The notes under the pieces: generated by a model
Told to the model about the DNA's origin: nothing
Seen by the model: only the letters and a program-made list of their open reading frames with translations
Database searches by the model: none
Program-made: the position numbers and the translations under genes
Shown here: positions 1 through 39,210 of the stretch, piece by piece
Position numbering within the stretch: the first letter of the stretch is position 1
Layout of the letters: each line of letters starts with the position of its first letter
Assembly (NCBI GenBank): GCA_030645675.1
Contig: JAUSLQ010000043.1
Span: 1-39,210 of the forward strand
Length of the DNA: 39,210 nt
Source of the DNA: Actinomycetota bacterium
GTDB lineage: Bacteria > Actinomycetota > Acidimicrobiia > Acidimicrobiales > Ilumatobacteraceae
Reading direction: 5' to 3'

Positions 1-332
1 CTCGCGAGCTCAGCGAGGCGCTGAAGCGTCGCTGCCTGTACCTGCACGTCGACTACCCCGACATGGCCCGCGAGAAGGAGATCGTGCTCACCAAGGTTCC
101 CGGCGTCTCCGAGAACCTCGCCGACCAGATCGCCCGCATCGTGCGCAGCATCCGCCAGCTCGACCTGAAGAAGTCGCCCAGCGTCAGTGAAACCATCGAC
201 TGGGCGCGCACGCTGGTGCTGCTGGGCATCGAGAACATCGAGGCACAGCAGGCGAAGGACACACTGCACATCCTGCTGAAGTACCAGACCGACATCGCCA
301 AGGCAGCCAAAGAGCTGTCGGTCGACAAGTAG
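1..332 (+). CDS. MoxR-family AAA+ ATPase, C-terminal part (5' end outside window)
   Basis: The reading frame is open from base 3 and ends with TAG at 330-332, so only the last ~109 residues are present. The visible part begins RELSEALKRRCLYLHVDYP, which is the arginine-rich segment before the C-terminal lid helices in MoxR/CoxD-type AAA+ ATPases. It continues with a helical lid (VPGVSENLADQIARIVRSI). Walker A, Walker B and sensor 1 lie upstream of the window. Family knowledge: these ATPases work with VWA proteins to mature or insert cofactors into metalloenzymes. The next gene, 8 bases downstream, is such a VWA protein, which supports the call. The internal ATG at 63 is not the start, because the frame and the family similarity continue upstream of it. 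Confidence 0.85.
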   Translation, partial: RELSEALKRRCLYLHVDYPDMAREKEIVLTKVPGVSENLADQIARIVRSIRQLDLKKSPSVSETIDWARTLVLLGIENIEAQQAKDTLHILLKYQTDIAKAAKELSVDK

Positions 333-340
333 GGCTCCTC

Positions 341-1777
341 ATGCTCGACCTGCTCGCCGGGTTCGTCACCGAACTGCGCAACGCAGGGCTGCCCGTCAGC
401 CTCACCGAGAACCTCGACGCGATGGAGGCGGTGCAGCACATCCCCATCGAGGACCGTGAGGCCTTCAAGTACGCGCTCGGCGCCACGATGGTGAAGAACA
501 ACTCGCACTGGCGCGCGTTCGAGACCGTGTTCGAGGTGTACTTCAGCATGCGTGGGCCGGAGTACAAGATCGCCGACGGCGACACCGACATCGACGAGAT
601 GTGGCGCGAGATGCAAGAGCAGATGCGCCAGGGCGACAGCAAGGGAACCCAGGGCGGCAGCCTCGACAACCTCACGCCCGAAGAGATCGCGCAGATGCTG
701 ATGCAGGCGCTGATGAACGGCGACCAGGCGATGATGCGGGCGCTGGCCAAGCAGTCGGTGCAGCGCTTCGCCGGCATGGAGCCGGGGCGGCCGGTGGGCG
801 GCACGTACTACCTCTACCGCACCCTCCGTAACCTGGATCTGGAGGGCATGCTCGAGAAGCTCATGGAAGCCAGCCGCGAGCAGGTGGGCGGCGAGCTGAC
901 GCCGCTGGAAGAGCGGCTCGAGCACGACGAGTACAACGACCGCATCGAGCAGTTCAAGAAAGAGATCGAGGCCGAGATCCGTCGCCGGCTCGTGGCCGAT
1001 CGCGGGGCCGAGGCGATGGCAAAGACCCTGCGCAAGCCGTTGCCCGAAGACGTCGAGTTCATGCATGCCTCACGCGACGAGATGCAGAACCTGAAGAAGG
1101 CGCTGCAACCGCTGACCCGCAAGCTGGCCGCCCGGCTGGCTCGCAAGCGCAAGCACGGTCGCAAGGGCCCGCTCGACTTCCGCAACACGGTGCGTCACTC
1201 GCTGTCCTACGGCGGCGTGCCCGCCGAGCCGAAGTTCAAGTACCCCCGCCCGGCCAAGCCCGAGCTGATGGTGGTGGCCGACATCAGTGGCTCGGTGGCG
1301 GCGTTCGCGCGTTTCACCCTGATGCTCGTCTATGCGATGCAGGGCCAGTTCTCGAAGGTGCGCTCGTTCGTGTTCATCGACGGCATCGACGAGGTCACCG
1401 ACTACTTCAAGGGCGAGGAAGACATCGCGAACGCGATCCACCGCGTGAACACCGAGGCCGACGTCGTGTGGGTCGATGGCCACAGCGACTACGGCCACGC
1501 GTTCGAGGTGTTCTGGGAGCGCTACGGGAAAGACATCGGCCCGAAGACCACCGTCCTGCTGCTGGGCGATGCCCGCAACAACTACCACGCCAGTCAGGCG
1601 TGGGTGGTGAAGGAGATGCGCCACAAGGCGCGCCACGTGTACTGGCTGAACCCCGAGCCGAAGAGCTACTGGAACACCGGCGACTCGATCGTCGGCGACT
1701 ACGGCACCCACACCGACGGCGTGTACGAGTGCCGCAACCTGCGCCAGCTGGAAGGCTTCGTCGAGAAGCTGGCCTAG
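341..1777 (+). CDS. CoxE-like VWA domain protein
   Basis: A 478-residue protein. The C-terminal third (about residues 305-470) is a von Willebrand factor A domain with the metal-ion-dependent adhesion site DISGS (in VVADISGSVAAF) and the later acidic position in LLLGDARNNY. The N-terminal two thirds are mostly charged helices (long EEERL/EIEAEIRRR-type stretches), as in CoxE-like proteins. There is no signal peptide or membrane segment, so it should act in the cytosol with the MoxR ATPase encoded 8 bases upstream. The start at 341 is supported by GTAGGG about 6 bases ahead, which overlaps the upstream stop codon. CoxD/CoxE pairs are known from CO dehydrogenase maturation, but no cox structural gene is visible here, so the client enzyme is unknown. 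Confidence 0.85.
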   Translation: MLDLLAGFVTELRNAGLPVSLTENLDAMEAVQHIPIEDREAFKYALGATMVKNNSHWRAFETVFEVYFSMRGPEYKIADGDTDIDEMWREMQEQMRQGDSKGTQGGSLDNLTPEEIAQMLMQALMNGDQAMMRALAKQSVQRFAGMEPGRPVGGTYYLYRTLRNLDLEGMLEKLMEASREQVGGELTPLEERLEHDEYNDRIEQFKKEIEAEIRRRLVADRGAEAMAKTLRKPLPEDVEFMHASRDEMQNLKKALQPLTRKLAARLARKRKHGRKGPLDFRNTVRHSLSYGGVPAEPKFKYPRPAKPELMVVADISGSVAAFARFTLMLVYAMQGQFSKVRSFVFIDGIDEVTDYFKGEEDIANAIHRVNTEADVVWVDGHSDYGHAFEVFWERYGKDIGPKTTVLLLGDARNNYHASQAWVVKEMRHKARHVYWLNPEPKSYWNTGDSIVGDYGTHTDGVYECRNLRQLEGFVEKLA

Positions 1778-1923
1778 CCGGATCGGCTGCTCGGCTGTGC
1801 GGCTGCGCGGCACGGCGGCGCGTCGCCGGCTGCCGTCTGGTGCCGTCTGTGGCACGTCGCAGACGTACGTCGGTTGGTGGCGTGCCGCTGATCGGCGGCT
1901 CCGTGCGGCGCGGTGGGCGCCGC

Positions 1924-1929
1924 TAACGT
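1924..1929 (+). promoter_or_regulatory. Predicted -10 box of a leaderless promoter for the cyclic-nucleotide-binding gene
   Basis: TAACGT lies 6 bases before the ATG at 1936, so transcription would start at or next to the start codon. No convincing -35 is visible. Upstream there are a perfect 10-bp palindrome GACGTACGTC (1862-1871) and a direct repeat TGCCGTCTG (1831-1839 and 1841-1849), which could be regulator sites. Confidence 0.5.
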
Positions 1930-1935
1930 GCGGTC

Positions 1936-2361
1936 ATGACCAGCAGGCGCGTGTACGTCGAGCATCTCCGCAACAGCGCCGCATTCGGCGGCTTCACCAG
2001 GAAGGAGCTCGAGCGCGTGGCCTCGGTGGGCATCGAGGCCGACCTGCCGGCGGGCACCGTGCTGATGCACCAGGGCCACACCGGCCACGATGCGTTCATC
2101 GTGCTCGACGGCGAGGTGCTGGTGCGGCGCAACGGCCGGCGCGTCGCAACACTTGGCGCCGGCGACATCGTCGGCGAGCTGGCGCTGCTGGACGACGGCC
2201 CACGGTCGGCGACCGTGGAGTGCCTCAGCGACTGCAAGCTGCTGCTGTTCACCAACCGCGAGTTCACGGCAGTGCTCGACGACGTTCCGGCGCTGTCGCG
2301 CAAGCTGCTGGCCTCACTGGCCAACCGTCTGCGCACTCTCGACAGCGCGCTGATGGGCTGA
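1936..2361 (+). CDS. Single-domain cyclic-nucleotide-binding (Crp-like sensor) protein
   Basis: A 141-residue protein that is essentially one cyclic-nucleotide-binding domain. It has a helical start (FGGFTRKELERVA), the beta-barrel (GTVLMHQGHTGHDAFIVLDG) and the phosphate-binding cassette GDIVGELALLDDGPRSATV. In that cassette the Glu and Arg of the family signature (GE-A/LL--R-A/S-) are present. There is no DNA-binding helix-turn-helix, kinase or channel domain, so it is a stand-alone sensor module rather than a complete CRP regulator. It lies 158 bases after the VWA gene and seems to have its own leaderless promoter. Ligand and partner are unknown. A related domain sits at the C-terminus of the ABC exporter encoded at 17131-20166. 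Confidence 0.85.
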   Translation: MTSRRVYVEHLRNSAAFGGFTRKELERVASVGIEADLPAGTVLMHQGHTGHDAFIVLDGEVLVRRNGRRVATLGAGDIVGELALLDDGPRSATVECLSDCKLLLFTNREFTAVLDDVPALSRKLLASLANRLRTLDSALMG

Positions 2362-2402
2362 CTGGCGCTCCGGCCGTCGCTGCTGTCGATGGCCGCCGTC
2401 AG
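2358..2402. terminator. Possible hairpin between the convergent CNB gene and guaB
   Basis: CTGAC-GGCG (2358-2367, one bulged base) can pair with CGCCGTCAG (2394-2402), with an alternative inner stem CGGCC (2371-2375) / GGCCG (2391-2395). It spans both stop codons of the convergent genes. There is no U-tract, so this is only a weak bidirectional terminator candidate. Confidence 0.22.
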
Positions 2403-3925
2403 CTGCGCTGGTAGTTGGGGGCTTCCTTGGTGATCGTCACGTCGTGGGGGTGGCTTTCGTTGCGGCCGGCGGTGGTGACCCGCATGAACCGCGCCGAGTT
2501 GCGCAGGGATTCCAGCGTTGCAGCGCCGGCGTAGCCCATGCCGCTGCGCAGGCCGCCGACCAGCTGGTACACCACGTCGCCCAACGTGCCCGCGTAGGGC
2601 ACGCGGCCCTCGATGCCCTCGGGTACCAGCTTGCGTGACTGGCCCGCCACCTGGCTCTTGTCGCTCATGCCCTTGTCTGTCTGAGCGGTGGCGTACCGAT
2701 CGGCGCCGAGGCCCTGCATCGCACCCATGCTGCCCATGCCGCGGTAGCTCTTGTAGCGGCGGCCCTCGAACAGTTCCAGCTCGCCAGGCGCCTCGTCGGT
2801 GCCGGCCAGGATGGAGCCCAGCATCACGCAGTCGGCGCCGGCGGCGATGGCCTTCACCACGTCGCCCGAGTAGGTGATCCCGCCGTCGGCGATGATCGGG
2901 ATGCCGTGGCGGCGGGCGTACTTGCACGTGAAGTAGATGGCCGACAGCTGCGGCATGCCCGCGCCGCTGACCACCCGGGTGGTGCAGATGGAGCCTGCGC
3001 CCACGCCCACCTTCACGCCGTCGGCGCCGGCCTTGGCCAGTGCTTCCACGCCTTCCTCGGTGACCACGTTGCCGGCCACCACGGGCAGGTTCGGCCAGCA
3101 GGCCTTGATGCGCTCGATGGCCTTGATCACGCCGGCCGAGTGGCCGTGGGCGGTGTCGAGTGCGACAGCGTCGACGCCCTGAGCGACCAGGGCCTCGACC
3201 CGCTCCTCCAACTCGGCGCCGACGCCCACGGCAGCGGCGCAGCGCAGCCGGCCCGAAGGATCGCTGGTGGCGTTGGGGAACTCCTGGTTCTTCAGGATGT
3301 CCTTCACCGTGATGAGGCCGACCAGCTTCTTGTCGGCATCGACCAGCGGCAGCTTCTCGATGCGATGGCGTTGCAGGATGCTGCGCGCCTCGGCCAGCGT
3401 GGTGCCGACCTTGGCGGTGACCAGGCCGTCGCTGGTCATGAAGTCGGTGACCGAGCGGCGGAAGTCGGCCGGCTCGCAGAAGCGGGTGTCGCGGTTGGTG
3501 AGGATGCCCACCAGCCGGCCGTGCGGATCAGTGATCGGCACTCCGCTGATCTTGAACTGGTGCATCAGCGCCTCGGCGTCGGCCAGCGTCGCGCTGGGCG
3601 GCAGCGTGATCGGGTCGCTGATCATGCCGCTCTGGCTGCGCTTCACCTTTTGCACCTCGGCCGCCTGATCGGCGATCGTCATGTTGCGGTGGATGACGCC
3701 GATGCCGCCCTCACGGGCGAGCGCGATGGCCATGCGGCCCTCGGTGACCTTGTCCATCGCCGCGCTGACGACCGGCACGTTGAGGGTGATGTCGGCGGCA
3801 AAGGTGGCGGCAGTGTCGACCGTGTCGGGCAGCACGTCGCTGTAGCCGGGCACGATGACCACGTCGTCGAAGGTGAGGGCCTGGAAGCGATCGAACAGAT
3901 CGTCGTTGATCAGCTTGTCGTTCAC
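2399..3925 (-). CDS. guaB: IMP dehydrogenase
   Basis: A 508-residue protein of normal family length that oxidises IMP to XMP with NAD+, the first committed step to GMP. The N-terminal barrel segment ([16 protein letters not shown]) is followed by two CBS domains (about residues 100-220, with ISGVPITD and IEKLPLVD) and then the rest of the barrel. The catalytic cysteine loop reads [11 protein letters not shown]; most IMPDHs have Pro where this one has Ala before GSICTTR. The IMP-binding RGMGSMGAM and the mobile flap with [13 protein letters not shown] are present. The start is GTG (3923-3925), which overlaps the purN stop as GTGA, so guaB is the last gene of the purine operon and is translationally coupled. 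Placing guaB behind the IMP pathway links de novo synthesis to the guanine branch. Confidence 0.97.
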
Positions 3926-4572
3926 GGTGTCGCGGCTCCGTTCGTGAGGTTCGAGTCGGTGAGAGTGCCGCCCGGTACGACGGTACAGAGGCGGTGCAGC
4001 GTCTCCACGAGCAACTGGTGTTCGGTGGCGTGCACGCGCTGCTCCAGATCGGCCAGCGTGTCGCCGGGAAGGATCGGGACCTCGGCGGTGGCCAGCACCG
4101 GCCCGTCGTCGACCCCTTCGTCGGGGACCAGGTGCACCATCACCCCGGTGCTGGTGCGCATGCCGGCGGCGGCTTCCTGGTGGGCACGTTCGATCGCGTG
4201 CAGACCGGGCAGCTCGCCGGGCAACGCCGGGTGCAGGTTCACCACCATGCGCGGGAACCAGCCGAGGAAGCTGAGCGTCAGCACCCGCATCCAGCCGGCC
4301 AGCACCACCCAGTCGGGGTCGAAGCCGGTGACGATCTCGGCCAGGCGGGCGTCGTAATCGGCGCGGGTCTCGCCGTTGCGGCGGCCGACGTGCACGGCCG
4401 GCAGCCCGGCGGCGTCGGCCCGTACCAGCGCGTAGGCGTCGGCCTTGTCGCTGACGACGGCCATCACCTGTGCAGGCAGCTCGCCGCGAGCGCAGGCGTC
4501 GATGATGGCCTGTGCGTTCGAGCCGTTGCCCGAGGCCAGCACCACCAGCCGGCGCGGCTCGCCGCCCCTCAT
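3922..4572 (-). CDS. purN: Phosphoribosylglycinamide formyltransferase 1 (GAR transformylase)
   Basis: A 216-residue enzyme that transfers a formyl group from 10-formyltetrahydrofolate to GAR. It shows the N-terminal GAR-binding loop [12 protein letters not shown], the catalytic Asn and His in NLHPALPG (the usual motif is NIHPSLLP), and the folate-site motif [16 protein letters not shown] with the catalytic Asp. The frame stays open far upstream of the start, but those codons lie antisense-like inside purM. The ATG at 4570-4572 overlaps the stop of the purD::purM gene as ATGA, and the protein similarity begins there ([13 protein letters not shown]). Its stop overlaps the guaB GTG. Following a PurD-PurM fusion, it completes the domain order of eukaryotic GARS-AIRS-GART as two coupled polypeptides. 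Confidence 0.95.
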
Positions 4573-6797
4573 GCCGTCGCCCCAGCGGCTGTCGCCCAGG
4601 CGGCCGTTGACGCGTCGGCGAGCACGACCGTGCGGCCCAGTCCCTGGGCTGCGACCAGCGAGCCGATCACCCAGGTGGGCTCGGAGATGGATGCCTGCAG
4701 TGCTGCCGCGTCGGCCGCGGCGCACACGGCGACCATGCCGACGCCCATGTTCAACGTGCGGTACAGCTCGTCCGTGGGCATTCCCACGGCCACCTCGCGC
4801 ACCAGGCGGAACAGGGGTGGCACCGGCCACGAGCCGAGGGTGATGTGGGCGTCGATGCCGGCGGGCAGCACCCGCGGCAGGTTCTCCGGCAGGCCGCCAC
4901 CCGTGATGTGCGCGAGTGCCTTCAGCTTCCCTCCGGCCAGCGCGCCCTCGAGCACGGGCAGGTAGTTGCGGTGCGGCCTCAGCAGCGCCTCGCCCAGCGT
5001 GCAGTCGAAGCCCGCTGGGGTGGTGTCCATCGGCAGCCAGGCGAACAGCTTGCGCAGCAGGGAGTAGCCGTTGGTGTGCGGGCCGTTGGAGGCGATGCCC
5101 ACCAGCGCATCGCCCGCCTGCAACGTGCCGGTTGGCAGCATGTGCGCACGATCGACGAGGCCCACCAGCGTGCCGGCGATGTCGAACGAGCCTTCGGTGT
5201 ACACGCCAGGCATCTCGGCGGTCTCGCCGCCCAGCAGCGCGCAGCCGGCGGCCTCGCAGGCCTCGGCCATGCCGGTGACGACCTCGGCCACCTGGTCGGC
5301 GTCGAGCTTGCTGGCCGCGATGTAGTCCAGGAAGAACAGCGGGCGGGCACCTTGCACCAGCACGTCGTCGATGCAGTGGTTGACGATGTCCATGCCCACG
5401 CCGCGGTAGCGGCCGAGGCGTGCGGCGAGCTCGACCTTCGTGCCCACGCCGTCGGTGCTGGCCACCAGCAGTGGGTCGTCCATCGCCTTGATCGCCGCCG
5501 CGCTGAACACGCCGCCGAAACTGCCCACACCGCGCAGCACGGCGGGGCCGTGGGTGCGCTCCACCGCAGCCTTCATCTGGTCCACGGCGCGGGTGCCCTC
5601 GTCGATGTCGACACCGGCGGCGGCGTACGACGTCAGCTCGGCGCCGATGGCCCGCCAGCCGATGTCTCGGCGCACCTGCATGCCGTCGAAGCCGATCGCG
5701 TGGATGCGGTTGTAGGCGTGGGTGCGGGCGGCGTGCAGATCGGCGCCCAGGCCGGTGACGGCCAACACCCGCCCGCCGGTGACCCGGGTGCCGTCGGTGC
5801 CGGCGCGAAAGACGAGCGCGTCGGGCCAGTCGTGCAGGTCGCCCTCCAGGACGGCGCCTGTGATCGGTGCGGCGGGGTAGCCCTCGGCGGCAGCGACCAC
5901 CGTGCAGGCGGCACCCTTCCAATGGAGGCGGCGGTCGCCGAGCTCGCCGCGGGTGCACGCCAGGGCCACCTCAGCCAGGTCGTCGACCAGCAGCGGCAGC
6001 ACGGCCTGGGCCTCGGGATCGCCGAAGCGGCAGTTGTACTCCAGCAGGCGGGGCCCGTCGGTGGTGAGCATCAACCCGGCGTAGAGCACGCCCACGTACG
6101 GGGCGCCCATCTCCATCAGGTGGTCGATCACCGGCTGGATGAACGTGGCGGTCAGCTCGTCGACGTCGTAGGGGATGGGGGCGGGGGCGTAGGCGCCCAT
6201 GCCGCCGGTGTTGGGGCCGGTGTCGCCTTCGCCGATGCGCTTGTGGTCCTGCGCGACGGGCAGCGGGCGGGCGACCCGGCCGTCGCACATCGCCATCAGG
6301 CTGCACTCGGGGCCGCTGAGGCGCTCTTCCAGCACGATCGGGCCCTGCTCGACCAGTTCGTGGATGGCGGCGATCGTGGCTTCCTCGCCGTCGGGCACGA
6401 TCACGCCCTTGCCCGCGGCCAGGCCATCGAGCTTGACCACCACCGGCTTGCCGAACTGGTGCCACCAGGCGATGGCTTCCTCTGCCGACGACGACATGTG
6501 GAACGCGGGCGACGGCAGGCCCAGACGGGCGGCCAGCGTGCGGGTGAAGCCTTTCGAGCTCTCCAGCCTGGCCAGCGCGGCGGTGGGGCCGAAGCACGGG
6601 ATGTGCAGCTCGGCGCAGCGGTCGGCCACGCCGGCCACCAGTGCGGCTTCGGGGCCGACGATGACGAGGTCGAGGTGGTGCTCGCCGTCGGCGAACGCAG
6701 GCAGCTCGGCCGCGATGTGCACGTCGTGGCCGCGCCGCCGGCAAGCCCAGACGATGGCCGACTCGCGGCCGCCCGAACCGACGACCAGCACCCTCAC
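4569..6797 (-). CDS. purD-purM: Bifunctional GAR synthetase - AIR synthetase (PurD-PurM fusion)
   Basis: One uninterrupted frame of 742 residues. Residues 1-385 are PurD (phosphoribosylamine-glycine ligase): N-terminal [13 protein letters not shown]-grasp core with [34 protein letters not shown], and the typical PurD end RRDIGWRAI. Residues 389-742 are PurM (FGAM cyclo-ligase): [60 protein letters not shown]-type motif and LNMGVGMV. The linker is only a few residues (about 383-388) and contains no start codon for a separate PurM, though a CTGA sits exactly at the junction. The PurD N-domain is ~25 residues shorter than usual, and the family GGREHA motif reads GGRESA. The GTG start (6795-6797) has GAAGGGG 7 bases ahead and overlaps the preceding small ORF as GTGA. 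Each half covers its full catalytic region, so both activities are expected. Confidence 0.93.
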
Positions 6798-6931
6798 GAC
6801 GTTGCCCCTTCGAAGGCCATGACGAGCGGATTCCGGGGCTGATCTGTCTCGGAACCCGGGACGGCGCGGCCCCAGAAGGCGGTTCGGGACGATGCAGCCC
6901 GAGAAGCCGGGGGGGTGGCCGGCGCGCTCAT
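6794..6931 (-). CDS. 45-codon ORF coupled between purF and purD-purM (unknown)
   Basis: A 45-residue ORF (starts MSAPATPPASRAASS, ends [12 protein letters not shown]) that fills the whole 130-base space between purF and purD-purM. Its ATG (6929-6931) overlaps the purF stop as ATGA. Its TGA (6794-6796) overlaps the purD-purM GTG as GTGA. That makes an unbroken chain of 4-base overlaps, the same coupling used elsewhere in this operon, which is the main evidence that ribosomes read it. The sequence is Ala/Pro/Ser-rich, probably disordered, with no cysteine or membrane segment and no similarity I recognise. Third-position G/C is less extreme than in its neighbours (for example GCT, TCT, CGA, ACA, GAT, GAA). 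It may be a small purine-operon protein, or a translated spacer whose role is only coupling. Confidence 0.6.
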   Translation of the reverse strand: MSAPATPPASRAASSRTAFWGRAVPGSETDQPRNPLVMAFEGATS

Positions 6932-8403
6932 GACAGGGCTCCTTCGAAGCTCAGCTTGGGTGGCGCTTCGTGCACGGGCATCGGGTAGTCGCCGGTGAAG
7001 CACGCGTTGCAGTAGCCGGTGGCGTGGCCGTCGTGCTCGGGCTCGATGGCGCGCATCATGCCTTCCAGCGACAGGAACGCCAGCGAGTCGGCGCCGATCA
7101 GCTGGCGCATCTCCTCCACCGTCAGGCGGGCGGCCATCAGGTCGCCGTCGTGGCCCATGTCGACACCGAAGTGGCAGGCGTGAGTGATGGGCGGGCAGGT
7201 GATGCGCAGGTGCACCTCGGTGGCGCCGGCGTCGCGCACCAGCTTCACCAGCGGCCCGGCGGTGGTGCCGCGCACCAGCGAGTCGTCGATCATCACCACC
7301 CGCTTGCCGGCGAGGTTCTCGGTGAGTGCGTTGAACTTCAGGGCCACGCCCCGCTCGCGCAGATCCTGTGTGGGCTCGATGAACGTGCGCCCGATGTAGC
7401 GGTTCTTGATCAGGCCGTCGTTGTGCTCGATGCCGGCCTGGCGGCTGTAGCCGATGGCCGCGGGGATGGAGCTGTCGGGTACGGGGATGACGACATCGGC
7501 ATCGACGCCGGATTCGATGGCCAGCTGCTCGCCCAGCCGCTGACGCACGTGGTGCACGTTGCGGCCGGACCACACGCTGTCGGGGCGGCTGAAGTACACG
7601 AACTCGAACGTGCAACGGGCGGAGGTGACAGCGGGCGTCAGCGCCTGGCGGCGGGTGAGCTCCGGCCCGCGCAGGGTGACGATCTCGCCCGGCTGCACCT
7701 CGCTGATGTCGAGGCAGCCCAGCGTGTTCAGCGCGCACGTCTCGGAGGCGACGGCGTAGCCGCCGTGGGGCAGGCGGCCAACGCTCATCGGGCGGAAGCC
7801 CCACGGGTCGCGGACGGCGATGACCCGATCGGCCACCAGCATCACCAGCGAGTAGGCGCCCTTCCATGCGGGCAGGGTGCGCTCGATGCGGTCTTCCCAG
7901 GTCTTGCCGCCGGCGGCCGCCAGCATCAGGGTGAGCACCTCGGTGTCGCTGGTGGCGGTGAGCCCGAAGCCCTTCGCCAACAGCTCCTCGCGCAGCGCGC
8001 CGGCGTTCACCAGGTTGCCGTTGTGCGCCACGGCCAGCGGGCCGTGCATGGTCTCCACCAGGAACGGCTGGTGGTTGCGGTTGACGTTGGAGCCGGTGGT
8101 GCTGTAGCGGGTGTGGCCGATGGCGTGGTAGCCACTGAGCGTGGCCATCGTGGCCGGGGTGAACACGTTCGAGACCAGCCCGGTCTCCTTGTGGCAGCGC
8201 ACCCTGCTGCCGTCGCTGACGGCGATGCCGGCAGCCTCCTGCCCGCGGTGCTGCAGCGCGAACAGCCCGAAGAACGCCAGCTGGGCGATGCCCTCGCCGT
8301 GCGGTGTGGACACGCCGAACACGCCGCACTCCTCGTGCGGCTGGTCGTCGCCGGAGGCCGGGTCGTGCAGGCCGCGGATGTGGACGGGCGTGTCAGGAAA
8401 CAT
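6928..8403 (-). CDS. purF: Amidophosphoribosyltransferase
   Basis: A 491-residue enzyme for the first committed purine step, PRPP plus glutamine to phosphoribosylamine. The start ATG at 8401-8403 gives a short propeptide ending ...DDQPHEE before Cys27 (CGVFGV), the N-terminal nucleophile exposed by self-cleavage in this family. The glutaminase domain has GHTRYSTTGSN and AHNGNLVN. The phosphoribosyltransferase domain has the PRPP loop VVMIDDSLVRGTT. Cysteines for a [4Fe-4S] cluster of the Bacillus-type enzyme are present (ARCTFEF, CPPITHAC, GYCNACF). The frame is open for 70 more codons upstream, but these lie antisense-like in purC and have poor composition. The start overlaps the end of purC by 11 bases; the stop overlaps the small ORF as ATGA. 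Confidence 0.96.
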   Translation of the reverse strand: MFPDTPVHIRGLHDPASGDDQPHEECGVFGVSTPHGEGIAQLAFFGLFALQHRGQEAAGIAVSDGSRVRCHKETGLVSNVFTPATMATLSGYHAIGHTRYSTTGSNVNRNHQPFLVETMHGPLAVAHNGNLVNAGALREELLAKGFGLTATSDTEVLTLMLAAAGGKTWEDRIERTLPAWKGAYSLVMLVADRVIAVRDPWGFRPMSVGRLPHGGYAVASETCALNTLGCLDISEVQPGEIVTLRGPELTRRQALTPAVTSARCTFEFVYFSRPDSVWSGRNVHHVRQRLGEQLAIESGVDADVVIPVPDSSIPAAIGYSRQAGIEHNDGLIKNRYIGRTFIEPTQDLRERGVALKFNALTENLAGKRVVMIDDSLVRGTTAGPLVKLVRDAGATEVHLRITCPPITHACHFGVDMGHDGDLMAARLTVEEMRQLIGADSLAFLSLEGMMRAIEPEHDGHATGYCNACFTGDYPMPVHEAPPKLSFEGALS

Positions 8404-9337
8404 GCTGCAGGTGCTCCAGGATGCGAGGGCCGACGGGGTAGGCGCCAGGCTGGAAGGTGGTACCGGTGATGCGTTCGTAGGCGTCGATGTAGCGGGCGCT
8501 GGTTTGCTGCCACACCTCCGGGGGAAGGGCGGGTGGTGCGCCGTCGCCGCGGTAGCCGGTGGCCAGCAAGGCCCGGCGGACGACTTCCTTGTCGAGGCTC
8601 TCCGGCTCTTCATTCGCGGCGAGCCGAGCCGGGTAGCTCTCGGCCACCCAGTACCGCGACGAATCGGGTGTGTGCATCTCGTCGATCAGCATCAGCGCGC
8701 CGTCGTCGTCGAGGCCGAACTCGTACTTGGTGTCGGCAAGGATGAGGCCCGCGCGAGCGGCGACTTGCTGGCCACGGGCGAACAGCAGCAGTGCGGCTTC
8801 CACGGTCTGCCCCCACAGCTTCGCCTCGACCAGCCCGTGCTCGACGACCGCGGCGACGGTGATCGGCTCGTCGTGGCCGCCCTGCTCGGCCTTGGTGGTG
8901 GGCGTGACCAGCGCGTAGGGGAGCGCGGTGTTCTTGCGCAGCCCGTCGGGGAACGGGTGGCCGTAGATGGTGCGGGCGCCGTCGGCGTACTGCTGCCACA
9001 GCGACGTGGAGGTGACGCCGGTGATGTAGCCGCGCACCACGACCTCGACCGGCAGCGGCCGGGCGTTGCGGGCGATCAGCACGTTCGGGTCGGGCACCGA
9101 CAGCACGTGGTTCTGCACGATGTCGGCGGTCTCGGCGAACCACCACGCAGCCAGTTGGTTCAGCACCTGCCCCTTGTACGGCACGCCCTCGATCACACGG
9201 TCGAACGCGCTGAGCCGGTCGGTGGTGACGAACAGGCGGCGGCCACCGCGCTCGTCGGCGGGCAGCGAGTAGCTGACCCGCACCTTGCCGTCGCGCCGGT
9301 CGGGCAGCGGCAGATCGACATCCATGAACGGCTCCAT
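8393..9337 (-). CDS. purC: SAICAR synthetase
   Basis: A 314-residue phosphoribosylaminoimidazole-succinocarboxamide synthase, which condenses CAIR with aspartate using ATP. Motifs: TDRLSAFDR, GVPYKGQVLNQLAAWWF, PVEVVVRGYITG, GHPFPDGLRKN, ADTKYEFG and IDEMHTPDSSRYW. The length and the GHPFPDGL insert match the longer yeast-ADE1-like class rather than the ~240-residue class. Two starts are possible: ATG at 9337, or ATG at 9325, which has GGAG 6 bases ahead (9332-9335) and gives MDVDLPLPDRR. The second is better supported by ribosome binding. The gene lies 51 bases after purQ, across a tandem-repeat spacer, and overlaps purF by 11 bases. Confidence 0.96.
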   Translation of the reverse strand: MEPFMDVDLPLPDRRDGKVRVSYSLPADERGGRRLFVTTDRLSAFDRVIEGVPYKGQVLNQLAAWWFAETADIVQNHVLSVPDPNVLIARNARPLPVEVVVRGYITGVTSTSLWQQYADGARTIYGHPFPDGLRKNTALPYALVTPTTKAEQGGHDEPITVAAVVEHGLVEAKLWGQTVEAALLLFARGQQVAARAGLILADTKYEFGLDDDGALMLIDEMHTPDSSRYWVAESYPARLAANEEPESLDKEVVRRALLATGYRGDGAPPALPPEVWQQTSARYIDAYERITGTTFQPGAYPVGPRILEHLQHVS

Positions 9338-9346
9338 CAGCCCATC

Positions 9347-9393
9347 ACCCCATCATCCCCAAAGCCCCCATCATCCCCAAAGCCCCCATCATC
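9347..9393. repeat. 18-bp tandem repeat in the purQ-purC spacer
   Basis: About 2.6 copies of CCCCCATCATCCCCAAAG (9347-9364 with one mismatch, 9365-9382, partial 9383-9393). It spans the purQ stop codon and fills most of the only real gap in the purine operon. Confidence 0.85.
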
Positions 9394-10105
9394 GGATTGC
9401 CTGGGCGTAGCGCACACCCTGCTGGAACAGCGCCAGGCCCAGCCCGGCGGCGGTGCCGCGGGCGTGGCGTGGGTGCTGGCGGGGGATCACGTGGTTCTCC
9501 GGGTGCGGCATCAGGCCCAGCACCACGCCGGTCTCGTCGCACACGCCGGCGATGTCGTCGACCGAGCCGTTCGGGTTGCTGCCGCTGTAGCGCAACGCCA
9601 CCTGGCCGTTGGCGGCGAGCGATGCGACATCGGGGTGCACGTAGCGGCCCTCGCCGTGGGCGATGGGGCATTCGATCGGGTCGAGCCCCGCCGTCCAGAT
9701 GCTCTTGCTGGCGGGGGCCTGCAGCCGCACCCACTCGCACTGGAAGTGGCCGCTGTCGTTGTGGCCCAGCGCGCCTGGCAGCAGGCCGGTGCGGGTGAGA
9801 ACCTGGAAGCCGTTGCAGATGCCGATGATCGGGCGGCCCAGTGCGACGAACTGCGGCAGCACGTCGCCGAGACGGTGGGTGACTGCCAGCGACCACATGC
9901 GGCCGGCGCCCAGCGCATCTGCGTAGCTGAAGCCACCGGCCAGCACCAGCAACTGGGTGTCGCGGAGCAGCACTGCCGGATTCGCCAGCAGCTCTTCCAG
10001 CAGGGTGATGCGCGGTTCGGCGCCGGCGAGCTCGAGTGCGAATGCGACGTCGTGGTCGCGGTTGGTGCCGGGTGCTGCCAGCACCATCGCCTGCGGCTTG
10101 CTCAT
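9389..10105 (-). CDS. purQ: FGAM synthase, glutaminase subunit
   Basis: A 238-residue class I glutamine amidotransferase that supplies ammonia to PurL for FGAR to FGAM. The nucleophile Cys97 is in GICNGFQVL; the catalytic His and Glu are in MPHPENH; and the PurQ-specific GGFSYADALGAGRMW and GSNPNGSVDDIAGV are present. The start ATG (10103-10105) overlaps the purL stop as ATGA. The frame is open for ~88 codons upstream, but that stretch is shadow of purL. No separate purS gene lies in the operon; a PurS-like region is part of PurL instead, so this PurQ would dock on the fused protein. The gene ends at 9389 inside an 18-bp tandem repeat. Confidence 0.96.
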   Translation of the reverse strand: MSKPQAMVLAAPGTNRDHDVAFALELAGAEPRITLLEELLANPAVLLRDTQLLVLAGGFSYADALGAGRMWSLAVTHRLGDVLPQFVALGRPIIGICNGFQVLTRTGLLPGALGHNDSGHFQCEWVRLQAPASKSIWTAGLDPIECPIAHGEGRYVHPDVASLAANGQVALRYSGSNPNGSVDDIAGVCDETGVVLGLMPHPENHVIPRQHPRHARGTAAGLGLALFQQGVRYAQAIR

Positions 10106-12936
10106 CGGGCACCCCCGTGAACTGCGTCGGCCTGGAACGCGTTGCGCAGCGCCTCTACTCGCAGGAACAGGCCGGGGAGCTGCAGCGCCTTGCCGGCGGT
10201 GACATTGCCGAGCACGACTGCGGGTTCGCCGAGGCCGTCGAGGAACCACGCCAGGTCGTCGGGGCCGACCTCGCAGACGAAGCGGCCGGTGCTCTCGCTG
10301 AACAGGGCGGTGGTGAGGTCGGGGTGCGGCAGCGTGTCGATGTGTGCCCCGTAGTTGCCGCTCATGCACATCTCGGCCAGGGCCACGCCGAGGCCCCCCT
10401 CGCTGAGGTCGTGGCAGGCGCGCACGCGGCCGGTGCGCAGCAGCCGGTGCAGCGCCTGGTAGCGGGCGGGTGCGGCCGGGTCGGGTGCGGGCACCGGGCT
10501 GTGGGCAGCTGCACCACCGCCGCTGGCCAGCAGCGCGAGGTGGCTGCCACCGAACTCGGCAGCGGTTCGGCCCACCAGCACGAGCACGTCGCCGGCCCGC
10601 TTCAGGTCGGGGGTGATTGCGAGATCTGCGTTCGGGTGGTGGGCGATCGCGGTGATCACCAGCGTGGGCGGCACCGCGTGGCGGGCGCCGTCGCTACCGA
10701 GGTACTCGTTGTTCAACGAGTCCTTGCCGCTGACGAACGGAGCGCGGTGTGCGGTGGCCGCGTCGCAGCAGCCTTGCACTGCGGCCACCAGTTCGCCCAG
10801 CGTGGAGGGGCGGCGCGGGTCGCCCCAGCTGAAGTTGTCGAGCAGCGCCACCGAGCTGGGGTCGGCGCCCACGGCGACGACGTTGCGGATGGCCTCGTCG
10901 ACCACTGCGTGGGCCATGCGTTCGGGGTCGGTGATGCCGTACCACGGATTGACGCCGATGCCGATGGCCAGGCCGTGCGAGTCGGTGGGCTGGGCCAGCA
11001 CCACACCGTCGGCGTGGCCGTCGTGGCCTTCGCCGATCAGCGGGCGCACCACGGTGGCGCCACGGATCTCGTGGTCGTAGCGGCGGATGATGTGTTCCTT
11101 GGAGGCGATGTTCGGATGCGCCAGCAACGCCAGCAGCGTGGCCGCGTGGTCGGCGCACACGGGCGCTACCGCGAGCGAACGGTCGGGTGTGGGCAGGACA
11201 GCGGTCATCGAGCGCTGCGGCCGGCCGTCGTGCAGGAACTTCGTGTCGAGCTCCAGCACCGTCAGGTCGCCGCTGCGCACTCGCAGCACGCCGTCGCCGG
11301 TGAACGTGCCGAGCGAGACGGCTTCCACGCCGTGGCGGGCGCACACGGCGAGCATGGCCGGCCATTGGTCGGGGGCGACGGCGAACACCATCCGCTCTTG
11401 CGCCTCGCTGAGCCACACCTCCCACGGGCGCAGGCCCGGGTACTTCAGCGGTGCGAGCGCGACGTCGACGTCGGCGCCGACGCCCTCGGCCATCTCGCCG
11501 ACGGCGCTGCTGAACCCGCCGGCCCCGCAGTCGGTGACGGCGTGGTACAGGCCGATGCACTCGCGCATCACGTCGATCAGCAGCTTCTCGGTGATCGGGT
11601 CGCCGATCTGCACACTGGCACCCGCCACGTCGCCCGTGGTGGCATCCATCGTGGCGCTGCTGAAGGTGGCGCCACGCAGGCCGTCGCGCCCGGTGCGGCC
11701 GCCCATCGTGACCACGAGGTCGCCTGGCTGCGGGCCGGGCAGCTCCCACTCGCCCTCGCCGGCGACGCCGATGCAGCCCGCGTAGACCAGTGGGTTGGCC
11801 AGGTAGCCGGGGTCGTACAGCACGGCTCCGGCGACCGTGGGCAGGCCGATCTTGTTGCCGTAGTCGGCCACGCCGGCCACCACGCCGCTCTCGATCAGGC
11901 GTGGGTGCAACACGCCCTCGGGCAGCTGGTCGGCCGGGAAGTCGGTGGGGCCGAAGCAGAGGATGTCGGTGATGGCGATGGGGTGGTGGGCCGCGCCCAT
12001 CACGTCGCGGATGACACCGCCGACGCCCGTGTTCGAGCCACCGAACGGTTCGATCGCAGACGGGTGGTTGTGCGTTTCGGCCTTCACGGCCACGGTGACC
12101 CCGGGCGTGTAGCAGAGGATGCCCGCGTTGCCGACGAACGAGCTGCGCACGAACGGCGCATCGATCGTGTCGGTGCAGTTGCGCAGCTGCTTCATCAGGG
12201 GCGTCACCTCGCGGCCCGCGCCGGGCCCGGCTTCGAGCGTGATGCGGGCCCGGAACGTCTTGTGCGCGCAGTGCTCGCTCCACGTCTGGGCCAGGGTCTC
12301 CAGCTCCACGTCGGTGGGCTCGCGGCCGACGCCACGGAAGTGATCCACCACTGCGTGCAGCTCGGCGAGATCCATCGAGAGGCCGCGCTCCTTGTTCAGC
12401 GCCTGCAACGCGTCGTCGTCGAGCGTGGTGACGGTGACATGATCGACCGATTGCTCGGCGGTCGCGTGGGTGTCGATGAACGACGGCTCCAGCGGTGCCG
12501 GGGCCCAGCGCTCGATCACCTGGTTGGCCAGCAGCCGGCGGGCGATGGCCGCCGTGGTGGCGGCATCCACCGGGGCGCCGCCCGGGCCTTGCACGTCGAA
12601 GTGCTTGCCGGTGGCCACTTCCACAGGGGGCAGGCCCACCGTGTGGAGCGCGAGGGCGACCGCCGTGGCCGCCGGGTCGGTGACGCCGGGCAGCAGTTCG
12701 GTCTCCACACCGCGGCTGGGCGCGGCCCACGTCGCCGTCTGCAACAGCGGGTCGACCAGCACCTCCTCCAGCCGTGCTCGATGCTCGGGAGTGAGCTCGT
12801 CGGCGAAGAACACCAGGTCAGCGACATCGATAGCGGTCACCTCGGTGAGGCCGAGCGCATGTGCATCGGCCAGCAGGGCGGCTGCTCGCGGGTCGGCTTC
12901 CTTGGTGCGGATGGTGAGACGCGCTCCGGAGGCCAC
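10102..12936 (-). CDS. purL: FGAM synthase, synthetase subunit with fused PurS-like N-terminus
   Basis: A 944-residue protein. Residues ~1-175 contain two PurS-like modules. The first includes TKEADPRAAALLADAHALGL; the second includes LLPGVTDPAATAVALAL and then VEVATGKHFDVQG. The synthetase core follows: AQTWSEHCAHKTF with the catalytic His, KAETHNHPSAIEPFGGS, TDCGAGGFSSAVGEMAEG and SGKDSLNNEY. There is no C-terminal glutaminase domain (residues end near 944; full-length gamma-proteobacterial and eukaryotic enzymes run to ~1300), and PurQ is separate. The architecture is therefore between the small PurS/PurL/PurQ complex and the single-chain enzyme. The GTG start (12934-12936) has no Shine-Dalgarno but sits 7 bases after a TAGGTT box, so a leaderless message is likely. 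It is the first gene of the operon. Confidence 0.95.
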   Translation of the reverse strand: MASGARLTIRTKEADPRAAALLADAHALGLTEVTAIDVADLVFFADELTPEHRARLEEVLVDPLLQTATWAAPSRGVETELLPGVTDPAATAVALALHTVGLPPVEVATGKHFDVQGPGGAPVDAATTAAIARRLLANQVIERWAPAPLEPSFIDTHATAEQSVDHVTVTTLDDDALQALNKERGLSMDLAELHAVVDHFRGVGREPTDVELETLAQTWSEHCAHKTFRARITLEAGPGAGREVTPLMKQLRNCTDTIDAPFVRSSFVGNAGILCYTPGVTVAVKAETHNHPSAIEPFGGSNTGVGGVIRDVMGAAHHPIAITDILCFGPTDFPADQLPEGVLHPRLIESGVVAGVADYGNKIGLPTVAGAVLYDPGYLANPLVYAGCIGVAGEGEWELPGPQPGDLVVTMGGRTGRDGLRGATFSSATMDATTGDVAGASVQIGDPITEKLLIDVMRECIGLYHAVTDCGAGGFSSAVGEMAEGVGADVDVALAPLKYPGLRPWEVWLSEAQERMVFAVAPDQWPAMLAVCARHGVEAVSLGTFTGDGVLRVRSGDLTVLELDTKFLHDGRPQRSMTAVLPTPDRSLAVAPVCADHAATLLALLAHPNIASKEHIIRRYDHEIRGATVVRPLIGEGHDGHADGVVLAQPTDSHGLAIGIGVNPWYGITDPERMAHAVVDEAIRNVVAVGADPSSVALLDNFSWGDPRRPSTLGELVAAVQGCCDAATAHRAPFVSGKDSLNNEYLGSDGARHAVPPTLVITAIAHHPNADLAITPDLKRAGDVLVLVGRTAAEFGGSHLALLASGGGAAAHSPVPAPDPAAPARYQALHRLLRTGRVRACHDLSEGGLGVALAEMCMSGNYGAHIDTLPHPDLTTALFSESTGRFVCEVGPDDLAWFLDGLGEPAVVLGNVTAGKALQLPGLFLRVEALRNAFQADAVHGGAR

Positions 12937-12943
12937 CGCGTTG

Positions 12944-12949
12944 AACCTA
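12944..12949 (-). promoter_or_regulatory. Predicted leaderless promoter (-10) of the purine operon
   Basis: On the minus strand TAGGTT ends 7 bases before the purL GTG. With no ribosome-binding site visible, this places the transcript start at the GTG, so an upstream riboswitch or leader control is unlikely for this operon. No clear -35 is seen. Confidence 0.5.
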
Positions 12950-13036
12950 CGGGCCGCGCGGGCGGTTCCATCCGGCTCCCGAACGAAAAGTAAGCGCTTG
13001 CGGCGCTGTGGCTGCCGGCGCGCCTGGCGCGCGTTC

Positions 13037-13042
13037 TAAGGT
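13037..13042 (+). promoter_or_regulatory. Predicted leaderless promoter (-10) of the phosphatase gene
   Basis: TAAGGT lies 8 bases before the GTG at 13051. It is divergent from the purine operon promoter; the two -10 boxes are about 90 bases apart. Confidence 0.5.
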
Positions 13043-13050
13043 CCGCTGCC

Positions 13051-13719
13051 GTGACCCGCATCGTGCTCATCCGTCATGGCGAATCGAACGTCACGGTTGA
13101 ACGCACGATCGGCGGGCCCCGCACCTGTTCCGGGCTGTCGTCGCTGGGCCGCGAGCAGGCTGCCCGCCTGCGCGACCGTTGGCTGCAGCACCCGGAGCTG
13201 CGTGCCGGGGTGCTGCTGGCCAGCCAGTACCCGCGGGCGGCGGAGACGGCGCAGATGATCTCGCCGGCGCTGAACGACCTCACCGTCGTGCGCGACGACG
13301 GGTTCGGCGAGCACGACCCGGGGCCCGAGTGCGACGGCCTGTCGTACGACGAGTTCACCAGCCGTTATCCGGGCCTCGACGGCTGGAACGCGGGCGACCC
13401 GTTCGCGACCACGTTCCCCGGCGGCGAGACGGTGGCCGCGTTCCAGTTCCGTGTGGGTTCGGCACTGCGCCGCACGCTGGATCTCTACGACGGCGAGACC
13501 GTCGTGATCGTGTGCCACGGTGGGGTGATCGACGCCGTCATGCGCCAGGCGCTGAGGGCGCCGGGCATGGGCGCGTTCCAGCTGCGCACCCGCAACACCT
13601 CGATCACCGAGCTGCAGCTGGACAAGCACCACACATGGGTGCTGCTTCGCTACAACGACACCGCTCACCTGGCCGGCCTGCCCACCAGCACGGTGCCGCC
13701 GGCGTACGAAGGGCTCTGA
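13051..13719 (+). CDS. Histidine phosphatase family protein
   Basis: A 222-residue protein of the phosphoglycerate-mutase-like (histidine phosphatase) superfamily. The phospho-accepting His is in RHGES at residues 8-12. SQYPRAAETAQMI carries the second arginine, GPECDGLSYDEF the conserved acidic region, and VVIVCHGGVIDAV the second catalytic His. No signal peptide is visible, so it is probably a cytosolic phosphatase; the substrate cannot be read from the sequence. The GTG start is set by the leaderless promoter spacing and by the position of the RHG motif near the N-terminus. A GMC oxidoreductase gene starts 2 bases after its stop, so the two are co-transcribed. Confidence 0.9.
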   Translation: MTRIVLIRHGESNVTVERTIGGPRTCSGLSSLGREQAARLRDRWLQHPELRAGVLLASQYPRAAETAQMISPALNDLTVVRDDGFGEHDPGPECDGLSYDEFTSRYPGLDGWNAGDPFATTFPGGETVAAFQFRVGSALRRTLDLYDGETVVIVCHGGVIDAVMRQALRAPGMGAFQLRTRNTSITELQLDKHHTWVLLRYNDTAHLAGLPTSTVPPAYEGL

Positions 13720-13721
13720 CG

Positions 13722-15092
13722 ATGAGCTCCCGCAGCGACCTGCCGGCCCGGGCCGATGTGGTGGTCGTCGGGGCCGGTTCGGCCGGCGCAGTGGTGGCCG
13801 CCCGCCTCAGCGAGCGCGGCTCACGCACGGTGCTGCTACTGGAAGCCGGGCCCGATCACGATGGGCCGCACACCCCGCCTTCCATCTCCGGGGCATCGTT
13901 CCTGCAGGCGATGAACGAGCCCGGCCGCATGTGGCCGCGCCTGATGGCCACGCGCACGGAGCAGCAAGGGCCGCGCCCGTACGCCCGCGGACTGGGCGTG
14001 GGAGGCTCCTCGGCGGTGAACGCGATGGTGGCGTTGCCCGGCGAGCCCAGCGACTACGACGAGTGGGAGCGCACGTTCGGGTGCACCGGGTGGGGCTGGG
14101 CCGATGTAGCACCATGGTTCGCCCGCATCCCCATCCCGCTGCGAACAGCCGCCCGCCACGAGGTGGGAACGGTGTCGCATGCTCTGCTCGCGGCCGAGCC
14201 GGCGGCCACCCTGGTGCCGCTGACCCGCACCGCCGACGGCCGGCGGGCATCCACCAACGACGTGTACCTGGAGCCCGCCCGGCAGCGCCCGAACCTGACG
14301 GTGCGCGGCCAGGCGCTGGTGGATCGTGTGCTGCTGGCCGGCAACCGGGCGGTGGGAGTGCGGCTGGCCGACGGTTCCGAGGTCGAGGCCGGCGCGGTGG
14401 TGATGTGCGCGGGGGCCATCCACACTCCGGCGGTGCTGCTGCGCAGCGGCGTGCAGCGCGACGCCATCGGCCACGGCCTGCAGGACCATCCGTCGTTCCC
14501 GATCGCGCTGCACATGCGCGAGGGGTATGCCGGCACAGCCGAGTCGCTGGCGGTTTCGTGCGCGCTGCGCGCCACCCACGCCGACGAGCACGACCTGCAG
14601 CTGCTCGCGCTCGACGTGGTCGACGCGACGATGCCGTGGCTCGGCCTGTTGATGGGCGCCGTCATGCGGGTGCACTCGTTGGGCAGCCTGCGCCTGGCCG
14701 GCAGCGACCCGTGGCTGGACCCAGTGGTGGAGCTGCACATGCTGGATGATGAGCGCGACGTGCAGGCCATGCGTGCCGCTGCCGATCTCACCGAGCGGGT
14801 GGCGCTGTCGCCGCAGATCGCGGCCGTGGCCGAAGTGCAGCCGTACGACGCATCCGACGCGGCGCTGCGCACTTCGGTGGGCGACTACGTGCATGCCGTG
14901 GGCACCTGTCGCATGGGTGCCGTGCACGACCCGTTGGCGGTGGTCGACCCGCGTGGCCGGGTCATCGATCACGAGGGCCTGTACGCGGCCGATGCGTCGG
15001 TGATGCCCCGCGTGCCGCGGGCCAACACCCACCTGCCGGCGGTCATGGTGGCCGAACGCATCGCCGCCATGTTCGACGCTGCATCCACCTGA
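13722..15092 (+). CDS. GMC-family FAD-dependent oxidoreductase
   Basis: A 456-residue flavoprotein of the glucose-methanol-choline family, which oxidises alcohols. FAD-binding is shown by VVVGAGSAGAVVAARLSE near the N-terminus and LLLEAGPDHD. The GMC signatures ARGLGVGGSSAVNAM and CAGAIHTPAVLLRSG are present, as is the C-terminal active-site region HAVGTCRMG and GLYAADASVMP with RANTHLPAVM. It is somewhat short for the family (usually ~500-560), mainly in the substrate-binding part. The start ATG (13722) follows the phosphatase stop by 2 bases; the open frame upstream of it is shadow of that gene. Substrate and electron acceptor are unknown. Confidence 0.92.
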   Translation: MSSRSDLPARADVVVVGAGSAGAVVAARLSERGSRTVLLLEAGPDHDGPHTPPSISGASFLQAMNEPGRMWPRLMATRTEQQGPRPYARGLGVGGSSAVNAMVALPGEPSDYDEWERTFGCTGWGWADVAPWFARIPIPLRTAARHEVGTVSHALLAAEPAATLVPLTRTADGRRASTNDVYLEPARQRPNLTVRGQALVDRVLLAGNRAVGVRLADGSEVEAGAVVMCAGAIHTPAVLLRSGVQRDAIGHGLQDHPSFPIALHMREGYAGTAESLAVSCALRATHADEHDLQLLALDVVDATMPWLGLLMGAVMRVHSLGSLRLAGSDPWLDPVVELHMLDDERDVQAMRAAADLTERVALSPQIAAVAEVQPYDASDAALRTSVGDYVHAVGTCRMGAVHDPLAVVDPRGRVIDHEGLYAADASVMPRVPRANTHLPAVMVAERIAAMFDAAST

Positions 15093-15093
15093 C

Positions 15094-15106
15094 GCCTGCG
15101 GCAGGC
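15094..15106 (+). terminator. Small hairpin after the GMC gene
   Basis: GCCTG-CGG-CAGGC begins 2 bases after the stop codon. There is no U-tract, so it is a weak terminator or 3'-end-protecting hairpin at best. Confidence 0.25.
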
Positions 15107-15122
15107 AGGACGCCCGGGGATC

Positions 15123-15177
15123 GTTGCGCGCGCAACTGTGAATTCACAGAACCCTACGTTCGGTTCGGTGAATTCAC
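15123..15177. promoter_or_regulatory. Cluster of three palindromes, operator-like
   Basis: GTTGCGCGCGCAAC (15123-15136) and CTGTGAATTCACAG (15136-15149) are perfect 14-bp palindromes that share one base. A second GTGAATTCAC copy lies at 15168-15177. The centres of the two GTGAATTCAC boxes are exactly 30 bp apart, near three helical turns, which suits two dimers binding on one DNA face. The cluster is 78-132 bases ahead of the MBL gene start and is the likely control region for it. The regulator is unknown. Confidence 0.6.
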
Positions 15178-15254
15178 GAGTCGGCGGGAAGCGGACGCCG
15201 CGACGGCGTCTGCGGTCGCTACGAGCGGCTCGGCCGGCGTGGTAGGAAGCGGGC

Positions 15255-16226
15255 ATGCCGCATGCCGGGCCACAATCCACCCCGTATACCAGGGGACTGC
15301 ACGAGCTGGGCGACGGATGCTTCGCCTACCTGCAGCCCGACGGCGGCTGGGGGTGGAGCAACGCCGGCCTGGTGGTGGGCGACGGCGCCTCGCTGCTGGT
15401 CGACACCCTGTTCGACCTGCGCCTGACCGGTGAGATGCTGCAGGCCATGGCGGGGCCGACCGCCGTGGCGCCCATCGCCACCCTCTGCAACACCCATGCC
15501 AACGGCGACCACTGCTACGGCAACCAGTTGGTGCAGGGTGCCGAGATCGTGGCCTCCACCGCCACCGCTCACGAGATGGCCGACGTGCCACCCGCCATGC
15601 TGGCCGCCCTGAACGCTGCCGAGGGCGAGCTGGGTGCGCTGTTCCGCCACTTCTTCGGCGCGTTCCAGTTCGAGGGCATCGAGCAGGCGCTGCCAACGCG
15701 CACGTTCGACGGCCGGCTGGACATCGAGGTCGGTGGCCGCATCGTGGAGCTGATCGAGCTGGGGCCGGCCCACACCCGCGGCGACACCATCGCCTACGTG
15801 CCCGACGCCAAGACCGTGTACACCGGCGACCTGCTGTTCATCGACGGCACGCCCATCGTGTGGGCCGGCCCGCTCGGCAACTGGGTGGCGGCGTGCGATC
15901 TGATGCTGGGCATGGACATCGAGACGGTGGTACCCGGACACGGGCCGCTCACCGACAAGTCGGGTGTGGCCTCCGTGCGCGACTACCTGTCGTTCGTCGA
16001 CGCTGCGGCCACCCAGCGCCACGCAGCCGGGGTGGACGCATGGGACGCGGCCCGCGACATCGCGCTGGAGATCGGCGCCCGGCCGGAGTTCAGCCGGCTT
16101 GGCGAGTTCGGCCGCATCGCCGTGAACGTCGACACCGCGTACCGGTCGCTCGACCCGTCGTACGCTGGTGCCGATGTGCTGCAGCAGTTCCGCAGGATGG
16201 CCGAGATAGAGGGCTTCCTGCCCTGA
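15255..16226 (+). CDS. MBL-fold metallo-hydrolase
   Basis: A 323-residue metallo-beta-lactamase-fold protein. The metal motif reads THANGDHCYGN, i.e. T-H-x-N-G-D-H, in which Asn replaces the usual second His. Further metal ligands are likely in LGPAHTRGDT (His), YTGDLLF (Asp) and VPGHGPLTD (His). The Asn substitution and the C-terminal helical extension (residues ~225-323) fit the group that includes cyclase-like and alkylsulfatase-related hydrolases rather than true beta-lactamases. There is no signal peptide. ATG at 15255 has AGGAAG 6 bases ahead. It stands alone between a GMC gene and convergent SURF1, behind a palindrome cluster that suggests specific regulation. Substrate unknown. Confidence 0.9.
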   Translation: MPHAGPQSTPYTRGLHELGDGCFAYLQPDGGWGWSNAGLVVGDGASLLVDTLFDLRLTGEMLQAMAGPTAVAPIATLCNTHANGDHCYGNQLVQGAEIVASTATAHEMADVPPAMLAALNAAEGELGALFRHFFGAFQFEGIEQALPTRTFDGRLDIEVGGRIVELIELGPAHTRGDTIAYVPDAKTVYTGDLLFIDGTPIVWAGPLGNWVAACDLMLGMDIETVVPGHGPLTDKSGVASVRDYLSFVDAAATQRHAAGVDAWDAARDIALEIGARPEFSRLGEFGRIAVNVDTAYRSLDPSYAGADVLQQFRRMAEIEGFLP

Positions 16227-16240
16227 TCGGGCGACGTGCC

Positions 16241-16258
16241 GGCTCGGCATCGCGAGCC
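16241..16258. terminator. Hairpin between convergent MBL and SURF1 genes
   Basis: GGCTCG (16241-16246) and CGAGCC (16253-16258) form a 6-bp stem with a 6-base loop in the 46-base convergent gap. No U-tract; possible bidirectional terminator. Confidence 0.3.
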
Positions 16259-16272
16259 ACGCTCCGGCGCGA

Positions 16273-17073
16273 TCAGGTGCCCGAGACGCGCACCACTTCG
16301 TCGCCATCGGCGATCGGCGGCAGGCCGCGGCGCTTCTTCGGAGGCCGGCCTGCGGCTTCCGCGTCCTCGCCGTGCTTGCGGGCGACGGCCAGGCCCCAGC
16401 CGACCACCACGCACACGGTGAACAGGAACCACTGCACGGCGTAGCCGAGGTGGGGGCCCTCGCCCAGCTCGGGCATGGGTACCGGCTTCACCACGTCGCG
16501 CTCGGCGGGCGTCGAACCCAGCAGGTCGACGTACATCGGTGCGACCGGCTCGCCCAGCTGCTGCCCCAGCGCGGCCACGTCGATGCGCCGGATCTCGGTG
16601 ACGGCCTGCTCGGCGGCGCCGGCGGCCTGCCCTGTGCCGCCGCCCTTGCCGCGGCGCAGCCGGCCGTGCACCACCACCTCGCCGGTGGGGGCGGGGGGCG
16701 ACGGGGCGCCGTTGGGCACGAAGCCGCGATTGACGATGACCAACGAGCCGTCGTCCAGCCGCAACGCGTTCACCATGTCGCGCCCGGTTGTGCCGTCTTG
16801 GCTGAGGTTGATGATCTCGAACTGCTCGTCGGTGAGGTAGGTGCCGGTCATCACCACCGGGCGGTAGTCGACCTCCAGCGGGTCGGGAGCGTCGATCAGC
16901 TCGGACAGCGGCACCTCCGGCGCCTGCGAGTGGCTGATGACCCGTTCGTTGAAGGTCTGTCGTTCGTCGAGGCGGCGCAGCTGCCAGAACCCCAGGTTGA
17001 TCATCAGGATCACGCCGAAGACGCACGCCAGGTGTAAGCCGATCCACTTCGGCTGCAGCAGGAACTTGAACAT
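16273..17073 (-). CDS. SURF1-like cytochrome oxidase assembly protein
   Basis: A 266-residue membrane protein with the SURF1 layout: an N-terminal membrane segment (LHLACVFGVILMINLGFWQL) followed by RRLDERQ, an extracytoplasmic domain with RPVVMTGTYL and LVIVNRGFVP, and a C-terminal membrane segment preceded by the family motif HLGYAVQWFLF. A basic cytoplasmic tail (RPPKKRR) ends the protein. SURF1 proteins help insert haem into cytochrome c oxidase. The frame opens 12 codons earlier with GTG (17109). The ATG at 17073 (MFKFLLQPKW) is preferred because the family begins just before the first membrane helix and because of the -10 box 9 bases upstream. Confidence 0.9.
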   Translation of the reverse strand: MFKFLLQPKWIGLHLACVFGVILMINLGFWQLRRLDERQTFNERVISHSQAPEVPLSELIDAPDPLEVDYRPVVMTGTYLTDEQFEIINLSQDGTTGRDMVNALRLDDGSLVIVNRGFVPNGAPSPPAPTGEVVVHGRLRRGKGGGTGQAAGAAEQAVTEIRRIDVAALGQQLGEPVAPMYVDLLGSTPAERDVVKPVPMPELGEGPHLGYAVQWFLFTVCVVVGWGLAVARKHGEDAEAAGRPPKKRRGLPPIADGDEVVRVSGT

Positions 17074-17082
17074 GCGCGGTCT

Positions 17083-17088
17083 ACGGTA
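17083..17088 (-). promoter_or_regulatory. Predicted -10 box for the SURF1-like gene
   Basis: TACCGT on the minus strand, 9 bases before ATG 17073. Spacing is one base longer than in the other leaderless candidates. Confidence 0.35.
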
Positions 17089-17130
17089 CCGGAGGCACCT
17101 CGGCGCCACAGGCTCCTGAGCCGGCGCCGC

Positions 17131-20100
17131 TCAGCCAGGGGCGGCCGCCAGCAGCCGCCACGTGTCGCCGGCCAGCAGGGCGACGGTGGTGGGCTCCACG
17201 GCGACCAGTTCGCTGCTGGAATCGACACCCAGGGCACGGGCCAACCCGAAGGCGTCGCCCACCTGCAGCCGGGCGGTGGCGATGCGGCGCTGTCCGTGCG
17301 GCACCTCCACGTCGGCCGTGCCGGCGGCGACGAACACCAGCTGGTCGGCCTCGGGCAGGCGGTCGCCCGGTTCCAGCCGCAGCTGCTGCATCGCGCCGAC
17401 GAGCGAGCCGAGCACTCCTGTGGGAAGGTTGGCGAACACGGCCACACGCGACAGCGCGGCCACCGGGTCGAAGCCAGGGGTCGGCACCGGCTCGTTCTGC
17501 TCGGCCCACAGCTCGGCATACAGCCCGTGCGCGGCGAGCAGCTGGGTGTGGGTACCTTGCTCGGCGATTCGGCCGGCGGCAACCACGAAGATCTGGTCGT
17601 AGTCGGCCACCGACGCCAGGCGGTGGGTGACCGCGATGGTGGTGCGGCCGACGGCCAGCCGCTGCAGGGTGTCCGCGATCTGCCGTTCGGTGTGCGGGTC
17701 GAGCGCCGAGGTGGCCTCGTCCAGCAGCAGCAGCCGCGGGTCGCGCACGACCGCGCGAGCGATCGCCACCCGTTGCCGTTGGCCGCCCGACAGCGCGGCG
17801 CCTCGCTCGCCCACCATGGTCTCGAAGCCGCGGGGCAGCCGCGTGGCGAACTCGTCGACCTCGGCGGTGGCCGCCGCTCGCCGCACCGCCGCGTCGTCGG
17901 CCGCTGGCGCCCCGATGGCGATGTTCTCGCGCACCGTCATGTCGAACAGGAACGAGTCCTGCATCACCACGCCCAGCTGCCTGCGCCACGAGCCGAGCTG
18001 CACAGTGGGCAGCGGCACACCGTCGACGAGCAGCTCGCCGCTGCTCGGGTCGTCCAGGCGCATGAGCAAGCGCATGATCGTGGACTTGCCGGAGCCGGAG
18101 GGCCCGACGAACGCCACCCGGCTGCCGGCGCGGATCGTGAGATCGATGCCGTCCAGCGCGAGGTGGCGACCGTTGTAGAGGAACCTCACATCGCGCAGCT
18201 CCAGGCGGTCGGTGAAGGGCGCCAGCACCGGTCGTTCGGGGTCGGCTGGGCGCTCGGGTTGCAGGTCGAGCACCTCCTGCACGCGGGCCAGGGCACCGCT
18301 CGCCTCTTGGAAGCCCTGGCCGAGGCCCACCAGCCCGGTGACCGGGCCCAGCACCTCGCCCACCACACCGAGGAACGCCACCAGGCCGCCGACGCTGAAC
18401 TCGCCCTGGAAGATCAGCCACGCACCGAAGCCCATCACCCCCAGCCGCAGCAGGGTGACGAACACGTTGACGGAGGCGCCGAACAGCTCGGAGAACAGCG
18501 CCATCCGCTTCTGGGAACGGAACAGGCGCGAGGTGGCATGTGCGAAGCGGGTGCGCTCGCGGTCGCCCAGGTCGAAGACCTTCACCACGGCCTGCGCCTG
18601 GTAGTTCTCCGCCGCAACCGTGAACAGGGTGCTGCTGTCCTCCTGAACGGCCGTGCTCTTCCGGCGAGCGCCGGCGCTCATCGCCTTGTAGATCACGGCC
18701 ACCACCGGCGCACCCAGCAGGATGATCAGCCCCAAGCGCCACTCCAGCGTGAGCAGGATCACCGACGACACCACCAACGACAGGCTCTGGAAGATGCCGG
18801 TCCCGATGGCCTTGGTGAGGCTGCTCTGCACCGCGCCCACGTCGCTGAACAGTCGCGACATCACCTCGCCCTGCGAGCGATTGGCGAACCACGACATCGG
18901 CAGGTCTTGCACGCGGTCGTAGATCTGCGCGCGCAGGTCGTTCACCACCGACGAGCTGATGTGGGTGCTCTGGTAGCTCTCGCGGATGGAGGCAGCCACC
19001 GACACCACGAACGCACCACCCAGCAGGCCCAGCAGGGTGACCACCTGCGCCCACTCGCCGCTGGGGATGGCCGTGTCGATCAGCTCGCGGGCCACGAACG
19101 GGTAGGCCGCCCCGAACGCAAGGCTGAACAGCATGTACCCGAAGACCTCGAACTGCCGCCACTTGTAGGGCTTCAGCAGCCGTACCGACAACCGGGCGAA
19201 GTCGCCCACCGGGATCACCGGCGCCTTGCCCTCCACGGCTTCGTCCAGCCACTGGCCCTCCAGCTGGCTGTAGGGCCGGCCGAAGATGCGGCGGAACGCT
19301 CCGTCGAACGAGTCGCCGCTCGCCGTGGCCGACAGCAGTTGCAGCACGGCCGCTTCGCCGTCGCGCCGCACCAGGTAGCGCACCCACGAGACCGCGACGG
19401 CGGCTCGCAGCTCTGCGGGTGGGTCGTCCAGGTCGACCCCGTCGTTGTCGGCGAGCAGTTCAGGGTCGTCGCTGGCGCCGGTGATGTGCAGGCCGTAGCC
19501 CTCTGCCAGCAGCACAGCCCGGGCGTCGGCGGGCGAGCCGGGTGCCGGCTCGGTGGCGAACAGCACAGCCAGCCCGGCGGCCGGGCTCTGTGCGGGCGAC
19601 TCGGCAGAGCACGCGACCCAGACCGAGTTGGTGATGTGCTCGACGGCGAACCCTCTTCGAGAGATCGCCGCCTCGCCATCTCGGGCCGGTAGGTACTCGA
19701 CCAGCCGCACCTGCACGGCCGGGCGACTGGCCTCGCTGCCCACCCCGCGCAGGCCATGACGTGCTTCGGCCGCCTGCGCCAGCACCTGTGGCGCCTCGAG
19801 TTCGGCGGCCGAGCCGCGCCGGAAGGAGACCACCACCCCGTGGCCGCGCAGCTCGCCCATCAGCGGCGCTCCGTCGTCGGTGGCGGGCAGCACCAGCAGT
19901 TCGGTGTCGCCGACCCGCACCACGCTGCCGACCGACAGGGGCGTGGCCGCCGCGACCGCAACGCCGTTGACGTAGGTGCCGAACGCGCTGCCCGCATCGA
20001 CCACCGTCGGCCATGCACCGCTGGTGTCGATCACCGCATGGCGGCGGGAGACGGCGGGGTCGGCGAACTGCACGTCGGTGCCGGCGCGACCGAGGGATAC

Positions 20101-20166
20101 CACCCCGTCGAGGCGCAACTCCCGAGGGGGATCGCCGGGTTCGGTCACGAGCAGTCGTTGCAGCAC
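17131..20166 (-). CDS. FHA - pseudo-peptidase - ABC exporter - cyclic-nucleotide-binding fusion
   Basis: A 1011-residue protein with four parts. Residues ~5-95 are an FHA phosphothreonine-binding domain (VSLGRAG, SRRHAVID, GSAFGTYVNG). Residues ~105-308 resemble a gluzincin 'peptidase MA'-type region (LLAEGYG, then SWVRYLVRRDGEAAVLQLL and SGDSFDGAFRRIFG), but the HExxH zinc motif is missing. Residues ~333-613 are a six-helix ABC exporter domain. Residues ~650-880 are the ATPase: GPSGSGKST, LSGGQRQR, LLLLDEATSALD, H-loop VTHR. Residues ~908-1008 are a cyclic-nucleotide-binding-like barrel (LRLEPGDRLPEADQLVFV). The frame is open up to ATG 20277, but those 37 codons are Arg/His-rich with many A/T-ending codons, so GTG 20166 is taken as the start. 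FHA suggests control by the Ser/Thr kinase encoded at 22774-24156. Exported substrate unknown. Confidence 0.88.
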   Translation of the reverse strand: MLQRLLVTEPGDPPRELRLDGVVSLGRAGTDVQFADPAVSRRHAVIDTSGAWPTVVDAGSAFGTYVNGVAVAAATPLSVGSVVRVGDTELLVLPATDDGAPLMGELRGHGVVVSFRRGSAAELEAPQVLAQAAEARHGLRGVGSEASRPAVQVRLVEYLPARDGEAAISRRGFAVEHITNSVWVACSAESPAQSPAAGLAVLFATEPAPGSPADARAVLLAEGYGLHITGASDDPELLADNDGVDLDDPPAELRAAVAVSWVRYLVRRDGEAAVLQLLSATASGDSFDGAFRRIFGRPYSQLEGQWLDEAVEGKAPVIPVGDFARLSVRLLKPYKWRQFEVFGYMLFSLAFGAAYPFVARELIDTAIPSGEWAQVVTLLGLLGGAFVVSVAASIRESYQSTHISSSVVNDLRAQIYDRVQDLPMSWFANRSQGEVMSRLFSDVGAVQSSLTKAIGTGIFQSLSLVVSSVILLTLEWRLGLIILLGAPVVAVIYKAMSAGARRKSTAVQEDSSTLFTVAAENYQAQAVVKVFDLGDRERTRFAHATSRLFRSQKRMALFSELFGASVNVFVTLLRLGVMGFGAWLIFQGEFSVGGLVAFLGVVGEVLGPVTGLVGLGQGFQEASGALARVQEVLDLQPERPADPERPVLAPFTDRLELRDVRFLYNGRHLALDGIDLTIRAGSRVAFVGPSGSGKSTIMRLLMRLDDPSSGELLVDGVPLPTVQLGSWRRQLGVVMQDSFLFDMTVRENIAIGAPAADDAAVRRAAATAEVDEFATRLPRGFETMVGERGAALSGGQRQRVAIARAVVRDPRLLLLDEATSALDPHTERQIADTLQRLAVGRTTIAVTHRLASVADYDQIFVVAAGRIAEQGTHTQLLAAHGLYAELWAEQNEPVPTPGFDPVAALSRVAVFANLPTGVLGSLVGAMQQLRLEPGDRLPEADQLVFVAAGTADVEVPHGQRRIATARLQVGDAFGLARALGVDSSSELVAVEPTTVALLAGDTWRLLAAAPG

Positions 20167-20340
20167 CGCGGGTCTCGCTTCTCTCGGTGGTCGGGTGTGG
20201 TGGGCGACGCGTCGATGCTCCGCGGGCACGGTGCCATGGGGAGTGGCGTCCGGTTGGCGTCGCCGAGCGACCGCCATGACGAACCGCGCCGGTGGGCATT
20301 ACACGTCGCCGAAAGAAGTCTTCCTCTGGTGCGCATCCAC

Positions 20341-20346
20341 TACTGT
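20341..20346 (+). promoter_or_regulatory. Predicted leaderless promoter (-10) of the sigma-factor gene
   Basis: TACTGT ends 7 bases before the GTG at 20354. It lies in the 187-base divergent region upstream of the ABC exporter gene, which otherwise holds a short symmetric GAAG-T-CTTC element. Confidence 0.5.
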
Positions 20347-20353
20347 CCGGCGG

Positions 20354-20932
20354 GTGGAGACGGGAGACACCGCCGAGCTCGTCGGCCGCGCGGCACGCGG
20401 CGACCGGTCTGCGTTCGACGTGCTGTACCGCCGCCATGCCCGGTCGGTGGCGGCCGCAGTGGCCAGCCGGATCTCCGGCAACGAGGACCGCGCCGATGCC
20501 GTGCAGGAAACGTTCCTGCGGGCGTGGAAGAAGCTCGACACGCTGCGCGACCCCGAGCAGTTCCTGCCGTGGCTGTATGCGATCGCAAGGAACGTGGCCA
20601 CCAGTGCGGGCCGCTCGAAGACCCGTACTGCGGCTGGCACGTTGAACGACGACATCAGCGCAGCGCCGGAGGCGATGGGCCCGGAAGAGCTGGCGGAGTT
20701 GGCTTCCTTGAGCGCCGCAGCAAAGGGGGCGATGGTGGTGCTGTCACATCGCGATGCCACCGTGATCACGATGGCGACCACGTTCGGCTTCGGCCCCGCC
20801 GAGATCGCAGCGGCGCTCGCGATCACCGAAGGCAACGCCGCAGTTATCCTTCACAGAGCACGTGTGCGGCTGCGCAAGGAACTGCTCGCACGCGGTGTCA
20901 TCGACGAGCGAGGAGCACCCTCGGATGTGTAA
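20354..20932 (+). CDS. ECF-like RNA polymerase sigma factor
   Basis: A 192-residue sigma-70-family protein. Region 2 is clear: FDVLYRRHARSVAAAVASRI, then DRADAVQETFLRAWKKLDTL and the -10-recognition helix FLPWLYAIARNVA. Region 4 is more divergent, without the usual LP-----V-L motif (LSAAAKGAMVVLSHRDATV), but it ends with a recognisable helix-turn-helix (FGPAEIAAALAITEGNAAVILHRARVRLRKEL). The GTG start is chosen from the -10 spacing; the frame continues upstream without a good start. It is divergent from the ABC exporter gene and 57 bases upstream of a small unknown protein, which could be its partner or target. Target promoters are not evident. Confidence 0.88.
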   Translation: METGDTAELVGRAARGDRSAFDVLYRRHARSVAAAVASRISGNEDRADAVQETFLRAWKKLDTLRDPEQFLPWLYAIARNVATSAGRSKTRTAAGTLNDDISAAPEAMGPEELAELASLSAAAKGAMVVLSHRDATVITMATTFGFGPAEIAAALAITEGNAAVILHRARVRLRKELLARGVIDERGAPSDV

Positions 20933-20989
20933 TCCGGGCCGCCCGACAGCGTCGTGCAGGATGAAGTGCAACGACCAGAAAAGATCGAG

Positions 20990-21229
20990 ATGAGCACGAA
21001 CGACGATCCCGCAGAGCGCCTGATGGAGAAGGTCAAGCAGTTCAACGAGTCGCTGGCCGCCGACGAGCGGGCGCTGTTCGCCGCGCTGATCGCGCCGGGC
21101 ATCGCGAGGGCCCTGGCACCCGACGACGAGGTGGAGGGCTACGGCCTCACCGAGTGGATGCCTACGTCGCTGCCCGAGCAGCTCACCGAGCAGATCCGCA
21201 CGTCGAACATCACCGTCAACGGGCTCTGA
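20990..21229 (+). CDS. 79-residue cysteine-free protein of unknown function
   Basis: Not a family I recognise. The acidic, helical N-terminal half (DDPAERLMEKVKQFNESL) leads into an aliphatic helix (ERALFAALIAPGIARALA) and then a tail with EVEGYGLTEWMP and the end SNITVNGL. There is no cysteine, no signal peptide and no membrane helix long enough to be sure of. The ATG at 20990 is taken as start; GTG at 20954 (12 codons earlier) is possible. It follows the sigma gene by 57 bases. Its last 14 bases overlap the end of the convergent protease gene. The layout (helical leader, short polar tail, nearby cytosolic protease and exporter) is compatible with a precursor peptide, but an anti-sigma or adaptor role is equally possible. 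Confidence 0.65.
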   Translation: MSTNDDPAERLMEKVKQFNESLAADERALFAALIAPGIARALAPDDEVEGYGLTEWMPTSLPEQLTEQIRTSNITVNGL

Positions 21230-22127
21230 TCGCGGCCGTCGTCGCGGTGCCGCGCGCACCCACCGCTGCGATCGTGCGCGTTCGGCTGACGCGGCCCGCC
21301 ACGTCGAGCGGTTCGTCGCCGCGCACGTTTGCTGCGCACGCCCACAGGGCCGACTTCAGCTGGAACGGTCGCAGGCCCGGGTGCTTGGAGCGGATCAGTG
21401 CGGCGATGCCGGCGAGATGCGGCGCGGCGAAGCTGTTGCCGGTGACCCGCGAGTAGCCGAGGTCGCGCCAGGCCACCTCGATGTCGATGCCGCGGGCAAG
21501 GAACTCGGTGGGCGGCTGCGGGTTGGCGTGGTAGCGGAACGGGTCGGCGGTGGTGTTGCACGCGACGCTGAGGGCCGATGCGTACAGCGAGGGATACGAC
21601 GGTGTGTTGCGGTTGTTGGCGGCGGTGACGACCAACGAGTTGCCGAAGTACGCGCGGTCGCACAGTTCGTGGAACGTCAGCGCCCAGTCCCGCAGCCGGG
21701 TGCCCAGCGACAGGTTGATCACGTCGTAGCCGTGGTCGATGGCCCACGCCAGAGCGGCCACGAACTGGCCGACCTTGCCCGTGTTGTTGCTGCCCAGCAC
21801 CCGCAGCGAGGTGATGGTGGCGCCGGGCGCGAGCTGGTGGATGATCGATGCGCAGGCGGTGCCGTGCCCGTAGGCGTCGGTGTGCGGCCCCGTCGCGGGC
21901 ACCACCTCTCCGTCGGCGCCGAGCTCGAAGCACACGGCTGCTGACTGGTCGATGCAGCCCTCCAGCGCCGGGTGCTCGGCGTCGATGCCGGAATCGATCA
22001 CCGCCACGCGCACCCCCGCGCCGGTGGCCCCGCCCCACGCCCACTGAGGCGTGACGTGCATCAGCTCGGGTGGGTGCTGGTGCTGCAGAATCGCCGAGGC
22101 CTTCGCCCACGCGGGTGTGACCGTCAT
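21216..22127 (-). CDS. Cytosolic subtilisin-like (S8) serine protease
   Basis: A 303-residue S8 protease with the full triad: Asp45 in VAVIDSGID, His88 in DAYGHGTACAS and Ser232 in TGNSFAAPHLAG. The oxyanion-hole Asn is in VVTAANNRN. The usual GTS of the serine motif is GNS here. It has no signal peptide and no propeptide, so it should act inside the cell, like the leader- or partner-cleaving S8 enzymes of peptide biosynthesis clusters rather than secreted degradative subtilases. The catalytic domain nearly fills the protein. ATG at 22127 has GGAG 8 bases ahead. It follows the GAF gene by 16 bases on the same strand and converges on the 79-residue protein gene with a 14-base overlap. Confidence 0.92.
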   Translation of the reverse strand: MTVTPAWAKASAILQHQHPPELMHVTPQWAWGGATGAGVRVAVIDSGIDAEHPALEGCIDQSAAVCFELGADGEVVPATGPHTDAYGHGTACASIIHQLAPGATITSLRVLGSNNTGKVGQFVAALAWAIDHGYDVINLSLGTRLRDWALTFHELCDRAYFGNSLVVTAANNRNTPSYPSLYASALSVACNTTADPFRYHANPQPPTEFLARGIDIEVAWRDLGYSRVTGNSFAAPHLAGIAALIRSKHPGLRPFQLKSALWACAANVRGDEPLDVAGRVSRTRTIAAVGARGTATTAAIRAR

Positions 22128-22143
22128 CTGCGTCGCTCCGTGG

Positions 22144-22665
22144 TCACGACGCGCCCAGCATGCTCGTGAGCGCCGAGGCCACGATGCGGTAACGCTCCGG
22201 GCTGGCGGAGTGCAGGCGGCGCAGTTCGCCGGCCAGGTCGTCGGGACTGGGCACCGCGGCCTCGCCCGCGTCGAGGGCCGACTCGGCCACGTCGGCCAGC
22301 AGCGACACGATCTCGATGTCGTCGATGGTGAACGCGCCCTGCTCGGCGTGGCGCGCCAGCTCCAGCGCCGCCGCGCCGTCGCCGAACGGCACCGTCAGCA
22401 GCCACGCCGGCATGCCGATGCACCCGCCTGCGCCGTCGGCGGCCGTTTCGCTGGGAGCGATGGAGCGGCTGGCGGGCTGGCCGGTGGCGATCGCAATAGC
22501 GGCGGGAGCCCGCTGGTCGACGCGGTCGCCGGGGGAGGCGCCGGTGGCCCCGCCGGCGGCAGCCACCACGAGCACGTCGGCTTCGGCCACCACCAGCCAG
22601 CCAGACGAGGCGCCGGTGGCGTCGAGCGCAGCCTTGACAGTGGCGGTGAGCACAGAACGGTTCAT
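22144..22665 (-). CDS. GAF-domain protein
   Basis: A 173-residue protein that looks like a single GAF sensor domain. It begins with the typical helix and first strand (VLTATVKAALDATGASSGWLVV), continues with strands containing VLVVAAAGG and AIAIATGQPASR, has a central WLLTVPFGDGAAALELA strand pair, and closes with the family's ending helix (GAFTIDDIEIVSLLADVAESAL). A short C-terminal helix follows. No catalytic domain is attached. The frame stays open far upstream, but those codons are antisense to the kinase gene; ATG 22665 is the first start on this side of the 8-bp repeat array. It is probably co-transcribed with the protease 16 bases downstream. The ligand is unknown. Confidence 0.75.
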   Translation of the reverse strand: MNRSVLTATVKAALDATGASSGWLVVAEADVLVVAAAGGATGASPGDRVDQRAPAAIAIATGQPASRSIAPSETAADGAGGCIGMPAWLLTVPFGDGAAALELARHAEQGAFTIDDIEIVSLLADVAESALDAGEAAVPSPDDLAGELRRLHSASPERYRIVASALTSMLGAS

Positions 22666-22675
22666 GGAAGCCGTG

Positions 22676-22681
22676 ATCGTA
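22676..22681 (-). promoter_or_regulatory. Predicted -10 box for the GAF-protease operon
   Basis: TACGAT on the minus strand, 10 bases before ATG 22665. The 8-bp tandem array begins 6 bp upstream of it, so the -35 region would lie inside the repeats. Confidence 0.4.
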
Positions 22682-22686
22682 GATGC

Positions 22687-22750
22687 TGTCGTGTTGTCGT
22701 GTTGTCGTGTTGTCGTGTTGTCGTGCTGTCGTGCTGTCGTGCTGTCGTGC
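22687..22750. repeat. 8 x 8-bp tandem array between divergent promoters
   Basis: Four copies of TGTCGTGT (22687-22718) followed by four copies of TGTCGTGC (22719-22750), with no other mismatch. It occupies most of the 78 bp between the predicted -10 boxes of the GAF gene and the kinase gene. The two-block pattern suggests recent expansion by slippage. There are no spacers, so it is not a CRISPR array. Confidence 0.97.
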
Positions 22751-22759
22751 AGGCGAAGG

Positions 22760-22765
22760 TAGTCT
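22760..22765 (+). promoter_or_regulatory. Predicted leaderless promoter (-10) of the Ser/Thr kinase gene
   Basis: TAGTCT ends 8 bases before the GTG at 22774, and the tandem array ends 9 bp upstream of it. A -35 at normal spacing would fall within the array. Confidence 0.5.
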
Positions 22766-22773
22766 CGCGGCCT

Positions 22774-24156
22774 GTGACGCTGGATCGACGGGCAATGGAG
22801 GCGGCGCTCCCGGCATACGAGGTCGGCGCCGAGTTGGGGCGTGGCTCGTTTGGTGTGGTGTACCGCGGCACGCACAAGCAACTGCATCGCACGGTGGCCA
22901 TCAAGCAGCTGCCACGAGCGCTGGCCGCCGACCCCGGTGTGCAGTCCCGGTTCCTCGCCGAGGCTCGCACCGCTGCCGCGTTGCAGCACCCGAACGTGGT
23001 ACCGGTGTACGACTTCGTCGAGCGCGACGGCCTGTTCCTGATGATCATGGAACTGGTCGACGGTGGCACCTTCGGCGAGCGCCTGGCCGGCGGGGGAGTG
23101 ACGGCTGCAGAGGCATGTCGCGTCGTCGCCGGCGTACTGGATGCCCTGCACTACGCCCACGATCGCGGGGTGGTGCACCGTGACGTGAAGCCCGACAACA
23201 TCCTGATCGCCGCCGACGGCACGCCCAAGCTGGGCGACTTCGGCATCGCCAAGATCGTCGGCTCGTCGTCGGGCGCCACCGCCGCCGGGGCGGTGATGGG
23301 CACGCCCGCCTACATGGCTCCCGAAGTGGCGATGGGCGAGGAGGCCACGGCCGCCTCCGACGTGTACTCGTGCGCCGCGGTGCTGTACGAGGCGCTCAGC
23401 GGCTCGTTGCCGCACCCGCCGGCGGCCACCGCCACCGCCACCCTGGTGCGCATCGTCAACGATCCACCGCGCCCATTGCTGGAAGTGGCGCCGAGGGTCG
23501 ACAGCCGACTGGAGCAGCTGGTGATGCGGGCGCTGTCCAAGGCGCCGGCCGGGCGTCCGGCGTCTGCTGCCGAGTTCGCCGCCGAACTGCGCCAGGTGTC
23601 GGGCAGCGCCTCCTCGGCGGCGATGGCGGCGATGGCTACCGTCGCGCCCCGTGGTGTGCCGAAGGTGGAAGCGCCCGCGGTCGCGTCCCGTGGCTCGAAG
23701 CGATGGCTGGTGGCCGTCGCTGCGGTTGTCGCAGTGCTGGGCGGGGTGGTCGCGGTGGTGGCGCTCGGCAGTGACGACGCCGGTTCCACGCTCACCGACA
23801 CCCTGCCCACTGACACCCTGCTCTCTGACACCCTGCCCACTGCAACGACTGTCTCCGAATTCGCCCCGGCCACAACCGGTGAGACCGATGCTCCCGCCTC
23901 CAGCACCTCGTCGGCAGAAGGCCCCACCACCACCGCCGAGTTCGCCTCCACCTACGCCGAGGCCGTGGCCATGTTCAAGTTCGGCTGCGACGCGCAAGGT
24001 GTGTCGGAGGCCCAGTGCGAGTGCATGATCAACGGCATCACCGATCAGCTCGGGCCCGCCCGCCTGATCCGGGCGATCAACGTGATGCGTGCCGAGGGGA
24101 ACTCCAGCGCCGACGTCACCGACATCGTCCAGGACTGCATCGTCACGGTCGACTGA
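22774..24156 (+). CDS. Transmembrane Ser/Thr protein kinase (PknB-like) with Cys-containing outer domain
   Basis: A 460-residue eukaryote-like kinase. Glycine loop LGRGSFGVVY (21-30), Lys44 in VAIKQL, catalytic loop HRDVKPDN (Asp137), DFG at 155-157, and MAPE; the domain ends near residue 275. A short linker leads to one membrane helix (about 310-331, WLVAVAAVVAVLGGVVAVVA). Outside it there is a Ser/Thr/Pro-rich stalk containing a 3 x 15-bp repeat, and then a ~65-residue domain with four cysteines (405, 415, 417, 455) instead of the PASTA repeats of PknB. This is the likely sensor. GTG 22774 is favoured by promoter spacing; ATG 22795 (MEAALPAYEVG) is the alternative. The FHA domain of the nearby ABC exporter is a plausible reader of its phosphorylation. 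Confidence 0.93.
   Translation: MTLDRRAMEAALPAYEVGAELGRGSFGVVYRGTHKQLHRTVAIKQLPRALAADPGVQSRFLAEARTAAALQHPNVVPVYDFVERDGLFLMIMELVDGGTFGERLAGGGVTAAEACRVVAGVLDALHYAHDRGVVHRDVKPDNILIAADGTPKLGDFGIAKIVGSSSGATAAGAVMGTPAYMAPEVAMGEEATAASDVYSCAAVLYEALSGSLPHPPAATATATLVRIVNDPPRPLLEVAPRVDSRLEQLVMRALSKAPAGRPASAAEFAAELRQVSGSASSAAMAAMATVAPRGVPKVEAPAVASRGSKRWLVAVAAVVAVLGGVVAVVALGSDDAGSTLTDTLPTDTLLSDTLPTATTVSEFAPATTGETDAPASSTSSAEGPTTTAEFASTYAEAVAMFKFGCDAQGVSEAQCECMINGITDQLGPARLIRAINVMRAEGNSSADVTDIVQDCIVTVD
23797..23841 (+). repeat. 15-bp repeat in the kinase stalk
   Basis: Three in-frame copies of GACACCCTGCCCACT (the middle one ends CTCTCT) at 23797-23811, 23812-23826 and 23827-23841, encoding DTLPT/DTLLS/DTLPT in the extracytoplasmic stalk. 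Copy changes would alter stalk length without a frameshift. Confidence 0.9.
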
Positions 24157-24228
24157 TCAAGCACCGGTGTCCCTGAATGAGCGGCCGGGCGGTGTCCTCC
24201 GCTGTGACATCGGGCACCTCGTGGGGGC

Positions 24229-24234
24229 TACGGT
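24229..24234 (+). promoter_or_regulatory. Predicted leaderless promoter (-10) of the phosphotransferase gene
   Basis: TACGGT ends 8 bases before ATG 24243. A GTGACA (24204-24209) resembling a -35 lies 19 bases upstream. Confidence 0.5.
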
Positions 24235-24242
24235 CCTCGGCG

Positions 24243-25277
24243 ATGACTCCCGAAGCGATCACCTCCGAATGGCTCGGCACCGTTTTGGGCGCCGATGTGC
24301 GGATCACCGCCGACGAACGGATCGGCGACGGCCTGGTGGGCATGAACCTTCGGCTCGCGCTGGAGGTGCCTGCGAACAGCGGGCTGCCGGCCAGCGTGAT
24401 CGTGAAGCTGCCCTCGCCCGATCCGACCAGCCGGGCCACCGGCGTGGCGCTGCGCAACTACGAGCGGGAGGTCAAGTTCTACGCCGAGATAGCCCCCACC
24501 GTCGACATCCGGGTGGCGCGCTGCTACCACGGCGAGTGGCACGCAGCCGACCACGACTTCGCGTTGGTGCTGGAAGACCTGTCGCCCGCCCGGCAGGGCA
24601 ACCAGCTCACAGGGTGCGGCGCGCAGCACGCACGGACCGCGGTGCTGGAACTGGCCCGTTTGCACGGGCCCCGGTGGGGCGACCCGGCGTTGGACGACGT
24701 CGAGTTCCTGCAACGCCGCGGTGCCGCCGAGGCCGAGCAGCTGGCGATGCTGTGGGGCATGTTCCTGCCGGGCTTCCTGGGAACGTTCGCCAGGTACCTC
24801 GACGTGGAGGGCATCGCGCTCATCGAACGGTTCGGGGCGCGCATGGTCGATTGGGTGGCGGGGCACACGCTGCCGCCCACCGTCACTCACGGCGACTACC
24901 GGCTGGACAACCTGATGTTCGCCTCCGAGCACGGCGGTTCGCCGGTGGCGACGGTCGACTGGCAGACCCCCGGGCACGGTGCGGCCAGCGGCGACGTCAG
25001 CTACTTCCTCGGCGCCGGTCCCCTGCCCGAGGTGCGGCGCGAGATCGAGCGTGAGCTGGTGCACGACTACGGTCAGGCGCTCGACGGCTATGGGGTGCAG
25101 GTCGACGACGGCGAGCTGTGGCAGCAGTACTGCCGCGATTCGTACGGCGGCATCATCATGGCCGTGGTGGCCTCACAGATCGTCGGCGTCAGCGAGCGCA
25201 GTGAGGCGATGTTCGCCGCGATGGCGACCCGGCACGTGCGGCATGCGCTCGACGTGGGCGCCGAGCGCCTGATCTGA
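24243..25277 (+). CDS. EcKinase/APH-like phosphotransferase
   Basis: A 344-residue protein of the aminoglycoside-phosphotransferase/protein-kinase fold, closest in layout to the ecdysteroid-kinase-like group common in actinobacteria. It has the N-lobe Lys (ASVIVKLPSPD), the NYEREVKFYAEI helix that supplies the partner Glu, LVLEDLSPA at the hinge, the catalytic HGDYRLDN and the metal-binding VDWQTPGHG (Asp followed by Gln, as in that group). The substrate is unlikely to be an antibiotic: these proteins often act on small alcohols or sterol-like molecules, but nothing here fixes it. The ATG is set by the -10 spacing and by the start of similarity. The gene runs the same way as the kinase, 86 bases downstream, and is followed by a DUF4262 gene after 25 bases. 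Confidence 0.85.
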   Translation: MTPEAITSEWLGTVLGADVRITADERIGDGLVGMNLRLALEVPANSGLPASVIVKLPSPDPTSRATGVALRNYEREVKFYAEIAPTVDIRVARCYHGEWHAADHDFALVLEDLSPARQGNQLTGCGAQHARTAVLELARLHGPRWGDPALDDVEFLQRRGAAEAEQLAMLWGMFLPGFLGTFARYLDVEGIALIERFGARMVDWVAGHTLPPTVTHGDYRLDNLMFASEHGGSPVATVDWQTPGHGAASGDVSYFLGAGPLPEVRREIERELVHDYGQALDGYGVQVDDGELWQQYCRDSYGGIIMAVVASQIVGVSERSEAMFAAMATRHVRHALDVGAERLI

Positions 25278-25302
25278 CGTCGCCGCGGGGCATGATCTGA
25301 CG

Positions 25303-25797
25303 ATGGAGCTTCCCGACTTCCACATCCCTCACGCCGAGAAGATCGAGTGGATGATCGAGACCCATGGGTGGGCGATCGAGCCGGTGGGAGCCCGCACGGA
25401 CACCGACCCACCACTGGCCGGCTACGTCTACACGATCGGCTTCCCCGAGCGCTTCGGCTTCCCCGAGGTGGTGCTGTTCGGCCTCACCCCGTCGGCGGCG
25501 CGGGGCCTGTTCGACATGATCGCCGAGCTGCTGGCCGGTGGCACGGAGATCCCGATCGGCAGCGAGCTGCTGGGTCTGTTCGACAACGATCTGCGCTGCC
25601 TGTTCGCTCCGATCGCGACGGAGGTGGTGGCCGAACTGCTGGGCACCGGTGTCGCCTGGCGGCGAGGGGCTCCGTTCCAGGCGGTGCAGCTGCTGTGGCC
25701 CGATCGCAACGGCTTCCTGCCCACCGAGGCCGGCTTCGACCGGCGCATGCTGTTGGCCCAGCCGGTCGTCGCCTCGGTCGTAGGCTTCAACGAGTGA
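25303..25797 (+). CDS. DUF4262 protein
   Basis: A 164-residue protein matching the DUF4262 pattern: an opening charged helix (AEKIEWMIETHGWAIEPV), then YVYTIGFPERFGFPEVVLFGL, which is the family hallmark, and a C-terminal segment with FQAVQLLWPDRNGFLP. The molecular function of the family is not established. No signal peptide or membrane segment. It lies 25 bases after the phosphotransferase gene. Its stop overlaps the GTG of the next gene (GTGA at 25794-25797), so the two are translationally coupled. Confidence 0.88.
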   Translation: MELPDFHIPHAEKIEWMIETHGWAIEPVGARTDTDPPLAGYVYTIGFPERFGFPEVVLFGLTPSAARGLFDMIAELLAGGTEIPIGSELLGLFDNDLRCLFAPIATEVVAELLGTGVAWRRGAPFQAVQLLWPDRNGFLPTEAGFDRRMLLAQPVVASVVGFNE

Positions 25798-26177
25798 GCT
25801 CGCTTCCGGTTCTGATCTTCGACGGCGATTGCGCGTTCTGCAGTTCGTGCGTGCGCACGGCGCAGCGGCTGTTGGGCCGCATGCCCGAGGTGCAGCCGTA
25901 CCAGTTGGAAGGCGATGAGGGGTTGGCTGCGCTGGGCCTCACTGCCGAGCAGTGCAGGCAGGCGGTGCAGTACGTGGCCCGCGACCGGCAGGTCTACGCC
26001 GCGCACGACGCGGTCAGCGCGTTGTTGCTGGCCGCCGGCAAGGGCTGGTGGCTGCTGGGCGCACTGCTGCGGGTACCTGGCGTGCACTGGCTGAGCGGCG
26101 TGGCGTACCGCTGGGTGGCCCGCCACCGGCACCGCCTACCCGGCGGCACGGCCGCCTGCGCTCTACCCCGCACATGA
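25794..26177 (+). CDS. DCC-family thiol protein (DUF393)
   Basis: A 127-residue protein that starts VLIFDGDCAFCSSC, the DGxCxxC signature of the DCC/DUF393 family, thought to be thioredoxin-like thiol-disulfide proteins. Further family features are the YQLEGDEGLAALGLT region, YAAHDAVSALLLA and a C-terminal hydrophobic helix with WLSGVAYRWVARHRHR. The GTG start overlaps the DUF4262 stop as GTGA; the longer frame upstream is shadow of that gene. Redox partner unknown. Confidence 0.88.
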   Translation: MSSLPVLIFDGDCAFCSSCVRTAQRLLGRMPEVQPYQLEGDEGLAALGLTAEQCRQAVQYVARDRQVYAAHDAVSALLLAAGKGWWLLGALLRVPGVHWLSGVAYRWVARHRHRLPGGTAACALPRT

Positions 26178-26200
26178 GCCGAACCGCCGCGTGGCCCAGC

Positions 26201-26240
26201 GGTCGCTCGCGACTGTGTTCAACGGTCGCTCGCGACTGTG
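26201..26240. repeat. Duplicated 17-bp segment at a gene 3' end
   Basis: GGTCGCTCGCGACTGTG occurs at 26201-26217 and again at 26224-26240 (period 23 bp). The second copy encodes the last residues before the stop of the minus-strand 81-residue protein; the first lies just past its stop. Each copy contains the short inverted pair GTCGC/GCGAC. Confidence 0.9.
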
Positions 26241-26464
26241 CGGAGCTCGTTCAGCTCGGCTGCCAGCTCGTCGAGCGCGTGGGGGTCGTTGCCCTGCAGC
26301 CGGATGCGGCGTGCGCACGAGAAGTTGGCCGCCTTGACCAGCGCGGTCCACTCGCCGCCGGGTTGGTCCAGTGCCACGCGCAGGGCGTCGGTCAGCGCGC
26401 CCACCGGGTCGGCGTCGTAGTGCGCCAGCAGCACTTCCACGTCGCGCTTCTTCAACCGGCTCAT
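26219..26464 (-). CDS. 81-residue protein coupled to the saccharopine-dehydrogenase-like gene
   Basis: A small, mostly helical protein (starts MSRLKKRDVEVLLAHYDAD) with LTDALRVALDQPG and a C-terminal helix ALDELAAELNELR. I do not recognise a family. It has no signal peptide or membrane helix and one cysteine (NFSCARRIRL). Its ATG (26462-26464) overlaps the stop of the upstream dehydrogenase as ATGA, which strongly supports translation. The longer frame upstream is shadow. A 23-bp-period duplication covers its stop, so the present C-terminus may have been shortened or created by that event. A role with the dehydrogenase is inferred only from coupling. Confidence 0.75.
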   Translation of the reverse strand: MSRLKKRDVEVLLAHYDADPVGALTDALRVALDQPGGEWTALVKAANFSCARRIRLQGNDPHALDELAAELNELRTVASDR

Positions 26465-27672
26465 GTCGCTCGTTCCTCCATCACCCACGGTGCGCCGTGC
26501 TCGTTCAGCAGCGCCAGGAACGGGTCGGCAGTGAACGCCTCCGGCCCCTTCACGCCCGCACCCTTCCACTCGCCGGTGGCCAGCATCTCCAGCGCCACCA
26601 CCGGGTGCACCGCCGTCTGCCACACCACGGCCTGGTGGCCGTACTCGCGCATCGTCCACTCGTTGTCCACCACCTGGTACAGGTAGGTGCTGCGCGGCTG
26701 ACCGTCGACCCCCAACCCGGTGACCAGCGAGCCGGCACACGTGCGCCCGCGCATGCGGTCGCCCAGCTCGGCCGGGTTCGGCAGCGTGGCCGACACGACG
26801 TCGCGGGGCGACACCTCCACGCCGCGCACCGACACCGGCCGGGTGCTGTCGAGGCCCAGCTTGTGCAGGGTGCGCAGCACGTCGATGAACTCGTCGCCGA
26901 GGCCGTACTTGAACGTGACGCGGCCCACGTCGAGCCAGCGCGGCATCAGCAGCACCTCTTCGTGCTCCACGTTGACGCAGCCCAGCGGCCCGATGCCCTC
27001 GGGGAACACGAACGTCTCGGGTTCGCTGAACGGGGCGGTGGTGAACCAGCCGCGCTCGCGTTCGTAGATCACGGGGGGGTTCAGGCACTCCTCGATGGTG
27101 GTCCAGATGCTGAACGTTGGCGCGAAGTCGACGCCCTCGATCACCAGATCCGCGCCGTCGCGCACGCCCACCTCGTCGATGCGGCTGAACAGGTGATCGG
27201 AGGCGTAGCGGGCGACGACATCGCTGAACCCTGGCTCGACACCCATCGCCACCAGGGCCAGCAGCCCGCGGTCTTCCCACTGCTGGGCCACTGCGAACTG
27301 GGCGTCGCCCAGCTTCACGCCGCAGGTGTTGTACGGGTCCGTGGGGTGCGGGGTGGACATGTGCATCGCCATGTCCACGTAGTGGCAGCCGGCCTCGAAC
27401 GCAGCGTCGAAGATGGGCGGGTTGAACCGCGGGTCGCAGGCGTTCATCACCACGTCGGCGCGGGTGCTGCGGATCAGCTCCACCAGGTCGAGCGTGTCGG
27501 ACGCATCGACGCGCGTGCCGATGACGTGAGCGGCCTCGGTGCGGGCGGCAGCGCGCGACGCACGAGCGACATCGACGTCGGCGATCACGATCTGCTGGAA
27601 CACGTCGCGGCGGGCGGCGATGGACACGATCGACGAACCGACTCCACCGGCACCCACCACCAGTAATCGCAT
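26461..27672 (-). CDS. Saccharopine dehydrogenase-like oxidoreductase
   Basis: A 403-residue NAD(P)-dependent enzyme of the saccharopine dehydrogenase/carboxynorspermidine synthase superfamily. The N-terminal Rossmann motif is LLVVGAGGVGSSIV. RADVVMNACDPRFN and CHYVDMAMH follow the cofactor domain. GVEPGFSDVVARYASDH is the family signature at the start of the substrate domain, and a long C-terminal domain follows. It could make or break a secondary amine between an amino acid or polyamine and a keto acid; the sequence alone does not choose the substrate. ATG at 27672 lies 7 bases after a TAACGT box. Its stop overlaps the 81-residue protein as ATGA. Confidence 0.88.
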   Translation of the reverse strand: MRLLVVGAGGVGSSIVSIAARRDVFQQIVIADVDVARASRAAARTEAAHVIGTRVDASDTLDLVELIRSTRADVVMNACDPRFNPPIFDAAFEAGCHYVDMAMHMSTPHPTDPYNTCGVKLGDAQFAVAQQWEDRGLLALVAMGVEPGFSDVVARYASDHLFSRIDEVGVRDGADLVIEGVDFAPTFSIWTTIEECLNPPVIYERERGWFTTAPFSEPETFVFPEGIGPLGCVNVEHEEVLLMPRWLDVGRVTFKYGLGDEFIDVLRTLHKLGLDSTRPVSVRGVEVSPRDVVSATLPNPAELGDRMRGRTCAGSLVTGLGVDGQPRSTYLYQVVDNEWTMREYGHQAVVWQTAVHPVVALEMLATGEWKGAGVKGPEAFTADPFLALLNEHGAPWVMEERAT

Positions 27673-27679
27673 GTGGTCG

Positions 27680-27685
27680 ACGTTA
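27680..27685 (-). promoter_or_regulatory. Predicted leaderless promoter (-10) of the dehydrogenase gene
   Basis: TAACGT on the minus strand, ending 7 bases before ATG 27672, in the 69-base gap after the SET gene. It suggests the dehydrogenase is transcribed apart from the SET gene. Confidence 0.5.
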
Positions 27686-27741
27686 GCCCGCGGCCCTCTG
27701 GCGCGCGGAACCCCCAGCGCCCGCCCGCGGGTGAGCGCAGG

Positions 27742-28269
27742 TCAGTACGAGAAGGCGCGGCGCTCGGCGCCGACGGTGGCCAGCGCGGCGATGCGGGTGG
27801 CCAGGTAGGGGCTGAAGCTGCCCCGGAAGCGCAGCTGCAACTCGGGCAGCATCCAGTCGTTGCCGGTGACCTTGCCGCGGCACAGCGTGGAGCTGCAGCT
27901 GCACTCGAACTCGTCGTAGTCGCAACCGTCGCTGGTGGCGTAGTCGTACGTGATGGGCTCGCCCACGGCCAGGTCGCGCAGGGCTACCAGCACCGAGCTG
28001 CCGCGCAGGCCGCACGTGGGATCGCACGCGTGGTTGATGAAATCGGCCGGCTCGGGCTCGGGAGAGCCGGCCAGGAACAGGTGCTCTTCGATCTGGATGC
28101 TGCGGACCTGCTGCGAGGTGGGCAGCAGCTCGAACTCGGCGCGCGTCATGCAGCGGCCACCGAATGCGGCGACCACCTCGCCGGCAGCGACGGGCTCGAT
28201 CGTGATCGAGCCACGCCCGGCGCCCAACAGCACCGTGCGGGCCTTGGGTGTGAAGTAGCTGTGACTCAT
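27742..28269 (-). CDS. SET-domain protein (lysine methyltransferase-like)
   Basis: A 175-residue protein with an N-terminal RGSITIEPVAAGEVVAAF segment, typical of SET domains. The SAM/active-site motif is DFINHACDPTCGL (the family reads N-H-S/A-C-x-P-N) and the second motif is GEPITYDYA. A post-SET cysteine cluster follows: ECSCSSTLCRGKVTG. SET proteins transfer methyl groups from SAM to lysines, in histones in eukaryotes; bacterial targets are mostly unknown. ATG 28269 is preferred, with AGGA upstream; the frame is open 26 codons further, through low-GC3 sequence. A 6-bp hairpin (GTCGCC/GGCGAC, 28283-28301) lies just upstream of the ribosome site. It is divergent from metX, whose product pathway leads to SAM. 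Confidence 0.85.
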   Translation of the reverse strand: MSHSYFTPKARTVLLGAGRGSITIEPVAAGEVVAAFGGRCMTRAEFELLPTSQQVRSIQIEEHLFLAGSPEPEPADFINHACDPTCGLRGSSVLVALRDLAVGEPITYDYATSDGCDYDEFECSCSSTLCRGKVTGNDWMLPELQLRFRGSFSPYLATRIAALATVGAERRAFSY

Positions 28270-28310
28270 CAGTCGGCATCCTGTCGCCTCGATGCGGCGA
28301 CGTCTACTCG

Positions 28311-28333
28311 CTGATCCATCAGCCGGTCTGATG
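28311..28333. promoter_or_regulatory. Overlapping CTGAT/ATCAG inverted repeats
   Basis: CTGAT-CC-ATCAG (28311-28322) overlaps CATCAG-N5-CTGATG (28317-28333). Further ATCAG half-sites lie at 28268-28272 and 28360-28364. It is an operator-like cluster in the divergent SET/metX region. Regulator unknown. Confidence 0.4.
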
Positions 28334-28417
28334 CACGGGTCAGTCAAACTGTCCGCTCGATCAGTGCTTCCGGCGTCGTCGCCGCGGAATGGCCGTCGGT
28401 GAGGCTCGTTTGGTTGC

Positions 28418-28423
28418 TAACGT
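28418..28423 (+). promoter_or_regulatory. Predicted -10 box of the metX leader transcript
   Basis: TAACGT places the transcript start near 28430, just ahead of the riboswitch P1 stem at 28435. No strong -35 is visible. Confidence 0.45.
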
Positions 28424-28433
28424 GCTGGTCGAC

Positions 28434-28519
28434 ATGCATCACGAGCGACTCCGGGCAACCGGGGTCCGGCAACCGGGGAGGAAGCCCCACGGTGCCTACC
28501 CACCTCGGTGGGGATGTGG
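28434..28519 (+). promoter_or_regulatory. SAM-clan riboswitch (SAM-I/SAM-IV type) upstream of metX
   Basis: The leader folds as a SAM-I/IV-like junction. P1 is TGCATC (28435-28440) with GATGTG (28513-28518), with the SAM-I-like AUC--GAG context. P2 is GACTCCGG-GCAA-CCGGGGTC (28447-28466). The conserved CGGCAACC is at 28467-28474. P3 is GGGG/CCCC (28475-28488), then ACGGTGC (28489-28495), and P4 is CCCAC-CTCG-GTGGG (28499-28512). The core CGGCAACC...GGUGC is the clan signature. The short P2 without a kink-turn resembles SAM-IV, while the P4 resembles SAM-I, so the SAM-I/IV variant group is likely. Downstream, CTTCCC (28542-28547) can pair with the metX ribosome site GGGAGG (28587-28592), which suggests translational control. 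Confidence 0.78.
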
Positions 28520-28597
28520 TCCGGCTTGCCGGGCAACGAAGCTTCCCACTCGTGTGCTGTCGGCAAGCTCGACCGCGACCACCCGAGGGAGGAACAC

Positions 28598-29788
28598 ATG
28601 GCCGTGAACCATCACGCCGCACGACCACACCCCGCGACGGGTGCGTGGATGTCCGGCCACCCCGTCGGGTCGCGCAAGTTCCTCGAGTTCGCCGGCGACC
28701 GGCCGTTCGCACTCGACGGCGGCATCACCATGCACGGGGTGACGGTGGCCTACGAGACGTGGGGCCGCCTCGACGCCGACGGCGGCAACGCGGTCCTGCT
28801 CTGCCATGCCTGGACGGGCGACAGCCATGCCAGCGGCCCGGCCGGAGTGGGCCACCCCGCGCCCGGGTGGTGGGAAGGCGTGGTGGGCCCCGGCCTGGCG
28901 ATCGACACCGACCGCTGGTTCGTGGTGTGCGCCAACGTGCTGGGTGGTTGTCAGGGGTCCACCGGGCCGGCCTCACCGCATCCTGCCGACGGGTTGCCCT
29001 ACGGCAGCCGGTTCCCCGTGGTCACCATCCGAGACATGGTGCGCGCCCAGGCGCGCCTGGCCGACCACCTGGGGGTTGCCCGCTGGCACTCGGTGGTGGG
29101 CGGCTCGATGGGCGGCATGCAGGTGCTGGAGTGGGCGATCATGTTCCCCCACCGGGTGGGCTCGATCGTGCCGATCGCCACCTGCGCGCAGGCCACCGCC
29201 CAGCAGATCGCGTGGGGTGCCATCGGCCGCCGTGCGGTGCGGCTGGACCCGAAGTGGCAGGGCGGCGACTACTACCTGGCTGCCGACGGCGACGGGCCGT
29301 GGGAGGGGTTGTCGATCGCCCGCATGATCGCCCAGGTCACGTTCCGTATCGACAACGTGTTCACCGACCGGTTCGGGCGCGAGCTGGCCGACGGCGCCAC
29401 CCTGCGCGAGGGCCTCGATCTGTGGCAGCGGTTCGAGGTCGAGCGCTACCTGGAGTACCACGGCGACAAGCTGGTGCGCCGGTTCGACGCCAACAGCTAC
29501 CTGGCCATCGGCAAAGCGATGGACCTGCACGACGTCGGCCGCGGCCGCGCCGGGCTGGCCACGGCGACGGCGCGCATCAAGGCGCCCACGCTGGTGATGG
29601 GCATCTCCAGCGACATCCTGTACCCCACCTACCAGCAGCGCCAGATCCAGCAACTGATCGACGACGGCGGCGGTGCGGCGGAGTACCTCGAGATCGATTC
29701 ACCGCACGGCCACGATGCGTTCCTGATCAACCTCGATCAGGTGGCTCCGCCCTTGCAGCGGTTCCTGGAGCGGGTCGCGAAGCCTTGA
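28598..29788 (+). CDS. metX: Homoserine O-acetyltransferase
   Basis: A 396-residue alpha/beta-hydrolase-fold acyltransferase for the first methionine-specific step, acylating homoserine. Catalytic Ser in VVGGSMGGMQVLEW, Asp in MGISSDILYP and His in HGHDAFLI. Family motifs VLLCHAWTGDSHASG and CANVLGGCQGSTGP are present. ATG 28598 has a near-perfect GAGGGAGG 5 bases ahead; an in-frame ATG further upstream (28508) lies inside the riboswitch and is rejected. The riboswitch at 28434-28519 gives SAM feedback. No second methionine gene (metY, metB) lies next to it. Its last 62 bases overlap the end of a convergent membrane-protein gene. Acetyl versus succinyl use cannot be settled by eye; the class is named for acetyl. 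Confidence 0.95.
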   Translation: MAVNHHAARPHPATGAWMSGHPVGSRKFLEFAGDRPFALDGGITMHGVTVAYETWGRLDADGGNAVLLCHAWTGDSHASGPAGVGHPAPGWWEGVVGPGLAIDTDRWFVVCANVLGGCQGSTGPASPHPADGLPYGSRFPVVTIRDMVRAQARLADHLGVARWHSVVGGSMGGMQVLEWAIMFPHRVGSIVPIATCAQATAQQIAWGAIGRRAVRLDPKWQGGDYYLAADGDGPWEGLSIARMIAQVTFRIDNVFTDRFGRELADGATLREGLDLWQRFEVERYLEYHGDKLVRRFDANSYLAIGKAMDLHDVGRGRAGLATATARIKAPTLVMGISSDILYPTYQQRQIQQLIDDGGGAAEYLEIDSPHGHDAFLINLDQVAPPLQRFLERVAKP

Positions 29789-30224
29789 GCTGGGCCCGGG
29801 CCTGACGCAGCTGCTCCAGGCTGGCGGCCAGCGCAGCGTCGAGCGGCCCGATGCAGCGGCTCTTCGTCGGTATGCGCAGCGCCAGCTCGGCGGGCAGCTG
29901 GGCGCCATCGCGGTGCTGCCGGGCCAGGTAGATCTGCAACTTCTTCGGGGGTTCGGGGGCCTTGCCGACCAGCGTCCACAGGCTGGTCTTGCGGCGTAGG
30001 AGGTGCTTCTGGGTGACGTGCAGGGCGCCGTCGGGCATGATCGCCACGCGGGTCTCCTGGCGCCTGCCCACCGTCTGCTGGCCGAGCATCTCCTGGGCAT
30101 TGCAGATGAACTTGCTGCCGTCGGCGGACGCCCAGTGGGGCTCCATGTGATAGGCGAACCACCACATGGCGACCAGGACTGCGATGACCAGCAGGATGTA
30201 GAAGACCTCCACGCCGTACAGCAT
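29727..30224 (-). CDS. Membrane-anchored protein of unknown function
   Basis: A 165-residue protein with one N-terminal membrane helix (VFYILLVIAVLVAMWWFAY) followed by a soluble region. Readable stretches include SKFICNAQEMLG, VAIMPDGALHVTQKHLLRR and KLQIYLARQHRDGAQLPAELALRIP, and the end is basic and Ala-rich. I do not recognise a family. ATG 30224 is chosen because it directly precedes the membrane helix; no clear ribosome site is seen. It is convergent with metX and overlaps its 3' end by 62 bases. It is divergent from another single-helix membrane protein at 30296. Confidence 0.65.
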   Translation of the reverse strand: MLYGVEVFYILLVIAVLVAMWWFAYHMEPHWASADGSKFICNAQEMLGQQTVGRRQETRVAIMPDGALHVTQKHLLRRKTSLWTLVGKAPEPPKKLQIYLARQHRDGAQLPAELALRIPTKSRCIGPLDAALAASLEQLRQARAQLKASRPAPGTAARAEPPDRG

Positions 30225-30295
30225 GGCCGAAATGAGCGCGACGCGCTGCTGCACGCGTGGGGATTTCGGCGTCGGCGTGCGACACTGGGGCCGTG

Positions 30296-30952
30296 ATGTT
30301 GGCAGTGGCGGCACGCAGTCTCGAGCACTTGTCCGCGCGGCCGGCGGCCGAGCGGTTCACCGACCCCGCGAACGAGCGGATCATCCTGTTGATGGCGGGC
30401 GGCATGGTGGCATTGGCCGTCGTGCTCACCGTCGGCACGGTGTGGTGGTGGCGGGCCTGCAAGGTCGAGCACCCCGCGCTGGGCCCGCTGGAGGTGATGA
30501 GCAGCCGCGCGTGGTGGAAGGGCGACTACACGGCCCGCCGCCGCCGGCTGGACGCGGCCCGCCCCGAAGGCGCCGAGGCGCTCGCCGAGGTCGCCGCGGT
30601 CGACGAGGTCGACCTGCAGGCGCTGGTGCGCTCCGAGCCGGCCGCGTTCGACGACCTGCTCGATCCCGCCGAGGTGGCCCGCCTGGCCGAAGAGGCCAAG
30701 TTGGCGCTGGCCATCGGCGAGCATGCCGACGAGGTCGAGGTGCAGCACGCCGGCAGCGCGCTGGCGCTGGCCGAGATGCAACCCGACAGCGAGGCGGAGC
30801 CCCACGCAGCGCTCGCCGACAGCGCTTCGGATGCCCACGCGGCGCTCGCCGACCTTGCGCCGGATGCCGGCGAGGACGAGACGGGCGACCTGGACGTCGA
30901 TGCTCCGTCGGTGCCCATCGACCCGCTGCTGCGCTTGAACAGCGCCGAGTAG
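30296..30952 (+). CDS. Single-pass membrane protein of unknown function
   Basis: A 218-residue protein. After a ~30-residue N-terminus there is one membrane helix (IILLMAGGMVALAVVLTVGTVWWW), then a basic stretch (ARRRRLDAARPEG) and a long acidic, Ala/Asp/Glu-rich helical tail ending IDPLLRLNSAE. The tail contains a duplicated HAALAD segment (PHAALADSAS and AHAALADLAP). No enzyme motif or known family is visible. The start may be ATG 30296 or GTG 30293; GACACT 6 bases before the GTG could be a degenerate -10 box. It pairs head-to-head with the membrane protein at 29727-30224; the two could share a membrane complex, but this is only positional. Confidence 0.7.
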   Translation: MLAVAARSLEHLSARPAAERFTDPANERIILLMAGGMVALAVVLTVGTVWWWRACKVEHPALGPLEVMSSRAWWKGDYTARRRRLDAARPEGAEALAEVAAVDEVDLQALVRSEPAAFDDLLDPAEVARLAEEAKLALAIGEHADEVEVQHAGSALALAEMQPDSEAEPHAALADSASDAHAALADLAPDAGEDETGDLDVDAPSVPIDPLLRLNSAE

Positions 30953-31012
30953 CTCGCCGGGCGGCGCTGGTGCTGCCCGACGGATGCAGGTGTCGCGGTG
31001 CCCCGTCGCGGG

Positions 31013-31018
31013 TACCGT
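31013..31018 (+). promoter_or_regulatory. Predicted leaderless promoter (-10) of the 76-residue protein gene
   Basis: TACCGT ends 7 bases before ATG 31026. No strong -35. Confidence 0.45.
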
Positions 31019-31025
31019 GAGGCGC

Positions 31026-31256
31026 ATGGCACAAGGTCTCGACATCGACGCAATGCTGTTCCGGTTCCGCGAGCGTGCGGCTTCGGTGAAGCGCCGCCCC
31101 CTACCGCCGGTGGCCGGCGAGGAGCGGGCGCGGTTCGTGGAGCAGGCCAAGGTCGACTTCCAGGACTTCGCGCTCGTCGCCGACGCGGTGGGCACGATCG
31201 AGGACGGTTTCCTCGTGTTGCGGGTCGATCTGCGCCCGCCCGACCAGCGTGGCTGA
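31026..31256 (+). CDS. 76-residue protein of unknown function
   Basis: A small soluble protein (starts MAQGLDIDAMLFRFRERA) with a basic segment VKRRPLPPVAGEERARF and then a conserved-looking VDFQDFALVADAVGTIEDGFLVLRVDL that reads as helix plus two strands. I recognise no family. Third-position G/C is high and the -10 box is well placed, which supports a real gene. It ends 75 bases before the tRNA. Confidence 0.65.
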   Translation: MAQGLDIDAMLFRFRERAASVKRRPLPPVAGEERARFVEQAKVDFQDFALVADAVGTIEDGFLVLRVDLRPPDQRG

Positions 31257-31331
31257 CGGCTGGAACGTCCGGCAACGCGCAAACCGCGTTGTCACCCCGC
31301 GGGCAGGTCGCTAGATTGCTGTCCGCACAAC

Positions 31332-31407
31332 GCGGACGTGGCTCAGCTGGTAGAGCATCACCTTGCCAAGGTGAGGGTCGCGAGTTCGAATCTCGTCGTC
31401 CGCTCCA
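31332..31407 (+). tRNA. tRNA-Gly (GCC anticodon)
   Basis: A complete cloverleaf of 76 bases including an encoded CCA. Acceptor GCGGACG/CGTCCGC with discriminator T, D arm GCTC-AGCTGGTA-GAGC, anticodon stem TCACC/GGTGA with loop TTGCCAA (anticodon GCC), and T arm GCGAG-TTCGAAT-CTCGT. GCC decodes the abundant GGC/GGT glycine codons. Confidence 0.97.
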
Positions 31408-31418
31408 TGTGAATGCGC

Positions 31419-31444
31419 AAGAGGCCCACCGAGGTGGGCCTCTT
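31419..31444 (+). terminator. Strong hairpin terminator after tRNA-Gly
   Basis: AAGAGGCCCAC (31419-31429), loop CGAG, GTGGGCCTCTT (31434-31444): a perfect 11-bp stem 12 bases after the tRNA. The U-tract is short (CTCTTCC), as is usual in high-GC actinobacteria. Confidence 0.82.
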
Positions 31445-31597
31445 CCGCGTCCGGGGTGCGGCCGGCCACAGCGGTGCGACAGGTGTCGTCGCTGCTGTGC
31501 AGCCATCCTGCAGGTGTGGGGCCACGTGTGCGCTCGGACATCCATGCGTGCCGGCGCGGAGCTCTGGTGAGGAACCAAGAAAACTGGTGTGCTGATG

Positions 31598-31626
31598 TTG
31601 CATCACGTACACGTGTTCGCTATCAT
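31598..31626 (+). promoter_or_regulatory. Sigma-70-type promoter of the DUF222/HNH gene
   Basis: TTGCAT (31598-31603), 17-base spacer, TATCAT (31621-31626), ending 8 bases before ATG 31635. This is the best-formed promoter in the window, and it lies in a locally AT-rich stretch. The palindrome ACACGTGT (31609-31616) sits in the spacer and could be an operator. Confidence 0.65.
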
Positions 31627-31634
31627 GCCTAGAT

Positions 31635-32825
31635 ATGGAGGCGGCTCTCGATCTTGGCGACACGGCGGCCGGTGCGTTGGCGGCGGTCGATGTGCGGTCG
31701 TTGTCGCGTCAGCAGCTTGCCGCTGGTGTGGTGCGGGTGCAACAGCTGATCGACCGGTTCACGGTCGCGCATTCGCGGTTGGTGACCGCCGCGGATCAGG
31801 CTGGGGTGTGGCGCGACGCGGGGTGTCGCGACATGGCCGAATGGATCACCAACACGACCAGAACGTCGTATGGCACCGCCAGCGGGTTGGTCGCCCTGGG
31901 CGAGACCGTCAACGCGGCACCCGAGGTCGCGCAGGCGGTGGCCGCGGGTGAGTTGTCGGCCGCGTCGGCAGCCACGTTGCACGATGCGGTCACCACCGCA
32001 CCCGCCGATGCCGATCTCGGGTCGCTGATCGACGCGGTGAAGGGTTCGAAACCGAAAGCTGCCCGTCAGGCCGCCGAACGGTGGAAAGAACTGAACGTGC
32101 CCGCCGGCGAGACTGAAGAAGAACGCGAGGACCGCCGCTACCAGCGGCGTTCGGTGCGTACCGCGCCGCCGGTGGATGGTCTGGCGACCACGACGGTGGT
32201 GTTGCCGGTGTTGCAGTCGCGTCAGTTCATCAACGCGCTGAACGCTGTCGTTGGCAAGCCCTGTGAGGCTGACCTGCGCACGACCGAGCAGCGGCTGGCC
32301 GACGGGTTGATCCTGTTGTGCGACGCGTTCGCGAAGGGCGAGGTCATCGGCGGGCGTGAACGGCCGACAGTGCTGCTGGTGTTCGATGCCGACGCCTACA
32401 CCGGCGACAGCGACACCCCGGCACGCACCGCGAATGGTGACCGCATCCCGGCCTGTGTGGCCCGCCACCTGGCCGAGAACGCCCACTTGCAGCGGGTGGT
32501 GCAGGCCGGGTCACGGATCCTCGACCTCGGAGTCACGGTCCGCTTGGCGTCGGACGATCAGTATCGGGCGCTGGTCGTACGCGACCGCGGGTGCCGGTGG
32601 CCCGGATGCGAGATCCCCGCCGCCTGGTGCGAAGCCGATCACCTGACCCCATACCCCGCCGGGCCGACCACCCTCGACAACCTGGTGCTGTGGTGCACAC
32701 ACCACCACCACGAAAAGCACCGCCCCGGCGTGACGGTCCTCGGCGACGCCCACACGCTGCGACTCGTGCTGGCCAACAACACCCTCATCGACTGCACCCC
32801 ACGACCAGCACAGGCGGCGGCCTGA
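31635..32825 (+). CDS. DUF222 / HNH endonuclease domain protein (13E12 type)
   Basis: A 396-residue protein of the DUF222-HNH family that is multi-copy in many actinobacteria. The N-terminal DUF222 region (about 1-290) includes LSRQQLAAGVVRVQQLIDRF and DMAEWITNTTRTSYGTAS. The C-terminal HNH nuclease has zinc-binding pairs in RGCRWPGCEIP and LVLWCTHHHHEKHR and the catalytic His in EADHLTPYPAGP. The biological role is not settled; the group behaves like a repeated, possibly mobile or phage-related nuclease family. Features consistent with accessory DNA: its position just after a tRNA, the AT-richer promoter, slightly relaxed codon use, and a repeat- and hairpin-rich 3' flank. Confidence 0.9.
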   Translation: MEAALDLGDTAAGALAAVDVRSLSRQQLAAGVVRVQQLIDRFTVAHSRLVTAADQAGVWRDAGCRDMAEWITNTTRTSYGTASGLVALGETVNAAPEVAQAVAAGELSAASAATLHDAVTTAPADADLGSLIDAVKGSKPKAARQAAERWKELNVPAGETEEEREDRRYQRRSVRTAPPVDGLATTTVVLPVLQSRQFINALNAVVGKPCEADLRTTEQRLADGLILLCDAFAKGEVIGGRERPTVLLVFDADAYTGDSDTPARTANGDRIPACVARHLAENAHLQRVVQAGSRILDLGVTVRLASDDQYRALVVRDRGCRWPGCEIPAAWCEADHLTPYPAGPTTLDNLVLWCTHHHHEKHRPGVTVLGDAHTLRLVLANNTLIDCTPRPAQAAA

Positions 32826-32913
32826 CGCCCGCAACCCGAGCCTCCGTCGGCCGCAGCCCGAACTCCTTCGGCTGCACCGATCGAGAACGACACACCCAGC
32901 CAGCGGGCACAGC

Positions 32914-32930
32914 GCGCGCCAAAGGCGCGC
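32914..32930 (+). terminator. Hairpin downstream of the HNH gene
   Basis: GCGCGCC-AAA-GGCGCGC, a perfect 7-bp stem with a 3-base loop, 88 bases after the stop codon. No U-tract. Confidence 0.4.
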
Positions 32931-32944
32931 TCATCGCTGCGGCC

Positions 32945-32981
32945 GGGCTGGCTCGGGCCAGGGCTGGCTCGGGCCAGGGCT
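32945..32981. repeat. 16-bp tandem repeat
   Basis: GGGCTGGCTCGGGCCA at 32945-32960 and 32961-32976 plus 5 bases of a third copy, in the non-coding gap between the HNH gene and the VOC gene. Confidence 0.9.
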
Positions 32982-33012
32982 TCGGGTGGCCTGTCATTGC
33001 GTCACGTCTGCT

Positions 33013-33042
33013 TCGCTGGCCGGCTCCGCCGGCGCCGAGCGA
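33013..33042. terminator. Compound hairpin between convergent HNH and VOC genes
   Basis: An inner stem GCCGGC-TCC-GCCGGC (33019-33033) is nested in an outer stem TCGCT (33013-33017) / AGCGA (33038-33042). It ends 22 bases before the stop of the minus-strand VOC gene, so it suits termination of the leftward sugar-transport operon. No U-tract. Confidence 0.45.
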
Positions 33043-33063
33043 TGCGATCGCGGCCGCGTGCAG

Positions 33064-33450
33064 TTACTCGTAGTGGCGGAGTTCTACCGTGGTGCCGTCG
33101 GGGTCGGCGACGTAGACCGACGTGCCGGTGCCTTGGGCGCCGAAGCGTGGCACCGGGCCATCGAGCACCGTGAAGGCTCCGCTGGCCACCAGCGCGGCGA
33201 GGTCGGTGGCCCGTACGACGAAGCACAGGTGGTCGAGCCGGCCGGCAGGCGTGTCGCCGGGGATCAGGTCGATGATGGTGGTCGCGTCCACTCGCAATGA
33301 CGGGAACGGCGCCATGCCGGCGCGCCACTCGTCGACGCGTACCGGGGCGAGGCCGAGCCGGTCGATGTACCACGCCAGCGAGGCATCGATGTCGGCGCAG
33401 TGCAGCACCAGATGATCCAGTCCGATCGCAGCGACAGTGGGGTCGGCCAT
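33064..33450 (-). CDS. VOC-superfamily (glyoxalase/bleomycin-resistance fold) protein
   Basis: A 128-residue vicinal-oxygen-chelate protein with two beta-alpha-beta modules. The first has IGLDHLVLHCADIDASLAWYIDRLGL, with the metal-ligand His in DHLVLH. The second has GRLDHLCFVVRATDLAALV and ends with TSVYVADPDGTTVELRHYE, carrying the second His position and the Glu. It could be a lyase, dioxygenase-like or binding protein; the substrate is not evident. ATG 33450 has a perfect GAGGAGG 8 bases ahead; the longer frame (to 33483) lacks one. It lies 120 bases downstream of the ABC ATPase gene, on the same strand, and may be co-transcribed with the sugar importer. Confidence 0.88.
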   Translation of the reverse strand: MADPTVAAIGLDHLVLHCADIDASLAWYIDRLGLAPVRVDEWRAGMAPFPSLRVDATTIIDLIPGDTPAGRLDHLCFVVRATDLAALVASGAFTVLDGPVPRFGAQGTGTSVYVADPDGTTVELRHYE

Positions 33451-33570
33451 GACGAGAACCTCCTCGGCGGTGGTGTGTGACACGTTCTATCGTCGCAGGC
33501 GATGAGTGGTGGCGACGACCAGCTGCCGGTGGGTGCGGGTCTCGGCCGACGGCTGGCCCGGTTCCAGGGC

Positions 33571-34758
<1,188 letters not shown>

Positions 34759-34767
34759 GACGACCCT

Positions 34768-35679
34768 TCAGCCTTTGAGAGCGCCGGCCATCAGCCCGCG
34801 CATGAAGTAGCGACCCAGCAGGATGTACACCACGAGAGTGGGGATGCTGGCGATGAGCGCCCCGGCCATCTGCACCGGGAACGGGGTGACTTGCGAGCCG
34901 GCCGTGTTGTTGAGCGCGACGGTGACCGGCCACGAGTCGGGGTTGGTGACCAGGAAGACCGCGAACAGGAAGTCGTTCCAGATCGACGTGAACTGCCAGA
35001 TGGCGGTGACCACGAACGCCGGCGCCGACGCCGGCAGGATCACCGAGGCATAGGTGTGCATCATGCCCGCGCCGTCCATGCGGGCCGCTTCGATGAGCTC
35101 GTTGGGGATGGTGGTCGCGTAGTAGTTGCGGAAGATGAGGGTGGTCATCGGGATGCCGTAGACGATGTGGGCGATGATCAGCCGGCCCAGCCCGGGGTCG
35201 ACCCCCACGTCCTTGAACAGCAGGCCGAGCGGGATCATCACGGCCTGGTAGGGGATGAACATGCCGAACAGGAACATCGTGAACACCAGGTCGGCGCCCG
35301 GGAAGCGCCACCGGGAGAGCACATAACCGTTCAGCGAGCCGAGCACGGTGGAGATGATGGTGGCCGGGATGACCAGCTTGAAGCTGTTCCCCAGTGCGCC
35401 GTGCAGCTGGCTCCAGGCCTCGCGCCAGGCGTCGAGCGTCCAGTGCTTCGGCAGCTGCCAGGCGCGCGACGGGTCGGCTTCGGCCAGGCTCTTGAAGCTG
35501 GTCAGCAGCAGCAGGATGACCGGCAGCAGGAAGAAGATCACGAACACGAACAGCAGCACGATCTTCACCACATGGCCGACCGGGCCGCGGCGCTGGAGCT
35601 GGTGGTCGTCGGTGAGCGGCGGCAGAGGCTCGATCGCCGGCATCGCAGCCGTCGTCTCCGTGGGCATCGGGGCCGTCAT
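34768..35679 (-). CDS. Sugar ABC importer permease (MalG type)
   Basis: A 303-residue inner-membrane protein with an N-terminal cytoplasmic tail, a first helix IVLLFVFVIFFLLPVILLLL and about six helices in all. The EAA loop that docks on the ATPase is NELIEAARMDGAGMMHTY, with the conserved Gly after the Asp. The start ATG (35677-35679) overlaps the stop of the upstream permease gene as ATGA; the longer frame is shadow of that gene. The order binding protein, MalF-type, MalG-type, ATPase is the usual CUT1 layout. Confidence 0.94.
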   Translation of the reverse strand: MTAPMPTETTAAMPAIEPLPPLTDDHQLQRRGPVGHVVKIVLLFVFVIFFLLPVILLLLTSFKSLAEADPSRAWQLPKHWTLDAWREAWSQLHGALGNSFKLVIPATIISTVLGSLNGYVLSRWRFPGADLVFTMFLFGMFIPYQAVMIPLGLLFKDVGVDPGLGRLIIAHIVYGIPMTTLIFRNYYATTIPNELIEAARMDGAGMMHTYASVILPASAPAFVVTAIWQFTSIWNDFLFAVFLVTNPDSWPVTVALNNTAGSQVTPFPVQMAGALIASIPTLVVYILLGRYFMRGLMAGALKG

Positions 35680-36542
35680 GACTTGCGCTCCGACCGCACC
35701 GTGTAGATGAGGTAGGGGATGACCAGCACAGCCACGCCCACCAGCAACAGGGTGGCGACGGTTGCGCCCTTCGGGCGGTTGCTGGCCTGGAAGATGAGGT
35801 CCCACATGTACACCGCAGGCGTCTCGGTCTTGCCCTGCTTGCCCGACACCGCCAGCACCAGGTCGAACACCTTGATCGAGATGTGGCCCAGGATCACCAG
35901 CGCCGACAGGGTCACCGGGCGCAGCTCGGGGAACACCACGTGCCGGTACACCTGGCGTTCCTTGGCGCCGTCCATGCGCGCCGCTTCGCGCAGCTCCTCG
36001 GGCACGCCCCGGAAGCCGGCGAGGTACAGGGCCATGATGTAGCCCGACATCTGCCACATCGCCGGCATCGCCATCGCGGCCATGCCCCATGGCGACTTGG
36101 ATTGCCACCACTGGCTCTTCAGCGAGTCGAGCCCCAGCTTGTCGAAGATCAGGTTCAGGCCCGACGACGGGTTCAGCAGCCAACGCCACACGATGCCGGC
36201 GGCGATGAACGACACCGCCATCGGGAAAAGGTAGATGGAGCGGAAGAAGCCTTCGCCCTTCACGCCCTTGTCCAGCAGCAGCGCCATCACTGCGCCCATC
36301 ACCAGGCTGCCGACGATGAACACGACGGTGAACACGCCGAGGTTCTTCAGATCGCGCACCCAGCGGCGCTCGGCCCACAGCTTGCTGTAGTTGGTGGTGC
36401 CCGAGGGGCCTCGGGGCATCGGCTGCTGTTGCAGCGAGGTGCGAACGTTCCAGTAGATCAGGCCGTAGACGAACACCCCGATGAGGATGATCGACGGCAG
36501 AACCATCAGGAACGCCGGCCCCCACCGGCGCAGGCGGTTCAT
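35676..36542 (-). CDS. Sugar ABC importer permease (MalF type)
   Basis: A 288-residue inner-membrane permease. The first helix is AFLMVLPSIILIGVFVYGLIY; the EAA loop is EELREAARMDGAKERQVYRH; and the last helix is VATLLLVGVAVLVIPYLIY, followed by SERKS. ATG 36542 (MNRLRRWGP) is preferred to the longer frame at 36599 because it directly precedes the first helix and because positive charges flank it as expected. It lies 84 bases after the binding-protein gene, across a spacer with a duplicated 11-bp element, and overlaps the next permease gene. Confidence 0.93.
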   Translation of the reverse strand: MNRLRRWGPAFLMVLPSIILIGVFVYGLIYWNVRTSLQQQPMPRGPSGTTNYSKLWAERRWVRDLKNLGVFTVVFIVGSLVMGAVMALLLDKGVKGEGFFRSIYLFPMAVSFIAAGIVWRWLLNPSSGLNLIFDKLGLDSLKSQWWQSKSPWGMAAMAMPAMWQMSGYIMALYLAGFRGVPEELREAARMDGAKERQVYRHVVFPELRPVTLSALVILGHISIKVFDLVLAVSGKQGKTETPAVYMWDLIFQASNRPKGATVATLLLVGVAVLVIPYLIYTVRSERKS

Positions 36543-36599
36543 GGCTGAACCGCCCGGCCGACGGGGTGCGTGGGCGCTACCGGCGTGGAACGTCCACAC

Positions 36600-36621
36600 C
36601 TCATGACTGGCTCATGACTGG
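36600..36621. repeat. Duplicated 11-bp element between binding protein and permease genes
   Basis: CTCATGACTGG repeated head-to-tail (36600-36610, 36611-36621), 5 bases past the binding-protein stop on the minus strand. It may affect message stability or partial termination between a highly expressed binding protein and its permeases. Confidence 0.85.
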
Positions 36622-36626
36622 GCTGC

Positions 36627-38006
36627 TCACACGGCGTAGGTGTCGTGAGCGGTCAGCAGTGCGTCCTGGAAGGCGGCAACGTCCTTGTCTTCCAGGAACA
36701 GGCCCAGCGCGCCGTCGATGTCGGTGTTCCAGGCGTTGCTGGCGACCACACCGTGGGCCAGCGAACCAGCCAACGTCGCGGTCTTCCAGTCTTCCATCGC
36801 GCTCTGCAGGTAGACGCCGTACTTGGACGTGTCGGCATCCTTGCGGGCGGGGATGGAGCCCTTGACCGGGTTGAACGCGTCCTGCCCTTCCTTGCTGCTG
36901 CACAGCTTCAGCCAGGCGACCGTGGCATCGGGGTGCTTGCCACCCTTGGCCTTGGTGAAGCTGTCGGACAGCCAGTCGTACACGCCGGCGGTGCCCGGTA
37001 CGGGGGCCCAGTCGTAGTCGGTGCGCGGGGTCTTCTCCAGTTCGGTGAAGTAGCCGTCGGCCCAGTCGCCCATCACGTTGTAGGCGGCCTCGCCGTCGAC
37101 CACGCGCTTGGCGGCGTCCTGCCAGGTCAGCGATGCATAGTCCGAGTTCACGTAGCCGAACAGGGTCTTGAAGCCCTCGAGGGCGTCGGTGACGTCGGCA
37201 GAGCTCCAGTCGCCGTCGGCGGTCCACAGCCCGGCCCAGGCCTCGGCGCCCAGCTTGGAGATCATCACGGTCTCCATCAGGTGCTTGACGGTCCACTGCT
37301 CGGCCAGTGCGAGCGGCGTCTTGCCGGCCGCCTTCACCTTGTCGAGCGCGGCGATGAAGTCGTCGAACGACTCAGGCGTGGCCGTGATGCCGGCGTCGGC
37401 CACGACAGTGGGGTTGCTCCACAGCACGTTGGCGCGGTGGATGTTCACCGGGACGGAGTAGATCTTGCCGTCGACGGTGATCTGGTCGACGAGGTCGCTG
37501 GGGAACACGTCACCGAGGCCCCACTCCTCGTAGTAGCTGTTCAGCTCCTCCACCTGGCCGGCCTTGATGTAGTCCGACAGCTCGGCACCGGCGTGGCCCT
37601 GGAAGGAGTCGGGCGGGTCGTTGGCCTCCAGGCGCTGGGCGAGGACGGCCTTCGCGTTGCTGCCGGCGCCACCCGCAACGGCGGCGTTGACGAACTTGGT
37701 GTTCGGGTACTGGCTGTTCCAGATCGCGATCATCGCGTCGAGCCCGGCGGCCTCTCCACCGCCCGTCCACCAGGAGAACACTTCCAGCTCGGTGGACGTG
37801 ACCTCGCCCGTGCCGCCACCGGTGGTACCCGGTGCTGCCGTGGTCGTCGTGGCCTCGTCGTCGTCACCGCAAGCGCCGAGGATCTGGGGAAGGGCCAGCA
37901 CGCCGGCGCCGACGAGAGCGCCCTTCAGCACCACTCGACGGCTGAGGGCGGTGCGCTGACTTGAGGGGAAACCGGGGTCGAAACGTTGTGCGTTGCTAGC
38001 TGACAT
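36627..38006 (-). CDS. Sugar-binding lipoprotein of the ABC importer
   Basis: A 459-residue solute-binding protein. The N-terminus has a twin-arginine signal (SRRVVLKG, residues 22-29), a hydrophobic core, and a lipobox LGAC with lipidated Cys46, followed by an Asp/Thr/Gly-rich flexible linker. So it is probably exported folded by Tat and anchored to the outer face of the membrane. The mature part starts LEVFSWWTGGGEAAGLDAM, and GAGSNAKAVLAQRLEANDPPDSF follows the pattern of glucose/mannose-type binding proteins of the CUT1 group. Glucose, mannose or a similar monosaccharide is therefore the first guess for the substrate (inference). ATG 38006 has GGGAG 9 bases ahead. It is the first gene of the operon. 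Confidence 0.93.
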   Translation of the reverse strand: MSASNAQRFDPGFPSSQRTALSRRVVLKGALVGAGVLALPQILGACGDDDEATTTTAAPGTTGGGTGEVTSTELEVFSWWTGGGEAAGLDAMIAIWNSQYPNTKFVNAAVAGGAGSNAKAVLAQRLEANDPPDSFQGHAGAELSDYIKAGQVEELNSYYEEWGLGDVFPSDLVDQITVDGKIYSVPVNIHRANVLWSNPTVVADAGITATPESFDDFIAALDKVKAAGKTPLALAEQWTVKHLMETVMISKLGAEAWAGLWTADGDWSSADVTDALEGFKTLFGYVNSDYASLTWQDAAKRVVDGEAAYNVMGDWADGYFTELEKTPRTDYDWAPVPGTAGVYDWLSDSFTKAKGGKHPDATVAWLKLCSSKEGQDAFNPVKGSIPARKDADTSKYGVYLQSAMEDWKTATLAGSLAHGVVASNAWNTDIDGALGLFLEDKDVAAFQDALLTAHDTYAV

Positions 38007-38030
38007 GTGTTCACACTCCCAACTACGTGC

Positions 38031-38045
38031 CGGGTCGGTGACCCG
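38031..38045. promoter_or_regulatory. Inverted repeat upstream of the sugar-importer operon
   Basis: CGGGTC-GGT-GACCCG, a perfect 6-bp inverted repeat 24 bases upstream of the binding-protein start. It could be an operator or a leader hairpin. The rest of the 235-base divergent gap holds no clear promoter. Confidence 0.4.
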
Positions 38046-38241
38046 ACATCCGACCGTGACGGTACGCCTGTCCGGCGAGTCTGGGAAGGGCCACAAGGCC
38101 TCCGGCCTGGGCCGGGTTTCCTGCCGCGGGGTGATGGCCGACGCCCTTTCAAGTACCCGGCGTGATGAGCCGATCTCTCCGCGTGAACTTTTCTGTCGAT
38201 TCGTGTCAGAGATCGCAACCCCCCGTGCGTCGTACTGGGTG

Positions 38242-38826
38242 ATGATCGTGCATACCGCTGCCGGAGCATTCGAGGGCGAGCACGTCCCCTCGCTGCGCCT
38301 CGTCGCGGACAGCACTCGTGCGGGCTCGGCGCGCAGCGGTGTGGTGGCCCTGTATCGCGACCAGTTCAGCGGGGTCGCCCGCCTGGCCTTCCTGCTGTGC
38401 GGCGACAGTCAACTGGCCGACGACCTGGCTCACGACGCGTTCCTGCGCCTCTACGAGCACTGGGATCGCGTCGACGACCCGGCGAAGCGGCTGGCCTACC
38501 TGCGATCGATCGTGGTCAACCTGGCACACAGCGCTCACCGCCGGGCGGCGACGGCTCGCCGGCACTCGGGGTCGCCGATGCTGGCGGAAGGCGTGGCCGG
38601 CACTTCGGCCGAAGACGTGGCGCTGGCCAGGTCGGCGCGGCCCGACGTGATCGCCGCCCTCGCCACCCTGCCCGACCGGCAACGGACCGCGGTGGTGCTG
38701 CGCCATTGGCTGCACATGACCGAAGGCGAGATCGCCCAGGCAATGGGCTGTTCGGTGGGTTCGGTACGAACCCACGTCGCCCGCGGGCATCACACGTTGG
38801 CACTTCGCCTCGGAGGTACTCGATGA
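38242..38826 (+). CDS. ECF sigma factor (SigE-like)
   Basis: A 194-residue sigma factor. Region 2: LYRDQFSGVARLAFLLCGDSQLADDLAHDAFLRLYEHWDRV, split here as LYRDQFSGVARLAFLL and ADDLAHDAFLRLYEHW. The R-AYLRSIVVNLAHSAHRR helix follows. Region 4: LATLPDRQRTAVVLRHWL, then the helix-turn-helix TEGEIAQAMGCSVGSVRTHVARGHHTL in two parts, EIAQAMGCS and GSVRTHVARG. The exact start is uncertain (GTG 38239 or ATG 38242); upstream codons have lower third-position GC. The stop overlaps the next gene as ATGA, the classic arrangement of an ECF sigma factor with its membrane anti-sigma factor. Confidence 0.9.
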   Translation: MIVHTAAGAFEGEHVPSLRLVADSTRAGSARSGVVALYRDQFSGVARLAFLLCGDSQLADDLAHDAFLRLYEHWDRVDDPAKRLAYLRSIVVNLAHSAHRRAATARRHSGSPMLAEGVAGTSAEDVALARSARPDVIAALATLPDRQRTAVVLRHWLHMTEGEIAQAMGCSVGSVRTHVARGHHTLALRLGGTR

Positions 38827-39210
38827 ACGACCACGACCCGCACCACGACCCGCACCACGACCCGCACCCGGCGCGGCCGGAGGGGCGGCTCGCCTCACCG
38901 CTCGACCACCTGTTGGAGGAAGCCGCCATGGCCCACACACCGAAGCCCGACGTCGCCCGCCTGGAGACGATGCTGACCGCGCACCACAGCCGCCGTGGCC
39001 TGGTGCTGTTCACCAGTGCGGCCGCATGCCTGCTGATGATCGGCGGGGGCGCTCTCGCCATGCGATCCGACACGCCGGGCCGCGTGCAGCCGGCCCACAC
39101 CGGGCCGCACGACACCGGGCCCCACGACACCGGGCCCCACGACACCGGGCCCCACGACACCGGGCCGCACGACACCGGGCCGCACGACACCGGGCCGCAC
39201 GACACCGGGC
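38823..39210 (+). CDS. Putative membrane anti-sigma factor with His-rich repeats (3' end outside window)
   Basis: 129 codons are visible and the frame is open at the window end. The N-terminus repeats His-Asp-Pro-His (HDPHHDPHHDPHP). A helical cytoplasmic part (LDHLLEEAAMAHTPKPDVARLETML) is followed by one membrane helix (about residues 58-80, LVLFTSAAACLLMIGGGALAM). The extracytoplasmic side continues as AHTGP and then at least six full HDTGP pentapeptides. The ATG overlaps the sigma stop as ATGA, so co-translation with the sigma factor is expected. No zinc-binding HxxxCxxC anti-sigma motif is visible. His/Asp density on both sides of the membrane suggests metal binding, so a metal- or envelope-stress-sensing anti-sigma role is inferred. 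Confidence 0.72.
   Translation, partial: MNDHDPHHDPHHDPHPARPEGRLASPLDHLLEEAAMAHTPKPDVARLETMLTAHHSRRGLVLFTSAAACLLMIGGGALAMRSDTPGRVQPAHTGPHDTGPHDTGPHDTGPHDTGPHDTGPHDTGPHDTG
39096..39210 (+). repeat. 15-bp in-frame tandem repeat (HDTGP)n
   Basis: A 12-bp partial unit CACACCGGGCCG (39096-39107) is followed by six full copies of CACGACACCGGGCCS (39108-39197) and 13 bases of a seventh at the window edge. The first three full copies end CCC and the next three end CCG, so blocks of units were duplicated together. True copy number is unknown because the array leaves the window. Confidence 0.97.

What the first reader, a model, noticed from the sequence alone, without database searches (positions are those of the whole stretch)
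17131..24156. Candidate undescribed signalling-export locus: FHA/CNB exporter, sigma factor, 79-residue protein, cytosolic S8 protease, GAF protein, Ser/Thr kinase
Six neighbouring genes form a plausible circuit. A membrane kinase with a cysteine-bearing outer domain could phosphorylate threonines. An exporter with an FHA domain could read them. A cyclic-nucleotide-type domain and a GAF protein add small-molecule inputs. A sigma factor and a short Cys-free protein lie between the exporter and a protease that has no signal peptide. Intracellular S8 proteases next to a small protein and an exporter are known from peptide-processing clusters, so one model is a processed and exported peptide under kinase control. 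No known peptide-modifying enzyme is present, so the model is not a standard RiPP cluster. Seen directly: the domains, the lack of signal peptides and the gene order. Inferred: that they work together.
Basis: partly seen in the sequence, partly recalled or inferred. Interest (0 to 1): 0.86.

Follow-up and report, generated by a model that had tools for sequence, protein, structure and literature searches.

The report
Peptide-cutting and export gene cassette
Six neighbouring genes in an unnamed actinobacterial genome look like a widespread but undescribed kit that cuts small proteins at a shared motif inside the cell and exports them, with its own switch genes; this is inferred from comparing many genomes and has not been tested in the laboratory.

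Summary
The six genes are real and placed as described, and they are not chance neighbours. A GAF gene lies directly upstream of S8 in 71 of 79 called S8 genes. In 15 of 21 close loci the pair goes with an exporter carrying a peptidase-MA-like domain without HExxH. The 79-residue protein belongs to a leader-peptide family: conserved leader, acidic [DE][VT]xG[FYH] junction, usually variable C-terminus. Short proteins near S8 without that leader also carry the junction: 25 of 106, shuffled mean 1.8. Some clusters hold LanKC or radical-SAM genes. Best reading: a leader protease plus exporter cassette that works like QhpE/QhpF but is not a member. The window's peptide is a special class with a conserved C-terminus, within 315 bp of an ECF sigma gene in 9 of 10 cases; of 31 other leader peptides one has a sigma gene near (332 bp). 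It is probably a signal or sentinel. Kinase linkage is looser (10 of 20 loci). Cleavage, export and gating are inferred. Against: G053 lacks the exporter, G088 lacks S8, G043 lacks the peptide, and only 8 of 61 distant loci show the exporter domain.

The parts
17131..20166 (-). Exporter: FHA + peptidase-MA-like domain without HExxH + ABC membrane and ATPase domains + degenerate CNB-like end
   Evidence: Pfam; MA-like profile matches 24 called proteins at E<1e-5, none with H[ED]xxH in the matched region
20354..20932 (+). ECF-type sigma factor
   Evidence: PF04542 and PF08281 over cut-off; a homologue lies within 315 bp of the same class of peptide in 9 of 10 cases
20990..21229 (+). 79-aa leader-bearing small protein (sigma-linked class, 'type A'); leader about residues 6-45, candidate junction DDEVEGYG about residues 45-52, conserved C-terminus
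21216..22127 (-). Cytosolic S8 subtilase, proposed leader peptidase
   Evidence: PF00082 108.9 bits; best NCBIfam QhpE at 118.3 bits, below cut-off 165; relatives
22144..22665 (-). GAF-domain partner gene of the S8
   Evidence: PF13185 28.4 bits vs cut-off 28.6; GAF gene directly upstream of S8 in 71 of 79 called S8 genes
22795..24156 (+). Hanks-type Ser/Thr kinase with one hydrophobic stretch and a 4-Cys tail
   Evidence: PF00069 177 bits; kinase match in 10 of 20 core loci; 4-Cys tail also in L105
22684..22750 (.). Tandem octamer (8.4 copies) in the gap between the divergent GAF and kinase genes

Best explanation
A peptide maturation and export cassette. Small proteins are made with a conserved leader ending in an acidic [DE][VT]xG[FYH] junction. 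The S8 protease, with its GAF partner, cuts in the cytosol at or near the junction. The C-terminal part leaves through the ABC exporter, whose MA-like domain, lacking the zinc motif, stands where other peptide exporters carry a peptidase and probably binds the leader. FHA, CNB-like and GAF domains and the membrane kinase gate the activity. In the window the peptide is the sigma-linked class: its C-terminus is conserved across families, so it is most likely a signal, or a sentinel tying the ECF sigma factor to processing and export, not variable cargo. Shown: gene content, recurring neighbourhood, leader and junction conservation, sigma linkage. Inferred: cleavage, export, gating, any contact with the sigma factor.
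For: (1) GAF gene directly upstream, same strand, under 300 bp, in 71 of 79 called S8 genes from 82 loci (L084 dropped, same hits as L083). (2) Exporter with GAF and S8 in 15 of 21 non-window core loci. (3) In 395 class genomes: leader peptide in 7, S8 at E<=1e-129 in 6, exporter match through the MA-like part in 6, all within the same 7. (4) Leader family in 26 of 83 loci, with several copies (L027, L037) and repeated cores (L042, L050). (5) Junction in 25 of 106 short proteins near S8 without that leader; shuffled mean 1.8, maximum 7 in 1000; further away 10 of 163. (6) Radical-SAM genes in L025 and L026 (Pfam) and L022 (profile), LanKC genes in L046, L047, L057. (7) Sigma gene within 315 bp of 9 of 10 full-length sigma-linked peptides; 1 of 31 other leader peptides has one near, at 332 bp. 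(8) S8 fused to a kinase-like domain in L022, L033 (Pfam) and L035 (profile). (9) QhpE/QhpF precedent (PMC7876137, passages).
Against: No cleavage or export was measured. G053 has peptide, sigma, GAF and S8 but no exporter match; G088 has exporter, peptide and sigma but no S8 in the genome and no GAF called on its stretch; G043 has exporter, GAF and S8 but no 79-aa match (its contig ends at the exporter). Only 8 of 61 distant loci (L037-L097) show the MA-like exporter domain on the fetched DNA. The window genome shows one leader peptide and no other at E<=5 (assembly about 80% complete). Of 119 permuted control motifs one reached 21 of 106 (mean 2.1). 48 of 83 loci showed no strict-motif short gene within 3.5 kb, though my gene finder missed known ones in L003 and L019. 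Genus mates G001-G014 lack the small protein (0 of 14). L042 and L050 repeats carry AAH/EAH, not the strict GH.
Confidence: 0.62

Rival explanations
1. The 79-aa protein is a dedicated regulator of the ECF sigma factor (anti-sigma or co-factor); the leader likeness lets the protease remove it, and nothing is exported.
For: Sigma gene within 315 bp in 9 of 10 full-length relatives, conserved C-terminus; partner sigmas in L003, L025, L030 and L105 end in a C..H..C..C stretch like zinc anti-sigma motifs (by eye, recalled motif). G053 keeps peptide, sigma and S8 without an exporter match.
Against: An exporter lies in 15 of 21 core loci, and leader and junction are shared with variable, cargo-like peptides.
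Confidence: 0.2
2. The small proteins are inhibitors or propeptide-like partners of the S8, acting in trans; the exporter moves something else.
For: Close physical linkage to S8; the window gene overlaps the end of S8 by 14 bases.
Against: Variable and repeated C-termini, several copies in some loci, and the same junction in a LanKC-linked peptide.
Confidence: 0.1
3. A conflict or defence module in which S8 releases a toxic or alarm peptide inside the cell.
For: Mycolicibacterium locus L053 has a RyR-like protein (27.3 bits vs cut-off 27.4) beside GAF-S8-peptide; TIR-like neighbours by eye. Peptide-processing units in conflict systems are described (PMC7159879 section 24).
Against: No such genes among the 16 window proteins scanned with Pfam; PADLOC gave matches to kinase, subtilase and ATPase models only, and none for the L053 RyR-like protein.
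Confidence: 0.06
4. Chance neighbours with no joint function.
For: Same-genus genomes lack the small protein, and three relatives miss one member each.
Against: Repeated co-occurrence.
Confidence: 0.02

Closest known systems
QhpE/QhpF maturation of the quinohemoprotein amine dehydrogenase small subunit
   Same: Cytosolic subtilisin-like protease removes a leader from a small protein before transport by an ABC exporter (PMC7876137, passages); QhpE is the best NCBIfam match of the S8.
   Different: S8 is below the QhpE cut-off (118.3 vs 165 bits); the 79-aa protein has no Cys; no radical SAM among the 16 window proteins scanned; GAF, FHA and sigma partners are not in the passages seen.
C39 peptidase-containing and NHLM peptide exporters (TIGR03796, TIGR03797)
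   Same: ABC export of leader-bearing peptides; peptides in L047 and L067 look like NHLP leaders (by eye, recalled family).
   Different: Scores far below cut-off (343.9 vs 853.3; 331.9 vs 709.4). The N-terminal domain is MA-like without HExxH, and cutting is assigned to a separate S8.
Rv1747-PknF FHA exporter and kinase pair
   Same: FHA-bearing ABC exporter beside a Ser/Thr kinase gene (PMC3908365, passages); an Rv1747 FHA domain is among the profile matches of the exporter N-terminus (E 1.1e-12).
   Different: One FHA found, not two; the S8, GAF, MA-like domain and peptide are not in the passages seen.
Subtilase leader proteases of RiPPs (NisP, ElxP, PatA/PatG)
   Same: Serine proteases that mature peptides; ElxP is described as cytoplasmic (PMC10885120, passages).
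   Different: The words GAF and QhpE do not occur in that review's main text.
FxSxx-type peptide-processing units of conflict systems
   Same: Small diverging precursor, protease, sometimes radical SAM (PMC7159879 section 24).
   Different: The protease there is a zincin metallopeptidase; here it is S8.

Membership tests
S8 subtilases | Peptidase_S8 domain with Asp/His/Ser motifs | tested here: met
   PF00082 108.9 bits vs 21.8; text patterns for the three motifs all present in 70 of 79 called relatives
QhpE (NF049966) | Score over curated cut-off | tested here: not met
   118.3 vs 165 bits
Type VII mycosin (TIGR03921) | Score over curated cut-off | tested here: not met
   111.6 vs 278.75 bits
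Qhp system | Cys-bearing substrate and radical-SAM QhpD | tested here: not met
   79-aa protein has no Cys; no radical SAM among 16 window proteins scanned of 37 called
NHLM / C39 peptide exporters | TIGR03796 or TIGR03797 over cut-off, C39 domain for the former | tested here: not met
   343.9 vs 853.3 and 331.9 vs 709.4; no C39 in the Pfam list at E<=1
Peptidase MA superfamily (active) | HExxH zinc motif and PF13485 over cut-off | tested here: not met
   17.3 vs 32.4 bits; 6 of 14 members match at E<=0.1; no H[ED]xxH in the matched region of the 24 listed at E<1e-5
Rv1747-like FHA exporters | FHA domain on an ABC exporter with a linked kinase gene | tested here: met
   FHA 44.5 vs 20.7 bits, kinase 177 vs 31.7 bits; the kinase gene is next to the GAF gene
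Rv1747-like FHA exporters | Two FHA domains | tested here: not met
   one FHA stretch
RiPP precursor systems | Precursor with leader, junction and variable core | tested here: met
   met by the family; the window member's C-terminus is conserved, not variable
RiPP precursor systems | Modifying enzyme in the cluster | tested here: not met
   none among 16 of 37 window genes scanned; present in some relatives
RiPP precursor systems | Cleaved, modified product | not testable with these tools
   needs mass spectrometry

The most novel reading that the evidence does not exclude
The 79-residue protein is a sentinel: it carries the same leader as the cargo peptides, holds the ECF sigma factor through its conserved C-terminus, and is cut by S8 and/or exported when the machine is working, so that the sigma factor reads out processing and export flux. 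This resembles the exported anti-sigma FlgM (analogy recalled) but is built from a RiPP-style leader and an ABC exporter under kinase/FHA gating.
Probability: 0.2. Interest if true: 0.87.

Novelty: new variant of a known kind. Interest (0 to 1): 0.73.

Why it matters
If right, it gives a portable leader peptidase with a short, searchable junction motif, used by lanthipeptide-type, radical-SAM-linked and apparently unmodified peptides in records titled Actinomycetota, Chloroflexota and others. That would open many unannotated small-peptide loci to mining, suggest how clusters without a known protease mature their product, and offer an unusual coupling of a sigma factor to peptide export. None of 10 precursors scanned reached an NCBIfam cut-off, so such genes are probably missed by current annotation.

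Tried and rejected
Pfam HopA1 hint on the 79-aa protein (14.8 bits vs 22.7): rejected as chance. Solved-structure search with the small-protein profile: best E 0.43, nothing useful. Solved-structure search with the exporter N-terminus: the 58 matches at E<=1 are almost all FHA proteins, and none is named an MA-type peptidase. The fold of the MA-like domain could not be checked by prediction. S8 hits of 43-45% identity in G008, G027, G030 and G031 were taken as another subfamily: in their fetched stretches L014-L017 tblastn found S8 only and no kinase match. Defence reading checked with PADLOC. A kinase-like domain fused to S8 (L022, L033, L035) was first called dead; on rereading the sequence shows HGD for HRD, DVG for DFG and Arg at the usual Lys (by eye), so its activity is open. 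Literature: ten searches (two searches were for precedents) of the held open-access library listed no paper that describes a GAF-S8-exporter peptide cassette; preprints and most subscription papers are not held, and I saw listings plus passages of five papers. The p-values ignore relatedness, and the profiles contain sequences from some of the same genomes, so they are descriptive only. Gene calls come from a script of my own that missed the L003 and L019 peptides and S8 in some loci. The query file held gap signs in aligned rows (seen); its S8 positions agree.
Full report
What is there. The window is G000:C54 of a 4.09 Mb, about 80% complete genome. The exporter most likely starts at GTG 20166 (judgement). 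A profile grown from it matches 24 called proteins at E<1e-5 (window, 15 core loci, 8 distant loci), none with H[ED]xxH in the matched region.

Neighbourhood. In 61 genomes including the window's own, the small protein was found in 2, S8 at E<=1e-100 in 3 (at E<=1e-25 in 7) and the exporter at E<=1e-120 in 2. A scan of GTDB-species contigs with an S8 profile gave 158 confirmed relatives, the best 80 kept. In 21 close loci (L003, L105, L018-L036) exporter, GAF and S8 occur together in 15 (in L032 my gene caller merged GAF into the exporter, tblastn places it). All five genes (exporter, GAF, S8, sigma, leader peptide) lie on one stretch in the window and in L019, L022, L025, L026, L030 and L105. 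Over 82 loci (83 less L084, which gave the same hits as L083), 79 S8 genes were called and 71 have a GAF gene directly upstream. So GAF-S8 is the constant core. CNB genes are frequent neighbours in the distant loci, but the MA-like exporter domain is seen in only 8 of 61 of these (flanks vary).

Co-occurrence in the same 395 class genomes. S8 profile: 7 genomes at E<=1e-70, six of them at E<=1e-129; the seventh, G031, is a weaker hit. Leader-peptide profile: 7 genomes. Exporter profile: 274 genomes match at E<=1e-15; among the listed (capped) matches six genomes run through the MA-like part, and the other listed matches stop by profile position 168, that is in or just after FHA. The six S8 and six exporter genomes all lie within the seven peptide genomes. 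G053 lacks the exporter match. G088 lacks S8 even at E<=1e-20, with no GAF called on its 13.6 kb stretch. G043, outside this set, has exporter, GAF and S8 but no 79-aa match. Several of these sequences are also in the profiles, so the numbers are descriptive.

The small protein. Iterated profiles show a leader of the form ..L..KL..F...L..DER.LL.. ending in (D/E)(V/T)xG(F/Y/H) in most members, followed by very different C-termini: Trp/Tyr-rich (L037), Ser/Gly-rich (L034) or repeated (VAAHQMT six times in L042; L050). Of 83 loci, 26 carry such a leader peptide. Other short proteins near the same S8, without this leader, carry the same junction: repeats of D(V/T)xGH in L073, L082, L083, L086, L093, L094 and others, and a Trp/Tyr-rich C-terminus after SEVEGY or SDVEGY in four mycobacterial loci (L053, L062, L072, L074). 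Count: 25 of 106 near S8 against 10 of 163 further away, p 4e-5; shuffled mean 1.8, maximum 7 in 1000; 119 permuted motifs mean 2.1, maximum 21. Six of the ten 'far' hits look like peptides of the kind by eye (L036, L047, three in L067, L071).

Links to peptide chemistry. LanKC-type synthetases (RamC_N + kinase + LANC_like) lie beside GAF-S8 in L046, L047 and L057. L091 has a similar-looking protein (by eye). Radical-SAM genes lie in L025 and L026 (Pfam) and L022 (profile). In L025 three Cys-rich peptides with the related junctions EVEAF, EVEAF and EVETF precede the radical SAM gene. In G240 a leader peptide elsewhere in the genome lies next to two JmjC_2 proteins. The window has none of these among the 16 of 37 called proteins scanned, so its product may be unmodified.

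The window's peptide is a distinct class. Ten peptides match a full-length profile of it (E<=2e-11, reaching position 69 or beyond; seven of the ten built the profile). Nine have an ECF sigma gene within 315 bp; L022 is the exception (5.8 kb). Of the 31 other leader peptides one has a sigma gene near, at 332 bp (L153). Some of these 31 lie on short contigs, and L149-L154 were fetched because they hold leader peptides. The class C-termini are alike, most ending near V/I-x-V/I-x-GL. This points to a signal or a sentinel for the sigma factor. No binding evidence exists.

Kinase. A tblastn match to the window kinase occurs in 10 of 20 core loci (L003, L018-L036), seven at 45% identity or more, and in 4 of 61 distant loci, two of which (L047, L091) are LanKC-like; L105 has one too. 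In L022, L033 and L035 a kinase-like domain is fused behind S8; it reads HGD and DVG with Arg at the usual Lys (by eye), so its activity is open. Such fusions support a functional link. A 4-Cys tail like the window's occurs in L105; other tails differ. Nine Pkinase places exist in the window genome. An FHA exporter paired with a kinase is known for Rv1747/PknF (PMC3908365, passages).

What is known. QhpE cuts a 28-residue leader from QhpC in the cytosol before export by QhpF (PMC7876137, passages). The S8's best NCBIfam match is QhpE, below cut-off; mycosin is second, also below. A 2023 review of RiPP proteases has passages on NisP, ElxP, PatA/PatG and AprE and no occurrence of GAF or QhpE (PMC10885120, passages). 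Ten literature searches listed no description of the cassette. None of ten precursors reached an NCBIfam cut-off.

Verdict. A real, recurring peptide maturation and export cassette by the comparative signs above: a new variant of the leader-protease-plus-exporter kind, with a sigma-linked member in the window. Confidence is fair for the system and low for the exact role of the 79-residue protein.

Noticed in passing
22684-22750: Tandem octamer TGCTGTCG, 8.4 copies, 96% matches, between the divergent GAF and kinase genes; possibly a length-variable promoter element.
   Followed up: no
L053, L062, L072, L074: Mycobacterial GAF-S8-CNB loci with a very similar peptide ending in a Trp/Tyr-rich stretch and an ABC gene; in L053 also a redoxin and a borderline RyR-like protein.
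   Followed up: partly
L022:4160-5983, L033:918-2666, L035:10001-11791: S8 proteases fused to a kinase-like domain reading HGD and DVG with Arg at the usual Lys (by eye).
   Followed up: partly
L154 (G240:C9), 5043-8411: Leader peptide next to two JmjC_2 proteins, a possible unusual peptide-oxidising cluster.
   Followed up: no
L083 and L084 (Naasia lichenicola): A 154-aa protein with nine junction-type repeats near GAF-S8; L083 and L084 gave identical hits.
   Followed up: no
L003, L025, L030, L105 sigma genes: Partner sigma factors end in a C..H..C..C stretch like zinc anti-sigma motifs (by eye, motif recalled); not seen in the window sigma.
   Followed up: no
1936-2361: Small stand-alone cyclic-nucleotide-binding protein (PF00027, 69.5 bits) in the window, matched by the same CNB profile as genes beside distant GAF-S8 loci.
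   Followed up: no
L067:8683-9682: Three small proteins with DVAGY, EVAGY and EVSGY junctions directly upstream of an MA-like exporter.
   Followed up: no
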